From Hymenobacter jeollabukensis (lineage in GTDB: Bacteria > Bacteroidota > Bacteroidia > Cytophagales > Hymenobacteraceae), in contig NZ_VAJM01000001.1 of assembly GCF_005771675.1 (NCBI RefSeq), positions 930,001-994,000 on the forward strand: 64,000 bases of DNA, written 5' to 3'. The notes below the pieces were generated by a model. That model made no database searches and was not told the origin of the DNA. It saw only the letters and a list, made by a program, of their open reading frames with translations. Both the position numbers and the translations under genes were made by a program. Below are positions 1 through 64,000 of this stretch, piece after piece; positions within the stretch are counted from its first letter, which is position 1; the number at the start of each line of letters is the position of its first letter.

Positions 1-369
1 TGGGGCCGAACCAGCGCATGGTGGGAAGCATACGCGTACTATGGTAAAGTACAATTGAACAGCTGCCTACCCAGGTTGTTGCCGCAATTTGCGTGGGAAC
101 GTTGCGGGGGTGGGTGAGTGCTGACTTATGACCGAAGATAGCCGAACGATTTCCGGAAAATCCAGTCCGAAAACCGCTATAACTCGCTGATTTCAAATAA
201 AAAATACCGCAAACGTTTCCGAAAACGGTTTCGATAGGTATCTTTAGCGCCCGGCCATGGAAAAAATTTTCCTACGTCTATCTTCAAATAATCAAAGGCC
301 ACCTGGCCCTTGATTTTCGCTCCACCTGCCCCGGATTTTCAAAAAATCCCATTCCCACGCCCTACTTCT
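1..369. other. Noncoding region upstream of the first regulator
   Basis: No gene start or convincing protein is visible here. The first 180 bases hold nothing I recognise. The last part is AT-richer and carries the promoter and operator-like palindromes listed separately at 209-246. An in-frame TTG at 310 could extend the following gene by 20 residues, but that extension is not protein-like, so the region is treated as untranslated. Confidence 0.5.
209..246 (+). promoter_or_regulatory. Candidate promoter with two LacI-type operators
   Basis: Two adjacent palindromes are visible: GCAAACGTTTCC at 209-220, with the AAACGTTT core typical of LacI/GalR operators, and CGAAAACGGTTTCG at 220-233 (near-perfect). 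A -7-like element TATCTTTA lies at 239-246, with a TTTC at 216-219 nineteen bases upstream, fitting the Bacteroidota TTTG-N19-TAnnTTTG pattern in most positions. The palindromes overlap the promoter, so repression by a LacI-family protein, probably the product of the next gene, is the natural reading. This is inference from sequence. Confidence 0.5.
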
Positions 370-1548
370 ATGATGAAGTGCAGCAAATGCAACTCCCCCG
401 ACGGAGTGCAGCGCGCCGGCTTTATTCGCGGCCGGCAGCGTTACTTCTGCAAGCTCTGCGACTACCATTTCATTGACCAGAAGCTGCCCCGTACCCCGGA
501 GCGCCGCAGCCACCAAACTACCATCAGCGACGTGGCCAAGGTGCTCGGCGTGGCGCCCAGCACCGTTTCGCGCGCGCTCAACGGCCACGCCGACATCAAC
601 ACCAACACCCGGCAGGCCATTCTGGAAGTGGCCCGGCAGCTCGACTACCAGCCCAACCTGCTGGCCCAGAGCCTGAAAAGCAGCGCCACCCACACCATCG
701 GCGTGGTCATCCCCGACATCGAGCGGCCGTTTTTCGCCACCTGCGTGAGCGGGATTCAGCAGGTAGCCTCGGAGGCGGGCTACCGCGTGATGATCTGCCA
801 GTCGAAGGAGTCGTACGAAATGGAGGTCAGCAACGTGCAGGCCCTCATTGCCTCGCGCGTCGACGGGCTGCTGATCTGCCACTCGCGCGAGACGGAAAAC
901 TTCGACCACGTGCGCCCGGCCGCCACCCGCGGCGTGCCGGTGGTGCACTTCGACCGGGTGTGCGACGAGGTGGAAACGGCCAAGGTGATACTGGACGACT
1001 GGAACGGCGCGTACAACGTGACGGAGCACCTGATTGAGCAGGGCGCCCGGCGCATTGCCATTCTGGCCGGCCCCGAAAGCCTGCTCATCAGCCGCAACCG
1101 CCTGGCGGGCTACCTCAGCGCCCTGACCAAGCACCGGCTGCCGGCCCTGCCCGAGCTGCGGACCCACATCAACTTCCGGCCCGAATCGGCGGTGGCGGCC
1201 CTGGACCGCTGGCTGGCCCTGCCCGAGCCGCCCGACGCCATTTTTGCCATCAACTACACCAACGCCTTTGACTTGCTGGTGGCCCTGAAGGAACGCCAGG
1301 TGCGCGTGCCCGAGGAAATAGCGGTGGTGGGCTTCGGCGACGAGTTTATGGCCGCCATGATCGAGCCCGGCCTGACCACCGTCAACCTGCACCCGCACCG
1401 CATCGGGCAGCAGGCGGCCCGACTGTTCCTGGAACAGGTGGAGCAAAAGGAGCGGTTTCAGCCCCGCACCTTCGTCGTCAGCGGCGACCTGATCATCCGC
1501 AAATCCTCGCTGAAAGGCCTGGGCGGCGTGTTTTCGCTGGACATTTAG
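370..1548 (+). CDS. LacI-family transcriptional regulator with N-terminal IS1-type zinc ribbon
   Basis: Sugar-responsive DNA-binding repressor or activator of 392 residues. The ATG at 370 is chosen over the TTG at 310. Residues 1-34 form a four-cysteine zinc ribbon (C4-x2-C7, C27-x2-C30, with GRQRYFC before the second pair) that looks like the N-terminal domain of IS1-type transposase InsA. Residues 50-96 are a standard LacI helix-turn-helix with hinge (VAPSTVSRALNG, then DYQPN), followed by a periplasmic-binding-protein-like ligand domain from about 105. Ordinary LacI proteins are about 340 residues and start at the helix-turn-helix, so the 48-residue extension is the odd feature. It heads a run of hemicellulose hydrolases on the same strand and probably controls them. 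The operator-like palindromes at 209-233 suggest autoregulation. Confidence 0.92.
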   Translation: MMKCSKCNSPDGVQRAGFIRGRQRYFCKLCDYHFIDQKLPRTPERRSHQTTISDVAKVLGVAPSTVSRALNGHADINTNTRQAILEVARQLDYQPNLLAQSLKSSATHTIGVVIPDIERPFFATCVSGIQQVASEAGYRVMICQSKESYEMEVSNVQALIASRVDGLLICHSRETENFDHVRPAATRGVPVVHFDRVCDEVETAKVILDDWNGAYNVTEHLIEQGARRIAILAGPESLLISRNRLAGYLSALTKHRLPALPELRTHINFRPESAVAALDRWLALPEPPDAIFAINYTNAFDLLVALKERQVRVPEEIAVVGFGDEFMAAMIEPGLTTVNLHPHRIGQQAARLFLEQVEQKERFQPRTFVVSGDLIIRKSSLKGLGGVFSLDI

Positions 1549-1775
1549 ACCCGGCCCGGCATCCACTGTCATCCGCTTGCCAAAGCCGCGCTACTGCTGG
1601 AAATCAGCTGCCTCGTGGTGAGTGAATGAGCCCTTCTGACGAAGCGGTAGCGCAGCTTCGGCGGCGCGGATGGCAGCGGAAGCAGGCCGGTCTTTTGTAG
1701 TTCGGGCAACCTGCCGGACAAGCTCTTTTCTGCGTCGGGGCGGCCAGCCTGCCACCGACCTTCTAAACAGCTTCT

Positions 1776-4151
1776 ATGCAACGATTCCTTTTATTGGCCG
1801 CGGGCGCCTGCCTGCTGACTCGGTTGAGCCCAGGGCAGTCGGCTGCGCTGCAACGCTTTCCGGCCACGGCCGTGGAGCTGCTGCCGGGCCCGTTTCAGCA
1901 GGCGCAGCAAACCGACAAGGCCTATCTGCTGGCCCTCGACGCCGACCGGCTGCTGGCGCCTTACCGGCTGGAGGCGGGCCTGCCCTCGAAGGCAGCGCGC
2001 TACGGCAACTGGGAAAACACCGGCCTCGACGGCCACATCGGCGGGCACTACCTCTCGGCCCTGGCGTTGATGTACGCCGCCACCCACGACGCGCAGGTGC
2101 AGCAGCGCCTGACGTATATGGTGACGGAGCTGGCCCGCTGCCAGCAGCAGAACCCGGACGGCTACCTCGGCGGCGTGCCCGGCGGCCGGGCCATGTGGGC
2201 GCAGGTCAAGGCCGGGCAGATCAACGCCAACAGCTTCGGGCTGAACCAGAAGTGGGTGCCCTGGTACAACCTGCACAAAACCTACGCCGGCCTGCGCGAC
2301 GCCTACCTCATCGGCGGCAACCAGCAGGCCCGCACCATGCTCATCCGCCTCACCGACTGGTGCCTGGACCTCACGGCGGGCCTTTCGGACGCCCAGATTC
2401 AGGACATGCTGCGCTCTGAGCACGGCGGCCTGAACGAGGTGTTTGCCGACGTGGCCCAAATCACCGGCGACAAGAAATACCTCACGCTGGCCCAGCGCTT
2501 TTCGCACCAGGCCGTGCTGACGCCGCTGCTGGCCCGGCAGGACGTGCTCAACGGCATGCACGCCAACACCCAGATTCCGAAGGTCATCGGCTTTGAGCGC
2601 ATTGCGGAGGTGGGCGGCGACCCGGCTTGGCGCGGGGCGGCGGAATTTTTCTGGCAGACGGTGGTGGACCGCCGCACCGTGTCCATCGGCGGCAACAGCG
2701 TGAGTGAGCATTTCAACCCGGCCGGCAACTTCACGTCGATGCTGGAAGGCGTAGAAGGCCCGGAGACCTGCAACACCTACAACATGCTGAAGCTCACCCA
2801 GCAGCTGTACCTGCAGAGCGGCGCCCCGCGCTACCTCGATTTCTACGAGCGGGCCATGTACAACCACATCCTCTCCTCGCAGCACCCAGGGCCGGCGGGC
2901 GGCTTCGTGTACTTCACGCCGATGCGCCCGCGCCACTACCGCGTGTATTCGCAGCCGCAGGAGGGCTTCTGGTGCTGCGTGGGCTCGGGCCTGGAAAACC
3001 ACGCCAAGTACGGCGAGCTGGTGTACGCCCACCGCAAGGAGCAGGAGTTGCTGGTGAACCTGTTCGTGCCTTCCCGCCTGAGCTGGCCCGAGCAGGGCCT
3101 GACCCTGACCCAGCAAACGACCTTTCCGCAGGAAGAACGCTCCCGGCTAGAGCTGAAACTCAAGAAGCCGCGCACCTTCGCCCTCAGCATCCGGCAGCCC
3201 GGCTGGCTGCCGGCGGGCCAGCTGGCGGTGCAGGTAAACGGGAAACCCGTGACGCCCGCCGCCACCGCGCCCGGCTACCTCACGCTCACCCGCAAGTGGC
3301 GCACGGGCGACGTGGTGACGCTGGCGCTGCCCATGCACACCACCGCCGAGGCATTGCCCGACGGCTCGCCCTGGGTATCCTTCGTGCACGGGCCCGTGGT
3401 GCTGGCCGCCGCCACCGATACCACCGACCTGCGCGGCCTGCGCGCCGACGGGCAGCGCATGGCCCACGTGGCCAGCGGCCCGCTCTACCCGCTGGAAGAA
3501 GCCCCGGTGCTCGTCACGACTACGCCCAAGGACGTGGCCGCCAGCATCCGGCCGGTGGCGGGCCAGCCGCTGACGTTTACCGCCGCCGGGCTGAGCGGCG
3601 CCGAACGGTACCAGAACCTGCGGCTGGTGCCCTTCTACCAGATCCACGACGCCCGCTACATGGTATACTGGCCGGTGACGACGCCCGAGGGCCTCGCGGC
3701 CCGCACCGAGGAAATCCGCCGCCGCGACGCCGAGAAGCGGGCCCTCGAAGCCCGCACCGTCGACCAGGTGACGCCCGGGGAGCAGCAGCCCGAGTCGGAC
3801 CACGGCTTCCGGGGCGAGCAGACGGAAACCGGCCTGCACCGCAACCGCCACTGGCGCCACGCCGCCGGCTGGTTTAGCTACCAGCTGCGTAACCCCGAGC
3901 GTGCCGCCCGCACCCTGCGCGTCACCTACGCCGGTGGCGACAAGGGCCGGCGCTTCACGATTCTGGTGAATGGCGCGCCGCTGAGCCAGGTAACGCTGAC
4001 CGGCAACCCCGAGGGCAGCTTTTACGACGTGGAATACCCGCTGCCCGAAGCCCTGCGCCGCGCCCCGGCCGCCACCTCGCTCACCGTGAAGTTCGAGGCC
4101 GCGCCCGGCTCCACGGCCGGCGGCGTGTACGACGTGCGCCTGCTCCGCTAA
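1776..4151 (+). CDS. GH127 beta-L-arabinofuranosidase
   Basis: Secreted glycoside hydrolase of 791 residues (family formerly DUF1680) that should release beta-L-arabinofuranose from plant glycans. A signal peptide occupies about residues 1-20. The (alpha/alpha)6 barrel carries the zinc-thiolate catalytic set of characterised GH127 enzymes: E330 and C332 in GPETCN, and C400-C401 in FWCCVGSG, with C400 at the nucleophile position; E311 in SEHF matches the acid/base. Beta-sandwich domains follow from about residue 430. A C-terminal extension at about 680-791 resembles the accessory domains of the long bacterial members. It is the first enzyme gene after the LacI-type regulator, 227 bases downstream, and is followed closely by GH43 and GH97 genes. 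The exact linkage specificity cannot be read from sequence. Confidence 0.93.
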   Translation: MQRFLLLAAGACLLTRLSPGQSAALQRFPATAVELLPGPFQQAQQTDKAYLLALDADRLLAPYRLEAGLPSKAARYGNWENTGLDGHIGGHYLSALALMYAATHDAQVQQRLTYMVTELARCQQQNPDGYLGGVPGGRAMWAQVKAGQINANSFGLNQKWVPWYNLHKTYAGLRDAYLIGGNQQARTMLIRLTDWCLDLTAGLSDAQIQDMLRSEHGGLNEVFADVAQITGDKKYLTLAQRFSHQAVLTPLLARQDVLNGMHANTQIPKVIGFERIAEVGGDPAWRGAAEFFWQTVVDRRTVSIGGNSVSEHFNPAGNFTSMLEGVEGPETCNTYNMLKLTQQLYLQSGAPRYLDFYERAMYNHILSSQHPGPAGGFVYFTPMRPRHYRVYSQPQEGFWCCVGSGLENHAKYGELVYAHRKEQELLVNLFVPSRLSWPEQGLTLTQQTTFPQEERSRLELKLKKPRTFALSIRQPGWLPAGQLAVQVNGKPVTPAATAPGYLTLTRKWRTGDVVTLALPMHTTAEALPDGSPWVSFVHGPVVLAAATDTTDLRGLRADGQRMAHVASGPLYPLEEAPVLVTTTPKDVAASIRPVAGQPLTFTAAGLSGAERYQNLRLVPFYQIHDARYMVYWPVTTPEGLAARTEEIRRRDAEKRALEARTVDQVTPGEQQPESDHGFRGEQTETGLHRNRHWRHAAGWFSYQLRNPERAARTLRVTYAGGDKGRRFTILVNGAPLSQVTLTGNPEGSFYDVEYPLPEALRRAPAATSLTVKFEAAPGSTAGGVYDVRLLR

Positions 4152-4214
4152 GCCTGATCAGCAATGACAACCCGACTCCTTTTCCAACCACCCCAACCCT
4201 TTCCGCCCCAGCCC

Positions 4215-5900
4215 ATGCTCCTACCGCGACTGAGACGATTCCTTGGTTCTTTAACGGCCCTGCTGCTCCTAAATTCGGCTTTATTTGCACAATCGATTGT
4301 GTTGACAAACCCGATCCTATCTGGCTTCTACCCAGACCCTAGCGTGATTCGCGTCGGGACGGATTACTACCTAGTCAACTCCACGTTTTCCTACTTTCCC
4401 GGCATCCCGGTTTTTCACAGCAAGGACCTGAAGAACTGGCAGCAGATCGGCAACGTCATCAGCCGGCCCACGCAGATGAACTTCCTGGGCGACCGGATGA
4501 CGCGCGGACTGTTTGCGCCGGCCATCGAGCACAACAACGGCACCTACTACGTCACCTGCACCCAGATCGACCACAAGGGCAACTTCGTGGTGACGGCCAA
4601 AAACCCCGCCGGCCCCTGGAGCGACCCGGTATTCTTGCCCGAGGTACGCGGCATCGACCCCTCGCTGTTTTTCGAGGGCGACAAGGCCTACGTCATCTAC
4701 AACAGCGACCCGCCCGACAACAAGCCGCTGTACTCCGGCCACCGCTCCATCAAAATCATCGAGCTGGACCCGGTGAAGCTGCAGACCGTGGGCGAGGCCA
4801 AAATCGTGGTCAACGGCGGGGTGGACCTGAGCAAAAAGCCCGTCTGGATCGAAGGGCCGCACCTGATGAAGCGCGGCAGCTGGTACTACCTGTACGCGGC
4901 CGAAGGCGGCACCTCTGTGAACCACACCGAAGTAGTGTTCCGGGGCAAATCGGCCTGGGGGCCATTCGTGCCCTACGAGAAAAACCCGATTCTCTCGCAG
5001 CGGGAGCTGCCCCAGGACCGCAAAGACCCGATTACCTCGGCCGGGCACGCGCAGTTCGTGGACGGGCCCGACGGCAAGACCTACGCCATCTTCCTGGCCG
5101 TGCGCCCCTACGAGGGCAACCACTACAACACCGGCCGCGAGACGTTTATCGTGCCCGTGGAGTGGAAAGACGAGTGGCCGGTGACGGTGCCGGGTCCCAA
5201 TGGCGTGCAGTACAGCTACCCGGCAAAATTTCCGGAGGTGAAGCAGCCCGGCGCCCGGCCGCAGAGCGGCAACTTCGGCTACACCCTCACCTTCGAGAAG
5301 CAGCTCGATCCGGCCCTGCTCTTCATGCGCACCGTGGACAGCAGCAGCTTCTCGCTGAGCAAGGCCAACGGCCTTACGCTGAAGCTCAAGCCCGAAACCG
5401 TGGCCGAAACGGGCAACCCGGCCTTTATCGGCAAGCGGCAGCAGCACATGTACGGCAGCACCGAAACCGAGCTGAACTTCGCGGCCAAAGCGGCCAACGA
5501 ATCGGCGGGCTTGGTGGTGTTTCAGGACGAAAAGCACTTCTACTACCTCTGCAAATCGGTGGCCGACGGCAAGCCGGTGGTGCAGCTGCTGAAAAGCACC
5601 GCCGAGGTCAACAAAACCGAGAAGCTGGCCCAGGCCCCGCTGAAAGCGGCCGGCGGCAAGCTGGGGCTGCGGGTCAGCTTCGCGGGCGACAAGTACGGTT
5701 TCCAGTTCTCGGAGGACGGCAAGAAGTGGCAGACGCTCCAGGACCAGGTGGACGCGCGCTTCCTGAGCACCCAGACGGCGGGCGGCTTTATCGGCTGCGT
5801 GCTGGGCATGTACGGCACCTCGGCGGGCCAGCCCACGACCAACACGGCCGCCTTCAAGTGGCTGAAATACGCGGGTAACGACCCGATGTACCGCAAATAA
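4215..5900 (+). CDS. GH43 beta-xylosidase / alpha-L-arabinofuranosidase
   Basis: Secreted five-bladed propeller glycosidase of 561 residues acting on xylan or arabinan oligosaccharides. The start at 4215 gives a clean signal peptide ending near FAQS (residue 26); an upstream in-frame ATG at 4164 would add 17 proline-rich residues. The three GH43 acids are present: base D41 in YPDPS, D148 in RGIDPS and acid E213 in WIEGPH. Residues from about 360 to the end form the concanavalin-like beta-sandwich found at the C-terminus of beta-xylosidases. The gene follows GH127 by 63 bases and precedes GH97 by 10, so the three are probably cotranscribed. Xylosidase and arabinofuranosidase activities cannot be separated by eye. 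Confidence 0.93.
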   Translation: MLLPRLRRFLGSLTALLLLNSALFAQSIVLTNPILSGFYPDPSVIRVGTDYYLVNSTFSYFPGIPVFHSKDLKNWQQIGNVISRPTQMNFLGDRMTRGLFAPAIEHNNGTYYVTCTQIDHKGNFVVTAKNPAGPWSDPVFLPEVRGIDPSLFFEGDKAYVIYNSDPPDNKPLYSGHRSIKIIELDPVKLQTVGEAKIVVNGGVDLSKKPVWIEGPHLMKRGSWYYLYAAEGGTSVNHTEVVFRGKSAWGPFVPYEKNPILSQRELPQDRKDPITSAGHAQFVDGPDGKTYAIFLAVRPYEGNHYNTGRETFIVPVEWKDEWPVTVPGPNGVQYSYPAKFPEVKQPGARPQSGNFGYTLTFEKQLDPALLFMRTVDSSSFSLSKANGLTLKLKPETVAETGNPAFIGKRQQHMYGSTETELNFAAKAANESAGLVVFQDEKHFYYLCKSVADGKPVVQLLKSTAEVNKTEKLAQAPLKAAGGKLGLRVSFAGDKYGFQFSEDGKKWQTLQDQVDARFLSTQTAGGFIGCVLGMYGTSAGQPTTNTAAFKWLKYAGNDPMYRK

Positions 5901-5910
5901 GCCCCGCCGT

Positions 5911-7839
5911 ATGCGTTATTTTAGCCTAATCACCTTGCTCGTGTTACCCCTCGGCGCCGCCCGGGCCGCCCAGCCCGTTCAGATAAATAGCCCCGACGGG
6001 GCCGTGCGCGTGACGGTGGACCTGACCGCCCAGGGCCAGCCTACTTACGCCGTGCGCTACGGCCAGACGGAGCTGCTGCAACCCTCGCGCCTGGGTCTGA
6101 AGCTGGCCGGCGCCGACCTCAGCCAAGGCCTGCGCCTGACCCAGGCCGATAAGCCCAGCACCGTCGCCGACGACTACCAGCTCAACACCGACAAGCGCGC
6201 CCACTGCCGCTACCGGGCCACCCGGCGCGTGCTGCACTTCGCGGGCGCGGCCGGCGGGCCGCAGCTCAGCGTCATCTTCCAGGTGTCCGACGACGGGGTG
6301 GCGTTTCAGTACCTCATCGAAGGCCCGGCCAAAGACGTGCAGCGCATCACGCAGGAAGCCACCACGTTTCGGCTGCCGGGCGGGGCCAAGGGCTGGCTGC
6401 ACCCGCACGCCAAGGCCCAGACCGGTTTTGCCAACACCCAGCCCTCGTACGAGGAGAATTACCAGCGCGGAATTGCAGTCGGCACGCCTTCGCCGCTGGG
6501 CCAGGGCTGGTCGTTTCCGGCCTTGTTTCAGACCGATGGGCACTGGCTGCTGCTGACCGAGGCCGGCATGGGCCGCACCTACTGCGGCGCCCACCTGGCC
6601 CACGAATCGGCGGGCGGCGAGTACCAGGTGGCCTTTCCGCAGGCGCCCGAAAAAACCACGCCCGAAGCGGCTTTGCTGCCCGAAAGCCCGTTACCCTGGC
6701 GCACACCCTGGCGCGTGCTGGTGCTGGGCAAGTCCCTGGCTCCCATCGTGGAATCGACTTTGACCACCGACCTGAGCGCGCCGACCCAGACGCCCGTGCT
6801 GCCCAATGCGCCGGGCAAATCGTCGTGGTCGTGGGTGCTGATGGGCGACCAGAACACCACCTACGACGTGCAGCGCCGCTTTATCGACTACGCGGCCGAT
6901 ATGCGCTGGCAGTACTGCCTGGTGGATGCGCTCTGGGACAAGCAGATCGGCTACGACAAGGTGCAGGAGCTGGCTCAGTACGCCCGTAGCAAGAACGTGG
7001 GGCTGCTGGTGTGGTACAACTCGAACGGGAGCTGGAACCAGGCCCCGCAGACGCCCACCAACGTGCTGTTTGAGCCCGAAAGCCGGCGCCGCGAGTTTGC
7101 CCGCATCAAGCAGATGGGCGTGGCCGGGGTGAAAATCGACTTTTTCGGCGGCGACGGGCAGTCGTTTATGAACTACTACCAGGATTTGCTGGTGGACGCG
7201 GCCCAGGTCGGGCTGCTGGTGAACTTCCACGGCGCCACCCTGCCGCGCGGCTGGAACCGCACCTACCCCAACCTGATGACGATGGAGGCGGTGAAGGGCT
7301 TCGAGTTTCTGACCTTTGACCAGCGCAACACCGACCAGGAAGCCACGCACTGCGCCACTCTGCCCTTTACCCGCAACGCGGTGGGCCCGATGGACTTCAC
7401 GCCGGTGGCGTTTTCGGAAATCCGGGGCAAGCAGCGCCGCACTTCCAACGCCTTTGAGCTGGCCCTGGCGGTGCTGTTCCAGTCGGGTATCCAGCACTAC
7501 GCCGAAACGACCGAGGGCATGGCCGCCCAGCCCGCCTACGTGCAGGACTTCATGCGCAGCCTGCCGCCGCGCTGGGCCGATGTGAAGTACCTCGACGGCT
7601 TCCCCGGCGGGTACGCCGTGCTGGCCCGCCAGGCCCCCGACGGCCGCTGGTACCTGGCCGGCATCAACGGCACCGACCAGCCCAAAACCCTGCAACTGGA
7701 CCTGGGCAAGCTGGGCCTCTCGGCCGGCACCGTCATCACCGACGGGGACACCAACCGCAGCTTCCGCACCCAAGCCGCGACGGGCAAGACGCTGAATCTG
7801 ACGCTGCCCGCGCGCGGTGGCTTCGTGGTGCGGCCCTGA
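5911..7839 (+). CDS. GH97 retaining alpha-glycosidase (alpha-galactosidase-like)
   Basis: Secreted or periplasmic GH97 enzyme of 642 residues with a signal peptide at 1-20, an N-terminal beta-sandwich (about 22-290), a TIM barrel (about 300-560) and a C-terminal beta domain. The barrel shows VKIDFF with D410 at the nucleophile position of the retaining branch, and E459 in LMTMEAVKG at the acid/base position. Retaining members such as the characterised Bacteroides alpha-galactosidase carry these residues, while the inverting SusB-type alpha-glucosidases do not. I therefore favour alpha-galactosidase, or another retaining alpha-glycosidase, over SusB. It lies 10 bases after the GH43 gene. In a hemicellulose cluster it could trim alpha-galactosyl or similar side groups. 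Confidence 0.92.
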   Translation: MRYFSLITLLVLPLGAARAAQPVQINSPDGAVRVTVDLTAQGQPTYAVRYGQTELLQPSRLGLKLAGADLSQGLRLTQADKPSTVADDYQLNTDKRAHCRYRATRRVLHFAGAAGGPQLSVIFQVSDDGVAFQYLIEGPAKDVQRITQEATTFRLPGGAKGWLHPHAKAQTGFANTQPSYEENYQRGIAVGTPSPLGQGWSFPALFQTDGHWLLLTEAGMGRTYCGAHLAHESAGGEYQVAFPQAPEKTTPEAALLPESPLPWRTPWRVLVLGKSLAPIVESTLTTDLSAPTQTPVLPNAPGKSSWSWVLMGDQNTTYDVQRRFIDYAADMRWQYCLVDALWDKQIGYDKVQELAQYARSKNVGLLVWYNSNGSWNQAPQTPTNVLFEPESRRREFARIKQMGVAGVKIDFFGGDGQSFMNYYQDLLVDAAQVGLLVNFHGATLPRGWNRTYPNLMTMEAVKGFEFLTFDQRNTDQEATHCATLPFTRNAVGPMDFTPVAFSEIRGKQRRTSNAFELALAVLFQSGIQHYAETTEGMAAQPAYVQDFMRSLPPRWADVKYLDGFPGGYAVLARQAPDGRWYLAGINGTDQPKTLQLDLGKLGLSAGTVITDGDTNRSFRTQAATGKTLNLTLPARGGFVVRP

Positions 7840-7851
7840 CGCCCAGCTGTT

Positions 7852-8048
7852 GCGCCTCCCCCCCGCCCCCTCGCCGAAAAAGGAGAGGGGGAGCCAGAAT
7901 TTTTTAGGTCTGCTGATTCCGCTGGCTAAATACGACCAGTGAATCAGCAACCCAGGCTGAAAAAGGCCACCTGAGCCTATTTGAAACCTGCTTCCACTTC
8001 GTCAGGCTCTCCTCTCCTTTTCGGCGAGGGGGCCGGGGGTGAGGCGCG
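7852..8048. repeat. 197-base intergenic element with inverted ends
   Basis: The ends are imperfect inverted repeats: the left arm runs gcgcctcccccc...ctcgccgaaaaaggagaggg and the right arm ctctccttttcggcgaggg...gggtgaggcgc. About 110 bases of unremarkable sequence lie between them. It fills the gap between the GH97 stop and the esterase start. A single arm of the same family recurs inside the GH43 gene at 13067-13103. No transposase is present, so it resembles a MITE or REP-like repeat. Confidence 0.7.
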
Positions 8049-8053
8049 ATGAA

Positions 8054-10068
<2,015 letters not shown>

Positions 10069-10087
10069 GCTGCCCCATTCTCCCCGT

Positions 10088-11044
10088 ATGAAAAAAGCTC
10101 TGCTCCTGCTGCTGCTCGGCCTGCTGGCCAGCCTCGGCCTGCAAGCCCAAAACCCGATACTGCGCGACGCGTTTACGGCCGACCCGGCCCCGCTCGTGTA
10201 CCACGACACGCTGTTTCTGTATACCGGCCACGACACGGCCTCGACGCAGGAAACCAACTACAAGATGCCCGACTGGCGCATCTACTCCACCACCGACATG
10301 GTGCACTGGCAGTCCTACGGCCGGCGACTCTCGCCGCGCACCTTCGCCTGGGCCACCGGCGACGCCTACGCGGCCCAGTGCGTGTACCACCGGGGCAAGT
10401 TCTACTGGTTCGTGTCGACCTTTCACAAGAAGGACGAGCACAGCCAGGGCGGGGCGGCCATCGGCGTGGCGGTGTCGGACCGCCCGACGGGGCCGTTTCG
10501 CGACGCCATCGGCCGGGCGCTCATCGTCAATGAAATGACCCGGGACCAGCCCCACGCCTGGGACGACATCGACCCCACGGTATTTATCGACGACGACCAG
10601 CAGGCCTACCTGTACTGGGGCAACGGCAGCTGCCGCTGGGTGAAGCTCAAGGACAACCTGACCGAGTTGGCCGGCCCCATCAACGTCTTCACGCCCACTG
10701 GCTACATGGAGGGGCCGTGGGTGTACAAGCGCAACAAGGTGTACTACCTGGTGTACGCCGGCAAAGGCACCAAGCCCGAAATGATTGAGTACTGCACCGC
10801 TCCCAGCGCCACCGGGCCCTGGACCTACCGGGGCATCATTCAGCCGAACGTGCCCAACAGCTTCACTACCCATCCGGGCATCATCGACTACAAAGGCCAG
10901 AGCTACTTTTTCTATCACAACGGCGCCCTGCCCACCGGCGGCAGCTACCGCCGCTCCATCTGCGTGGACATCCTGCGCTACAACCCCGACGGCACCATTC
11001 AGCCCATCGTGCAGACCACCCAGGGCGTGGCCCCGGTGAAATGA
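10088..11044 (+). CDS. GH43 glycosidase, single-domain
   Basis: Secreted GH43 enzyme of 318 residues consisting of little more than the five-bladed propeller. The ATG at 10088 begins a textbook signal peptide (MKKALLLLLLG... to LQAQ, residue 21); a longer open frame upstream overlaps the esterase gene and was not used. Catalytic acids are visible: D32 in TADPAP, D162 in DDIDPTVF and E208 in GYMEGPW. The family includes beta-xylosidases and alpha-L-arabinofuranosidases; the short length, with no C-terminal sandwich, distinguishes it from the GH43 genes at 4215 and 11293. The 19-base gap to the esterase suggests cotranscription. Confidence 0.92.
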   Translation: MKKALLLLLLGLLASLGLQAQNPILRDAFTADPAPLVYHDTLFLYTGHDTASTQETNYKMPDWRIYSTTDMVHWQSYGRRLSPRTFAWATGDAYAAQCVYHRGKFYWFVSTFHKKDEHSQGGAAIGVAVSDRPTGPFRDAIGRALIVNEMTRDQPHAWDDIDPTVFIDDDQQAYLYWGNGSCRWVKLKDNLTELAGPINVFTPTGYMEGPWVYKRNKVYYLVYAGKGTKPEMIEYCTAPSATGPWTYRGIIQPNVPNSFTTHPGIIDYKGQSYFFYHNGALPTGGSYRRSICVDILRYNPDGTIQPIVQTTQGVAPVK

Positions 11045-11152
11045 CGGCGCTTCAACCGTCCAACTCCGTCCGTCATGCAGAGGCGAAGCCGAACCGAAGG
11101 TCGCCGTAGGCAAGCATCTCGCGTGCTGACCTGGCGCGGCTACCTTAAGAAC

Positions 11153-11254
11153 GTCATGTCGAGCGAAAGACATCTCGCTCGCGTGGTAATCTGCTCGTTG
11201 CGCGAAACGGGTGCTATCCGGCATCAGCCCGTGAGCTGTCTTTCGCTCGACATG
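11153..11254. repeat. Palindromic intergenic repeat, GTCATGTCGAGC type
   Basis: Left arm gtcatgtcgagcgaaagaca at 11153-11172 is mirrored by tgtctttcgctcgacatg at 11237-11254, with about 65 bases between. Shorter relatives occur at 12923-12950 and near 17779. The gap 11045-11292 also carries a degenerate related segment near 11073-11125. Nothing coding is seen in it. Confidence 0.65.
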
Positions 11255-11292
11255 CCGGGCTGATGATTTCGTCCATTCTTTCCCTGCTTTCC

Positions 11293-12864
11293 ATGAAACA
11301 CGTCGTTTCGATCATCCTGCTGCTGCTCGGGCTGCTCAGCGGCGCCCGTGCATTCGGGCAAAGCAAGCCGGCGCAGAACCCCGTCATCTTCGCCGACGTG
11401 CCGGATATGGCCCTGATCCGGGTGGGCCGCACCTACTACATGAGCAGCACCACCATGCACCTGAGTCCGGGCGTGCCGATTATGAAATCGATGGACCTGG
11501 TGAACTGGCAGCTGGTCGGCTACGCCTACGACACGCTGGCCAACGTGGACGCGCTGAATCTGACGAATGGCCAGAGCACCTACGGGCGCGGCTCCTGGGC
11601 CAGCAGCCTGCGCCTGCACCGCGGCACCTACTACGTCACGACCTTCGCCCAGACGACCGGCCAAACCTACGTTTACTCCACCCGCGACATCGAGAAAGGC
11701 CCCTGGAAACGGGCGGCGTTCCGGCCCAGCTACCACGACCACTCCCTGTTTTTCGACGACGACGGCCGCGTGTACCTCGTGTACGGCAGCGGCAAAATCC
11801 GGCTGGTCGAGTTGACCGCCGACGCTGCCGGCGTGCAGCCCGGCGCCCCCGAGCAGGTGCTCATAGCCAACGCCAGCGCCCCGGCCGGGCCCAACATCAA
11901 CCTGCCGGCGGAAGGCTCGCAGCTCTTCAAAATCAACGGCAAGTACTATCTCTTCAACATCGTGTGGCCCAAGGACGGCATGCGCACGGTGCTGGTGCAC
12001 CGCGCCGACCAGCTTACCGGCCCCTACGAAGGCCGCGTGGCCCTGCAGGATCTGGGCGTGGCCCAGGGCGGCCTCATCGACACGCCCGACGGCCGCTGGT
12101 TTGCCTACCTGTTCCGCGACTTCGGCGCCGTGGGCCGCATCCCGTACCTGGTGCCCGTGCGCTGGCAGGATGGCTGGCCCGTGCTGGGCGACCCGGCCGG
12201 CAAAGTGCCCGCCGCGCTGGCGCTGCCCGCCAATAAGCCCCTGATTCCCGGCGTGGTGGCCTCCGACGAGTTCAGCCGGCGCAAGGGGGAAGCCCGGCTG
12301 CCGCTGGTATGGCAGTGGAACCACAACCCGGCCCGCGAGCTGTGGTCGGTGACGGAGCGGCCCGGCTACCTGCGCCTGCGCACCGACCGCGTGGACACCA
12401 CCTTCCTGCGGGCCCGCAACACCCTCACCCAGCGTACCATCGGCCCCACCTGCGCCGGCCGCACCGCCCTCGATGTGTCGCACCTGCAGGACGGCGACGT
12501 GGCCGGCCTGGCCCTGCTGCAGCGGCGCTATGGGCTGGTGGGCGTGACGCAGCGGGGCGGGCAGCGCTTCATCGTGATGGTCAGCGCCGAATCGGAAAAG
12601 CCGGTGGAGCTGCAGCGCATTCCGTTGGTGCAGAACACCGTGTACTTCAAAGCCACCTGCGACTTCACGGACCGCCGGGACGTGGCCACCTTCTTCTACA
12701 GCCTCGACGGCAAGACCTGGCAGCCCATCGGCGCGCCGCTGAAGATGGCCTACACGCTGCCGCACTTCATGGGCTACCGGTTCGGGCTGTTCACCTACGC
12801 CACCCAGCACCCCGGCGGCTACGCCGATTTCGACTATTTCCGCATCGAGGACAAGCTGAAATAA
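11293..12864 (+). CDS. GH43 beta-xylosidase-like enzyme with C-terminal beta-sandwich
   Basis: Secreted GH43 enzyme of 523 residues. The start at 11293 gives a signal peptide (MKHVVSIILLLLGLLSGARA); the in-frame ATG at 11263 lies in repeat sequence and is less likely. Expected acids are present: D38 in ADVPDMALIRVG, D149 in YHDHSLFF and E207 in LPAEGSQL. The HDHS where most relatives have HDPS is a small departure. From about residue 320 to the end is the concanavalin-like domain seen in bacterial beta-xylosidases. It belongs to the hemicellulose run but is separated from the previous gene by a repeat-filled 248-base gap, so it may have its own promoter. Confidence 0.92.
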   Translation: MKHVVSIILLLLGLLSGARAFGQSKPAQNPVIFADVPDMALIRVGRTYYMSSTTMHLSPGVPIMKSMDLVNWQLVGYAYDTLANVDALNLTNGQSTYGRGSWASSLRLHRGTYYVTTFAQTTGQTYVYSTRDIEKGPWKRAAFRPSYHDHSLFFDDDGRVYLVYGSGKIRLVELTADAAGVQPGAPEQVLIANASAPAGPNINLPAEGSQLFKINGKYYLFNIVWPKDGMRTVLVHRADQLTGPYEGRVALQDLGVAQGGLIDTPDGRWFAYLFRDFGAVGRIPYLVPVRWQDGWPVLGDPAGKVPAALALPANKPLIPGVVASDEFSRRKGEARLPLVWQWNHNPARELWSVTERPGYLRLRTDRVDTTFLRARNTLTQRTIGPTCAGRTALDVSHLQDGDVAGLALLQRRYGLVGVTQRGGQRFIVMVSAESEKPVELQRIPLVQNTVYFKATCDFTDRRDVATFFYSLDGKTWQPIGAPLKMAYTLPHFMGYRFGLFTYATQHPGGYADFDYFRIEDKLK

Positions 12865-12922
12865 AGAACGTCTGGCGGCAGGTAGTCATCTGCTCATTCC
12901 CGAAAAGCAAAGCACCCGGACC

Positions 12923-12950
12923 GTCATGTCGAGCGAAGGCGAGACATGAC
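12923..12950. repeat. Short perfect-ended hairpin repeat
   Basis: GTCATGTC at 12923-12930 and GACATGAC at 12943-12950 form a small hairpin in the gap between two GH43 genes. The sequence is a collapsed copy of the GTCATGTCGAGC-type repeat seen at 11153-11254. Confidence 0.6.
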
Positions 12951-12987
12951 AGGCAAAACAGTTCTTCTACCAGCTTCCACCAGCCCA

Positions 12988-14430
12988 ATGACAATGCGCA
13001 ACTTTCGCCGCTGGCGGCAGAATTTACTGCTTACAGGTCGCCACCGTGCCGTCGTCCGGCTCCTGCGCTCCTTTTCAGAGCGGGGACCGGGGGGTGAGGC
13101 GCTCTGCCTGCTAAGCATCCTGCTGCTACTCACCACTGCCGCCACGGCCCAAAACCCGTTCATCACCAGCCAGTTCACCGCCGACCCCACGGCGCGGGTG
13201 TTCGAGGGCCGGGTGTACGTGTACCCGTCGCACGACATTCCCTGCGGGCCGGGGCGCGGGCGCATCGGCTGGTTTTGCATGGAAGACTACCACGTATTTT
13301 CCTCCGCCAACCTCACCGACTGGACCGACCACGGCGTCATCGTGACGCAGAACAAGGTACCCTGGGTGAAGCCCGACAGCTACAGCATGTGGGCCCCCGA
13401 CTGCATCCAGCGCAACGGCAAATACTACTTCTACTTCCCCACCACGCCCCAGGACACGACGCTTAACGGCCGCGGCTTCACCATCGGGGTAGCTGTCGCT
13501 GATAAGCCCACCGGCCCGTTCGTGCCGCAGCCGCAGCCCATCCGGGGCGTGCGCGGCATCGACCCCAACGTGTTTATCGACCGGGACGGGCAGGCCTACC
13601 TGTACTGGTCGCAGGGCCACATCTACGGAGCCAAGCTGAAAGACAACATGCTGGAGCTGGCTGAAGAACCCAAAACCCTCGGCGAGTTGCCGACCAAAGG
13701 CCTCAAGGAAGGCCCCTTTCTGTTTGAGCGCAACGGCGTGTACTACCTCACCTACCCGCACGTGGAGCACCAAACCGAGCGGTTGGAATACGCCACCAGC
13801 ACCTCGCCGCTGGGGCCGTTCAAGGTGCGGGGCGTTATCATGGATGAGTCGCCGACCGGCTGCTGGACCAACCACCACTCCCTGCTGCAATTCAAAAACC
13901 AGTGGTACCTGTTCTACCACCACAACGACCTCTCGCCCCGTTTCGATAAAAACCGCTCCATTCGCCTGGACAGCCTATTTTTCGAGCCCGATGGCCGCAT
14001 CCGCAAAGTCACTCCCACCCTGCGTGGCGTGGGCCTAACCGACGCCCGGCAGCGCATTCAGCTTGACCGCTACAGCCGCCTCAGCCCCCAAGGCGCGGCC
14101 ATTGCCTTGCTGGATACCGCCAACCCGTTTCAGGGCTGGAAAACCGTGCTGTCGGGGCCGCAGGGCTGGGTGCAGTACAACGGCGTGGCCTTCGGCCAGC
14201 AGCCGCTAAAGACCATCACGCTGCGCGTAGCGGCACCGGCCGGCGCCACGGTGCAGGTGCGGGCCGACGCGGCCACCGGCCCGGTGCTGGCGCAAGTCAG
14301 CGTACCGAAAACCAGCGGCTGGCGGGAAGTGCGGGTGTCCCTGGCAGCGTTTCGGCCCGGCACCCACCCCCTGGTCGTGCAGTCCCGGACGGCCGCGCCA
14401 GTCGAAATCGACTGGATCCGGTTTGAATAA
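12988..14430 (+). CDS. GH43 glycosidase with C-terminal CBM6
   Basis: Secreted GH43 enzyme of 480 residues from the ATG at 12988 (12946 and 12994 are alternatives). The catalytic propeller spans about 55-350 with D66 in TADPTAR, D192 in RGIDPNVF and E241 in GLKEGPF. A CBM6-like beta-sandwich occupies about 360-480. The N-terminus is odd: the hydrophobic export segment (ALCLLSILLLLTTAATA) begins only near residue 38, after a basic stretch whose codons 28-38 derive from an intergenic repeat arm (see 13067-13103). The true start may lie downstream of the repeat, or the signal peptide has an extended n-region. It is the last of the four GH43 genes; its stop faces the GH16 gene across two strong hairpins. 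Confidence 0.88.
   Translation: MTMRNFRRWRQNLLLTGRHRAVVRLLRSFSERGPGGEALCLLSILLLLTTAATAQNPFITSQFTADPTARVFEGRVYVYPSHDIPCGPGRGRIGWFCMEDYHVFSSANLTDWTDHGVIVTQNKVPWVKPDSYSMWAPDCIQRNGKYYFYFPTTPQDTTLNGRGFTIGVAVADKPTGPFVPQPQPIRGVRGIDPNVFIDRDGQAYLYWSQGHIYGAKLKDNMLELAEEPKTLGELPTKGLKEGPFLFERNGVYYLTYPHVEHQTERLEYATSTSPLGPFKVRGVIMDESPTGCWTNHHSLLQFKNQWYLFYHHNDLSPRFDKNRSIRLDSLFFEPDGRIRKVTPTLRGVGLTDARQRIQLDRYSRLSPQGAAIALLDTANPFQGWKTVLSGPQGWVQYNGVAFGQQPLKTITLRVAAPAGATVQVRADAATGPVLAQVSVPKTSGWREVRVSLAAFRPGTHPLVVQSRTAAPVEIDWIRFE
13067..13103 (+). repeat. Repeat arm embedded in the GH43 signal-peptide region
   Basis: The stretch gctccttttcagagcgggg...ggtgaggcgctc matches the right arm of the intergenic element at 7852-8048 with few changes. 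Here it is read in frame as SFSERGPGGEAL, immediately before the hydrophobic core of the signal peptide. Confidence 0.65.
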
Positions 14431-14443
14431 AGCTCGAAAGCAT

Positions 14444-14489
14444 GCCCGTAAACGACGGGCCGCCGACTTTGACGGCCGCCGTTTACGGG
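14444..14489. other. Long hairpin downstream of GH43
   Basis: CCCGTAAACG near 14445 pairs with CGTTTACGGG near 14480-14489, extended inwards by GGCCG/CGGCC. It begins 14 bases after the GH43 stop and has no U-run directly after it, so it may stabilise the 3' end rather than terminate. Confidence 0.5.
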
Positions 14490-14541
14490 CCGTCCCACAC
14501 TTTCTCAGACCAGGCTTCGACGGCCGCCTGATTCCTGGAAT

Positions 14542-14602
14542 AACGAAACGCCCGGTACGCGGCGCTGAGCCGGACTCAGCAACGCGTACCGGGCGTTTCG
14601 TT
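14542..14602. terminator. Bidirectional terminator between convergent GH43 and GH16 genes
   Basis: A perfect 20-base-pair stem: AACGAAACGCCCGGTACGCG at 14542-14561 pairs with its exact complement at 14583-14602. The 21-base loop contains a second small hairpin (CTGAG/CTCAG). TTT follows on the + side. It lies between converging stops, as expected for a shared terminator. Confidence 0.75.
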
Positions 14603-14627
14603 TGCCGTTTTGAGGCTTGTACCCGGC

Positions 14628-16079
14628 TTACTCCTTCACGAAACGCTGCGTCTGCACGTGCCCGGCGGTTTCCACGCTCAGCAGGTATACGCCCTTGGGC
14701 AACGTCGTCACGTCGAGCTGCGCGGCGGGCTGGGTGCCGGCGTGTGCCTGGCGCAGCACCGTGCGGCCGAGCAGGTTGGTCACCGTCAGCTGCTGCGGCT
14801 GCCCGGTGGTCAGCCGCACGTTCAGCACGCCTTGCACCGGGTTGGGGTACAGCTCCAGCGGGGCGGCTTTTTCATCCAGGCGGTTAGGAGCAGCCGTAGC
14901 GGAAGCACCGGCCGTTTCGCGGGCAGCGGCGTTGCGGGTGATGCGAATCCAGTTAAGGTTCCAGCCGCCGGTCTGGGCAAACACGCCGAAATTGTACGTA
15001 CCCGCGTTGACGTTGACCGTGCGCGACACCGTCGTCCAGTTCTGCCAGCCGCCGGTGGCCGGCACCGCCGTGTTGCCCAGCTGAATCGAGCCCGCGTTCA
15101 AATCCGACGAGAGGGTGCCGCCAGAGGGGCTGGCCACCCGGTACTCGATGGTGTAGCTGCCCGAGGTCGGGAAGTTCACGTTGTTGTAGGCCAGCCAGTC
15201 GCCGGCATCCACGTAGCCCACGTTCTGCCCGCCTTCGGAGCAGGCTTCCACCTGCACGCCGTTCATGGCCGAGTAGCTTTCGGCCTGAATGGTGGTGGAG
15301 CTGGGCGGCGTGCTGGTTTTCTGGTACACCCGCACGTAATCGACGGACATGGTGGCGGGCAGCTTGCCTTCGTCCACCGTCTGCCCGGGCCAGTTGCCGG
15401 CCACGGCCAGGTTCAGCAGCAGGAAGAAGGGCCGCTGAAACTCCTCGGTGCTGCCCGTGCCGCCCTGAATCAGAATTTCGTGGTACTTGGCCCCGTCGAC
15501 AAACCAGCGGATGTAGCTGGCGTCCCACTCCACCGAGTACACGTGGTAGGCCTCGGGGGAGGTGATGACGTTGCCGCCGTACTCGGCGTGGCCGTTGCTG
15601 TCCCAGTGCACGGTGCCGTACACCTTGTTTTCGCTGTTGATGTGCTCCATCACGTCGATTTCGCCGCAGGCCGGCCAGCCCACCGAGCCGATGTTGGCCC
15701 CCAGCATCCAGAACGCGGGCCATAGTCCCTGGCCCAGCGGCAGCTTCATGCGCGCCTCGATCTTGCCGTAGGTAAACTGCCGGGTGCCCTGGGTTTTCAT
15801 GCGGGCCGAGGTGTAGGGCATGCCGCCCACGCTCTGCTTGCGGGCCGTTATCTGCAATTCCGTGCTCGTCACGGTGGCGTTGGCGCGCTGGTAGTACTGC
15901 CGCTCGTTGTTGCCCCAGCCGCCGCCGCCGGTTTCGAACACCCAATCGGGGCTGATGCTGCCGTTGAACTCGTCGGCCCAGACGAGCTGGTAGGTTTGGG
16001 CCTGGGCGTGGGTGGGCGCGGCCAGGCACAACAAGGCCGCAGCCCCCGCGCCCAGCAGGGAGGTAAACAGGTTTTTCAT
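14628..16079 (-). CDS. GH16 beta-glucanase with CBM6 and T9SS sorting domain
   Basis: Secreted endo-beta-glucanase, most likely laminarinase-type (beta-1,3- or mixed-linkage glucan), of 483 residues. The start at 16079 (MKNLF) gives a signal peptide of about 26 residues; the longer frame to 16124 is less likely. The GH16 domain spans about 28-253 with the motif GEIDVMEH, nucleophile E140 and acid/base E145. A CBM6-like domain at about 262-382 ends in WNLNWIRIT. Residues about 405-483 form a type A T9SS sorting domain (ELYPNPVQGVLNV ... KGVYLLSVET), so the enzyme should be exported and attached to the cell surface or released. It is transcribed towards the GH43 run. With the GH30 genes further right it suggests beta-glucan use. 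Confidence 0.95.
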   Translation of the reverse strand: MKNLFTSLLGAGAAALLCLAAPTHAQAQTYQLVWADEFNGSISPDWVFETGGGGWGNNERQYYQRANATVTSTELQITARKQSVGGMPYTSARMKTQGTRQFTYGKIEARMKLPLGQGLWPAFWMLGANIGSVGWPACGEIDVMEHINSENKVYGTVHWDSNGHAEYGGNVITSPEAYHVYSVEWDASYIRWFVDGAKYHEILIQGGTGSTEEFQRPFFLLLNLAVAGNWPGQTVDEGKLPATMSVDYVRVYQKTSTPPSSTTIQAESYSAMNGVQVEACSEGGQNVGYVDAGDWLAYNNVNFPTSGSYTIEYRVASPSGGTLSSDLNAGSIQLGNTAVPATGGWQNWTTVSRTVNVNAGTYNFGVFAQTGGWNLNWIRITRNAAARETAGASATAAPNRLDEKAAPLELYPNPVQGVLNVRLTTGQPQQLTVTNLLGRTVLRQAHAGTQPAAQLDVTTLPKGVYLLSVETAGHVQTQRFVKE

Positions 16080-16568
16080 AAGGTGTTTGGGTTGGGAATG
16101 GTTGGGTCGGGGTCGGAGGGGCACTACCTGCTTGCGCCAGGAGCCGGGCGGCGGATGCTCAGGGGGCTGATCCGCGGCGGCAATACCCTAATATTTATAC
16201 TTGCCGGGCTAAAATGCAAGCACCAAAACCCTGCGTCTGAAGCCAAAACACGGCCGTTGTACGCTTGCTGCCCCGTGTGGCGTACACTTAGCACACACGC
16301 GGAAAGGCCGCGCAACCAGCCGCCGTACAGTAGCCAGCCGGCGCCGCGTGCGGATAAAAAACACCTGAAAAACGCTACCGAGCCGGCTACTTTTTTCACT
16401 TATTCGCCCTCCCGACTGGTCACTGGCCGGGCTCCGCCTACCCCCTGCTATACCTGGTACCCCGGCGGAAACCCACGCCATGCCAAACCAGCCACTCACT
16501 CGGCGGTAATAACTGGGCCGGACGGCCCCTTTCCCTTCCTGCCTCTCACGCCTAGCCCCCTCCTACTC
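16080..16568. other. Divergent intergenic region between GH16 and pirin genes
   Basis: No gene is seen in these 489 bases. An AT-rich patch at about 16186-16202 (ccctaatatttatacttg) may contain the GH16 promoter on the - strand. The open frame that crosses the region on the + strand is the pirin frame read upstream without protein-like composition. Confidence 0.45.
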
Positions 16569-17495
16569 ATGCTCGACCTCGTCATCGACGCCCGCCCGGC
16601 GGCGCTCAGCGCCGGCTTCAACGTGCGGCGCATCCTGCCCTACCGCCTGCGTCGCATGCTCGGGCCCTTCATTTTCATGGACCACGCCGGGCCGGTGCAG
16701 GTAGCGCCCGAGCAGGTACACAACCTCGACGTGCTGCCCCACCCCCACATCGGCCTCTCCACCGTCAGCTACCTGTTCGGCGGGCAGGTCACGCACCGCG
16801 ACAGCCTGGGCGTGGAGCAGATCATCCGGCCCGGCGAAGTGAACTGGATGACGGCCGGCAGCGGCATTGCGCACTCCGAGCGGTTCGAGGACCCGGCCAC
16901 GCTGGCCGGCGGGCAGCTGGAAATGATTCAGACCTGGGTGGCACTGCCCGAAGCGGCCGAGGAAAACGCGCCGAGCTTCGTGAACTACCAGCCCCAGGAG
17001 CTGCCCATTTTCACCGATACCGGCGTGTGGATGCGCCTGATTGCTGGCGACGCCTACGGCCTCCATAACGACGTGCGCACCCATTCGCCGCTGTTTTACC
17101 TGCACGTAGTGCTGCAGCCCGGGGCGCGATTCGGCCTCCCGCGCGGCTACCCCGAGCGCGGCGCCTACGTGGCCAAGGGCCTGGTGGAAGTGGGCGGGCA
17201 CCGCTACGGCCCCGGCCAGCTACTGGTCTTCACGCCCGGCATCGACCCGGTTATCGTGGCCCTGGAAGCCAGCACGCTGATGCTGCTGGGCGGCGAGCCG
17301 CTGGGGGAGCGGTTTATCTGGTGGAATTTCGTGTCCTCGCGCAAGGAGCGCATCGAGCAGGCCAAGGCCGACTGGCAAGCCGGGCGCATCGCGCTGCCGC
17401 CCAACGACAACGCCGAGTTTGTGCCCCTGCCCGAGGACCGCACCCGCCCGGCCGGCACCGGGGGCGCGGCCCCGCCCCCGCAGGCGCTATCGTAA
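16569..17495 (+). CDS. Pirin family cupin protein
   Basis: Cytoplasmic metal-binding bicupin of 308 residues. The ATG at 16569 is chosen because the pirin fold begins at once (RRILPYRLRRMLGPFIFMDHAGP) and the frame upstream is not protein-like. The N-terminal cupin holds the pirin metal ligands H58 and H60 in PHPHIG, and H102 and E104 in GSGIAHSERF. The second cupin follows from about residue 165. Some bacterial pirins have quercetin dioxygenase activity and others act as metabolic regulators; the sequence does not decide. No operon partner is evident, and the next gene is a tiny membrane peptide 130 bases on. Confidence 0.93.
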   Translation: MLDLVIDARPAALSAGFNVRRILPYRLRRMLGPFIFMDHAGPVQVAPEQVHNLDVLPHPHIGLSTVSYLFGGQVTHRDSLGVEQIIRPGEVNWMTAGSGIAHSERFEDPATLAGGQLEMIQTWVALPEAAEENAPSFVNYQPQELPIFTDTGVWMRLIAGDAYGLHNDVRTHSPLFYLHVVLQPGARFGLPRGYPERGAYVAKGLVEVGGHRYGPGQLLVFTPGIDPVIVALEASTLMLLGGEPLGERFIWWNFVSSRKERIEQAKADWQAGRIALPPNDNAEFVPLPEDRTRPAGTGGAAPPPQALS

Positions 17496-17625
17496 GGCCC
17501 GGATGGTCGTTGAAATTTTCGGCGCGGCGGTGGCGTTGCTACTTTGGAGCCGGCTGCGCCTGACGAGCGGTGCGGCCGGCCTCTGCGTATAGTTCCGCAT
17601 CTTCCCTTCCACTCTCCCCAACGTC

Positions 17626-17742
17626 ATGCAACGCCCCACCCGTCCGCGCCGGACGCTGCCGCCGGCCAACACCAAGTACGTCGTCATTGTGGTCCTCATT
17701 GCCCTGGTGCTCATGTGGCTGCTGGAGCGCTTCGCCGGCTAA
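17626..17742 (+). CDS. Putative 38-residue single-pass membrane peptide
   Basis: A short frame from ATG 17626 to TAA 17742 encodes a basic N-terminus (MQRPTRPRRTLPPANTK) followed by one clear transmembrane helix (YVVIVVLIALVLMWLLERF). The arrangement is that of a small N-in membrane protein. It lies between the pirin gene and a block of repeats and has no recognised family. The composition makes it more convincing than the overlapping frames, but expression is unproven. Confidence 0.5.
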   Translation: MQRPTRPRRTLPPANTKYVVIVVLIALVLMWLLERFAG

Positions 17743-18094
17743 AGAACTGCCGCGGTAAGAACGACCTCATCCAGGCCGTCATGTCGAGCGAAGTCGAGAC
17801 ATCTCGCGTGCTTCGTTGAACGACCAAGAAAGAACGTCATGCTGAGCCCCGCGAAGCATCTCTACCGCACGATTCAACGAAGCGGTAGAGATGCTTCGAC
17901 TGCGCTCAGCATGACGTTCCGGTTTATCACCCCTACCGTCGGCACGCGATATTCTTCGCTACGCTCTGAATGACGTTCTAATCATGCGGGGCGCCTTTAC
18001 CCACAGAGCGCAACGCGCCGCGGCGGAACGGAGTATTTAGCAGCGCCCCGCGGCCGCTGGCCCCTCCGCCGCCGTGCCCGGGCCGCTCCGCCGC
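17743..18094. other. Repeat-rich gap before the GH1-like gene
   Basis: The gap is mostly palindromic repeat: a GTCATGTCGAGC-type arm near 17779-17810, the complete two-armed copy at 17836-17915, and a degenerate arm near 17943-17976. The last 100 bases are GC-rich with no recognisable promoter. No gene is seen. Confidence 0.55.
17836..17915. repeat. Two-armed palindromic repeat (GTCATGCTGAG...GCATCTCTACC)
   Basis: Left arm gtcatgctgag...gaagcatctctaccgc is mirrored by gcggtagagatgcttcgac...ctcagcatgac, with a loop of about 14 bases. Other copies lie at 24646-24735 and 51246-51335, with split arms at 61037 and 61495. It would fold into a long hairpin in either strand. Confidence 0.75.
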
Positions 18095-19402
18095 ATGATT
18101 CCGCAGTTTTTATTCGCCACCGGCATCGAAAACAGCAACCCGACCATTCAGAACGGCCGGGTGCGCATCGATGAAATGGCCAAGTGCCGCCACTACGAGT
18201 TCTGGCAGAAAGATTTCGACCTCGTCGAAGAGCTGGGCATCCACTTCCTGCGCTACGGCCCGCCGATCCATACCACCTGGCTGGGGCCGGGCAAGTACGA
18301 CTGGACCTTCGCCGACCTGACCTTCCGCGACCTGGGCCGCCGCAACATCGCCCCCATCGTGGACCTATGTCACTTCGGCCTGCCCGACTGGCTGGGCAAC
18401 TTCCAGAACCCGAATTTCCCGGCCCTGTTTGGCGACTATGCCCGGGCCTTTGCCGAGCGGTTTCCGTGGGTGCAGCTCTACACGCCGGTCAACGAAATGT
18501 TCATCTGCGCGCAGTTTTCGGCCCTTTACGGCTGGTGGAACGAGCAGTTGAGCAGCGACCAAAGCTTCGTGACGGCGCTCAAGCACATCGTGAAGGCCAA
18601 CGTGCTGGCCATGCACGCCATCGGCGAGGTCCGGCCCGACGCGCTGTTTATCCAGAGCGAGTCGTCGGAGTACTTCCACGCCGAAAACCCGCAGGCCATC
18701 AAGCCGGCCGAGCTGATGAACGCCCGCCGCTTCCTCTCGCTGGACCTCAACTACGGCCGGCGCGTGGACTCGGAGATGTACGAGTACCTGCTCGACAACG
18801 GCATGACGCGCGAGGAATACCACTTCTTCCTGCGCAACCACCGCCGCCACCAGTGCATCATGGGCAACGACTACTACAAAACCAACGAGCACCGCGTGCG
18901 CGCCGACGGCAGCACCACGGCCTCGGGCGAGGTGTTCGGCTACCACGTCATCACCCGCCAGTACCACGACCGGTACCACCTGCCGGTGATGCACACCGAA
19001 ACCAACCTCTGGCAGGGCCCCTGCGGCGACGAGGCCGTGAACTGGCTCTGGAAGGAATGGGCCAACGTGCTGCGCGTGCGCAACGACGGGGTGCCCATCG
19101 TGGGCTTCACCTGGTACTCGCTCACCGACCAAGTCGACTGGGACTCGGCCCTGCGCGAGGACCGCGGCACCGTGAACCCGCTGGGCCTCTACGACCTGGA
19201 CCGCAAAATCCGGCCCGTGGGCGCGGCCTACAAGCAGCTCATCCACGACTGGCGCCAGGTGCTGCCCGCCCAGAGCGTGTGCCTGCAGGTGCCCATTGTG
19301 ATGCCCCACGACGCAAGCCAGGAATGGGCCCAGCAGAAGCAGGACCAGGCCGAAGCTCAGCAGCAGGACAAAACCACCGTGGCCGCCAACGCGCCGAGCT
19401 AA
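18095..19402 (+). CDS. GH1-like family glycosidase (beta-glucosidase type)
   Basis: Cytoplasmic TIM-barrel glycosidase of 435 residues without a signal peptide. The ATG at 18095 is preferred to a GTG at 18074. Acid/base E134 lies in YTPVNEMF, equivalent to the NEP motif. The nucleophile candidate is E302 in MHTETNLW, where classical GH1 enzymes have (T/I)TENG. The C-terminal part (GFTWYSLTDQVDW...NPLGLYDLDRKIRPVGAAY) follows GH1 closely. The departures at both motifs place it in a divergent GH1-related branch, so the substrate is uncertain. An SDR gene follows 179 bases later. The C-terminal 25 residues are low-complexity and rich in Gln. Confidence 0.83.
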   Translation: MIPQFLFATGIENSNPTIQNGRVRIDEMAKCRHYEFWQKDFDLVEELGIHFLRYGPPIHTTWLGPGKYDWTFADLTFRDLGRRNIAPIVDLCHFGLPDWLGNFQNPNFPALFGDYARAFAERFPWVQLYTPVNEMFICAQFSALYGWWNEQLSSDQSFVTALKHIVKANVLAMHAIGEVRPDALFIQSESSEYFHAENPQAIKPAELMNARRFLSLDLNYGRRVDSEMYEYLLDNGMTREEYHFFLRNHRRHQCIMGNDYYKTNEHRVRADGSTTASGEVFGYHVITRQYHDRYHLPVMHTETNLWQGPCGDEAVNWLWKEWANVLRVRNDGVPIVGFTWYSLTDQVDWDSALREDRGTVNPLGLYDLDRKIRPVGAAYKQLIHDWRQVLPAQSVCLQVPIVMPHDASQEWAQQKQDQAEAQQQDKTTVAANAPS

Positions 19403-19581
19403 GGAGCCGGTTAGTTTGCGAGTGGAGGAGGTTGTAAGTTAAAGAGTTGCAGGCTTCGTGCGGCAGCCAAAGCTTACCAGCTGCTCCTTTCCGCAAACCT
19501 TACGTCCTACTCGCCAGCCCGATTCACCCACTCCTGACCCTAACTAATTAACTCACAACCTCCTTAACTCATAAACTCCGA

Positions 19582-20322
19582 ATGACTCGTTTTCAGGATA
19601 AAGTTGCCATCGTTACCGGCGGGGCCAGCGGGATTGGCCTGGCTATTTCGCAGCGGCTGGCCTCGGAAGGGGCGCGCGTGGTATTAGTCGGGCGCACCGA
19701 AAAGCAGCTGACCGAAGGCGCCGAGCTGGTGAAAAAAGCCGGCGCGCCCGAGGTCTGGGCCAGCGTGTGCGACGTATCGGTGGAGGCGCAGGTGGAAGCC
19801 ACCGTGCAGGGCACGCTGGAGCGTTTCGGCCGCCTCGACGTCATCGTCAACAACGCCGGGCTGATGCTGTTCAAGCCCCTGGAGCAGTACAGCGGCGAAG
19901 ACTGGCTGCGCGTGCTGAGCGTGGATTTGCTCGGCTCGTTTTACTTCATCAAGCAGGGCTTTCTGCACATGAAGCGCGGCAGCAGCATCGTCAACGTGTC
20001 GAGCATTCACGCCGTCGAAACCAGCCCGCTGGTGGCGCCCTACGCGGCGGCCAAGGCGGGCGTAAACTCGCTCACCCGCTCGGCCGCGCTGGAAGGCAAG
20101 CCCAAGGGCATCCGCGTCAACGTGGTCATGCCGGGCGCCATCGATACGCCCATGCTCTGGGAAAATCCCAACGTGAAAAGCGGGGTGGAAACCATCGACA
20201 AAGCCGACGTGGGCCGCCCCGAGGACGTGGCCGCCACCGTAGCCTACCTCGCCTCCGACGACGCCGCCTTCGTGCAGGGCGCCGAAATCCGCGTGGACGG
20301 CGGCCGGCTGGATCGGCTGTAG
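19582..20322 (+). CDS. Short-chain dehydrogenase/reductase (SDR)
   Basis: Cytoplasmic NAD(P)-dependent oxidoreductase of 246 residues, the standard length for a classical SDR. The cofactor motif TGGASGIG is at 12-19 and NNAG at 90-93. The catalytic residues are S140/S141, Y154 and K158 in YAAAKAG. The C-terminal PGAIDTPM and VDGG motifs fit 3-oxoacyl-ACP reductase-like or glucose 1-dehydrogenase-like members. It lies downstream of a GH1-like glycosidase, which could hint at sugar oxidation, but this is weak inference. A 197-base repeat element lies beyond its stop, facing the GH30 gene on the other strand. Confidence 0.93.
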   Translation: MTRFQDKVAIVTGGASGIGLAISQRLASEGARVVLVGRTEKQLTEGAELVKKAGAPEVWASVCDVSVEAQVEATVQGTLERFGRLDVIVNNAGLMLFKPLEQYSGEDWLRVLSVDLLGSFYFIKQGFLHMKRGSSIVNVSSIHAVETSPLVAPYAAAKAGVNSLTRSAALEGKPKGIRVNVVMPGAIDTPMLWENPNVKSGVETIDKADVGRPEDVAATVAYLASDDAAFVQGAEIRVDGGRLDRL

Positions 20323-20366
20323 AGGCCGGACGCGCTACGTTTGGGGTTAGCCGGAAAATTCAGAAC

Positions 20367-20563
20367 GTCATCCTGAGCGCAGCGAAGGACCTTTCTCCCA
20401 CCCCGCACCGTCGCCACCTACGAAGTGCAGACCCTGGCGCCAGAACAGCAGCACACAAACCAAGAAGCGCAGCCACCGAGCCCTTACGATTGGGCGTTGG
20501 CGGCTGCGCTTCTCAGTTAGTGCAGGGTGCGAGGAAGGTCCTTCGGCTACGCCTCAGGATGAC
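20367..20563. repeat. 197-base composite intergenic element
   Basis: Inverted ends of nearly 40 bases: gtcatcctgagc...cgaaggacct...ccccgcac on the left and its mirror gtgcagggtgcgagg...gcctcaggatgac on the right. The interior holds a smaller hairpin (agcgcagccacc / ggcggctgcgct). A close relative lies at 39088-39270. It sits between convergent SDR and GH30 genes. No transposase is present. Confidence 0.72.
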
Positions 20564-20608
20564 GGCCTTTTTCCACTACCTGGCATTCTGATTCCGCTGC
20601 TTTCCCCG

Positions 20609-22132
20609 CTAGTTCAGCACGTAGGTGGCAATGGAGTGGGCGGGGCTGACCGTCGCGGCGGCCTGGCCTTTGATCCAGAGCTGGAAGGGCAGTTCCTTGT
20701 CGGTCTGGTTCATCACCACCACGGCTACCGAGCCGTCGGTGTTGCGGAAAGCGGTGGTTTGGAGCACGTCGCGGCTGCTGGCGGTGGCAATGCGCCGGGC
20801 GCCGGGGCGCACGAACTTGGAGAAGTGGCCGAGGTAGTAGTAGATGTTGGTGTAGATGAGCTTGCCGGCCTTGGTGTCGGCAATGACCGGGGCGTAGCAG
20901 AAGTTGCCGACGTGGTTGGGGCCGCCGGTTTCGTCGAGCAGCACGTTCCAGTCGGTCCAGGCCACGGTGCCGGCGTTGAAGTCGTTGATGAGCGAGTGGC
21001 CGTACTTCTCGCCCAGCTGCCAGTCATTGACCTTGCCGAGGTCAAACTTCTCGATGCAGCCTTCGGTGAAGATGAGGTTCTTCGCGGGGTAAGTTTCGTG
21101 CACGCGGCGCAGGTTGTCGAACTGCATGCTGGAGCCGGTCCACGTCTCGTACCAGTGGTAGCCCAGGCCCCAGTAGTATTTGCTGGCTTCGGGGTCGTCG
21201 AAGAGGGTGCTGGCGCGCTGGAAGGCCAGGTCGCGGTTATGGTCCCAGCCGATGAGCTTTTTGTCGCCGAGGCCGCTTTTCTGCAGCGTGGGCCCCAGAA
21301 AGCCCTTCACGAAGTCGCGCTCCTCTTCGGCGGTGAAGATGCACGACTCCCAGCGCTGCTTGGCCATGGGCTCGTTCTGCACCGTCAGGCCCCAGATGGG
21401 CAGGCCCATTTTCTCGTAGGTCTGGATGAACTTGACGTAGTAATTCGCCCAGGCTTGGCGGAACTCGGGCCGCAGGTGCCCGCCCTGCAGCATGGAGTTG
21501 TTGTCCTTCATCCAGGCGGGCGGGCTCCAGGGGCTCACGTACAAGGGCAAGGTGCCGCCCGCCGCCGCCGTGGCCTGCTTGATGAAGGGAATCTTGTACT
21601 TCTCGTCGTGCTGGATGTTGAAGGTTTTCAGCTCCTTGTCCCCGTCCTGCACGTAGGTGTAGGTGTCGCTCGAAAAGTCGCAGCTGTTGATGTTGGTGCG
21701 CGCCAGCGTGTAGCCAATGCCCTGCGTGGGGCTGTAATAGGCGCGCAGCAATTCCTGCTGCTGGGCCTTGGGCAGCTTGGCGAAAGTTTCGGCCGAGGCG
21801 TCCGTCAGCGCCCCGCCGATGCCCACGATGGTCTGGTAAGCGTGCGTGGGGTCGATGAACACCGTCGGATCGGTTTCCAGCGGCTGGCCCACTTCCCTGA
21901 AGCTCAGCTTCTCGGTGGCGGCCAGTCGGCTCGGCGTGCCCTGCACCGTCAGGTACACCTGCGCCTGCTTGCCGGCGGCGGAGTACGAAATCGGCGCTGC
22001 GGCCGGCGCGGTCATCGTCGTGGCCGATTTGGTTTTGACTTTGGTTTTGGTCTGGGCCGAGGCGGCCGGGGCGGCCGTCAGGGCCGCGCCGAGCAGCAGG
22101 CCGGCGGCCCACGTCGAGGTGGCAGTGTGCAT
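20609..22132 (-). CDS. GH30 glycosidase (glucosylceramidase/beta-glucanase type)
   Basis: Secreted GH30 enzyme of 507 residues. A signal peptide ends near ASAQ (residue 27), followed by a Lys/Thr linker. The barrel carries acid/base E254 in LTVQNEPM and nucleophile E357 in LIFTEGCIEK; the C-terminal beta-sandwich segment ends in IATYVLN. In sequence it stands apart from the other three GH30 enzymes of the window, being closer to the glucosylceramidase-like branch (NFCYAPVIADTKAGK, YYYLGHFSKFVRPGARRI). It is last in the - strand run of PUL genes, 147 bases after the ricin-domain GH30. A role in beta-glucan breakdown is inferred from context. Confidence 0.94.
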   Translation of the reverse strand: MHTATSTWAAGLLLGAALTAAPAASAQTKTKVKTKSATTMTAPAAAPISYSAAGKQAQVYLTVQGTPSRLAATEKLSFREVGQPLETDPTVFIDPTHAYQTIVGIGGALTDASAETFAKLPKAQQQELLRAYYSPTQGIGYTLARTNINSCDFSSDTYTYVQDGDKELKTFNIQHDEKYKIPFIKQATAAAGGTLPLYVSPWSPPAWMKDNNSMLQGGHLRPEFRQAWANYYVKFIQTYEKMGLPIWGLTVQNEPMAKQRWESCIFTAEEERDFVKGFLGPTLQKSGLGDKKLIGWDHNRDLAFQRASTLFDDPEASKYYWGLGYHWYETWTGSSMQFDNLRRVHETYPAKNLIFTEGCIEKFDLGKVNDWQLGEKYGHSLINDFNAGTVAWTDWNVLLDETGGPNHVGNFCYAPVIADTKAGKLIYTNIYYYLGHFSKFVRPGARRIATASSRDVLQTTAFRNTDGSVAVVVMNQTDKELPFQLWIKGQAAATVSPAHSIATYVLN

Positions 22133-22279
22133 TAGCGTAAGGAATGAAATTGGGTTGGGAATGATGAGCCGCCGCTGCCGCCCGGTGGCTGCTGGTCCGG
22201 GAGCCAGACAGCCCCACCCCGCCGGGGCGGCGGAGCGGGGCTGGGCTTCAGGGTCGGAATAAGGAGCAGGTCGGGGACA

Positions 22280-24427
22280 TTAGCGGCTGATGAGGACGCG
22301 GCGCTGCAGTTGCCCATCGGGCGTGGCTACGCGCAAGGTATAGACGCCGGCCGGAAACCCGGCCACGTCCAGCGTGAACTGATTGGGGCCGGCGTGGGCC
22401 GTGCGCGGCAGCTGCGCCACGCTACGACCGAGCACGTCGACCAGCTGCACCGCCAGTTCCTGGCTGCGGTCGGCGGCGTAGGTGAAGGCCAGCTCCGCGC
22501 CCACCACCGTGGGGTACACGGCCAGGCGGGCGTCCACCTCGGGCGAGGCGGTGGCCAGGGCCGTGCGCGTGACAGCGCCCTGGTCCGAGAACCACCAGCG
22601 CTGGTTGTTGCCACCGGTGTAGTCCCACTGCTGAATCAGGGCGTTGTCGGCGGTGGAGTTGCCCTGCACGTCCAGCACCTTGCCGCTATACTTGCTCTGC
22701 AGGCGGTAGGTGCCGTCGCCGTTGCCGAGCACCTGCCAGTACTGGTCGTCCTGGCTGAGCCAGTCCCACTGCTGCACCAGCGCGCCGTTCGAGGTCGAAG
22801 GCCCGGCAATGTCCAGCGACTTGTTGCTGAACAGGTTCACCACGCGCACGTAGCCGCTGCCGGTGTCCACCAGCTTCCACTTCTGGTTGCTGGCCGCCGT
22901 CCAGGTTTTCTGCTGGGCCTGCCCGCCGTTCGAGGTTGAGCTGCCGGCTATTTCCAAGGCCTTGCCGCCGTTCTTGGAGCTGATTTCGTAGAGTCGCCCG
23001 ATGCGCGGCTCGTTGCCGTCCCACTTGTAGGTGGCCGCGGCCCCGGCCGGCAGGGTGTAAATGAACGACTGCCCGTCCCAGATCAGCTTGAAGGTTTTGG
23101 CGGCGGTGCTGTTGTTCAGCGCGATGAGCACGCGGGTGCCGTCGGGGTTGCGGAAGGCCACGTTTTCGATGCCGCCGGCCACGGTGTTGGAGCTGAGGCG
23201 CACCGCGCCGGCATCCACAAACTTGCTGGCGTGCCCGAGGGCGTAGTATTCCACGTTGCGCGTCACGGCGCCGGTCGCGTTGTTGATGGTCACCACGCCG
23301 CGGCAGTTGGTGCAGCCGCCGTTGGTCGGGCCGTTGTTCTGGTCCAGGGCCAGGTTCCATTCCAGCGCCGACTTGGCCCAGTTGCGCGTCGTGCCGATGA
23401 TGATGTTCGAGAGGTGCCACTTCAAGTCCCCCGCGAAGCTGGAGCCCACCGAGCCACTGATTTCGGTAAACCAGATGTCCTTGTTAGGGTAAGCGTTGTG
23501 CGTCGTCGTCTGCCCGCTCACCGCGCCGCCGTAGCCGTGAAAGGCCGAGCCGGCGGCGTACTGCGCGGCCGCGGCGTCGGCGAAGATGGCGTTGGGGTAT
23601 TCCGGGTGGTCCCAGTTGTGGTCGTAGGCAATGAGCTTGGTGGTGAGCCCCGCCGCCTGGAAGGCCGGCCCGATGTTGTTCTTCAGGAAAGCCGCCTGGT
23701 TACCCGCGTCCATGCGCATCGACACGTAGGGCGCGGCGTAGAGCGGCTCGTTCTGCAGGGTCACGGCGTACACCGGCAGCCCTTGCGCCTGCATGGCCTG
23801 CACGTACTTCACGAAGTAGTTGGCGTAGGTCTGGTACCAGGCGGTGCTCAGCCAGCTCCCGTTCCACTGGGTGTTCACCTCCTTCATCCAGGTCGGGGCC
23901 GTCCAGGGCGTACCCATGATTTTGAGGCTGCCGTTCTTGGCGCGGGCCGCCTGCAGCATGGGCACCACGTCGGTCAGATCCTGGCCGAGGTTGAACGAGG
24001 CCAGCATGGGGTCGGTCTGGCCGGTGGGCTTGTCGTCGTAGGTGTAGTTGCCGTAGGCCGAGAAGTCCGAGGCGCCCATGCTGTGGCGCAGAAAGCCGAG
24101 CCGGATGCCTGCGCCGGTGAACAGCTCGTTGAGCAGCGCATCACGCTGGGCGGCCGACATTTTCTGGTTCAGCAGGTAAGCCGAGGCGCCCGTCATCGAA
24201 GCCCCGAAGCCGTCGATGGTCTGGTAAGTCGTGGCCTCGTCGATGGTGATGGTGGTGGTGGCCGTGCCGGTGCTCGGCACGAAGTTCAGCGCCGTCTGCG
24301 GCTGCAGCAGCTTGGTCTGGTCACCGGTGGTCACCCACAGGTTCACCGTCTGGGCCAGCGCTGCGGGGGCGTGCAGGGCCCCGCCGCCGGCGAGCAGACC
24401 AATGAGTAAGCGGGAAACGTGTTGCAT
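22280..24427 (-). CDS. GH30 glycosidase with ricin-type CBM13 and T9SS sorting domain
   Basis: Surface-targeted GH30 enzyme of 715 residues. Signal peptide 1-25; barrel about 27-395 with acid/base E227 in VTLQNEPLY and nucleophile E322 in DIWFTEISG; beta-sandwich to about 470. A ricin-B-like lectin domain spans about 480-625 with three QxW repeats (QKW, QYW, QRW). A type A T9SS sorting domain covers 636-715 (YPTVVGAELAF ... PAGVYTLRV). The family includes endo-beta-1,6-glucanases and related enzymes. This is the only GH30 here with both a binding module and a T9SS tail, so it is the likeliest cell-surface endo-acting member. A 351-base gap with a repeat precedes it. Confidence 0.95.
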   Translation of the reverse strand: MQHVSRLLIGLLAGGGALHAPAALAQTVNLWVTTGDQTKLLQPQTALNFVPSTGTATTTITIDEATTYQTIDGFGASMTGASAYLLNQKMSAAQRDALLNELFTGAGIRLGFLRHSMGASDFSAYGNYTYDDKPTGQTDPMLASFNLGQDLTDVVPMLQAARAKNGSLKIMGTPWTAPTWMKEVNTQWNGSWLSTAWYQTYANYFVKYVQAMQAQGLPVYAVTLQNEPLYAAPYVSMRMDAGNQAAFLKNNIGPAFQAAGLTTKLIAYDHNWDHPEYPNAIFADAAAAQYAAGSAFHGYGGAVSGQTTTHNAYPNKDIWFTEISGSVGSSFAGDLKWHLSNIIIGTTRNWAKSALEWNLALDQNNGPTNGGCTNCRGVVTINNATGAVTRNVEYYALGHASKFVDAGAVRLSSNTVAGGIENVAFRNPDGTRVLIALNNSTAAKTFKLIWDGQSFIYTLPAGAAATYKWDGNEPRIGRLYEISSKNGGKALEIAGSSTSNGGQAQQKTWTAASNQKWKLVDTGSGYVRVVNLFSNKSLDIAGPSTSNGALVQQWDWLSQDDQYWQVLGNGDGTYRLQSKYSGKVLDVQGNSTADNALIQQWDYTGGNNQRWWFSDQGAVTRTALATASPEVDARLAVYPTVVGAELAFTYAADRSQELAVQLVDVLGRSVAQLPRTAHAGPNQFTLDVAGFPAGVYTLRVATPDGQLQRRVLISR

Positions 24428-24778
24428 ACGCGTAATGGGTTGGGGTTGTGGAAATGCCCCCGAGCGGGGCGGAAAGGCAGAGCGGAAGCGTGCAACAGGA
24501 TAGGCGTAGGAGCTTAGAGCAGGCGGAATTCAGGAATAGGCGGAAGCGGTTAAGGGGAAGGTCAAAAAGGTGTGGTTTGGCGGCGGGTCTTTGGTTTCGC
24601 AGGCGGGTAGGCTGAGTCTAAAGGGCTATTCAAGTCTTCCTGGGCGTCATGCTGAGCCTGTCGAAGCATCTCTACCGCTTCGTTGAGTAGTTTCTGGCGA
24701 AGCGGTAGAGATGCTTCGACTCCGCTCAGCATGACGTGCTGAGTTGGTTTACTTCAACCAGCGACGCGGCCGGCGGAC
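24428..24778. other. Gap between GH30 and esterase genes, with repeat
   Basis: Nothing coding is seen. The two-armed palindromic repeat at 24646-24735 occupies the centre. The AT-richer segment at about 24480-24620 may hold the promoter of the ricin-domain GH30 gene, but no convincing -7/-33 pair could be fixed by eye. Confidence 0.45.
24646..24735. repeat. Two-armed palindromic repeat (GTCATGCTGAG...GCATCTCTACC)
   Basis: Left arm gtcatgctgag...gaagcatctctaccgc and right arm gcggtagagatgcttcgac...ctcagcatgac enclose a loop of about 20 bases. It is the same family as the copies at 17836 and 51246. Confidence 0.78.
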
Positions 24779-26791
24779 TTACTTTTTGCCCGTCGTCAGG
24801 CCGGGCCACTGGTCGGTGCGGAAGGGTGGCGCGGGCAGTCCTTCGCGGTTGTAGAGGTTCAGGAAGGGCATGTTGCCCCAGGCGTAGCGCACGGCCACCG
24901 GCTTGGGCACCGCGGGGCTGCGCAGCACGATGCTGCTGCCCTGCACCTCGCCCTGAGCCCACACGAACCTGCGGTCGGCCCCGGCCAGAGCGAAGCCTTT
25001 CAGGTAAGGACCGCCGGCGTCTTTCAGTACCAAGTCGTGGCCGGCATTTTTGAAGGTCAGCCGCACGGTGTTGCCGCTGATGGTCATCTTATCGAATACC
25101 GGGCCGCTGGCCACGGTGCCGGCCTCGCCGTAGGCCACGCGGCGGGCCTGCAGGGCCAGGCGGCGGCCCACCGTCTGCTTGTCGCGGGGGTGAATGTCGG
25201 TGGAGTCGCCCACGTCGATGGCGGTGGCCATGCCGGTGGCGGGCAGCGCCAGGACCAGCTGCTGGGCCTCGCGCAGCTCCGAGAAGGTCGACTCGGCGGG
25301 CAGATTGCCGTTGGGCTGGTAGCCGGCAATCTGCACGAAGAGGAAGGGCAGCTCGGGCCGCTGCCACTGGGCGCGCCAGTCCCGGATCAGCGCCGGAAAC
25401 AGCGTGCGGTACTGCGCGGCGCGGGGCGCGTTCGTTTCGCCCTGGTACCAGATGACGCCCTTCAGCGCGTAGGGTACCAGCGGGTTGATCAGACCGTTGA
25501 AGAGCACCGTCGGGGTCATCTGCGGACCGCCGGGGAAGGGCGCCCGGGGCTGGGTGGCCGGTTCGTAGGCCACGTGGTACTGCCAGGGGCCGTCGAGCGG
25601 GAGGCGGCGGGTGGGCAGGGCCAGGTACATGTCGGCGCCGGCGCCCCAGATGCCCCCGCCCCCGCCGTCGTCCACCACGCGCACCGTCACCACGTTGCGG
25701 CCGGGGCGCAGCAGGCCGGCGGGCACTGGGTAGCGGCGCTGGGGATAGTAGCCGCGGGTGCCGCCCACCGCCACGCCGTTCACCCAAGTGGAGTCCCGGT
25801 CGTCGATGCGGGCCAGGCCCACGGTGGCGGGCTGGGCGGCGTCGGCGGCCGTGAGGGTAAACGCGCGCCGCAGCCACACGATGCCGTCGAAGTCGCGCAG
25901 GGCCTCGGTCTGGCTTTCCCAATAGCCGGGCAGCGTCATCGTGGGCCAGGTTTGCGCGTCGAAGGCGGGGTCGGCCCAGCGGGCCTGGCCGCCCTGCAAG
26001 CCCTGGTCCTGGCCGGCGGGGCTGGCCTGCCAGGCCTTGGTCCGGGCGTCGAAATCGGCCTGCAGGCTGGGGATGCTGCCTTTCAGGGCCTGCACCGCCC
26101 CTACCCGCTCGGCAAAATCGGGCAGGCGGCGCAGACTTTCGGCGCTGGTCCAGGCCTCGGCCGGGGTGCCGCCCCATTCGGCCGTAATCAGGCCGATGGG
26201 CACCTGGTACTGCTGCTGCAGCTCGCGGGCGAAGAAGTAGGCCACGGCCGAGAAACTGCCCACCGTTTCGGGCGTGCACGGCTGCCAGCCCGCCCCACCG
26301 AAGTCGGGTTGCGGGGTCAGCGCGGCCTCGTTGGGCACGTCGATGCGGCGGATGCGCGGGAAGTTGGCGGCGGCTATTTCGGCCGGGGCGTTCAGCGCGT
26401 CGCGCACCGGCCACTCCATGTTCGATTGGCCCGAGGCCAGCCACACGTCGCCCACCAGCACGTCGCGCACGGTGAGCTGGTTCTGACCCTGCACCGTCAG
26501 CTCGTAGGGGCCGCCGGCGGGCGTGGCGGGCAGCGTCACCGTCCAGCGGCCGTTCGGACCGCCGGTTTTGGCGGCGTAGGTCTGCCCGCGCCAGGTCACC
26601 GTCACGGCTTCGCCCGCATCGGCCCAGCCCCAGAGGGGCAGCGGCTGCCCGCGCTGCAGCACCATATGGTCGCCCACGAGGCGGGGCAGCCGCACGGCGG
26701 CGGAAGCGGGCAGACTGGCCACCAGGGCCAGCGCGGCAATGGCGGGAAGAAGCGGCGTTTTCACGGGCAGAAAGTTGATCGGAGCAGACAT
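24779..26791 (-). CDS. Sialate O-acetylesterase-like SGNH esterase
   Basis: Secreted carbohydrate acetylesterase of 670 residues with a signal peptide of about 31 residues. The SGNH core shows nucleophile S123 in LASGQSNMEWPV, the block VIWYQGETNA, and a C-terminal H in DIHPRDK. Between about residues 255 and 390 an inserted galactose-binding-like beta-sandwich (FDGIVWLRRAFTL ... YLALPTRRL) splits the catalytic domain, as in many Bacteroidota members of this family. In polysaccharide loci such enzymes usually remove acetyl groups from hemicellulose or glucans rather than sialic acid, and no sialic-acid genes are present here. It sits among the GH30 genes, 192 bases after the lipoprotein GH30. 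Confidence 0.92.
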   Translation of the reverse strand: MSAPINFLPVKTPLLPAIAALALVASLPASAAVRLPRLVGDHMVLQRGQPLPLWGWADAGEAVTVTWRGQTYAAKTGGPNGRWTVTLPATPAGGPYELTVQGQNQLTVRDVLVGDVWLASGQSNMEWPVRDALNAPAEIAAANFPRIRRIDVPNEAALTPQPDFGGAGWQPCTPETVGSFSAVAYFFARELQQQYQVPIGLITAEWGGTPAEAWTSAESLRRLPDFAERVGAVQALKGSIPSLQADFDARTKAWQASPAGQDQGLQGGQARWADPAFDAQTWPTMTLPGYWESQTEALRDFDGIVWLRRAFTLTAADAAQPATVGLARIDDRDSTWVNGVAVGGTRGYYPQRRYPVPAGLLRPGRNVVTVRVVDDGGGGGIWGAGADMYLALPTRRLPLDGPWQYHVAYEPATQPRAPFPGGPQMTPTVLFNGLINPLVPYALKGVIWYQGETNAPRAAQYRTLFPALIRDWRAQWQRPELPFLFVQIAGYQPNGNLPAESTFSELREAQQLVLALPATGMATAIDVGDSTDIHPRDKQTVGRRLALQARRVAYGEAGTVASGPVFDKMTISGNTVRLTFKNAGHDLVLKDAGGPYLKGFALAGADRRFVWAQGEVQGSSIVLRSPAVPKPVAVRYAWGNMPFLNLYNREGLPAPPFRTDQWPGLTTGKK

Positions 26792-26982
26792 GCCCCGGGC
26801 GGGCCGGCGCCCAAAAAGGCCGCGGCAAAGCAGAACCAGCAGGATTGGGGTTGGCCCGCTTCCGGAAAAGCAGGGCGTTTTTTTAGCGGAAGCCGTCAGC
26901 CGTAATCAGCCAATAAATGGGCCGCTGATATCCAACGGCAAGGCAAGCAACCGGCCGCCGGATGGCTGGCTGCCGCCTCAGC

Positions 26983-28470
26983 CTACCACACGTAGGTACC
27001 CACCGAGCCGCCGTTGAGCGCGCTGACAATCTGCTTGCCGCGGTAGTCGATGTTGAAGGTGCGCGGGGCCGAGCTGGTGTTCAGCACGATGAGCACTTTC
27101 TTGCCGGCGGGCGTTTTGTAGGCCACGTTGGCCAGGTCGCTGGGCGTGTTGGAGCCGATGCGCACCGAGCCGGGGCGCACAAACTTGCTGGCGTGGGCAA
27201 TGATGTAGTAGGCCTGGTTGCGCGTCACGTTGTCGCTCGTCACCGTCACGGCCGGCAGGCAGGTGCTGCAGCCGCCGGTGGTGCGCGGGCCGTTGCCGGC
27301 GTTGGCGGCCAGGTTCCACTCCAGCACGTTGCGGCTCCAGTTGCGCGGCGCCCCGATCAGCAGGTTGTTGACGTGCCAGTTGAGGTCGGCGGCGAAGCTA
27401 CCGGTGGAGTTGACGTACTGCTCGGTGAAGTACACGTTCTTCTGCGGGAAGGAGTTGTGAATCGCCGAGAGGTTGGTAATGTTGCTGTTCTCGTAGAGGT
27501 GAAACGCCGAGCCGTCGAGGTAGGCGCGGGCGCCCGCGTCGCCGAGCACGGCGTTGACGTAAGTCAGGCCCGCCGCGTCGGCGTTGTGGTCGTAGGCAAT
27601 GATTTTGGTGGTGAGGTTATTGGCTTGAAACGCCGGCCCGAGGTAATCCCGCACGAACTCGGCCTGCTGGGCGGCCGTCATGGTCATGCTCGGCTCGTTG
27701 TACTGGTTCAGCGGCTCGTTTTGCACCGTCACCGCGTCGAGGCGCACGCCTTCGGCCTGCATCTGCTGCACGTACTTCACGAAGTAACGGGCGTAGGCGG
27801 CGTAGTACTGCGACTTCAGCGAGCCGCCGATGGGGCTGCCGTTGGTTTTCATCCACGACGGCGCCGTCCAGGGCGTGCCGAGCAGCTTGATGTTGGGGTT
27901 GATGGCCAGGATTTCGCGCAGCACCGGCAGCAGGTCGGCGCGCTCGGGCTGCAGGCTGAACTGCGCCATCGGCTCGTCGGTCTGGCCGGCGGGCAGGTCG
28001 TTGTAGGTGAATACCCGGTCGCTCAGGTCGGAGGCGCCGATGCTCAGGCGCAGGTAGCTCACGCCCAGCCAGGTGCTGTCGGCGGCAAACAGCTCGCGCA
28101 GCAGGCCGGCGCGGGCCGTGCTGCTCATGCGGTTGATGACGTAGGCGCTGCCGCCCGTCAGCGTGAAGCCAAAGCCGTCGATGCCCTGGTACTGCTGGGT
28201 GGTGTCGACGACGATGGTCGGATTCTGATTAGTGAGCGGGGCGAAATTCAGCCGCGTCGCCTGCTTGCGGAACAGCGCCGACCGGTCGCCGTTGGTCAGC
28301 CAGAACGCCACCTGCGAGGGGCCGCTGGGCTGCACTACGGGCGGATCGGTGCCCGGGTCGTTGGGCTGGGGGTCCTTTTCCTGGCAGGCCACGGCGGCCA
28401 GCAGCAGGCCCGACAGGGCCAGACGCGCCAGACGCTTCGGGTTCAGGGCAAACATGCGGGCATTCATCAT
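26983..28470 (-). CDS. GH30 glycosidase, lipoprotein
   Basis: Membrane-anchored GH30 enzyme of 495 residues. A lipobox (LLAAVAC, lipid cysteine C29) and a Pro-rich linker (DPQPNDPGTDPP) precede the catalytic barrel, so it is probably an outer-membrane lipoprotein. Acid/base E252 lies in VTVQNEPLN and nucleophile E350 in VYFTEQY. The C-terminal beta-sandwich ends in VGTYVW. It aligns closely with the GH30 at 29718-31196 (shared WMKTN, RLSIGASDLS, VQNEPL, KNVYFTEQ), indicating a duplication. Start codons at 28470, 28467 and 28455 are all possible. In Bacteroides, relatives of this branch are endo-beta-1,6-glucanases; applying that here is inference. Confidence 0.94.
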   Translation of the reverse strand: MMNARMFALNPKRLARLALSGLLLAAVACQEKDPQPNDPGTDPPVVQPSGPSQVAFWLTNGDRSALFRKQATRLNFAPLTNQNPTIVVDTTQQYQGIDGFGFTLTGGSAYVINRMSSTARAGLLRELFAADSTWLGVSYLRLSIGASDLSDRVFTYNDLPAGQTDEPMAQFSLQPERADLLPVLREILAINPNIKLLGTPWTAPSWMKTNGSPIGGSLKSQYYAAYARYFVKYVQQMQAEGVRLDAVTVQNEPLNQYNEPSMTMTAAQQAEFVRDYLGPAFQANNLTTKIIAYDHNADAAGLTYVNAVLGDAGARAYLDGSAFHLYENSNITNLSAIHNSFPQKNVYFTEQYVNSTGSFAADLNWHVNNLLIGAPRNWSRNVLEWNLAANAGNGPRTTGGCSTCLPAVTVTSDNVTRNQAYYIIAHASKFVRPGSVRIGSNTPSDLANVAYKTPAGKKVLIVLNTSSAPRTFNIDYRGKQIVSALNGGSVGTYVW

Positions 28471-28560
28471 CTCAGGAACGGAAAAAGCGGAAAACAGCGG
28501 GCTAAGAACGACCGGGCAACACGGGCGGCCGCCCGGTCGTTCGGCCCTACCGCGGTGGCA

Positions 28561-29673
28561 TTACTGCACGGCCACGCGGCGGCTGGTGAGCTGCGTTCCC
28601 ACGCGCAGTTTCACCAGGTAGTTGCCGGCCGCCAGCTGGCGCAGCGGGGCCAGCGAAGTGGCGTGCTGGCCGGGCTGCTGCTCGGCGTCGAGCAGGCGCA
28701 GCACCTGCTGGCCCAGCGAGTTGTAGACCTCCACGCTCACCGGCTGGGGGCTGCCGGCCACGGCGTAGCGCAGCTGGCTGGCGGCCGTCACGGGGTTGGG
28801 GTAAGCTTCCAGATTCAGCGCGGCGGCGGTGGCGGCGCGGCTGGCCAGCGGCCCGTTGCCCACCTGGTAGGCGAAGCTCTGGCGGCCGGCAATCAGCGAG
28901 AAGTTCGGATCGAGGCCCAGGTCGGTGATTTGGCCGGCCACCTGCGGCAGCACGTCGGAGTAGAAGTCGCCGTTGTCGCCCACGTAACCGGCCATCATGT
29001 TCATCACGTCGTTGGCCGATGCGCCGCCCAGGGCCGTCAGCGGAAGTTCAAATTCCCAGCCGGTGGTGGTGTTGGCGGCCACGCTGGTGGTGGTGCGGTA
29101 GGCAAACTTGGCCCCCACAATGTTGGTGGTTGCGTCCGTCACGCTCAGCACGGCACCGGTTTTGTCGGTCGGGCCGAGGTATTTGTCGGGATACTTGCCG
29201 GCGGTGTTGGGCGCCACGGTGTAGTCCAGCTTGCTCAGGTACACGTTGAAGGTGCCGGTGTTGGAGAGCGGCGACACGGTGATGCGGAAGCCGTAGTCGG
29301 CCTGAAAATCCAGCGTGGGGCGGTGGCGCAGCTGCGAGGACGTGTCGTCGCCGCCGGGCAGGCGGGTGCCGGCCGCAATGCCCGTCTTGTTGGGCATGTC
29401 CAGGTAGAAGACCAGGGCGTTGTAGTCGGTTTTCTCGGGCGAGGCCACCAGCATCACGTTCAGAGTGGTGGCGGTGGTGCCCACGTACAGCTGCTTCAGG
29501 CCGCGGTCGGCCACGGAGTGCGTGTTGGTGTAGGTGCCCACCAGCTGGTACTTGCCCGCGCCGGTCCCGATTTCGGCCGGGGCCAGCACGCCGTTGACGG
29601 TGAACTGGGCCTGGGCGCTGAAGGCGCCGAGGGAGAAAACGGCCGCAGCCGCGAGGGTAGAAAATTTGTTCAT
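28561..29673 (-). CDS. T9SS-secreted protein of unknown function within the GH30 locus
   Basis: Protein of 370 residues with a signal peptide (to about residue 22, AQAQ), a single beta-rich domain at about 23-280 and a type A T9SS sorting domain at about 290-370 (EAYPNPVTAASQLRY ... AAGNYLVKLRVG). The domain opens with FTVNGVLAPAEIGTGAGKY and runs through LYVGTT, ALVFYLDMP and GWEFELPLTAL, a pattern reminiscent of DOMON/CBM9-type sugar-binding sandwiches. I do not recognise the family, and no catalytic motif is visible. Position between two GH30 genes, 45 bases downstream of one and 91 upstream of the other, makes a glycan-binding surface role plausible. Its composition and codon use match its neighbours. 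Confidence 0.85.
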   Translation of the reverse strand: MNKFSTLAAAAVFSLGAFSAQAQFTVNGVLAPAEIGTGAGKYQLVGTYTNTHSVADRGLKQLYVGTTATTLNVMLVASPEKTDYNALVFYLDMPNKTGIAAGTRLPGGDDTSSQLRHRPTLDFQADYGFRITVSPLSNTGTFNVYLSKLDYTVAPNTAGKYPDKYLGPTDKTGAVLSVTDATTNIVGAKFAYRTTTSVAANTTTGWEFELPLTALGGASANDVMNMMAGYVGDNGDFYSDVLPQVAGQITDLGLDPNFSLIAGRQSFAYQVGNGPLASRAATAAALNLEAYPNPVTAASQLRYAVAGSPQPVSVEVYNSLGQQVLRLLDAEQQPGQHATSLAPLRQLAAGNYLVKLRVGTQLTSRRVAVQ

Positions 29674-29717
29674 GGGAATGAGTTGGTGTGTAGGGTTGAG
29701 TCAGGGGTTGAAAGCAG

Positions 29718-31196
29718 TTACCAGACGTAGGTGCCCACCGCCCCGGCCGGCAGTTGGGTGGCCGCGTCGCGCCCGCCGAGGCGGATGCGGAAGGCTTGCG
29801 CGGCGGCCGCGTCGTTGAGCACGATGAGCACGTGCTGGCCCGCGGGCGTGCGGAAGGCCACGTTGGGCAGCTTGTCGGGCGTGGTGGAGCCGATGCGCAC
29901 CGAGCCGGGCCGGGCCCACTTGCTGGCGTGGCCGATGATGTAGTAGGCCGGGTTGCGCGTCACCGCGTTGCCGTCGAGCGTGAGGGCGCCGAGGCACTCG
30001 GTGCAGCCGCCGGGCGTGTGCGGGTTCTGCTGCGGGTCGGCCGCCAGGTTCCACTCCAGCACGGTGCGGGCCCAGTTGCGCGTGGCCCCGATGATGAGCG
30101 TGCGTACGTGCCAGGCCAGGTCGCCCGGGAACTTGCCCGGCGCCCCGATCCACTGCTCGGTGAAATACACGTTCTTCTGCGGGAAGGCGTCGTGCACCTG
30201 GCTCAGGGCCTCGATCTGCCCGGCGTACATGTGGAAGGCCGAGCCGTCGACGTACTGGGCCGCCTCGGGGTCTTTCAGAATCGTGAGCGGGTACTCGGGC
30301 TTGTCGCAGTTGTGGTCGTACACGATGATTTTCGTGTCTAGCCGGGCGGCTTTGAAGGCCGGGCCGAGGGCTTGTTTGATGAACTCGGCCTGCTGCTCGG
30401 CCGGCATGAGCAGGCTGGGGTTGTTGCCCGGGTGTAGCGGCTCGTTCTGCACGGTAATGGCGTCGATGCGCACCCCTTCGGCGGCCATGTCCTGCACGTA
30501 CTTCACGAAGTAGCGGGCGTAGGCGTCGTAGAACTCCGGCTTCAGCGAACCGCCTTTGGACTCGCCGTTGGTCTTCATCCACGTCGGCGGCGACCAGGGC
30601 GAGCCCAGCAGCTTGATTCGGGGGTTGATGGCCAGGATTTCCTTGAGCACCGGTAGCAGATGCTGTTTGTCCGGCGCGAGGCTGAACTGCTTCAGCTCCG
30701 GGTCGGTCTGGCCGGCGGGCAGGTCGTCGTAGCTGAACACCTGCGCGTCGAGGTCGGAGGCGCCGATGCTCAGGCGCAGGTAGCTCACGCCGATGTTGGC
30801 GGCGTCGGTGGCGAACAGCTCGCGCAGCAGCTTGGCCCGCTCGGCCGCGCCCATGCGGTGCAGCAGCTCGGCCGAGCCGCCCGTCAGGCAGTAGCCGAAG
30901 CCGTCGATGCTCTGGTACTGCTGCGCGTCGTTCAGCTCGATAACCGGGCCGGCCACGGTTTTCGCGGCGGCGGGCTTAAAGGCCAGCTTGCCGGGCTGCT
31001 GGCGCAGCAGCTGGGCTTTGTCGGGCGTGGTCAGCCAGAGCGTGGCGGCGTTGCCGTCTTTGGTGGCCTGGGTCGTTTTGGCCGCGCCCGTTTTGGCCGG
31101 CTTCTGGGCGTGGCTGTGCAGGGGCGCTACGGCCAGGGCCGCGCCCAGCAGCCAGCCGGCAGAAGCAGTAAAGCGGACGGAGAAAAGCGTAGACAC
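29718..31196 (-). CDS. GH30 glycosidase, secreted
   Basis: Secreted GH30 enzyme of 492 residues. The signal peptide ends near SHAQ (residue 31) without a lipobox cysteine, followed by a Lys/Ala/Thr linker. Acid/base E252 is in ITVQNEPLH and nucleophile E347 in VYFTEQW. The barrel spans about 80-400 with a beta-sandwich to the end (VGTYVW). It is the closest relative of the lipoprotein GH30 at 26983; the pair may divide periplasmic and surface work. The gene is 28 bases downstream of the sugar permease and 45 upstream of the T9SS protein, so these are probably one transcript. Confidence 0.94.
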   Translation of the reverse strand: MSTLFSVRFTASAGWLLGAALAVAPLHSHAQKPAKTGAAKTTQATKDGNAATLWLTTPDKAQLLRQQPGKLAFKPAAAKTVAGPVIELNDAQQYQSIDGFGYCLTGGSAELLHRMGAAERAKLLRELFATDAANIGVSYLRLSIGASDLDAQVFSYDDLPAGQTDPELKQFSLAPDKQHLLPVLKEILAINPRIKLLGSPWSPPTWMKTNGESKGGSLKPEFYDAYARYFVKYVQDMAAEGVRIDAITVQNEPLHPGNNPSLLMPAEQQAEFIKQALGPAFKAARLDTKIIVYDHNCDKPEYPLTILKDPEAAQYVDGSAFHMYAGQIEALSQVHDAFPQKNVYFTEQWIGAPGKFPGDLAWHVRTLIIGATRNWARTVLEWNLAADPQQNPHTPGGCTECLGALTLDGNAVTRNPAYYIIGHASKWARPGSVRIGSTTPDKLPNVAFRTPAGQHVLIVLNDAAAAQAFRIRLGGRDAATQLPAGAVGTYVW

Positions 31197-31223
31197 GTTG
31201 AAGTCGGGGTAAGCGGAAAAATC

Positions 31224-32495
31224 TTAGGCCGTGCGGCGCACGTGGCCCTGCAGGCCGTACCACATGATGTAGAGGTAGCAGACCACCGGCAGCAGCAGCG
31301 CCAAACGCAGCGAGGCGGCATCGGCCACTAGCCCGAAGAGCATGGGCACCACGGCCCCGCCCACGATGGCCACGTTCAGCAGGCCCGAGGCGGCGCTGGT
31401 GTGGCGGCCGAGCCCGGCCACGGCCAGGGTGAAGATGGTGGCGAACATGATGCTGTTCATCAGCCCCACGGCCAGCAGCGCCCACATGGCCAGTTCGCCG
31501 CGCGTGAGCATCGATACCACAAGTAGCAGCACGGCGCCCACCGCGTTCAGGGCCAGCATCCGGCCGGGGTTGAATTTGTTGAGCACGTAAGCCCCGATGA
31601 AGCGGCCCACCATGGCCCCGCCCCAGTAGTAGGCAATCTGCTCCCCGGCGGCTTTGGGCGAGAGGTTCATCACGTCCGAGAGGCCCAGGTACGACACGAT
31701 GTGCGAGCCGATGGCCACTTCCCCGCCCACGTAGGCGAAGATGCCCACCATGCCGAGCACCAAATGGCGGTAGTGCCAGGCGCGGCGGCCGGCGTGGTCT
31801 TCGGCGCCTTCTTCGTGCTGAATGACGGGCAGCTTCATCAGCCCCAGCAGCACGCTGATGACGATGAGCACCGCCCCGATGCACAGGTAGGGCACCTGCA
31901 CGGCGCGCACGTCGATGGCCTCGGCGGCGCGGGCCGCGTCGAGGTCGGGCAGGCGCGAGAGGATGAGGGCCGAGCCCAGCAGCGGGGCCACGGTGGTGCC
32001 CAGCGAGTTGAAGGCCTGGGTGAGCGTGAGGCGGGCCGGGGCCGAGCGGGCCGGCCCGAGCACGGCCACGTAGGGGTTGCCGGCCACCTGCAGCAGCACC
32101 ACGCCCGTAGCCAGCACGAACAGGGCGCCGAGGAACAAGGGGTACGAATGGCTGTCGGCGGCGGGGTAAAACAGGAAGCAGCCCAGCGCCGCCACCACGA
32201 AGCCCAGCAGCATGCCGCCCTTGTAGCCGAGGCGCTGCACCACCCGGCCCGCCGGAATGCCCATCACGAAGTAGGCCCCGAAAAAGCAGAGGTTGATGAG
32301 GTTGGCCTGGGTGTAGCTCAGCTGAAAGATGGCTTTCAGGTAGGGAATCAGGATGTCGTTCAGACAGGTGATGAAGCCCATCATGAAGAAGAGCACCGTC
32401 AGCGAGGCCAGGGCCGAAGAGTAGCGCGGCGCGGTGCCGGTGGCCGGAGCGGCCGCGGTGTCGGCCGGCGCCAGCGTGATAATGCCAGGAGCCAT
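31224..32495 (-). CDS. FucP/GluP-type MFS sugar permease
   Basis: Inner-membrane sugar:H+ symporter of 423 residues with about twelve hydrophobic segments. The signature GFITCLNDILIPYLK at about 40-54 and GYKGGMLLGF in the loop after TM3 are typical of the L-fucose/glucose/galactose permease branch. The N-terminal 25 residues are Ala/Thr-rich and probably cytoplasmic. In this locus the expected cargo is the monosaccharide or small oligosaccharide freed by the GH30 enzymes, most simply glucose. It follows susD by 268 bases and precedes a GH30 gene by 28. Confidence 0.93.
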   Translation of the reverse strand: MAPGIITLAPADTAAAPATGTAPRYSSALASLTVLFFMMGFITCLNDILIPYLKAIFQLSYTQANLINLCFFGAYFVMGIPAGRVVQRLGYKGGMLLGFVVAALGCFLFYPAADSHSYPLFLGALFVLATGVVLLQVAGNPYVAVLGPARSAPARLTLTQAFNSLGTTVAPLLGSALILSRLPDLDAARAAEAIDVRAVQVPYLCIGAVLIVISVLLGLMKLPVIQHEEGAEDHAGRRAWHYRHLVLGMVGIFAYVGGEVAIGSHIVSYLGLSDVMNLSPKAAGEQIAYYWGGAMVGRFIGAYVLNKFNPGRMLALNAVGAVLLLVVSMLTRGELAMWALLAVGLMNSIMFATIFTLAVAGLGRHTSAASGLLNVAIVGGAVVPMLFGLVADAASLRLALLLPVVCYLYIMWYGLQGHVRRTA

Positions 32496-32763
32496 AGAAA
32501 GTCGAAAGAGGAAAAAGCAGCAGGAAGTCAGGAAGGGAAACCCGCCGGCGGTGGCGCCCTGCCACTCACCTCACGGCGCCAGGCCGGCGGGTCGGACCCT
32601 ACGGTTCCCCTTCTGCACAAAAAGATGCCGTCCCAGGGCAGGGTTATTCTCATTCCCCTGTTCCCCGCTGCCCCGGAACGGCTGTTTGATTGGTAGTCAG
32701 TAGCGGGCTGGCAGTAGTCAGACGCACTATTTCCCGTCCGGCTACTGCCCGGTCCGGACCACG

Positions 32764-34224
32764 CTAGTACCCCGGATTCTGCTGAATCTGGGTGTTGGTG
32801 TTCAGCTCGGCCAGCGGAATCGGGAACAGCAGGTAGTTCGGGTCGCGCGTGCCGTTGTGAAACTGGGCAATAACGTCGAGGGCCGTCACGGCGTGGTCGG
32901 CGCTGGCGTCGGCGGTTTCGTGGCGGGCGTAGCGGATCAGGTCGAACCACCGCTCGCCCTCGAAGGCCAGCTCCAGGCGGCGCTGCTTCTCGATTTCGCG
33001 GCGCAGGCTCTGCTTGTTGGCCGCTTCGGGGTCGGTGAGCTGCAGGCCGGGCAGGCCGGCGCGCTGCCGCACCATGTTCAGGTGTTCCAGCGCATCCTGC
33101 GACGGGCCGGCTTCCTCGTTGGCGGCTTCGGCGTAGGCCAGGTACACTTCGGCCAGACGCAGCACGTAGTAGTTGTCCGAGGAGTTGAAGCCGTTGCCGT
33201 TGCTGCGCCACTTGTACACGAAGGGGCCGTTGTCGTTGCCGCTGCCGGGGCCGCGGTCCACGTAGCTGGCGTGGCTGCGGCCGGCATTCACCACGCCTTG
33301 GTCGCTCCAGCGCAGGTCGTTGGCCTGGTCGGGCACGCTCAGCAGCTCGGCCGTCGGAATGTTGAACTTCTGGAAGGAGTAGGTGGCCGGCGGGTTCGGC
33401 AGGATGATGTCGGGCAGGGTGTTGCTGGTGCCGGCGTCGGCGCTGCCCGAAAACTGAATCTCGAAGATGGATTCGGTTTTGTTGTCGGCCGGGAAGAGGG
33501 CGTTGAAGCTCGGCAGCAGGGAGTAAGAGCCGCTCGTCAGCACTTTGGCAGCGGCCTGGCGGGCCGGTGCCCACTGCCGCCGGGTGAGGTACACGCGGGC
33601 CAGCAGGGCATTCACGGCGCCCCGGGTGGCACGGGCCGGGTTGCTGGTGGGCACCAGGCTTTCGGCCGTGGTCAGGTCGCCGATGAGCAGCGCGTACACC
33701 TCCTCGGCCGTGGCGCGGGGCAGGTTCAGCTCGGCGGCGGCGTCGGTTTCGGTGGGCAGCAGGCGCAGCGGCACGCCGCCGTATAGGCGCACCAGATTGA
33801 AGTAGCACAGGGCCCGCACAAACCGGGCCTCGCCCAGGATTTCGTTGCGGCGGCCGGGGTTCATCTCGATGCCCGGCACGTACTTCAGCACGGCGTTGGC
33901 CCGGTTGATGGCCGCGTACGGGTCGCGGTAGGCGTCGTACACCTGCCCGGTGGAGGCGTTCCAGTTGATGGTTTCCAGGGTGCGCACGTCGCCGTTCTGG
34001 CTGGTGCAGTCGTCGGAGGGCATGTTGCCGATCAGGTTCTGCACTTCGGCGTAGCAGCCCTTGCGCTGCAGCCCGTCGTAGCAGGCCGTGATGGCGGCCT
34101 CCGCGTCTTGGGCGGTGCGGAAAAAGTTCGAGGGGGCAATGGCCGTCAGCGGCTCTTTGTCCAGCACGTTGCAGCCGCTGAGCAGGGCAACGGCCAACAC
34201 CACGGGAATCAGTACTTTTTTCAT
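32764..34224 (-). CDS. SusD/RagB-family outer-membrane glycan-binding lipoprotein
   Basis: Surface lipoprotein of 486 residues that pairs with the SusC channel to capture glycan. Lipobox LLSGC with lipid cysteine C18; the SusD-like alpha-helical region starts at about 24 (LDKEPLTAIAPSNFF) and the RagB/SusD C-terminal domain covers about 300-486 (YYVLRLAEVYLAYAEAANE, RRLELAFEGERWFDLIRYAR). The length is typical. The gene starts 23 bases after the susC stop, the usual order. No other SusD is in the window, so the specificity of the whole glucan locus rests on this pair. Confidence 0.96.
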   Translation of the reverse strand: MKKVLIPVVLAVALLSGCNVLDKEPLTAIAPSNFFRTAQDAEAAITACYDGLQRKGCYAEVQNLIGNMPSDDCTSQNGDVRTLETINWNASTGQVYDAYRDPYAAINRANAVLKYVPGIEMNPGRRNEILGEARFVRALCYFNLVRLYGGVPLRLLPTETDAAAELNLPRATAEEVYALLIGDLTTAESLVPTSNPARATRGAVNALLARVYLTRRQWAPARQAAAKVLTSGSYSLLPSFNALFPADNKTESIFEIQFSGSADAGTSNTLPDIILPNPPATYSFQKFNIPTAELLSVPDQANDLRWSDQGVVNAGRSHASYVDRGPGSGNDNGPFVYKWRSNGNGFNSSDNYYVLRLAEVYLAYAEAANEEAGPSQDALEHLNMVRQRAGLPGLQLTDPEAANKQSLRREIEKQRRLELAFEGERWFDLIRYARHETADASADHAVTALDVIAQFHNGTRDPNYLLFPIPLAELNTNTQIQQNPGY

Positions 34225-34247
34225 GGGAATGGGGCGGGGCTAGCGGC

Positions 34248-37200
34248 TTAGAAAGTGACGTTCAGGCCGGCGATGTAGGTGCGCGCCTGCGGGTACACGC
34301 CGAAGTCGCGGCCCTGGCCGGTGGTCGAGAACGGGGCGGAGCTTACCTCGGGGTCGTAGCCGGAGTAATCCGTCCAGGTAATCAGGTTCTGGGCCGTCAC
34401 GTAGAGGCGCAGGCTGCCGATGGCGGCGCGGCGGGTGAGGGCCGAGGGCACGGTGTAGCCCAGGGTCAGGTTCTTGAGGCGCACGTAGGAGCCGTCTTCG
34501 ATGAAGCGGTCGGAGTAGCGGGCGTTGCCGTTCGGGTCGCCCAGGATGGCGCGCGGCACGCGCGTGTTGGTGTGCGTGGGCGTCCAGCGGTCCAGCACGC
34601 GGGTGGTCTGGTTCAGCGGCGACGACATGGCCTCCAGCGTTTCGCGGTTCTGGTTGTAGATGTCGTTGCCGAAGCTACCCTGGAAGAACACACTCAGCTC
34701 CAACCCTTTGTAGGTAAAGGTATTGGTCACACCGGCCACCGCTTTGGGGTTGGGGTTGCCAATCACCGTGCGGTCCTTATCGTTCACGAATCCGTCGCCG
34801 TTCAGGTCGCGGAACTTGATGTCGCCGGGGGCCGTGCTCGACGACTGGTAGTTGCCGGTCGGCGACTTCGCGTTCAGCGCGTTCAGCTCGTCCTGGGTCT
34901 GGATGATGCCCTCCACCTGGTAGCCGTAGAACACGCCCAGGGGCTGGCCCACCAGCACGAAGCCGTTGCCGCCCGGCAGGCGCCGGTCTTCCAGCCGTCC
35001 TTCGTTGTTGAGCACCTGGCCCAGATCGAGCACCTTGTTGCGGTTCACGGTCACGTTCAGGTTGGTGGTCCAGCCGAAGCCGTTGTCGGGGGCCTGCACG
35101 TTGGTCGTGTTCAGGCCCAGCTCCACGCCCTGGTTGCGGATGCTGCCCAGGTTCTGCAGCACCTGCAGCGACGCGGCCCCGGTGCTCAGCGGAATGTCCA
35201 CCAGCGTGAGCAGGTCCTTGGTGTCTTTGCGGTACACGTCCAGGGTCAGCGTGAGGCGGTCGGCCAGCAGGCCCAGGTCCACGCCCGCGTTGTACTGGTA
35301 AGTGGTTTCCCACTTGATGTTCTCGTTGCCGATGTCGGTCTGGGCAATGCCGGGCAGCACCAGGTCGGCCAGGCCGGGGTAGTTGCTGCCCACCCCGAAG
35401 CGCGGGAACCGCTGGTAGGTGTAGAATTCCTGGTTGCCGTTGGCGCCGAAGCTGGCGCGCAGCTTCAGGTCCGACACCGCCTTGGTCTGCGGGAAGAAGC
35501 CCTCCTTCGAGATGCGCCAGCCCAGGCCCAGGGCCGGGAAGTAGCCAAACTTATTGCCCTTCGCGAAGCGGCTGGAGCCGTCGGCGCGCAGACTGAGGGT
35601 GGCCAGGTAGCGCTGGTCGTAGTTGTAGATGGCGCGGGCGAAGTAGCTCACCAGGCCCCACTGGTCCTGGTAGCTGCTGGGCGTGGTGAACTTGGCCGGG
35701 TTGGCCACGTAGGGCACGGCGCTGCTGGCAAAGCCGGTGCCGCCGGCGCTGGAGGTGAAGCGGTCCGAAGCCTGCATCGACTCGCCGGCCAGCAGCGTCA
35801 GGTCGTGGCTGCCGCCCAACTCGGGCTTGTAGGTCAGGGTGTTTTCCTGCAGCCAGATCAGCTGCTGGTTGGTAGCCGTGTTGGCCACGCCGCGCACGTC
35901 CGGGGCCGCGTTGGCCGTGCCGGGGTAGTTCAGGGTCTGGAAGTAGTTTTCCGTCTGGGTGCGGAAATCAATGCCCGCCGTGGAGCGCAGCGTCAGGTTC
36001 TTCAGCAGGTCCAGCTCCCCGTACACGTTGCCGATGACCTGGTAAATCAGGGCCTTGTTGCTGGTTTCCCGGATGTTGCCCACCGGGTTGTTGAAGGTGA
36101 TGTCGAAGGGGTTGACCGCGTACTGCCCGTTGGCGTAGCGCACCGGAATGGTGGGCACCTGCGCCAGGGCCCCGAGCACGGTGCCCGAGTTGCCGGCGCC
36201 GTTTTCGCTGCGGGTGCTGTTGTTGTTCAGCGTGCGGCTGAAGTTCAAGCTGGTGCCCGCCCGAAACCGGTTGCTGAGCTGCTGGTCGAGGTTGAGCTTG
36301 AAGGTGTAGCGGTTGAAGCCCGAGTTCAGGCTGATGCCGTCCTGCTTGAAGTAGCCGCCGGCCAGGTAGTAGCGGGTTTTGTCGGTGCCACCGCCCACGC
36401 TCAGCTGGTAGTTCTGCATGTTGGCCGGGCTGTAGATTTCGTCCTGCCAGTCGGTGGTGGTGCGCACCGTATCGAGCGAATAGGCCGGGCCGAAGCCGGC
36501 GTTCTGCCGAATGTCGTTGTAGAGGGCGGCAAACTGCGGGCCGTTGAGCACGTCCAGCTTTTTGCGCAGCGTCTGCCGGCCGAAATACATGTTCAGACCC
36601 ACCTGCGCCTTGCCCACCTTGCCGCGCTTGGTGGTGATGACCACTACCCCGTTGGCCGCGCGCAGGCCGTAAATGGCCGCCGCCGCGCCGTCCTTCAGAA
36701 TGTCGATGCTCTCGATGTCGTTCGGGTTGAGCGCGTTCAGCGGGTTGGGGCGCTGGCTGCCCACGGCCAGCTCCTGCTCGTAGGTGGGCAGCACCGGCAC
36801 GCCGTCGATGACGTACAGCGGCGAGGGATTCAGGCCGGTGGTGGCCGTGCCGCGGATGCGTACGTTGATGCCCGCGCCGGGCGCGCCGGAGGGCGCCGTC
36901 ACCTGCACGCCGGCCGCCTGGCCCTGCAGGGCTTGGTCGAAGCCGGCAACCGGCTGCCGCGTCAGGGCTTCCCCGTTGACGGAGGCCACGGAGGTGGTCA
37001 GCGCCGCGCGCGACTGGGTGCCGTAGCCCACCACCACCACTTCGCTCAACGCCTGCAGGTCTTCCTGCAGGGTGATGCTCAGGCCCGAAGCCGCGCCGCT
37101 CACCGGCACCTCCTGGCGCACGTAGCCCACGGCCGTAAAGACCAGGGTGCTGTTTTCGGGCACGTTCAGCGCGAACTGCCCGTCGGCGTTGGTGGCCGTG

Positions 37201-37706
37201 CCGATGGCGGTGCCTTTTACCAGCACCGTCACGCCCGGCAGGGGCTCCCCGCCCGCGCCCGTCACGCGGCCCGATACGGCCACGTCGGCGGTAGCGGCGC
37301 CGCTGGTGGTAGCCGCAGCGGCCGGCGCGGCGCCGGTCGTCTGCTCGCTCACCACCACGAAGTAGTCGTCGCGCAGCTTCTTGAAGCGCAGCTCGGCCTG
37401 CGGGAGTACCGCGCTGAGCTTGTCTTCGAGCGAGCCGGTGGCCTGGGGCAGCACGCGCTTGTTGCCCACCACGTTGCTTTCGTAGAAGATGGTGACGCGG
37501 TACTCGGTTTCCCACTGCCGCAGCAGCGACTTCAGGGCCACGCTTTCGGCCACGGCCGGCACCACCGAGGGGTGCTGGCCGCCGGCGTGGTTGACGGCCA
37601 GCAGCTGCGCGGAGGCGGCCAGGGGCAGCGCCTGCAGCAGGATGCCCGCCGTGAGGGTGGTCGGGCGCGTCAGCAGCCGGCCCAGGGGCGTAGAGGACTC
37701 GTTCAT
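34248..37706 (-). CDS. SusC/RagA TonB-dependent transporter with STN signalling domain
   Basis: Outer-membrane importer of 1,152 residues. After a signal peptide (to about 33) comes an STN domain at about 55-120 (LKSLLRQWETEYRVTIFYES ... DDYFVVVS), a carboxypeptidase-regulatory-like beta-sandwich at 142-215, the SusC motif VVVVGYGTQ at 223-231, a plug (LYVIDGVPV ... AAAIYGLRAANGVVVITTK) and a 22-strand barrel ending in YIAGLNVTF. STN domains in TonB transducers contact a FecR-type anti-sigma factor, and fecR lies 56 bases upstream on the same strand with an ECF sigma gene beyond. Substrate binding is therefore expected to switch on the locus. Confidence 0.96.
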   Translation of the reverse strand: MNESSTPLGRLLTRPTTLTAGILLQALPLAASAQLLAVNHAGGQHPSVVPAVAESVALKSLLRQWETEYRVTIFYESNVVGNKRVLPQATGSLEDKLSAVLPQAELRFKKLRDDYFVVVSEQTTGAAPAAAATTSGAATADVAVSGRVTGAGGEPLPGVTVLVKGTAIGTATNADGQFALNVPENSTLVFTAVGYVRQEVPVSGAASGLSITLQEDLQALSEVVVVGYGTQSRAALTTSVASVNGEALTRQPVAGFDQALQGQAAGVQVTAPSGAPGAGINVRIRGTATTGLNPSPLYVIDGVPVLPTYEQELAVGSQRPNPLNALNPNDIESIDILKDGAAAAIYGLRAANGVVVITTKRGKVGKAQVGLNMYFGRQTLRKKLDVLNGPQFAALYNDIRQNAGFGPAYSLDTVRTTTDWQDEIYSPANMQNYQLSVGGGTDKTRYYLAGGYFKQDGISLNSGFNRYTFKLNLDQQLSNRFRAGTSLNFSRTLNNNSTRSENGAGNSGTVLGALAQVPTIPVRYANGQYAVNPFDITFNNPVGNIRETSNKALIYQVIGNVYGELDLLKNLTLRSTAGIDFRTQTENYFQTLNYPGTANAAPDVRGVANTATNQQLIWLQENTLTYKPELGGSHDLTLLAGESMQASDRFTSSAGGTGFASSAVPYVANPAKFTTPSSYQDQWGLVSYFARAIYNYDQRYLATLSLRADGSSRFAKGNKFGYFPALGLGWRISKEGFFPQTKAVSDLKLRASFGANGNQEFYTYQRFPRFGVGSNYPGLADLVLPGIAQTDIGNENIKWETTYQYNAGVDLGLLADRLTLTLDVYRKDTKDLLTLVDIPLSTGAASLQVLQNLGSIRNQGVELGLNTTNVQAPDNGFGWTTNLNVTVNRNKVLDLGQVLNNEGRLEDRRLPGGNGFVLVGQPLGVFYGYQVEGIIQTQDELNALNAKSPTGNYQSSSTAPGDIKFRDLNGDGFVNDKDRTVIGNPNPKAVAGVTNTFTYKGLELSVFFQGSFGNDIYNQNRETLEAMSSPLNQTTRVLDRWTPTHTNTRVPRAILGDPNGNARYSDRFIEDGSYVRLKNLTLGYTVPSALTRRAAIGSLRLYVTAQNLITWTDYSGYDPEVSSAPFSTTGQGRDFGVYPQARTYIAGLNVTF

Positions 37707-37762
37707 ATCAGAAAAAGTGTGGGAATGTCGTCGGGAGGTCGGGCGGCGGCCCTAGGCTGGCG

Positions 37763-38770
37763 TTAGGGCTTGGCCTTGTCGGCCAGAATAATGCGGTTGC
37801 CCTCGCGGGTGGCGTGCAGGTCGAAGGCTTCTTCCAGGGCCTGCAGCAGCACGTCCAGGTCGCCCACGGGCATGGTGCCGGTGACTTTGCGCTCGGTCAG
37901 GCCGGGCGTCTGCACTTCCACCGTGATGCCGTAGGTGTCCTGCAGGCGGGTGGCCAGCTCGCCGATGCTGGTTTCGTCGAGCACCAGGCGGGCGTCTTTC
38001 CAGGAGGCGTAGGGGGCGGTGTGCACGGCCTTGTGCACCACGGCCTCGGGCTGGGCGTCGCGGGTTTCCACCAGCTCGCCGGGCTTCAGAATGACGTCGG
38101 GGCGGGTGTGGTCTTCGAAGTCGATGCGCACCTTACCCGAGAGCAGCACCACGCGGGCCTGCTCGCGGCGGCGGTACACGGTGAACTTGGTACCGAGCAC
38201 TTCCACGTTGAAGCCGGCCTGGGTGTGCACCACGAAGCGCTGGTCGTTGGGCTGGTGCTTCACCGAGAAGTAGGCCTCGCCTTCCAGCCACACCTCGCGC
38301 GGGCCTTCGCCAGTCCACTTCGGGGCGTAGTGCAGCTTGGAGTGGCCGTTCAGGGTCACCTCCGAGCCGTCGGGCAAGCGCACAGTGCGCGTCTGGCCGT
38401 AGTCGGTGGCCAGTTCCTGCGGGGTGGCGGCGCGCTGCGAGTACAGCAGCCAGCCGCCGGCGCCCACGGTGAGGGCCACGGCCGCAGCGGCGGCCCAGCG
38501 GCGCCACCACGGGCTGCTGATGGGCAGCTCCTCGCGGCGGAAGCCCAGCTGCTCGTGCAGGTTCACCAGCAGGTCTTCGTAGTCGGGCTCGTCGGCCAGG
38601 GGCTGGGCGGGCGCTTCGGCCAGCACGTCCCAGTGCTGGCGCATCCAGTGCTGGGCCAGCAGCTGGTTGGCGGGCTGGGCCAGCCATTCGCGCACGGCGT
38701 CGGACTCAGCCGCGGTGGCGGTGCCCTGCACGTAGCGGGTGAAGAGGTCTTGGGTAATGTCCAGGGGCAT
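37763..38770 (-). CDS. FecR-family anti-sigma factor
   Basis: Inner-membrane anti-sigma regulator of 335 residues. The cytoplasmic N-terminus (1-88) should bind the ECF sigma; one transmembrane segment lies at about 91-110; the periplasmic FecR domain spans about 118-230 and a DUF4974-type domain about 262-330 (LVLDETSIGELATRLQDTYG ... GNRIILADKAK), the usual STN partner. It directly precedes the STN-bearing susC. The cognate sigma gene is not adjacent: 611 bases with a repeat and a separate promoter intervene. Operator-like palindromes 76-147 bases upstream of the start suggest additional control by a LacI-family protein. Confidence 0.95.
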   Translation of the reverse strand: MPLDITQDLFTRYVQGTATAAESDAVREWLAQPANQLLAQHWMRQHWDVLAEAPAQPLADEPDYEDLLVNLHEQLGFRREELPISSPWWRRWAAAAAVALTVGAGGWLLYSQRAATPQELATDYGQTRTVRLPDGSEVTLNGHSKLHYAPKWTGEGPREVWLEGEAYFSVKHQPNDQRFVVHTQAGFNVEVLGTKFTVYRRREQARVVLLSGKVRIDFEDHTRPDVILKPGELVETRDAQPEAVVHKAVHTAPYASWKDARLVLDETSIGELATRLQDTYGITVEVQTPGLTERKVTGTMPVGDLDVLLQALEEAFDLHATREGNRIILADKAKP

Positions 38771-38845
38771 AGGGTCAGGTGTTGGGAAAGGGCGTTGCTA
38801 CCGGGTGATTTGCCGCCGGGCACGCACGGCCGGCGGCGGGGTAGC

Positions 38846-38917
38846 GCCCCAAACGTTTGGGAATGGATTCCCCAATCGTTTGCAGTACTACACCGCTGGG
38901 GGGCATCCCCCCTACTC
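38846..38917 (-). promoter_or_regulatory. fecR-susCD promoter region with LacI-type operators (72-base conserved module)
   Basis: The 72-base block upstream of fecR matches the block at 50767-50838 upstream of the giant T9SS gene at 55 positions by hand count, with no gaps. It contains the perfect 14-base palindrome CCCAAACGTTTGGG (38848-38861) and a second, imperfect site CAATCGTTTG centred 23 bases away. A conserved TACTACACC and a C-rich segment ending CCCCTACTC follow. AAACGTTT is the core of LacI/GalR-family operators such as that of PurR. The binding protein may be one of the two LacI-type regulators in this window. Confidence 0.65.
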
Positions 38918-39087
38918 CACCCGGAAAAAATTTTTAAGTAGGTTCTGCCTCAGCCCGATAAAGTGTGGCCGGGCGGCCACGGTGCGCGCACGTTGATGCG
39001 GCGATTGAGGCCGAAAAGGCGCTTCTTGGAGGTTATCTGGATTGCTGAGTAGGCCGAGGATGATAGGTGAAAAGGGAAAAACAGCCC

Positions 39088-39270
39088 GTCATCCTGAGCA
39101 GAACGAAGGACCTTCCTCTAACCCCGCACGAACCGATAAGCGCAGCCACCAACGCCCCATCATCCGGACGTGGCGGCTGCGCTTTGGCGTTAACCAAAAA
39201 GCGTAGGCACTTCGTAGGCAGCGGCGGTGCAGGGTGCGAGGAAGGTCCTTCGGCTGCGCCTCAGGATGAC
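39088..39270. repeat. 183-base composite intergenic element
   Basis: Inverted ends gtcatcctgagc...gaaggaccttcc and ggaaggtccttcgg...cctcaggatgac enclose an interior with a hairpin (agcgcagccacc / ggcggctgcgct). It is a relative of 20367-20563. A 14-base interior motif (cacctacgaagtgc there, gcacttcgtaggca here) occurs in opposite orientation in the two copies. Confidence 0.72.
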
Positions 39271-39381
39271 GGGCTTTCATCAAATTCTATTCAGATTCAG
39301 CACGCGAGATGCCTCGGCTGTGCTCGGCATGACGTTCGGGGGGCGCCCCAGGCGCCACTCCCCTACCAACAACCACCCTAC

Positions 39382-40050
39382 TTACAAGCCAGCCACCACG
39401 AGCACCAGCACCAGGCCGGCGGCGCCTTCGCCGTGGGCCTGGAAATACTCGCGCATGAATTTCAGCGCGTGCGACATCTGCGCTTCCACGGTTTTCACCG
39501 AGAGGTTGAGCTGGGCGGCTATTTCGGGGTATGAGAGGCCCTGCTGCCGGCTCAGCTCGAATATTTCGCGGCGCTTGGGCGGCAGCTGGGCCAGGGCGGT
39601 GCGGTAGAGCGTTTCCAGCTCGGCAAACTCGGCTTCGTTGCCCACCTGCGCGTGCTGCGGCGCGGCGGCCGTGGTGTAGGCCTGGAAACGCAGGTGGTGC
39701 TGGCGGCGGCGCAGCTGGTTGAGCACCGCGTGGTGGGCTACCGTGAAGAGGTAGCCCTTCAGCGGCACGTCGTCGTGAATCTGCTCGCGCTTCTCCCATA
39801 TCTTGAGGAAGCACTCCTGCACGATTTCCTCCGCTTCGGGCCGGGCCTTGAGGTAGCTGTAGGCGAAGCGGTAGACCAGCGCGCTATAGTGCCGAAAAAG
39901 CGCGTCGAAGGCCCGCTCGTCGCCCAGCCGCAGCCGTCGAAGGCAGTCCAGTTCAGAAAAGTCACGCGCTATTTCCACTCGGGGAGAGGGTTCGAAAAGG
40001 GGCACTAAAATTAACAAAAAAATCACGCGGCCGGCGGCGCCAAATCCCAT
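39382..40050 (-). CDS. ECF (FecI-like) RNA polymerase sigma factor
   Basis: Extracytoplasmic-function sigma factor of up to 222 residues. Region 2 covers about 32-115 (LRLGDERAFDALFRHYSALVY ... EEIVQECFLKIWEKR) and region 4 about 150-202 (LPPKRREIFELSRQQGLSYPEIAAQL). The ATG at 40050 gives a hydrophobic N-terminus unlike relatives; in-frame GTG codons at 40005 or 39978 give a more normal start, so the 5' end is uncertain. The last eleven residues (GLVLVLVVAGL) are hydrophobic, a feature seen in some Bacteroidota FecI-like sigmas. It should be held by the FecR protein and direct transcription of the SusC/D locus. Confidence 0.9.
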   Translation of the reverse strand: MGFGAAGRVIFLLILVPLFEPSPRVEIARDFSELDCLRRLRLGDERAFDALFRHYSALVYRFAYSYLKARPEAEEIVQECFLKIWEKREQIHDDVPLKGYLFTVAHHAVLNQLRRRQHHLRFQAYTTAAAPQHAQVGNEAEFAELETLYRTALAQLPPKRREIFELSRQQGLSYPEIAAQLNLSVKTVEAQMSHALKFMREYFQAHGEGAAGLVLVLVVAGL

Positions 40051-40211
40051 TTTGGGCCCACCCGATGCTCGGCGTGCCGATTATCGGGCGCGGGGCGTAA
40101 CTTGGCCCGGTACTGCGCCGGTAAGCGCCGCCGCCTGCTACAAGGGTTGAATGTCCCTTGCTCGGAGGCCGGCTTCGCAACGGGCGCAGCTTGACTTAAC
40201 GTACGACGACG

Positions 40212-41255
40212 ATGCAGCGGGTGTCCCTGACGGAACTGGCCAAACAACTTAACCTGTCGCCCTCCACCGTGTCGCGGGCCCTGGCCGACCACAGCGAGGT
40301 GAGCGAGGCGACCAAAGCCCGGGTGCGCAAGCTGGCCCAGGAGCTCAACTACCAGCCCAACCAGCTGGCGGCGGCCCTGCGCCGCGGGCGCAGCAACACC
40401 TTGGGCGTGCTGGTGCCCCACATTACCGGGCATTTCTTCCCGCAGGTGGTCAATGGCATTGCCACCGAGGCCAGCAAGGCCGGCTTTACGGTGATGATCT
40501 GCCAGTCGAACGAGGACGCGGCCCAGGAGAAAAAGAACATCGAGCTGCTGCGCCACAACCAGGTGGAGGGCATTATGGTGTCCCTGGCCAACACCACCCA
40601 GGATATCAGCCACTTCGAGGAGCTGCGCCAGCAGGGCGTGCCGCTGGTGTTTTTCGACCGCGTGGTGGAGGACTTCCGCGGGGCCAACGTCTCGGCCGTG
40701 GTGCTCGACGACCACGCCGGCGCCTACCAGGTGGTGCAGCACCTCATCGAGCAGGGCTGCCGACGCATCGCGCACTTCTCGGGGCCGCTGCACATGAGCA
40801 TCCACAAAAACCGCCACCAGGGCTACCGCGACGCCTTGCGTGACCACGGCCTGCCCCTCGACGAGCAGCTCATCGTGTTCTGCGAGCAGAGCCAGGCCGG
40901 CGGCACCGAGGCCATGCAGCGCCTGCTGCGGGAGCTGCCTACCCCGCCCGACGCCGTGTTTGCTTCCAACGACCTGGCCGCCGTGGGCGCCATGCGCGTC
41001 ATCCAAGCCGCCGGGCTGCGCGTGCCGCAGGACGTGGCCGTAGCCGGCTTCAGCAACGAAACCTTCACCACCCTCACCGAGCCCAACCTGACCAGCGTCG
41101 ACCAGGGCTGCGAGACGATGGGCATTTCGGCCGTGCGCCTGCTGCAGCAGATGCTGCAGCACACCGCCGAGCACCGCCAGCCCCAGCCCCGCAACGTGGT
41201 GCTCAAGCCCCAGCTGCTGGTGCGCGAGTCGTCCTTGCGCAAGCCCAGGAACTAG
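40212..41255 (+). CDS. LacI-family transcriptional regulator
   Basis: Regulator of 347 residues with standard architecture: helix-turn-helix at 3-50 (VSLTELAKQLNLSPSTVSRAL, hinge ELNYQPN) and a periplasmic-binding-protein-like ligand domain at about 60-340. It lacks the zinc ribbon of the regulator at 370. The gene is divergent from the ECF sigma gene with 161 bases between, and a strong terminator follows its stop. Its position between the SusC/D locus and the two T9SS genes makes it the leading candidate to bind the AAACGTTT palindromes upstream of fecR and of the giant gene. The inducer is probably a sugar of the locus; none of this is shown directly. Confidence 0.94.
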   Translation: MQRVSLTELAKQLNLSPSTVSRALADHSEVSEATKARVRKLAQELNYQPNQLAAALRRGRSNTLGVLVPHITGHFFPQVVNGIATEASKAGFTVMICQSNEDAAQEKKNIELLRHNQVEGIMVSLANTTQDISHFEELRQQGVPLVFFDRVVEDFRGANVSAVVLDDHAGAYQVVQHLIEQGCRRIAHFSGPLHMSIHKNRHQGYRDALRDHGLPLDEQLIVFCEQSQAGGTEAMQRLLRELPTPPDAVFASNDLAAVGAMRVIQAAGLRVPQDVAVAGFSNETFTTLTEPNLTSVDQGCETMGISAVRLLQQMLQHTAEHRQPQPRNVVLKPQLLVRESSLRKPRN

Positions 41256-41282
41256 CTCCGCGCGGCCCGCGTCCGACACGCA

Positions 41283-41316
41283 AAAAGGCGGCTCCCCAAT
41301 CGGGCAGCCGCCTTTT
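41283..41316. terminator. Bidirectional terminator after LacI regulator
   Basis: AAAAGGCGGCT at 41283-41293 pairs with AGCCGCCTTTT at 41306-41316 across a 12-base loop. A-run on the left and T-run on the right allow it to end both the LacI gene (+) and the convergent SGNH-hydrolase gene (-). Confidence 0.85.
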
Positions 41317-41341
41317 CTGTTGATGTGAGCCAGGGGCACCG

Positions 41342-43975
41342 TTACCGGTCCTGCTTGACCAGCCGCTTGTGAATGGCTTCGCCGTTCAGCTGGAAGGTGA
41401 CGGTGTAGAGGCCGGCGGGCAGCGAAGCCACGCTCAGGCGGCCGTTGCGCACCGGGGCCGTCAGCACGGCGCGGCCGGCCAGGTCGTACACCGTCACGGG
41501 CACGCCTTCCAGGCGCAGCGGGGCCTGCAACAGCAGCGCGCCGGTGGTCGGGTTCGGGAACAGGCTCACCAGCGCCGCCTGGGTCGATTCGCGCACGGCC
41601 AGCGGGCTGCTGACGCGGGTGAGCGTGTTCAGGCTCTGGGCCAGGTTGGTCAGCGAGTCGGTGCTGACCACGCGGCGGCCGTCCAGGGGGGCGTACAGCT
41701 CCTGGCTGGACTTGAGCAGCGAGTCGGCGGCCAGGGCCCAGATTTCGTCCTGGTTCATGCCCGAGCGGTAGAAAAACCAGTCGCGCAGCTGCAGGCGGGC
41801 CGGGGCCTGGTTGCCGCCCAGGTCGAGGCGGGTGGGGCGCAGGCGCTCCGGCACGTTGCCCTCGCGCACGCTGTCGACGTAGAGCTGGGTGGCGCCGCGG
41901 GCGTAGTAGTGGGTCAGCACCAGCTTGTGCCAGCGGTTGTCGGTGACGGTGACGGTGCCGTTGATGGTGTTGCCCTTGGCCGACTGGTACACCACTTTGC
42001 CGTTGCTGGCAATGCGGATGGTGCCCGCGCTCAGGCCGGCGCTGTCCTGCACTTCTACCAGGCGCCCGGCCTGCGTGGCCCGGAAGCGGATGGCGGTGGT
42101 GAAGGGGTGCACCACTTCCTCGGGCGTGAGGCGGATGATATCGGCCGGGGCCGTGGCGGAGTTGCGCAGCACGATGCCGTTGCTCACGCGGCGGGTGGGC
42201 AGGGCCTTGTTGGCGTTCAGCGCGTCCATCAATGAGGGCACGATGGTGTACGACAGCTCGGCGTGGCCGCGGTCGTTGGGGTGCAGCGCGTCCCACCAGT
42301 AGCCCTCGGCCCAGCGGCCGTTGCCGTCGTCCACGCCGCCGAGCAGGTTCACGCTGGGCACGTTCCAGCCGTGGATCAGCGCGTTCATCTGCCGGGTGAA
42401 GGTGTACTGGGTGGCCGTGTAGTCGTTGCGGGTGTAGCCGTTGTTGATGATGGGCACCAAGCCATCCGCCCGCGCCAGGTTGATGAGCTGAATCATGTTG
42501 GTGCGGAACTGATTGAATGTGGCCTGTCCGCCCGTGATGATGCCCTCGTTGCCGAGCACCAGCCCGATCATCACGTACTTGCCGTTCTGCGGCAGCACGT
42601 CGCGGTCGAAGCGGCCGAGCACGTCCACGGTGTTGTTGCCGGGCACGCACACGTTGGCCGTCACCCAGGGCGCGCCCTGGCCGGCGGTGCTGCGCCGCGT
42701 CAGCAGCTCGGCGTAGAGGGTGGTGTAGCCGCGCTGGTTGGTAGCGCCCGTGCCGTAGGCCCCCGACGAGCCGATGTAGGTCAGCTTGTAGGGGTTCTGG
42801 GGGGTGTAGGGCGCCAGCTCCAGGTCGTCGAAGTACACGCTGCCGGCGGCCCCGGCGGCGTTGCGCCACACGGCGACGGCTTTCACGAAGGCCGTGTTGG
42901 CCGGAATCGTGCCGATGGCGTCGAGCCGGACCCAGGCGTTGGGGGCCGAGGTGGCCACCAGCGAATCGGAGCGGAAGCGCCCGAGCAAGGTCATGGCCTG
43001 GTCGTAGTAGAGCAGCTCCAGGTGGGCCGACTGGGCGCCGCGCAGGGCCTCGGTGCCGCTGGGGTTCAGGAAATAGCCGCCGAGGCGGTAGCTGGTCACG
43101 CCCGCGGCGGCGCGGTAGCTGATCTGCTGCTGCAGGCCCAGGCTGGCGCCGGTGAGCTTGGCCGCGTACGCGCCCAGGTGCTTGGTGGCGGTGTTCACGG
43201 TGGCGCCGGCCGCGTTGCCGGCGGTGGTCCACGAGGTCAGGTTGCCCAGCTCGAAGCCGGTGTTCTGGAAGGCGTAGTTCACCGTCGACGTGCGCCCGGG
43301 CACCTCGTCGATGCGCATCAGGTTCAGGTAGGCGTACATGCCGGTGGTCTTGCTGACTTCGAGCACGATGGCCCCGCTGGCGTCGGCCGTAAGCGTGTCG
43401 GAGTGGGCCAGCGTGTTGTTGTTGCCGGCGTAGCCGTTGGCGCCCACATTGGTGCCGGTGGTGGTCAGCGAGAGGGTGTTGACGGAGCTGCCGGTGAGCT
43501 TGTACTGCGTCACGCGGGTTTCGGCGGTGGCCACGCGGCTGCCGAAGAGGTGGAACACGTAGCGCTTCGAGCGGTTCAGCCCGCTGATGCGCATCGAGCC
43601 CACGCTGGTGGCGCCGGTGCCCTGCAGGAAGAAGTAGTCCTGGGTGGCGGTGGCAATGGCGTACTGGCCGAGCAGGGCCGGATCGGGCGCGAGCAGGCCG
43701 CCGGTGGTGATGCCGTTGGTGAGGAAGTTGGCCCCCACCTTGAGCTTGATGCCGGTGGCCGCGTTGGCTTTGTCGACCAGCCGGAACGTGTCGGCCACGC
43801 CGGTCTGGTTCAGGATGTTGTTCCAGTAGTTGCCGTTGACGTCGGGGCTGGGCGTGATGTTGCCGTTGGTCACGTCGTTGGGGCCGAAGTCGGCCAGCAC
43901 CGAGCGCACGGCCTGCGCCCGCGCCGAGCCCCACGTCAGAGCCCCCAGGGCTAGCAGGAGAAGAGGTTTACGCAT
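41342..43975 (-). CDS. T9SS-secreted SGNH/GDSL hydrolase with LamG-like domain
   Basis: Secreted protein of 877 residues from the ATG at 43975 (signal peptide MRKPLLLLALGALTWGSARA); the frame further upstream is repeat-derived. The N-terminal 420 residues include two beta-rich modules that look carbohydrate-binding (VRSVLADFGPND..., VNYAFQNTGFELGNL...). An SGNH hydrolase domain follows, with YIGSSGAYGTG as block I, GLVLGNEG as block III and DALHPNDRGH as the Asp/His block. A LamG/concanavalin-like domain spans about 640-790 and a type A T9SS sorting domain the last 80 residues (SLFPNPTTGALLL ... LPAGLYTVTF). Such enzymes are often acetylesterases on polysaccharides; the substrate is unknown. 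It lies 126 bases after the giant T9SS gene. Confidence 0.88.
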   Translation of the reverse strand: MRKPLLLLALGALTWGSARAQAVRSVLADFGPNDVTNGNITPSPDVNGNYWNNILNQTGVADTFRLVDKANAATGIKLKVGANFLTNGITTGGLLAPDPALLGQYAIATATQDYFFLQGTGATSVGSMRISGLNRSKRYVFHLFGSRVATAETRVTQYKLTGSSVNTLSLTTTGTNVGANGYAGNNNTLAHSDTLTADASGAIVLEVSKTTGMYAYLNLMRIDEVPGRTSTVNYAFQNTGFELGNLTSWTTAGNAAGATVNTATKHLGAYAAKLTGASLGLQQQISYRAAAGVTSYRLGGYFLNPSGTEALRGAQSAHLELLYYDQAMTLLGRFRSDSLVATSAPNAWVRLDAIGTIPANTAFVKAVAVWRNAAGAAGSVYFDDLELAPYTPQNPYKLTYIGSSGAYGTGATNQRGYTTLYAELLTRRSTAGQGAPWVTANVCVPGNNTVDVLGRFDRDVLPQNGKYVMIGLVLGNEGIITGGQATFNQFRTNMIQLINLARADGLVPIINNGYTRNDYTATQYTFTRQMNALIHGWNVPSVNLLGGVDDGNGRWAEGYWWDALHPNDRGHAELSYTIVPSLMDALNANKALPTRRVSNGIVLRNSATAPADIIRLTPEEVVHPFTTAIRFRATQAGRLVEVQDSAGLSAGTIRIASNGKVVYQSAKGNTINGTVTVTDNRWHKLVLTHYYARGATQLYVDSVREGNVPERLRPTRLDLGGNQAPARLQLRDWFFYRSGMNQDEIWALAADSLLKSSQELYAPLDGRRVVSTDSLTNLAQSLNTLTRVSSPLAVRESTQAALVSLFPNPTTGALLLQAPLRLEGVPVTVYDLAGRAVLTAPVRNGRLSVASLPAGLYTVTFQLNGEAIHKRLVKQDR

Positions 43976-44024
43976 ATTCAGTTGTCGATTTTGAGTTGTC
44001 AGGTGGATTAGTTGTCGGTTGTCA

Positions 44025-44098
44025 GTTGTCAGTTGCGAGTTGTCAGGAGGTTCTGATTCAGAACGACGCTGACAACTGGCAACTCGCAACTGACAACT
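44025..44098 (-). repeat. Inverted repeat between two T9SS genes
   Basis: The left arm, 22 bases at 44025-44046 (gttgtcagttgc...gttgtcag), is mirrored at 44077-44098 with one mismatch and a 30-base loop. Further GTTGTC copies precede it from 43981. In the transcript of the - strand it forms a hairpin just after the giant gene's stop. The open-frame extension of the SGNH gene upstream of 43975 is simply this repeat translated. Confidence 0.7.
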
Positions 44099-44101
44099 CA
44101 C

Positions 44102-47100
44102 TTACCGCTTCACCACTTTGGCGCGCTGCACGCGGCCTTCGGCGGTCAGCTGCACCACGTAGAGGCCGGCGGGCAGCTGGGCCAGCTGGCGTAGCGTGAG
44201 GCGGGTCGGGCCGGCGGACAGCGGCAGGTCCTGGGCGTACACCACGCGGCCGGTGGCATCGGTCAGCGTCAGCTGGGCCGGGGCCGGGCTGGCGGCGGTC
44301 AGCGTCAGGGTCAGCTCGTCGGCGAAGGGGTTGGGCGCGGCCGTCAGGGCCGGGGCCGCCACGGCGGCGCCGAAGCTCACCGTCTGCACCGACGAGTAAG
44401 CGAACTTGCCGTCGAGGTCGATTTGCTTGAGGCGGTAGTAGCGCAGGCCCTGCTTGCCCTCCTCGGTGTCGGTGAACTGGTAGAACTGCGGGGCGGTGCT
44501 GTTGGGCAGGGCGCTGCGCACGAAGCCCAGGGCGCGGTACGCGCGGCCGTCGGTGGCCACCTGCACTTCGTAGCCCGCGCTGTTGCGCTCGGTGGCGGTG
44601 TTCCAGTTCAGCAGCGCCTGCTGGCCCACGCGGAAAGCCGCGAAGCCGGTGAGCGTGACGGGCAGCGGAGCGGCTTGGTCGGAGCCGGTAAAGTCGCCGA
44701 AGGCCCCCAGGCCGGTTTGCGTGAGCGTGTTGGCCGTAGCGTCGAGCACCGACTGCGGGTAGAACTCGTAGAAGCCCCCCACCGGGACGCGGCGCGAGAG
44801 GCGCAGGCTGGCTTCGGGCGTTACCGTGCCCAGCAGGGCGTCGTCGTAGTACAGGGTCAGGTCGTAGGTGAAGCCCGCGCCGCCGGTGGGCTCCAGGCGC
44901 AGGTAGCTGTTCTGGTAGCGGGCATTCACCAGCGGGTTCAGCGGGTTGGCGCCCGAGTAGTAGCGGCCCGTCACGCTCGTCGGCACGGTGCCGGCGGTGC
45001 CGTAGGTCAGCACGGCCAGGGTGCGCCCCCCCAGGCTGAAGGTCTGGGTGCCGCCCGGCGCGGGCGCGGCCGACACCGTCAGGGCCGGGGGCGTCGAAGT
45101 CGGGGTGAATTCGTCGGAACCGATGTCAGTGCCGCCCGTCATCACGCTCACCGAGCGGCCGGCGGCGGCGCTGCCGTAGTCGGCGGTCTGGCCGGCTACC
45201 TGCACGCCGTTGCCGTTGGCGTACCAGGCTTCGGGGTTGGCGGGGTTGATATCGAGGTTGCCCGTCGTCACATCGGCAAACAGGCTGGCGGCCGGGGCCA
45301 CGGTGCTCGTCACGCTCAGGGAGCTGGCATCCCCGCCCGAACCGGCGGGCTGCGCGGCCTTCCAGGCGGCAAAGCTCAGCGCGGTGCCGCCCCAGTCCCC
45401 CACTACGTTGGCGTCGGGGCTGATGAGCAGGTTGTAGTTGCTGGTCGCGGCCGTCCACGTCGCGGTGCTGGCCGTGCCGATGGCAAAGGCGCTGGCGCCG
45501 CTGGCGGCGGGGCGGCCGTTGTACAGCAGGTTGTTGCGCAGCGAGCCGGCGGGCGGCGTGGTGGTGGCGCTGCGGAAGAAGGCGTAGCTGGTGGCCGCGG
45601 CGGCCGGAGCGGCCGGCAGCAGCACCGAGTTGTAGGTGAAGTTGTTGGTGCCGTTCACGGAAGCGTCCTGGATGCCGTAGGTCTGCTGAGTAGCGGTACC
45701 GGCGGCCAGGCTCACCTGGTTGTTGGCGTAGCTGCCCGACGAAGCGCCCTGCACCGCGAGGCCGCGCACCTGGTCGGCGTTGGCTCCCGTGCCGGCCGAG
45801 CTGCCGTACACGTTCCACACCCGGTTGCGCTCCACCGTAGCCGCCGCCGTAGCCCCGACGAGCAGGCCGGTCGTCACGTACTGGTTGGCGCCGCTGAGGG
45901 CGGCCGTAGCGGTGGTGCCCACGTTGCTCACGCGGTTGCCTCGCACTTCCAGGCTGGCGAAGGCGCCACTGGTCGGACCCGCGAAGATACCGGCGGTGTT
46001 GGCGGCCCCGTTGGAGGCGTTCAGCACGCTCGTTACCTGGTTGTCGTTGACCACCGGCGTAGCGCCGTTGCCGCCCACGTAGATGCCGCGCAGGTTCACG
46101 GCCGCCGCGTTGGAAGCCAGCAACCCGCTCACCGTGTTATTGGTGATGGTGTGGGCCGAGTTGTCGACGTTGGAGTAGATGCCGTACGAGGCAATGCCGC
46201 TGCTGCTGCCCACGTAGCTCAGCCCGCCGATGGTATTGCCATTAATCACCGTGCTGCTGGCGCTGTACACCGAGATGCCGAAGAGGTTGCGGGTCGAGGT
46301 CAGCCCCACGGCCGGGCTGGTCGGGTTCGGGTCGCCGATGACGTTGCCGGTGGTAGTGCCGATGTTCACCGCGCCCGAGCCGGAATCGACGCGGATGCCG
46401 TGGGTTTCGGCCGAGGTGCTGGTGTTGCTGATGTTGCGCACCACGTTGCCCTGCACGCTGGCGGGCGTGGTGGTGCCCACCACCAGGTTCAGGCCGTAGA
46501 ACGAGCCGTTCACGCTCAGCGGGCTGCCCGTCGCGCCGGCCGCCGAGCCGCCGATGGTGTTATTGGCAATGACCGCGCCGTTGCCGTTGCCGATCAGCGA
46601 GATGCCGTAGAACGTGCCCGTCACCGCGCCCGTGGCCTGGTACACCTGGTTGTTGCTCACCACGTGGTTGCTGCCGATGCCCAGGCGAATGTTGATCAGG
46701 TTGGTCACCGTGCGGGCGGCAGTCTGGTAAAACTGGTTGCCCAGCGCCGCCGTCGGGCCGCCCACCATCCAGGCGTCGCCGCTGCCGGTGGCGTTCAGGT
46801 ATACCCCGCCGCCGGTGTAGTTGTAGAGGTTGGAGCTTTGCACCGCGTTGCCGCTGTTGGCCGTGGCCGTCGGCACGCCATTGGTGGCCGTGCCGGTGCC
46901 CTGCGAGTAGATGGCGTACACCGGCACCGTGTTCGGGGCCACGCTCAGCTCGCGCACGTCGCAGTTACTGATCAGGTTGTCGTCGTTGCCCGTGGTGCCG
47001 GTGGTGGTACCGAAAAACACCGTGCCGCTGCTGGCGCTGGTGTTAGCCGACTCCAGCGTGAGGTAGCGCAGCACGTTGCCCGTGGCGTCGTTGCGCAGGG

Positions 47101-50100
47101 TCACGGCCGGACCGTTGCCCGCGTTGCGCACGGTGATGGTGCGCGCCGAAGTGCTGCCGTCGTAGCCGTTGATGCTCAGGTTGTCGGTGCCGTCGAGCAC
47201 CAGCAGGCCGGTGGTGTTGCTGCCCGCCAGCAGCGGCGCCACGCCCGTAGCCGGCACGATGCTGAGGCCCTGGCCGGGGCTGAGCGCGGCGGCCGGGAAG
47301 ACGATGGGGAAGGTTTCCCGGTTGGCCGCCGGGGTCGAGGTGGCGTCGTCGTAGGGCTTGCTGGCGCCGGGGTTGGTCAGCTGAAAGGTCACGCTCTGGC
47401 CCGCGGCCACGCCGCGCGTGGTCAGGTCGGCCACGGCGGCCGTCAGCGAGGCGTAGGTTTCCGAGCCGAGCTGGTAGCCCACGGTGTAGGTGCCGCTCAT
47501 CGGCCCCAGAATCGGGCGGCTGCCGGCCGGGCTGCCGGTGGCGCTGCTGATGCTGCTCACCGCGCCCGTCCCGATTTTCACGCCGGTCAGGGCCGCGTCC
47601 ACCACGTTGCCGGTCGTCGCGCCGGCCACGATGTCGTAGGTCAGGAAGAAGTAGTTCACACCTTCGCTCAGCGCCTGGCTGCCCGTGAGGCTGAAGCCCG
47701 TCGGGCCGAAGGCCGGGGCCGCGCTGCTGGTGCCAAACTGGGTGGCGGTGCTAAACGTGGGGCTGCTGCCGGTGAAGTACACGCGGGCGTTGCTGATGTT
47801 GGCCAGCGCGGTGGTGCCGTCGGCGGTGAAGTTCAGCTGCGTGACCGAAATCGGGTTGGCCGCGCCGGTGGTGGTCAGCGCCACCCGGAGGATGGCCTGA
47901 TTGGTGCTGCCGGCCGTTACCGGGCCGGTCACCTGCGCCACGGCGGTGCCGGTGGCCGGGTCGTAGCTCATGCCCGCGGGCGCGGCGGCGTTGTACTCGT
48001 CCGAGCCCAGGTCGGGCGCGGTGCCGGTGCCGCTGTAGCCGGCGGCGCCCTGGCGGGTGTCGCCGTCGTAGTCGGTGGTCACCCCGCTCAGCGCCACCCC
48101 ACCCGATTCGATAACGGACGGCGTGCTGTAGTAAGCGGGGTTGATGCTCAGGTTGCCGCTGGCCGGGGCCGCGAAGATGGTGGCGGCCGGCAGGGCCGAG
48201 TTCAGGCGGTAGTAGCTGTTGGCGTCGCCGGCGGAGGAGGTTTTCCAGCCCGCGAAGTCCAGCGCCGCGCCGGCCCAGTCGCCCATTACGGCAGCCGTGG
48301 GCGTCACGAAGAGGTTGTAGTTGCTGCTGGCGGCCGTCCAGCCCGTCGTGCTGGCCGTGCCGATGGCAAAGGCGTTGGCCCCGCTGGCGGCCAGCCGGTC
48401 ATTGTAGAGGATGTTGTTGCGCAGCTCCACCGTGGCGGGCGTGGCCGTGGCGCTGCGGAAGAAACCGTAGCTGGTAGCTGCCGCGGCGCTGGCCGGGGCC
48501 AGGTACACCGTGTTATAGTAGTAGTTGTTGGTGCCCCCGCCCGAAGCGTCCACGATGCCGTAGCTCAGCTGGCTGGTCGTGCCGGATGTTAGGCTGATCT
48601 GGTTGTTGGCGAAGGTGCCCGCGGCCGTCGTGCCCGTATTCGGGCTGATAACGGCCAGGCCGCGCACCTGGTCGGCGTTGGCGCCGGTGCCGGCCGAGCC
48701 GCCATACACGTTCCACACCCGGTTGCGCTCAATCAGCGAGCCGCTGCCGAGCGAGCCGAGCTGCAGGCCCGTCACCACGTTGGTGCTGGCCGTGGCGGTG
48801 GTATTCACGGTGCCCACGTTGCTGATGCGGTTGCCGCGCACGATGGCCGCGCCCATCGCGCCCGAAGTCGGCCCCACGTACACGCCGATGCTCTGCACGT
48901 CGGTGCCGGTGGTGCTGTTGAGCACGCCCGTCACCTGGTTGCTGGTCACGGTGGGCGTGGCGCCGGTGCCGCCGATGTAGAGGCCGCGCAGGTTGGCCTT
49001 GCTAGTGCCGGTGGCCTGCACTGTGCTGATGATGTTGCCCGAAATCGTGTTCGAGCCGCCGGCCCAGATGCCGTACACCGTGTTGCCCGTCGTGCTGCCC
49101 GAGTAGGTCACGTTGGTCACCGTGTTGCCGCTCACGTTGGAGCCGGCCACGAAGTTGTTCTGAATGCCGTAGAGGTTGCTCGTAAGCCCGCTCTGGCTGA
49201 TGTCGCTGAGGGTGTTGTTGCTGATGCTCACCGCCCCGGTGCCCGTCGACTGAATGCCCGCCAGCTGCGCGGCCGTCGTCAGGTTGCTCGACAGCCCGCT
49301 GATGGTGTTGCCGCTGACGGTGGCCGCGCCGCTGCCGCTCAGGTACACCGCCGTCAGCAGCCCCGCCGTGGTGGAAAGGCCCCCGAAGATGTTGTTCTGA
49401 ATGGTGGCGGTAGCGGCGTTTTCCAGCTGAATGCCGTAGAGCGGCCCGGCCGCCGCCAGCCCCTGCCCGCTGCCCGTACCGCCGATGACGTTGGCCGTGA
49501 CCGTGCCGATGTTGGCCGCCCCGTTCTGCAGATCAATGCCGTACAGGACGCTGGTCGAGGCCGAGCTGATGTTGCGAATCGTGTTGCCCTGAATGCTGCA
49601 GGGCGTGGTGGTGCCCACCGAGAGGAAAATCGGGTACACGATGGCCGTGCCCGTAAACGCCATGGCCGCGCCCGTCGCGCCGGGGGCCGAGCCGCCGATG
49701 GTGTTGCCGCTGATTTCCACCCCGTTGGCGCCGTTGGCCACGGCAATGCCGTAAAACAGGCTGGCCGTGGTGCCCGCCGCCTGGTACAGGTTGTTGTTGC
49801 GGATGGCGTGGCCGCTGCCGTAGGTCACCCGGATGCCGCGGATGCCGCCCGCGGTCCGCGTGGCCGTCTGGTAGATATTATTGCCGCTGATGGTCCAGTT
49901 GCCGCCGTTGCCGGTGTCGTTCAAGAACACCCCGCCGGCGGTGAAGTTGTAGATGTTGCAGTCCTGAACGGTGTTGTCGCTGTTGGACGTGCTGGCCGGC
50001 ACGCCGCTGACCGCCGCGCCGGTGCCCAGCGAGAAAATGGCGTTGGCCGGCACCGTGTTGGGGCTGATGCTCAGCTCGCGCACGTCGCAGTTGGCCACCG

Positions 50101-50704
50101 TGTTGAAGTCGTTGCCGGTGCCGCCGGTGGCGCTGGTGCTGAACAGCACCGTGCCGCTGCTGGCGCCGGTGTTGGCCGATTCCAGCGTGAGGTAGCGCAG
50201 GGCATTGCCCGTGGCGTCGTTGCGCAGCAGCACGGCCGCACCCGCCGCCGCGTTGCGGATGGTAATGGTGCGCGCCGCCGTGCTGCCGTCGTAGCCGTTG
50301 ATGCTCAGATTATCGGTGCCGTCGAGCAGCAGCAGGCCGGCGGCCACGCTGCCCGAAATAACCGGACTCACGCCCGCCGCCGGCACGATGCTGATGCCCT
50401 GGCCCGCGCTCAGCGCCGGGGCCGGCACCGTCAGGGTGGCCGTCAGGGGGTAGCTCGCGTCGAGCAGGGTGAAGGTGACGCTGCTGCCGGCCGTCACGCC
50501 GCCGCCTAGGGCCGTCATGGCGGCGGGCAGGTCGGCGAAGGTGCGGCTGGGGTTGGGCGAGGCGCTGGTACCGACGTAGTAGGTGCCGCTGAGCGGCGGC
50601 GTGGTCTGCGCCTGAGCGGCCGGGCCGCCGAGCAGCAGCCCCAGCATCATCAGGCAGCTGCTCACGCGGGTAAGCCGGGCAACTCGGGAGTAAGGGTGGG
50701 ACAT
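44102..50704 (-). CDS. Giant duplicated beta-helix surface protein with T9SS sorting domain
   Basis: Secreted protein of 2,200 residues from the ATG at 50704 (signal peptide to about residue 33). It consists of two large right-handed beta-helix blocks, each opened by SGTY(Y/T)VG and a segment containing LDGTDNLSINGYDGST (near residues 127 and 1,170). The blocks repeat with an offset of about 1,043 residues and share long stretches (LRNDATGN.LRYLTLESAN, NCDVRELS). Helix rungs are rich in NN and GN turns (ISGNTI, IRNNN). Between the blocks, around 960-1,110, lies a BNR-associated N-terminal-like domain (ISVTQLNFTADGTT ... VNYFFLTYDI). The C-terminus has a fibronectin-like segment and a type A T9SS sorting domain (APNPFADELTL ... 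LPAGLYVVQL). Function unknown; adhesion or glycan binding are guesses. The promoter resembles that of fecR-susCD. Confidence 0.9.
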   Translation of the reverse strand: MSHPYSRVARLTRVSSCLMMLGLLLGGPAAQAQTTPPLSGTYYVGTSASPNPSRTFADLPAAMTALGGGVTAGSSVTFTLLDASYPLTATLTVPAPALSAGQGISIVPAAGVSPVISGSVAAGLLLLDGTDNLSINGYDGSTAARTITIRNAAAGAAVLLRNDATGNALRYLTLESANTGASSGTVLFSTSATGGTGNDFNTVANCDVRELSISPNTVPANAIFSLGTGAAVSGVPASTSNSDNTVQDCNIYNFTAGGVFLNDTGNGGNWTISGNNIYQTATRTAGGIRGIRVTYGSGHAIRNNNLYQAAGTTASLFYGIAVANGANGVEISGNTIGGSAPGATGAAMAFTGTAIVYPIFLSVGTTTPCSIQGNTIRNISSASTSVLYGIDLQNGAANIGTVTANVIGGTGSGQGLAAAGPLYGIQLENAATATIQNNIFGGLSTTAGLLTAVYLSGSGAATVSGNTISGLSSNLTTAAQLAGIQSTGTGAVSISNNTLSDISQSGLTSNLYGIQNNFVAGSNVSGNTVTNVTYSGSTTGNTVYGIWAGGSNTISGNIISTVQATGTSKANLRGLYIGGTGATPTVTSNQVTGVLNSTTGTDVQSIGVYVGPTSGAMGAAIVRGNRISNVGTVNTTATASTNVVTGLQLGSLGSGSLIERNRVWNVYGGSAGTGANADQVRGLAVISPNTGTTAAGTFANNQISLTSGTTSQLSYGIVDASGGGTNNYYYNTVYLAPASAAAATSYGFFRSATATPATVELRNNILYNDRLAASGANAFAIGTASTTGWTAASSNYNLFVTPTAAVMGDWAGAALDFAGWKTSSAGDANSYYRLNSALPAATIFAAPASGNLSINPAYYSTPSVIESGGVALSGVTTDYDGDTRQGAAGYSGTGTAPDLGSDEYNAAAPAGMSYDPATGTAVAQVTGPVTAGSTNQAILRVALTTTGAANPISVTQLNFTADGTTALANISNARVYFTGSSPTFSTATQFGTSSAAPAFGPTGFSLTGSQALSEGVNYFFLTYDIVAGATTGNVVDAALTGVKIGTGAVSSISSATGSPAGSRPILGPMSGTYTVGYQLGSETYASLTAAVADLTTRGVAAGQSVTFQLTNPGASKPYDDATSTPAANRETFPIVFPAAALSPGQGLSIVPATGVAPLLAGSNTTGLLVLDGTDNLSINGYDGSTSARTITVRNAGNGPAVTLRNDATGNVLRYLTLESANTSASSGTVFFGTTTGTTGNDDNLISNCDVRELSVAPNTVPVYAIYSQGTGTATNGVPTATANSGNAVQSSNLYNYTGGGVYLNATGSGDAWMVGGPTAALGNQFYQTAARTVTNLINIRLGIGSNHVVSNNQVYQATGAVTGTFYGISLIGNGNGAVIANNTIGGSAAGATGSPLSVNGSFYGLNLVVGTTTPASVQGNVVRNISNTSTSAETHGIRVDSGSGAVNIGTTTGNVIGDPNPTSPAVGLTSTRNLFGISVYSASSTVINGNTIGGLSYVGSSSGIASYGIYSNVDNSAHTITNNTVSGLLASNAAAVNLRGIYVGGNGATPVVNDNQVTSVLNASNGAANTAGIFAGPTSGAFASLEVRGNRVSNVGTTATAALSGANQYVTTGLLVGATAAATVERNRVWNVYGSSAGTGANADQVRGLAVQGASSGSYANNQVSLAAGTATQQTYGIQDASVNGTNNFTYNSVLLPAAPAAAATSYAFFRSATTTPPAGSLRNNLLYNGRPAASGASAFAIGTASTATWTAATSNYNLLISPDANVVGDWGGTALSFAAWKAAQPAGSGGDASSLSVTSTVAPAASLFADVTTGNLDINPANPEAWYANGNGVQVAGQTADYGSAAAGRSVSVMTGGTDIGSDEFTPTSTPPALTVSAAPAPGGTQTFSLGGRTLAVLTYGTAGTVPTSVTGRYYSGANPLNPLVNARYQNSYLRLEPTGGAGFTYDLTLYYDDALLGTVTPEASLRLSRRVPVGGFYEFYPQSVLDATANTLTQTGLGAFGDFTGSDQAAPLPVTLTGFAAFRVGQQALLNWNTATERNSAGYEVQVATDGRAYRALGFVRSALPNSTAPQFYQFTDTEEGKQGLRYYRLKQIDLDGKFAYSSVQTVSFGAAVAAPALTAAPNPFADELTLTLTAASPAPAQLTLTDATGRVVYAQDLPLSAGPTRLTLRQLAQLPAGLYVVQLTAEGRVQRAKVVKR

Positions 50705-50766
50705 TGGGTATGGGTTAGGAAAGGGCGTAGGAAAGAGTCGCTGACAACGCCCAAGCGCCGTCGATG

Positions 50767-50838
50767 GCCCCAAACGTTTGGGACCATCGGCCGCAAACGT
50801 TTGGGGTACTACACCCATCGGCGTCATCACCCCTACTC
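50767..50838 (-). promoter_or_regulatory. Promoter region of the giant T9SS gene with two LacI-type operators
   Basis: This block contains the palindromes CCCAAACGTTTGGG (50769-50782) and GCAAACGTTTGGGG (50792-50805), their centres 23 bases apart (about two helical turns). It then carries TACTACACC and CCCCTACTC. It aligns without gaps to 38846-38917 upstream of fecR (55 of 72 identical by hand count). The palindromes begin about 63 bases upstream of the start codon. Confidence 0.65.
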
Positions 50839-51245
50839 GCCAACGTAACTTTCTGCTGTTGCCCCGAAGCGCGCCGGCTGCCGCCCCCGTAGCCTGCCCG
50901 TCACGGCTGCGTGGATCAGCGCGCCCGATTCGCCAGCTAACTATCTTCTATCCAGCGCTAAAGGCAAGCACATCAACCATCTCAGCAGCCCCTGGAATCA
51001 TCTTCTCGCACAATGCCGACCTGACGACTCACGGCGCAGTCCTGACCTGGCCGTTTTCTGCCCTCCTTCCAAAAAACCACCAAATCAAGTGCTGGCGGGG
51101 CGCATTCACCGTGATTTTGCCACCGGGGTACAAACGCGTGTTGGTTGCGCCGTCCTAAGGTTCGCGTCGCGTGGTTGAATGGCACGGCATACCAAGCCCC
51201 GGTACCAAGAGCGTGTGTGGATTTTGCCAAAAGTGCTTCTAGAAC

Positions 51246-51335
51246 ATCATGTTGAGCTTGTCGAAGCATCTCTACCGCTTCGTTGAAGATTCCTTGACGA
51301 CGCGGTAGAGATGCTTCGATCAAGCTCAGCATGAC
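51246..51335. repeat. Two-armed palindromic repeat (ATCATGTTGAG...GCATCTCTACC)
   Basis: Arms gaagcatctctaccgc and gcggtagagatgcttcg, extended outwards to atcatgttgag / ctcagcatgac, enclose a loop of about 20 bases. Same family as 17836 and 24646. It lies just beyond the response-regulator stop. Confidence 0.75.
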
Positions 51336-51369
51336 TTGAAACGAACATCCTCAACACGCTCCAACTCCT

Positions 51370-52086
51370 CTACTGAAACCCCTTCAGCATTTTATAAAAA
51401 GCATCGGCGTACGTATCACTGATGGGAATGATTTGATCGGCAATCTGGATACGGTTTTTCTCGATGTGGTCGATTTTGTCAATAGCCACCAGAAAGGACC
51501 GGTGCACGCGGGCAAAATTCTGGGCGGGCAGCAGCTCTTCTAGTTTGGCAAAATTCAGCAGCGTCATTATTTTTTCATCCGTGGTGTGAATGCGCAAATA
51601 ATCTTTCATTCCCTCCACGAATAGAATATCGCGAATGGCTACTTTCTGAATACGGTGACCCACTTTTATAAAGATATATTCCTGCTCATTTTTCAGTACT
51701 GCTTTTTCCTCTTTTTTTTCCTGAATATGCCGGGGGCTTTGCTCTTGGTATAGCCGCAGCACTGCTTTGTAAAACCGCTCGAACGTAAAGGGTTTTAACA
51801 AATAGTCCTTTACCTCTAATTCGTACGCTTTCAGCGCGTACTGATCGTAGGCGGTGGTGAGAATAATCATAGGTTTGGGGTTCAGCATCGGAATGAAGCT
51901 GAGCCCGTCCAGGTCCGGCATATTGATGTCCAGAAACAGCAGGTCGGGCTTGTCGGCGGCGGCTTCCAGGGGGCTCATGTAAGTGCCTTTCAGCTCCAGG
52001 AACGGGACTTTGCTGACGTATTCCTCTAGGATTTCCTGGGCCAGGTACTCGTCCTCAATGATGCAGCAGGTGAGCTTTTCTTGCAT
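51370..52086 (-). CDS. LytTR-family response regulator
   Basis: Cytoplasmic two-component response regulator of 238 residues. The receiver domain (1-125) has acidic residues near E11-D12 and phospho-acceptor D53 in FLDINMPDLDG. The LytTR DNA-binding domain covers about 138-238 (IFIKVGHRIQKVAIRDILFVEGMKDYLRIHT ... FARVHRSFLVAIDKI). Its start overlaps the kinase 3' end by 32 bases, showing translational coupling. It is noticeably more AT-rich than the glycosidase genes. The divergent ABC transporter operon 218 bases beyond the kinase is a plausible target. Confidence 0.95.
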   Translation of the reverse strand: MQEKLTCCIIEDEYLAQEILEEYVSKVPFLELKGTYMSPLEAAADKPDLLFLDINMPDLDGLSFIPMLNPKPMIILTTAYDQYALKAYELEVKDYLLKPFTFERFYKAVLRLYQEQSPRHIQEKKEEKAVLKNEQEYIFIKVGHRIQKVAIRDILFVEGMKDYLRIHTTDEKIMTLLNFAKLEELLPAQNFARVHRSFLVAIDKIDHIEKNRIQIADQIIPISDTYADAFYKMLKGFQ

Positions 52087-53083
52087 GGGCCGGTACGTCG
52101 TGGAGGCCGTGGATAGTGAGCGTGACCGTAAAGGTGGCGCCGGTGTTCTGAATGGTCAAGGTATGCTGCTCGGGATACAGCAAGGCCAGCCGTTTCCGGA
52201 CGTTGGGCAGCCCGATGCCGCCGGGTCCTTCCAGCGGATTCGCCGGTTTGGGGGCTATCGGGTTTTGCACGCTGAAGGTGAGGGTATCGGCTTGTAGCGC
52301 CACCCGCACCTTCACGTCGCCGGGCTGCAGGCGGGCGGGACTGTGCTTGTAGGCGTTTTCCAGCAGGTGAATGAACAGCAAGGGGGCAATGGGGCAGGCC
52401 TCGGTTTCGCCCGTTATCTGCAGGTCGACCACCGGGTTGTTCTTGTAGCGGAGCTGCTGCAAGTTCGCGTAGTCGCGCAGGTAGTCCATCTCCCGGGCCA
52501 GCGGCACCGTGGCCGCATTGGACTCGTACAGCATGTAGCGCATCAGCGAGGCCAGCTGCATGACGGCTTCCGGCGCGGCGGGCGCTTGTTTATAGACCAG
52601 GGTGTGAATGTTGTTGAGCGTATTGAAGAGAAAATGCGGGTTGATCTGGAATTTTAGATAATGCAATTCGGCTTCCGCCGCTTGCTTTTCCAGCTGCTCT
52701 TTCCGGATGGTATTGAGCACCAGATTTTCAGTAACCCGGGCCAGCCAACTCAGGCAAAGAAAGATGGGAATTATCGTAACCAGGCACATCGAATAAAACC
52801 CAACATCGAACGGCTTCTGGTGGAAAATCAAAAAGGGCAACGGGCCGCTTAACGCAATTGCCCCCAGCCGTAGCCAGTACCCTCTTTCTTTTCTCTTACC
52901 GGAATATTGGGTCAGTAGGTAGAAATGGAGGTAGAAAACATACAGACAGGTGGCTATGAATCCGGCCGCGGTGCTCCGCCAGTAGGCATCGGTTTCACTC
53001 TTGAGCTGTAAGACGACCAGAAAGATGAACAAAACCCAGACTCCCAGGTGAATCAGCCGGAAGATGTGTTTGACGCGCTCCAT
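52055..53083 (-). CDS. LytS-like sensor histidine kinase
   Basis: Inner-membrane histidine kinase of 342 residues. Four hydrophobic segments occupy about residues 10-115. The phospho-acceptor is H150 in LKFQINPHFLFNTLNNIH, characteristic of the LytS/YpdA class, followed by the ATPase domain with LLENAYKHSP (N box) and GGIGLPNVRKRL (G box). No separate sensory domain is visible, so the signal is probably membrane-borne. It is coupled by a 32-base overlap to the LytTR regulator. In Bacteroidota such pairs often stand beside export or ABC-transporter genes, as here. Confidence 0.94.
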   Translation of the reverse strand: MERVKHIFRLIHLGVWVLFIFLVVLQLKSETDAYWRSTAAGFIATCLYVFYLHFYLLTQYSGKRKERGYWLRLGAIALSGPLPFLIFHQKPFDVGFYSMCLVTIIPIFLCLSWLARVTENLVLNTIRKEQLEKQAAEAELHYLKFQINPHFLFNTLNNIHTLVYKQAPAAPEAVMQLASLMRYMLYESNAATVPLAREMDYLRDYANLQQLRYKNNPVVDLQITGETEACPIAPLLFIHLLENAYKHSPARLQPGDVKVRVALQADTLTFSVQNPIAPKPANPLEGPGGIGLPNVRKRLALLYPEQHTLTIQNTGATFTVTLTIHGLHDVPAHARKAHLLHH

Positions 53084-53301
53084 AGCACAAAGGTGGTTGT
53101 TGCGGCCCCACCCAGCCTATTGCTCTCGACCAGTTGCGCATCTTAATCTACGAGCGACGAAAACGAGTTTGCCAGCGGGTTGGCGGCAGCAAACGCCCAC
53201 TTGGTCGATTACTTCCCCGCCCCAGCATATCGGGTTTCGCTTTCCGCGCCGGTAAGGAGTGCTTCGGACTGCAATAGCGCAACCGCAGCCCATCCGATAC
53301 C

Positions 53302-54231
53302 ATGAAAAAGCCCCCGAGCGGCCTGATTATCCGCAACGTTTCCAAACGCTACGCCAATGGCGTGCAGGCCCTGCACGACGTGTCGCTCAATATTCCGCCG
53401 GGCATGTATGGGCTGCTGGGGCCCAACGGCGCCGGCAAATCGACCCTGATGCGCACCCTGGCCACGCTGCAGGAGCCCGATTCGGGGCAACTACTGTTGG
53501 GCGACATCGACGTGGTGCACCAGAAGGACGCCTTGCGCCAGACGCTGGGCTACTTGCCCCAGGAGTTTGGCGTGTACCCCAAAGCCAGCGCCGAGGAGCT
53601 GCTCGACTACTTTGCCGTGCTCAAGGGCATCACCAACCGCACGGCGCGCCGGGAAACCACCGAGGCCCTGCTGCGGCAAACCAACCTGTGGGATAAGCGC
53701 AAGCAGAAGCTGGGTGGCTACTCCGGGGGCATGAAGCAGCGCTTCGGCGTGGCGGTGGCCCTGCTGGGCAACCCCCAATTGCTGATTGTGGACGAGCCCA
53801 CGGCGGGCCTGGACCCGGCCGAGCGGGTACGCTTCCTCAACCTGCTCAGTGAGTTGGGCGAAAACAGCGTGGTAATTCTCTCCACGCACATTGTGGCCGA
53901 CGTGGCCGAGCTGTGCACCAACATGGCCATCATCAACCAGGGCCGGATTCTGCTGGAAGCCGAGCCGCTGGAAGCGGTGGCGGCGCTGCAAGGCCGCATC
54001 TGGCGCCGGCTCATCGACAAGCAGGCCCTGCCCGCGCTACAGCAGGAGCACCAGATCATTTCGGCCAAGCTGCTCAGCGGCCGCACCCTGGTGCACGTGT
54101 ACAGCCCCGACCAGCCCGGCCCCGGGTTTGAGGCGGCGGAGCCGGATCTGGAGGATGTCTACTTCAGTGCGCTGGCGGGCTGCTTCGGTCCGGCCATTGA
54201 GCAGCAGCAAACGGAGGCGGCAGGACTATGA
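53302..54231 (+). CDS. ABC transporter ATP-binding protein
   Basis: Cytoplasmic ATPase subunit of 309 residues. Walker A GPNGAGKST at 40-48, signature YSGGMKQR at 140-147, Walker B LLIVDEP at 160-166 and switch H196 are all present. The 90-residue C-terminal extension is typical of ABC-2-type exporter ATPases. Its stop overlaps the next start by four bases (ATGA), so it is translationally coupled to the fused permease-peptidase and must energise it. It is divergent from the LytS/LytTR pair. Confidence 0.96.
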   Translation: MKKPPSGLIIRNVSKRYANGVQALHDVSLNIPPGMYGLLGPNGAGKSTLMRTLATLQEPDSGQLLLGDIDVVHQKDALRQTLGYLPQEFGVYPKASAEELLDYFAVLKGITNRTARRETTEALLRQTNLWDKRKQKLGGYSGGMKQRFGVAVALLGNPQLLIVDEPTAGLDPAERVRFLNLLSELGENSVVILSTHIVADVAELCTNMAIINQGRILLEAEPLEAVAALQGRIWRRLIDKQALPALQQEHQIISAKLLSGRTLVHVYSPDQPGPGFEAAEPDLEDVYFSALAGCFGPAIEQQQTEAAGL

Positions 54232-57200
54232 AGTTCCAACGGATTTTTGCGCTGGAATTCCGCTACCAGCTGCGCCGGGCCACCACTTGGCTGTACTTCG
54301 GGGTCGTACTGCTTATCACGTTTCTGGTGGTCATTGCCAACTACGCCGCCGATGCGCGGGACGGGTACATCGTCCTGAACGCGCCCATCGTCATGGCCGC
54401 CGTCACGGTTATCAGCTGCGTGTTTTGGCTGGTAATAGGAGCCTCCGTGGCGGGCGAGGCGGCGGCCCGCGACGTGCAGACCCGTATGCACTTGCTCACC
54501 TACGCGGCCCCGGCCAGCAAAGCCGCCTACCTGGGCGGGCGGTACCTGGCCGCCTTTGCCCTGAGTGCGCTCCAGTTGCTGGCCATTCCGGTGGGAATGC
54601 TGCTGGCCATGCACTTTGCCGGGGTAGAAGCCGCGATTCTGGGTCCGTTTCGGGTGGCTCCTTACCTGACGACCTTTGGCTTTATCGCGCTGCCCAACGC
54701 CTTTTTCGCCACCACCATGCAATTTTCGGCGGCGGTGCTCAGCCGCCGGCCCTTGGCCAGTTATCTGGTCGGCGCGGCCTTGTTCGCGGCAGCCTACACA
54801 ATCTGGCCCCTGCTGGAAAAAGGCGGCGAATGGGGCAATCTGGCTGACCCGATGAGTTTTGGCCCGGTGCTGAGTCATCTGTCTAACGACTGGACCTCAC
54901 TGGAGAAAAACACGCGTTTCCTGCTGCTCGAAGGCTCCTTCCTCGCCAACCGCCTGCTGTGGCTCGGCATTTCGCTGGGCCTGCTCACGTTCACGTATTT
55001 CCGGTTTCAGCTGGTGCTGCCCGATGTAAGCCCCAAACCACCTGCGAGTAGCCGGCCACTGCCGGCGGCGCCGTCCTGGCCGAAGCTGCGCTGGGGAAAC
55101 GGGGAAGCGCTGCCGCCGGCCCGGGGCACGCACGGCGGGGCCACGCAGCTGCGCCAGTTGCGCCGCATTACCTGGCACGCCTTTCGGCCGCTGGCCACCA
55201 GCAAGGCCGGGCTGCCCCTGCTGGCCGCCTTAGCTCTGCTGGTGGGTGCCGTCGTCCCCAACAACCTGCAGGGCCGCGGCACGCCTCTGCTTCCCCGCAC
55301 CGACTTCGTGCTGGAATACCTGACCGCGCCCCTCACGCAGCCGGAGCGTTTCTGGCCCGTTATTGCGTTGCTCACCATTTTCTACGCCGGCGAGCTGGTG
55401 TGGCGGGAGCGGGAAGCCGGCCTGAGCGACCTAACCAACGCGGCCCCGGTACCGGACTGGGTGCAGCTGCTGAGCCGGTTTCTGGCCCTTGGCCTGGTCT
55501 TGGTGCTCTGGCTGGGCCTGCTGCTGCTGGCCGCAGTAGCCGCGCAGGTGGCAATCGGAGGCGCGGCGCCCGAAATCGGGCTGTACCTGCACACGCTCTT
55601 CGGGCTGCAGCTGGTTGACTGCCTGCTCTTCGCCCTGCTGGCCCTCACGGTGCACGTGCTGGTGAACCAGAAGTTTGTGGGGCACCTGGTGGCGCTGCTG
55701 GCCTACGGAGCCATGGCCTTCGCGCCTACCCTGGGCCTCGAGCACAAGCTGCTCATCTTCGGCGCCAGCCCGCCCTGGACGTATACCGCCATGGCCGGTT
55801 TCGGGCCCACGCTGGCGCCCTGGCTGTGGTTTAAAGCCTACTGGGCGGCCTGGGCGCTGCTGCTGGCGGTGGTAGCGGTGCTGTTCGGGGTGCGGGGCCG
55901 GGAAGGCAGCGTTGCGGCCCGAATTCAGCTGGCCCGTCGGCGCTTCACGGGTGCGGCGGCCGGGCTGGCCGCGGTGGCCGTAGTCGGCCTCGTGAGGGCC
56001 GGCGGGTTTGTATTCTACAACACCAACGTGCTGCACGACTATACCAGCTCGGTCGCTGCCACGGCCCAGCGGGCGGCTTATGAGCAACGCTACCGCCGCT
56101 ACCACGCCACGCCCCAGCCCCTGCTCACCGGCGTAAATCTGCGGGTGGAGCTGTACCCCCGGCAGCGGACGGTGGACATCCGGGGCACCTACCTGCTGGT
56201 GAATAACAGCCAAGTTCCCATCGACTCGGTGCACCTGGGCACCGGCGCCGGCGTGCAGACCACGGAAGTCCACTTCAGCCAGCCCGCCAAGGAGGTGCGG
56301 CTGGACGCGGAGCTTGACCACCGCATCTACGCCCTGACCCGGCCGGTGCGGCCCGGTGATTCGCTGCGCCTGCGCTTCCAGGTGACGTACCAGGCGCGGG
56401 GCTTTGCCAATGATGGCGCCGACGCGCAGGTGCTGGCCAACGGCAGCAGCTTCCGGAATCTGGAGTGGCTGCCGGTCATCGGCTACCAGCCCTACCGGGA
56501 GCTGGACGAGGCCGGCGCCCGCAAAGCCTACGGTCTGCCGCCCCGGCCCGCCACTTACTCGCTCCGCGACGTGGCAGCCCGCCGCTACGCCCCCTTTGCC
56601 GAGCAGGTCCGCTTCGAGGCCGTCGTGGGCACGGATGCGGGCCAGACGGCGGTGGCGCCGGGCACCTTGCGCCGCACCTGGACCCACGCCGGCCGCCGCT
56701 ACTTCCACTACGCCACCGACGCGCCCATTCGGAACGAGTACGCCTTCTTCTCGGCCAATTACGCCGTGCAGCAAGGCCAATGGCGCAGCTCATCGGCCGG
56801 TCCGGCGCAGGCGGTGGCCATCCAGGTGTACTATCCGCCGGGGCTCACGCAGAACCCGGCGCGCATGGTCCGCAGCGCCCGGGCGTCGCTGGACTACTAC
56901 ACCCGGCAGTTCGGGCCCTACCCGCACCGGCAGCTGCGCTTCGTGGCCCGTCCCAGCTCCGGCTTCGGCCACCACGCCGCCCCCATCGACATTACGGCCG
57001 ACGAAGGCTTTTTCCTGCTGAACCCCGAAGCTGACAAGCGCGGCTTCGACCTGGTGACGGCCGTGGTGGCGCACGAGGTGGCGCACCAGTGGTGGGGCAA
57101 CCAGCTCAAGCAAGCCTACGTGGAGGGTGCCGGCCTGATTACCGAAAGCCTGGCCTGGTACTCGGCCATGGGCGTACTGGAGGACAAGTATGGCCCGGCG

Positions 57201-57848
57201 CACCTGCAGCGGCTGCTGCGTTTTCTGCGGGAAGAAAATGAGACCCCGCGCACCCGCGCCGCCCTGCCGCTGCTCCAGGCCGATGACTGGTACCAGAACT
57301 ACCGCAAAGGCCCCCTGGCGCTGTACGCGCTGAGCCAGTACATCGGCCGCGACCGGGTAAACGGCGCGCTCCGGCAGCTGCTTGTGCACCACCGCCCCGG
57401 CACGCTCCCCTGCCCCACTTCGCTGGATTTGTACCAAGAGCTGCAGACAGTCACCCCGGACTCGCTCCAGCCGCTGCTGCACGACCTGTTTCGGGCCAAC
57501 ACCTTCTGGGAATTGCAGACGAAATCGGCCGCCGCTCGGCAGCTGAAGGGCGGCAAGTGGCAGGTAACACTCACTCTGCAAGCGCATAAGGTGGCCGTGG
57601 ACAGCGCCGGCACCGAGACGAAACTGCCGCTGCGGGACTGGGTGGAAATTGGCGTCTTTGCTCCCGCCGAAGCGGGCCATGAGGTCGGCCAGCCGCTTTA
57701 TCTACAGAAGCACCTGCTCAAATCCGGCCCGCAGACGATTGTCCTCACGCTACCTGACCGACCCGCTACCGTGGGGGTTGACCCGCGCAATTTATTGATC
57801 GACTGGAACCAGACCGACAACGCCAAAGCGCTAAATTTCAACAACTAG
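54228..57848 (+). CDS. ABC-2-type permease fused to M1-family aminopeptidase
   Basis: Membrane protein of 1,206 residues. Residues 1-560 hold about twelve hydrophobic segments in two ABC-2-like blocks separated by a soluble Pro/Ala-rich loop near 265-305. After another membrane segment near 575-595, residues about 620-1,206 form an M1-type metallopeptidase. The zinc motif is H949-E950-V-A-H953 in VAHEVAHQWWGNQ, with the third ligand E973 in LITESLAWY; spacing is one residue longer than in classical M1 enzymes. The canonical GxMEN exopeptidase motif is not visible; GFGHHAAPIDI stands in that region. The topology should place the peptidase outside the cytoplasm. The substrate, perhaps an exported peptide, is unknown. 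Four-base overlap with the ATPase gene. Confidence 0.92.
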   Translation: MKFQRIFALEFRYQLRRATTWLYFGVVLLITFLVVIANYAADARDGYIVLNAPIVMAAVTVISCVFWLVIGASVAGEAAARDVQTRMHLLTYAAPASKAAYLGGRYLAAFALSALQLLAIPVGMLLAMHFAGVEAAILGPFRVAPYLTTFGFIALPNAFFATTMQFSAAVLSRRPLASYLVGAALFAAAYTIWPLLEKGGEWGNLADPMSFGPVLSHLSNDWTSLEKNTRFLLLEGSFLANRLLWLGISLGLLTFTYFRFQLVLPDVSPKPPASSRPLPAAPSWPKLRWGNGEALPPARGTHGGATQLRQLRRITWHAFRPLATSKAGLPLLAALALLVGAVVPNNLQGRGTPLLPRTDFVLEYLTAPLTQPERFWPVIALLTIFYAGELVWREREAGLSDLTNAAPVPDWVQLLSRFLALGLVLVLWLGLLLLAAVAAQVAIGGAAPEIGLYLHTLFGLQLVDCLLFALLALTVHVLVNQKFVGHLVALLAYGAMAFAPTLGLEHKLLIFGASPPWTYTAMAGFGPTLAPWLWFKAYWAAWALLLAVVAVLFGVRGREGSVAARIQLARRRFTGAAAGLAAVAVVGLVRAGGFVFYNTNVLHDYTSSVAATAQRAAYEQRYRRYHATPQPLLTGVNLRVELYPRQRTVDIRGTYLLVNNSQVPIDSVHLGTGAGVQTTEVHFSQPAKEVRLDAELDHRIYALTRPVRPGDSLRLRFQVTYQARGFANDGADAQVLANGSSFRNLEWLPVIGYQPYRELDEAGARKAYGLPPRPATYSLRDVAARRYAPFAEQVRFEAVVGTDAGQTAVAPGTLRRTWTHAGRRYFHYATDAPIRNEYAFFSANYAVQQGQWRSSSAGPAQAVAIQVYYPPGLTQNPARMVRSARASLDYYTRQFGPYPHRQLRFVARPSSGFGHHAAPIDITADEGFFLLNPEADKRGFDLVTAVVAHEVAHQWWGNQLKQAYVEGAGLITESLAWYSAMGVLEDKYGPAHLQRLLRFLREENETPRTRAALPLLQADDWYQNYRKGPLALYALSQYIGRDRVNGALRQLLVHHRPGTLPCPTSLDLYQELQTVTPDSLQPLLHDLFRANTFWELQTKSAAARQLKGGKWQVTLTLQAHKVAVDSAGTETKLPLRDWVEIGVFAPAEAGHEVGQPLYLQKHLLKSGPQTIVLTLPDRPATVGVDPRNLLIDWNQTDNAKALNFNN

Positions 57849-57903
57849 CGCGTTGCAAGGCTTCCACTCTTCAGGGCTTCACCCGCCAGTTGAAGAAGAT
57901 GGC

Positions 57904-57970
57904 TTTACCGAAAGCAGCACCTGAAACCCGGTCCCAGCAGGCGCTGCCGTGCTGGGGCCGGTTTCGGTAA
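57904..57970 (+). other. Large hairpin after the permease-peptidase gene
   Basis: Outer arms TTACCGAAA / TTTCGGTAA and inner arms AACCCGGTCCCAGCA / TGCTGGGGCCGGTT pair imperfectly. It lies 56 bases after the stop. No U-run follows, so it may be a 3'-end stabiliser or rho-dependent end rather than an intrinsic terminator. Confidence 0.5.
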
Positions 57971-58194
57971 TCCCAAGTAGCAAATCAGGGAGCTGTTGCG
58001 GCTATGAGATGCCCTGCTAATCCTAATGATTAGCGCTGCCAAATCAAGCCGCCCACGAACTACCGAGTACCGTTCAGCAGGCCGGCTTGTGCTGGCCAAG
58101 CAACGTTCGGCCCGTTGGCCCGAAGCCAAGAGCTGCGAAAAGCGGGGCGAAAAAAATTAACCTTGCCGATGAATTACCGGGCCCAACAATGCCG

Positions 58195-58202
58195 TAGTTT
58201 TG
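58195..58202 (+). promoter_or_regulatory. Candidate -7 promoter element
   Basis: TAGTTTTG matches the Bacteroidota consensus TAnnTTTG exactly. The -33 region is weak (an ATTA about 18 bases upstream). Transcription would start near 58210 and run into the terminator at 58352. Confidence 0.5.
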
Positions 58203-58351
58203 CACCGTGCTTCAACCAAAGAACCCGTTGATGAAGCGCGGGGCCGTGCTCGGCAAGGAACCGCGAGGGGACCAAAAGGTCCTCGCCCCCGTCGGTTTTT
58301 TCGATGTTGCCGCTGGCATTTCCGTTGTTTTTTCTGGGTGTTGCCCCGCTA

Positions 58352-58379
58352 CCGTTTCGGATTTCGAAACGGTTTTTTT
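58352..58379 (+). terminator. Intrinsic terminator/attenuator in the pyrB leader
   Basis: CCGTTTCG at 58352-58359 pairs perfectly with CGAAACGG at 58365-58372 across a five-base loop, followed by seven T residues. It stands about 150 bases after the likely transcription start and 220 bases before pyrB. It could be an attenuator for the pyrimidine genes or the end of a small RNA. Confidence 0.8.
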
Positions 58380-58600
58380 ATGCCCATTGGGTTCGTCGGC
58401 GGCTGCCCCGCAGCCAGTTCACCGGTCAAGTGCGCCCCGCAAACCTCCCCTGGCCGCCAACGCCCGCGCCCCCAAACGCGGCAGCCGCCCCCAGCGCCGC
58501 GGCCCGCACCGGCCGCCCGCGGCTCCGGCGTGGGCCGCAGTAAATCAGCCTTCACACCATCCGTTTTAGCCAGACGACCTCACTTTTCCTCCACTCCGCT

Positions 58601-59581
58601 ATGGCCCGTAAAGACCTGCTCGACATTGCATCTCTTCACCGCGAGGAAATCGAGTTCCTGCTCGACCAGTCCACGTCCTTTAAGGAACAGTTCACCAGCT
58701 CGGTGAAGAAAGTCCCCTCCCTCGAGGGCAAGTCCGTGCTCATGCTCTTTTACGAGCCCAGCACCCGCACGCACACCTCCTTCGAAGTCGCGGCCAAGCG
58801 CCTTTCCGCCGAGGTGACGAATTTCGACATTGCCCAGTCTTCCATCACCAAGGGCGAATCGGTGCGCGAGACGGTGGAGACGCTCCAGGCCATGCGCACC
58901 GACTACATCGTTGTCCGCCACGGCCGGTCCGGGCTGCCCGGCATGATTGCGCGCCTGACCAAGGCGTCGGTTATCAACGCCGGCGACGGGGCGCACGCGC
59001 ACCCCACCCAGGCCCTGCTGGACGCCTTCACCATCCGGGAGAAATTCCCCAATCCTGTGGGCAAAAAAGTCCTCATCATCGGGGACATACTCCACTCCCG
59101 CGTGGCGCGCTCCACCAGCACCCTGCTGAAAAAGCTGGGCCTCGATGTCGCCTACCTCGGCCCGGGCTCGTTGGTGCCTAAGTACGGCCCGGAAAACATC
59201 CGCCGCTTCACCAACTACGAGGAGGCCATGGCCTGGGCGCCCGATGTGGTGTACCTGCTCCGCGTGCAGATGGAGCGCCAGGACGTGCAGTTCTTCCCCA
59301 GCCTGCGCGAATACCACCGCATCTACGGCATCACCAACGACCGGCTGGCGGAAATTCGTCAGCGCGGCCTCTACATCATGCACCCCGGCCCCGTGAACCG
59401 CGGAGTCGAGCTGTGCGACGCCGTCATGGACTATGAGCGCAGCCTGATCAACAACCAGGTCGAAAACGGCATTGCCATCCGGATGGCCGTGCTGGACTGG
59501 CTCACGCCGGGTGGGGAAGCACCGAAGTCGGAGCCGACGTTCGAGCGGTCTTTCGCGCAGCTCCCGCACCTGACGGCCTAG
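58601..59581 (+). CDS. pyrB: Aspartate carbamoyltransferase catalytic subunit
   Basis: Cytoplasmic enzyme of 326 residues that joins carbamoyl phosphate and aspartate, the first committed step of pyrimidine synthesis. The carbamoyl-phosphate loop EPSTRTHTSFE (S54-T55-R56-T57), HAHPTQALLD and the C-terminal HPGPVNRGVE motif are complete. No regulatory subunit gene follows, as usual outside the enterobacteria. The leader with a terminator hairpin upstream suggests attenuation. pyrC follows 146 bases later on the same strand. Confidence 0.97.
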   Translation: MARKDLLDIASLHREEIEFLLDQSTSFKEQFTSSVKKVPSLEGKSVLMLFYEPSTRTHTSFEVAAKRLSAEVTNFDIAQSSITKGESVRETVETLQAMRTDYIVVRHGRSGLPGMIARLTKASVINAGDGAHAHPTQALLDAFTIREKFPNPVGKKVLIIGDILHSRVARSTSTLLKKLGLDVAYLGPGSLVPKYGPENIRRFTNYEEAMAWAPDVVYLLRVQMERQDVQFFPSLREYHRIYGITNDRLAEIRQRGLYIMHPGPVNRGVELCDAVMDYERSLINNQVENGIAIRMAVLDWLTPGGEAPKSEPTFERSFAQLPHLTA

Positions 59582-59727
59582 CCTCGGTCCTGGTCGCCGC
59601 AGGGTAGCGAGTTAGCTCCACGGCTCGTGCCTTGCACGCCGGCGGCGGCTGATTCCGTTCTTTCTTTGCAGCTCCAACAGCCCGAACCTCCCTCCTCCCC
59701 TTGCCCGTTTACCGAAATCAACCCTTC

Positions 59728-61026
59728 ATGCTCCTCCTGCAAAACGCCCGCATCGCCTCCGAACATTCACCGGCACTACGCGAGGGCGACGTCCTGATTG
59801 TCGAAGGAAAAATCCAGGAAATCGGTACCAACCTCGCCGTTCCCGAGGGCGCCCGCGTCATCGACGCGCGCGGCCGGGTGCTGATGCCGGCCATGTTTGA
59901 TGCCCACGTGCATTTCCGCGCCCCGGGCTTCGAGAACAAGGAAACCATCACCACGGGCAGCGAAGCGGCCATCAACGGCGGCGTGACCGGCGTGGTGATG
60001 ATGCCCAACACCCGCCCGGCCATCGACTCGGCGGCGGTGGTGGCAGCCGTGCTCGACAACGCCAAACTCCGCTCCCGCATTCCGGTGTACACCTCCGGCT
60101 GCGTCACCAAGAACCGCGAGGGCAAGGAGCTGGCCGAAATCGACGGCATGCGCATGCTCGGCGTGCAGATGCTGACCGACGACGGGGACACCACCAACGA
60201 CCCGGCCGTGCTGCTGCGGGCCATGCAGTACGCCACCGAGTTTGGGATGTTTTTCGCCAGTCACTGCGAGGTGCCGGAGCTGGCCGGGCCCCGCGCCCTG
60301 AACGAAGGCGTGATGAGCTACCGCCTCGGCATCAAAGGCTCGCCGGCCTGCGCGGAGGAAATCATCATCGACCGCGACATCCGGCTGGCCCGGGCGGCGG
60401 GCGCGCACATTCACATCCAGCACGTGTCGAGCAAGCTGGGCATGGAAACCATCCGCTGGTGGAAATCCCGCGGCGACGTGAAAGTCACGGCCGAAGTGGC
60501 CCCGCACCACCTGCTGTTCACCGACGAGCACATCGGCGACTACGACACGAACTACAAGATGAACCCGCCGCTGCGCACGCAGGCCGATTGTGACGCGCTG
60601 CTCGAAGGGCTCAAGGAAGGCGTATTCGACCTCATTGCCACGGACCACGCGCCGCACACGCCCTACGAAAAAGCCCAGGATTTCATCAGCGCCCCCAACG
60701 GCATCACCGGCCTGGATACGGCCCTGGTGTCGCTCTATCACTATTTCGTGCGGCCCGAAAAATTCGGCTGGGACCTGGTGGTGAAGCGCTATTCGGCCGA
60801 GCCCCGCCGCCTGATGGGCCTGCCGGTGCCCACCATCGAAGTCGGTCAGCAAGCCGAGTGCGTTTTGTTCGATACCGAGGCGGAAACGACTTTCACGAAG
60901 GAGTTCATGAAGTCCAAATCCCAGAACACGCCCTTCATCAACCAAACGCTGCAAGGCCGGGTGGATATGGTGATTCTGGGCACGGAAATCCTGCTGGAGC
61001 GCGAACAGCTAGTGGTGAATAGCTGA
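59728..61026 (+). CDS. pyrC: Dihydroorotase
   Basis: Cytoplasmic zinc amidohydrolase of 432 residues that closes carbamoyl aspartate to dihydroorotate, the step after PyrB. The start at 59728 is taken because LLLQNARI begins the fold; a TTG at 59701 would add nine residues. Metal motif FDAHVHFRAPG (H60, H62), substrate-binding MMPNTRPAID and the late metal/base motif DHAPHTPYEK are present. The long form (over 400 residues) belongs to the class with a separate small beta domain rather than the short E. coli PyrC type. It ends 10 bases before a repeat arm. Confidence 0.95.
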   Translation: MLLLQNARIASEHSPALREGDVLIVEGKIQEIGTNLAVPEGARVIDARGRVLMPAMFDAHVHFRAPGFENKETITTGSEAAINGGVTGVVMMPNTRPAIDSAAVVAAVLDNAKLRSRIPVYTSGCVTKNREGKELAEIDGMRMLGVQMLTDDGDTTNDPAVLLRAMQYATEFGMFFASHCEVPELAGPRALNEGVMSYRLGIKGSPACAEEIIIDRDIRLARAAGAHIHIQHVSSKLGMETIRWWKSRGDVKVTAEVAPHHLLFTDEHIGDYDTNYKMNPPLRTQADCDALLEGLKEGVFDLIATDHAPHTPYEKAQDFISAPNGITGLDTALVSLYHYFVRPEKFGWDLVVKRYSAEPRRLMGLPVPTIEVGQQAECVLFDTEAETTFTKEFMKSKSQNTPFINQTLQGRVDMVILGTEILLEREQLVVNS

Positions 61027-61036
61027 TAAACAGAAC

Positions 61037-61533
61037 GTCATGCTAAGCCCCGCGAAGCATCTCTACCAGGATACTTCTGTGAATCTGAAGGCTAAATGTT
61101 CTGAAACGGCAACGATGTCAAGCTACCTGACTATTCTAGAACTAATAGCTCGTGTTCGTCTTGGAAAGGAAGTCGAGCAATGGCTGTCCTACGTGCAAGA
61201 GGCTGAGTCCGCCTTTATCAGATGGTTATCCATTGGCAAAGACAAAAACCAGTTTATCGTCACTTATTTCGAGTCTTTTGACGAAGGTGACGAAGGATTT
61301 CACGACGTACATGAGTTTTCTGTGTTGGATCCAGAAGATGCTCCTTATGGAACAGGATATGAGTTTGATTCAGTAGAAGAGGCCCTTGCTTTTGCTACTG
61401 AAGCCTACGGAGCTTCTATTGACAAATTCGTAGCAGGCGGGATGATCTACACTGAGTACGCAAAGCATTTCCTTCATCCCCCTATGTAGCCACAGCGAAG
61501 CGGTAGAGATGCTTCGACTGCCCTCAGCATGAC
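61037..61533. repeat. Palindromic repeat split by a foreign-looking gene
   Basis: The left arm gtcatgct...gaagcatctctacc lies at 61037-61067 and the right arm gcgaagcggtagagatgctt... to catgac at 61495-61533. In intact copies (17836, 24646, 51246) the arms are about 14-20 bases apart; here 427 AT-rich bases with one gene separate them. Confidence 0.72.
61115..61489 (+). CDS. Small acidic protein of unknown function, AT-rich
   Basis: Protein of 124 residues from the ATG at 61115; the frame upstream to 61040 is repeat arm read as protein. It has an amphipathic N-terminal helix (YLTILELIARVRLGKEVEQWL), a beta-like centre (SAFIRWLSI, QFIVTYFESF) and an acidic C-terminal half (DEGDEGFHDVHEF, DPEDAPYGTGYEFDSVEEAL). 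No signal peptide or membrane segment is seen. I do not recognise the family. The gene is clearly AT-richer than its neighbours and uses TTA, ATA and AGA codons that are rare around it, so recent acquisition is likely. It lies alone between pyrC and purE, between the arms of a split palindromic repeat. Small acidic orphans of this kind are sometimes immunity proteins, but nothing here shows that. Confidence 0.75.
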   Translation: MSSYLTILELIARVRLGKEVEQWLSYVQEAESAFIRWLSIGKDKNQFIVTYFESFDEGDEGFHDVHEFSVLDPEDAPYGTGYEFDSVEEALAFATEAYGASIDKFVAGGMIYTEYAKHFLHPPM

Positions 61534-61549
61534 GACCAAATAATTCTCC

Positions 61550-62062
61550 ATGAGTACTCCTTCTTCCTCCGATACCCCCAAGCCCCTGATCGGCGTGGTC
61601 ATGGGCTCCAGCAGCGACTGGGAAACCATGCAGTACGCCGTGCAAATTCTCACGGACTTCGGCGTGGCCCACGAAGCGCGCGTGGTGTCGGCCCACCGCA
61701 TGCCCGACGACCTGTTTGCCTACGCCGAACAGGCCGGTTCGCGCGGCTTGCAGGCCATTATTGCCGGCGCGGGCGGGGCGGCCCACCTGCCGGGCATGCT
61801 GGCCGCCAAAACGACGGTGCCCGTGCTGGGCGTACCGGTAGCCAGCCGCCACTTGCAGGGCGTGGATTCGCTGCACAGCATCGTGCAGATGCCCAAAGGA
61901 ATACCCGTGGCGACATTTGCTATCGGCAATGCCGGGGCGGCCAATGCCGCGCTGTTCGCCGTCAGCCTGCTGGCCCTGCACGATGCGGACCTGGCGGCCA
62001 AGCTGCTGGCGTTTCGCGCTGAACAAACGGAAGCCGCCCGCGCCATGAAGCTGCCGGTATGA
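61550..62062 (+). CDS. purE: 5-(carboxyamino)imidazole ribonucleotide mutase
   Basis: Cytoplasmic purine-synthesis enzyme of 170 residues converting N5-CAIR to CAIR. The signature [13 protein letters not shown] near residues 13-25, SAHRMPD and the substrate loop [11 protein letters not shown] are complete, as is GVPV...[14 protein letters not shown]. The length is that of the bacterial class I enzyme. The stop overlaps the purK start by four bases, so the two consecutive enzymes are translationally coupled. Confidence 0.97.
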
Positions 62063-63309
62063 ACGACGGAACTGACATTGCAGCCATGACCCCAATTTAC
62101 CCGGGCAGTGTGGACGCCGCGGGCCGGCGCGCCACCTTGGGCGTGTTGGGCGGCGGCCAGCTGGGGCGCATGTTTTTGCACGCCGCCCAGCGCCTGGGGT
62201 ACTTCACCGCCGTGCTGGACCCGGACGCCCAAAGTCCGGCCGGACTGGTGAGCCACCACCATATCCGGACCGGCTACGACGACCCGGCCGGGCTGGCGCA
62301 GCTGGCCCAGCTGTGCCAGGCCATTACCACCGAGTTTGAAAACGTGCCGGCCCAGGTTCTGCAAACGCTGGCGCAGACCCGCCCCGTGGCGCCGGGCGCG
62401 GCCGTGGTGGGCATTGCCCAAAACCGCATCGAGGAAAAAGTCCACTTCGCCGCCTGCGCCGACGTCTCGGGGGTGAGCTGCGGGCCCTACGCGGTGATTG
62501 AAACGCCGGCCCAGCTGCAGGCCGTGCAGGCCGATCGGCCGGATTTGCTGCCCGGCATCCTGAAAACCGCCCGCCTGGGCTACGACGGCAAGGGGCAGGT
62601 CCGCGTGAAGAACGCCGCGGAGCTGGCTGCCGCCTGGGCGGAGCTGGGCAGCGTTGCCTGCGTGCTGGAAAAGATGCTGCCGCTCACCGCCGAATGCTCG
62701 GTGCTGGTGGCCCGCGGCTGGGACGGGCAAGTCGTCAGCTTCGCCCCGCAGCGCAACGTGCACGTCGACGGCATTCTGGCCGTAACCCACGCCTACGAAG
62801 GCAACCTGCCGCCCCCCCTGGCCACTAGGGCCCGCGACGCGGCCGTTTCCATCGCGCAGCACCTCAGCTACGTCGGGGTGCTGTGCGTCGAGTTTTTTGT
62901 GGTGGACGACGGCAGTGCGCACGGCGGCCTGGTGGTCAACGAAATGGCCCCGCGCCCCCACAACAGCGGCCACTACACCCTGGACGCCTGCGACGCGTCT
63001 CAGTTTGACCTGCAGGTGCACGCCATGGCGGGCTTGCCCCTGCCGCAGCCGCGGCAGCATTCCCCGGCCATCATGCTCAACCTGCTGGGCGAGGTGTGGT
63101 TTGATGCCGGCGGCCAACGGCGGGAGCCGGACTGGCAGGCGGTGCTGAGCCTGCCGGGCACGCGACTGCACCTGTACGGCAAGTTGGACGCGCGCGCCGG
63201 CCGCAAGATGGGCCACCTGACCATCACCGGCCCGGACGTCGCCAGCGTCAAAACCGTGGCGCACCGCGCCGCCGCTCTCCTCAGCTTGCCGGGCCTGGAC
63301 GCCGTCTAG
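62059..63309 (+). CDS. purK: 5-(carboxyamino)imidazole ribonucleotide synthase
   Basis: Cytoplasmic ATP-grasp enzyme of 416 residues that carboxylates AIR to N5-CAIR, the substrate of PurE. The N-terminal nucleotide-fold motif [13 protein letters not shown] follows a 25-residue lead; EFENVP, the ATP-grasp segment [29 protein letters not shown] and [15 protein letters not shown] are all family hallmarks. The start overlaps the purE stop (ATGA). An internal ATG at 62086 would also give a full domain, but the overlap favours the first. A perfect 19-base-pair terminator stem lies 55 bases after the stop. Confidence 0.96.
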
Positions 63310-63364
63310 CGGCCCTCGCCTGCTGCTTAATAGCAGGTGATCGTTGGCAAAAGCGGGGGTATAA

Positions 63365-63405
63365 CTAAAAAAGCCTGTTTCCAGCTTGGAAACAGGCTTT
63401 TTTAG
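63365..63405. terminator. Bidirectional terminator of purEK and the tRNA gene
   Basis: CTAAAAAAGCCTGTTTCCA at 63365-63383 pairs perfectly with its complement at 63387-63405 over a three-base loop. The A/T runs at the stem base give a U-tract in both directions. It ends purK on + and directly abuts the 3' end of the tRNA on -. Confidence 0.92.
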
Positions 63406-63479
63406 TGGGCCCAGCTGGAATCGAACCAGCGACCTGCTGATTATGAGTCAGCTGCTCTAACCGATTGAGCTATAGGCCC
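63406..63479 (-). tRNA. tRNA with CAU anticodon (Met or Ile2)
   Basis: The - strand folds as a complete 74-base tRNA: acceptor GGGCCTA/TGGGCCC with discriminator A, D-arm AGCTCAATCGGTTAGAGCA, anticodon stem GCTGA/TCAGC around CTCATAA, T-arm GCTGG-TTCGATT-CCAGC. CCA is not encoded. CAU may read Met or, after lysidine modification, the AUA Ile codon; the GACTCATAATC and GGTCGCTGGTTC segments resemble E. coli tRNA-Ile2, so Ile2 is slightly favoured. Confidence 0.93.
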
Positions 63480-63567
63480 GGCTAAAACCGCCCAGAGGAA
63501 GCCCTACTGGTTGGTTTCGGCGGCGCAATCTACCAATTTCGCAGCGGTATTACCAAACCTTCCTGCT

Positions 63568-64000
63568 ATGAACGCTGCGCCTCGCTTGCCGAATCTGCTG
63601 TTTGATTTTGGCGGCGTCATCATCAATATCGACTACAACCGCACCCTGGAAGCCATGCGCGCCTTGAGCCGGGTGGGCTCGGCCATTGAGTTTACCCAGG
63701 CGGCGCAGTCGGCGCTGTTCGACGATTTGGAAACCGGCCGGCTCACGCCCGAGGGGTTTCGGCAGGGGCTGCGCACGCACTATGATCTGCACCACGCCAC
63801 CGACGCGGAACTGGACGCAGCCTGGAACGCCATGTTGCTCGACCTGCCGCTGGAGCGGCTGGAGTACATCCGGGAGCTGCGCCGGCAGGGGTACCAGACG
63901 GCCCTGCTCTCGAATACCAACAGCATCCACATTGCCGTCATCAACGAGATGCTGCGGCGGGAGTACGGGCTGCAGCACGGCATTGCCGACGTGCTCGACC
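63568..64000 (+). CDS. HAD-family phosphatase, 3' end beyond the window
   Basis: The first 144 residues of a haloacid-dehalogenase-like hydrolase. Motif I is LLFDFGGVI with nucleophile D13; the second aspartate of classical phosphatases is replaced by G15, as in the YihX-like sugar-phosphatase and epoxide-hydrolase-N branch. A helical cap follows (about 20-90) and motif II appears as LLSNTNSIH near 119-127. The likely role is dephosphorylation of a small metabolite such as a sugar phosphate. The gene runs off the right edge; motifs III and IV cannot be checked. Confidence 0.88.
   Translation, partial: MNAAPRLPNLLFDFGGVIINIDYNRTLEAMRALSRVGSAIEFTQAAQSALFDDLETGRLTPEGFRQGLRTHYDLHHATDAELDAAWNAMLLDLPLERLEYIRELRRQGYQTALLSNTNSIHIAVINEMLRREYGLQHGIADVLD

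Follow-up and report, generated by a model that had tools for sequence, protein, structure and literature searches.

The ribbon-bearing LacI regulator and its neighbours

The window analysed here is a 64,000-nucleotide stretch of DNA from Hymenobacter jeollabukensis. On its forward strand, an open frame at positions 370 to 1548 encodes a LacI-type regulator of 392 amino acids (plus stop) that starts MMKCSKCNSPDGVQRAGFIRGRQRYFCKLCDYHF. Residues 1-36 (370 to 477) form a zinc ribbon of the IS1/IS1595 type with the spacing CxxC-x19-CxxC, as indicated by the NCBIfam model NF050000, the AlphaFold model and the invariant cysteines (residues 4, 7, 27 and 30). The GRQRYFC motif is present. Next come a variable linker (residues 37-49, 478 to 516), with pLDDT below 50 at residues 39-46, and the LacI helix-turn-helix (HTH) DNA-binding domain (residues 51-96, 520 to 657; Pfam PF00356, 50.2 bits). 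These are followed by a periplasmic-binding-protein-like sugar-sensing domain (residues 107-380, 688 to 1509; Pfam PF00532/PF13377, with 118.1 bits for Peripla_BP_1; Foldseek matches to CcpA, RbsR and PurR). The arrangement read from the letters in the preliminary description, i.e., CxxC...CxxC with GRQRYFC at the N-terminus and then a LacI HTH, is borne out by the translation and by Pfam. On the reverse strand there is a 426-residue open frame over the same gene, which we judge to be a shadow ORF of a GC-rich gene.

The ribbon is InsA-like, and it is not an InsA domain by Pfam's rule. The NCBIfam model IS1_IS1595_Zn (NF050000, cut-off 28) gives 29.7 bits for residues 1-49 alone and 24.9 bits within the whole protein. 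Pfam Zn_ribbon_InsA gives 16.1 bits, under its gathering cut-off of 26.1. The earlier assignment to IS1-type ribbons clears the cut-off of the first model on residues 1-49 but not in the whole protein, and falls short with the second. In a chosen set of 22 family ribbons, IS1_IS1595_Zn matches all 22 at E<=0.01 and Zn_ribbon_InsA matches 18 at E<=0.1. IS1 InsA and the N-termini of IS1/IS1595 transposases have, like the window protein, a CxxC...QRYxCxxC ribbon directly before an HTH. Unlike InsA, the window protein has an HTH of the LacI type and then a sugar sensor, without a transposase part. Its ribbon may derive from a transposase or may share an ancestor with one. Beyond the HTH, no transposase catalytic domain was found among the 22 Pfam families listed and 25 of the 33 NCBIfam families. 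The requirement for zinc finger and HTH in InsA reportedly traces back to a study by Ohta in 2004. Specific binding of the IS1 ends by InsA is described as needing both elements (PMC12428005). What we propose below for the window protein is the same arrangement, except that the HTH is of the LacI type.

In the AlphaFold model, which is of a monomer without DNA, residues 1-30 fold as a three-stranded ribbon with block-mean pLDDT of 81-87, and the ribbon modelled alone has the same strands. A Foldseek comparison of this ribbon with solved structures gave no match at E<=0.001. The first-ranked structure is the plant Dof domain of CDF1 (PDB code: 8xuf), a DNA-binding ribbon, with a ribbon profile E of 0.011 and a Foldseek E of 0.25 (probability 0.89), neither of which is significant. 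In the reverse comparison, the Dof model does not match the window ribbon at E<=0.1 and matches 5 of the 22 relatives weakly (best E 2.7e-4). Kinship with Dof is suggestive and not significant.

Similar ribbons are found in other proteins. In the window's genome, a 419-residue open frame has one near its C-terminus (G000:C10:15781-15882, L019). In a sample of 395 genomes of the phylum, proteins of about 140 residues (L111-L133, e.g., L113 and L128) combine the same kind of ribbon with a transposase-like HTH and a conserved tail ending in IKWERF or similar, with one match per genome in most of the genomes hit. From their sequences, these look like domesticated InsA-type regulators.

The regulator gene is divergent from a uxuA-GH67-SusC/D locus. 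The 5' end of uxuA (mannonate dehydratase) occupies positions 1 to 31 of the reverse strand, and the gene runs beyond the window to G000:C1:928772; its start at 31 or 19 is our reading, since a longer frame is open upstream. Scores are 412 bits for uxuA and 488 bits for the middle domain of the GH67 alpha-glucuronidase. Conserved linkage to uronate genes is seen in the fused relatives. Among 85 distinct fused loci, the upstream clusters include uxuA in 50, GH67 in 46, a short-chain dehydrogenase in 46, a SusC-type TonB receptor in 61 and a SusD-type protein in 40, all of which are lower bounds because many stretches end about 3 kb upstream. The identities come from Pfam on cluster examples, and loci counted as having no uxuA or GH67 mix true absence with stretches that are too short. 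Nearly all of these upstream proteins are on the opposite strand (58 of 63 members for the short-chain dehydrogenase). Downstream, on the same strand as the regulator, are GH127, GH43 and GH97 genes (1776 to 7839). These were considered as an obvious target and set aside, since the conserved neighbours stand on the other side. The conserved neighbours make control of glucuronoxylan and uronate use likely. LacI-type regulators have been predicted for glucuronate and galacturonate genes elsewhere, namely KdgR, UxaR and UxuR of Bacteroides and UxuR2 of Algoriphagus (PMC3878776, PMC5507952). These also combine a LacI-type protein with uronate genes; the likeness is one of description, and the word zinc is in neither main text.

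Conservation of the fusion

The fusion is real, conserved and selected, and it is neither a start-codon artefact nor a one-off. A check in other Bacteroidota, as had been suggested, recovered it in 4 of 8 genomes of the genus and 83 of 204 genomes of the family, as well as in Chitinophaga and one more family of the order. For each of the 83 genomes (match at 1e-15), the best match is at 1.1e-36 or below and begins at residue 1-3. At the level of the order, a match at 1e-15 is present in 97 of 390 genomes, and matches beginning at residue 4 or earlier are confined to two families, f1 and f11, the latter of which we take to be Spirosomaceae. In the named collection, 67 loci encode a relative, and 46 of these (L135-L180), mainly from Hymenobacter with Emticicia and Chitinophaga in addition, start at residue 1. 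The first 103 residues of the window protein are identical in Hymenobacter edaphi.

We compared 77 distinct fused proteins, picked by a match start at residue 5 or earlier, with identical proteins counted once. The four cysteines together with G17, R20, G21, R24 and F34 are unvarying in all of them, and ATG, GTG or TTG is at position 1 in 77 of 77. A start codon within codons 44-50 occurs in 2 of the 77, and the window frame has no in-frame start codon between codons 13 and 55. A late start near residue 46, a possibility named at the outset as one that could undo the fusion, is contradicted by this survey. Against six relatives, pN/pS is 0-0.22 for the ribbon and 0-0.86 for the linker. Not one amino acid of the ribbon differs from L085 and L086, against which pN for the sensor domain is 0.13-0.14. 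Judging from these ratios, the ribbon is under purifying selection.

A putative composite operator with outer caps

Between the regulator gene and the divergent uxuA is a putative composite operator, ATACCGCAAACGTTTCCGAAAACGGTTTCGATAGGTA, at positions 204 to 240 (no strand assigned). It has two LacI cores 12 bp apart and the outer caps TACC and GATA. The paired palindromes had been placed at 209-233, and these limits correct that position. The consensus is approximately CTATCGGnAACGTTTCCGGAAACGTTnCCGATAGGTA, with cores 12 bp apart, the middle CG in common and the caps CTAYC and GATAG. Of 97 distinct regions upstream of fused genes, 91 contain a match of more than 10 bits to a weight matrix refined from one relative, and the best score in one shuffle per region (n=97) is -5.3 bits. 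The 97 regions remain from 136 after removal of those under 200 bp and of duplicates in the 200-bp upstream end. The cap T and A are conserved in 91 of 91 sites each on the right and in 85 and 86 of 91 on the left, including 21 of the 91 sites that are in the other orientation. The misses are L213, L095, L204, L209, L206 and L178. Three of them (L204, L209 and L206) coincide in position with L066, L084 and L078, where a single core is seen by eye, and in L066 and L084 this core is capped on both sides. In the window's genome, the strict tandem pattern with up to 3 mismatches has a single site, in front of the ribbon-LacI gene, so a wider regulon is without support.

To compare ribbon-bearing with ribbon-less regulators, we used 217 distinct LacI proteins, 138 of them fused and 79 ribbon-less, from which matches had been dropped if they began beyond residue 12 of the HTH part or stopped short of position 300. 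Later, 20 more ribbon-less rows, sorted by cysteine pattern alone, brought that class to 99, with identical proteins or cores counted once. The strict capped site, TAYCR-N22-YGRTA, is upstream of 117 of the 138 fused genes and 1 of the 79 ribbon-less genes (1 of 99 after enlargement), and in 33 of 4340 shuffles. The lone ribbon-less match (L234) is without a LacI core. Of the 79 ribbon-less rows, 26 are less than 45% identical to the window protein and include distant paralogues; the other 53 have no strict capped site. Within a mixed clade of 97 rows, the site is in 41 of 46 fused and 0 of 51 ribbon-less genes. Among spacings of 16-29 in the fused set, only 22 stands out (a spacing of 16 gives 17, the others 0-3). 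The strict site is absent in 21 of the 138 fused genes, and a relaxed rule also fails in 9 of the 138. Under this relaxed rule, 13 of the 99 ribbon-less genes score, as do 20 of 495 shuffles.

A search for 12-bp core pairs that ignores the caps finds them in 119 of the 138 fused and 30 of the 99 ribbon-less genes (shuffles, 5 and 3), where some of the 30 are misregistered GGGAA pairs beside T-runs. Both caps accompany 107 of the 119 fused pairs, with one cap in 9 and none in 3. For the 30 ribbon-less pairs, these numbers are 0, 2 and 28. Uncapped 12-bp pairs are kept in the ribbon-less L321-L323, L325 and L337. Pairs of GGGAAYRTTCCC-like sites are upstream of 48 ribbon-less genes, at spacings of 12 (1 gene), 19 (13), 20 (21) and 22 (13), and are in none of the 138 fused genes examined.

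Possible role of the ribbon in operator recognition

We suggest that the protein is a ligand-responsive LacI-family repressor of the glucuronoxylan/hexuronate locus and of its own gene. Repressor dimers would occupy the composite operator that separates lacI from the divergent uxuA operon. Each LacI HTH would read an AACGTT-centred half-site in the usual way, following the known half-site rules of LacI proteins. The N-terminal ribbon, on its short flexible linker, would extend beyond the usual half-site and read the CTAYC/GATAG caps, whose T and A lie 10 and 9 bases away from the centre of the core. The ligand would be a uronate or a product of it, and the ribbon would be expected to bind zinc. 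We regard a repressor whose ribbon makes a second, base-reading contact at the operator ends as the best explanation of the comparative data, with a probability of about two in three. The comparative evidence that DNA recognition involves the ribbon is good, and from co-occurrence we infer contact. The proposal that the ribbon module alters operator recognition thus accords with its conservation, its selection, its transposase-like character and its company with the capped operator, and this support is comparative in kind.

The caps could be read instead by the co-inherited LacI HTH, N-terminal arm or hinge, with the ribbon merely travelling along and stabilizing the head. This we consider unlikely. 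It draws on mosaic proteins whose whole head (ribbon, HTH and hinge) differs from that of ribbon-less relatives. For example, the sensor domains of L250 and L251 are 85-88% identical to those of ribbon-less LacIs and their ribbon heads are at best 66% identical; both proteins have a ribbon-type operator, which carries the two caps in L251 and the right cap only in L250. Similarly, L291 is 82% identical to ribbon-less LacIs in the sensor and 68% in the head, and has an operator of the ribbon type; its ribbon-less sister L288 has a GGGAA pair at 22 bp. Since the whole head differs, these proteins are weakened as cases that isolate the effect of the ribbon. However, L225, the single head-matched case, resembles the fused proteins in its HTH and hinge and shares their KRHQ arm (identity with fused heads, 73% at most), is ribbon-less, and has a 12-bp pair of the GGGAA kind without caps. 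The 30 ribbon-less core pairs, not one of which carries both caps, also speak against a reading by HTH or hinge. Taken together, the mosaics and L225 indicate that the kind of operator tracks the head and, within the limits of these few informative cases, that the caps track the ribbon. On the tree, five ribbon changes are needed with 217 rows (quick search method) and four with 237 rows. In four independent ribbon-change pairs, the caps change in the same direction in an average of 3.1 of 4 and in the opposite direction in 0.0. The sign test gives 0.125 at best, short of significance, because four pairs cannot reach it.

Alternatively, the ribbon could be a protein-contact module that joins neighbouring dimers or contacts RNA polymerase, and the caps would then be a by-product of spacing or promoter sequence. 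Zinc ribbons also serve in protein contacts, two overlapping LacI sites 12 bp apart would imply close contact between dimers, and the GTA beyond the right cap resembles a Bacteroidota -7 box. Yet 12-bp core arrays exist without a ribbon, and the cap T and A are conserved on both sides in either orientation of the site. These points make a protein-contact role quite improbable. The ribbon was also considered as the cause of the 12-bp overlap, an idea that we rejected since ribbon-less relatives show the same overlap. The ribbon-less L336 has three consecutive palindromic 12-mers, uncapped, at 187-211 bp before the start of its LacI gene; adjoining LacI sites at a 12-bp distance are thus more widespread in the branch.

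A ribbon that senses zinc or redox state and so switches the regulator would suit the four invariant cysteines. This reading does not account for the basic RGxQR loop, which is conserved, or for the association with operator letters, and the gene context is one of sugar use, neither metal nor redox; we regard it as very improbable. We give almost no weight to an artefact with a true start near residue 46, or to a relic ribbon, for which nothing was found in favour and against which stand the start codons and the low pN/pS of the ribbon.

Returning to the base-reading ribbon, ribbon, HTH and hinge may be one inherited DNA-reading cassette, which in a few species sits on a sensor domain otherwise paired with a plain LacI head. 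We lean slightly towards a broader proposal, in which a transposase-type ribbon became a base-reading contact, and a transferable cassette makes a 32-bp capped composite operator out of a plain LacI site. Regulators with the same sensor would then switch operator code by gain or loss of the cassette.

LacI/GalR is a textbook family whose DNA specificity is usually attributed to the HTH and hinge. The window protein shares the common order of HTH, hinge and sensor domain with LacI/GalR repressors such as CcpA, PurR and RbsR, its best Foldseek matches. In Pfam, its HTH is followed by a periplasmic-binding-protein-like domain, and a palindromic operator with a central CG is upstream of its own gene (AACGTT cores, 91 of 97 regions). 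The HTH is, however, preceded by 50 residues and is not at the very N-terminus. Because of this, with the other tested features present, we call the protein a LacI/GalR variant and not a standard member; the fusion is a new variant of the family. A survey of 1303 LacI regulators, in whose main text the words zinc and Bacteroidetes do not occur, reports palindromes of 16-22 nt; for 1173 of the regulators, the palindrome is even and has CG at its centre (PMC4052901). Compared with that survey, the window regulator has an extra N-terminal ribbon and a 32-bp capped composite site in place of 16-22 nt palindromes. Among the papers listed in searches of the CC-licensed PMC literature, outside which most subscription journals lie, we recognized none, from title and abstract start, as describing a zinc-ribbon LacI. 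The ribbon branch, with its matching change of operator, offers a natural and testable case of how specificity may be gained by an added module and not by mutation of the recognition helix. It links transposase-type ribbons, and perhaps plant Dof fingers too, with transcription control. In addition, the operator model can be used for finding glucuronoxylan regulons in Hymenobacter and its relatives.

Two further features of the branch were observed. Compared with L085-L087, the sensor domain (688 to 1509) has a pN/pS of 0.42-0.49, while the DNA-binding head hardly changes, and this may reflect shifting ligand use. Many fused genes of relatives (e.g., L088, L089 and L093) share a TAATACnATT-like motif some 10 bp ahead of the start codon, which may belong to a promoter or serve in ribosome binding, and the window has CCCATTCCCACG at this position.
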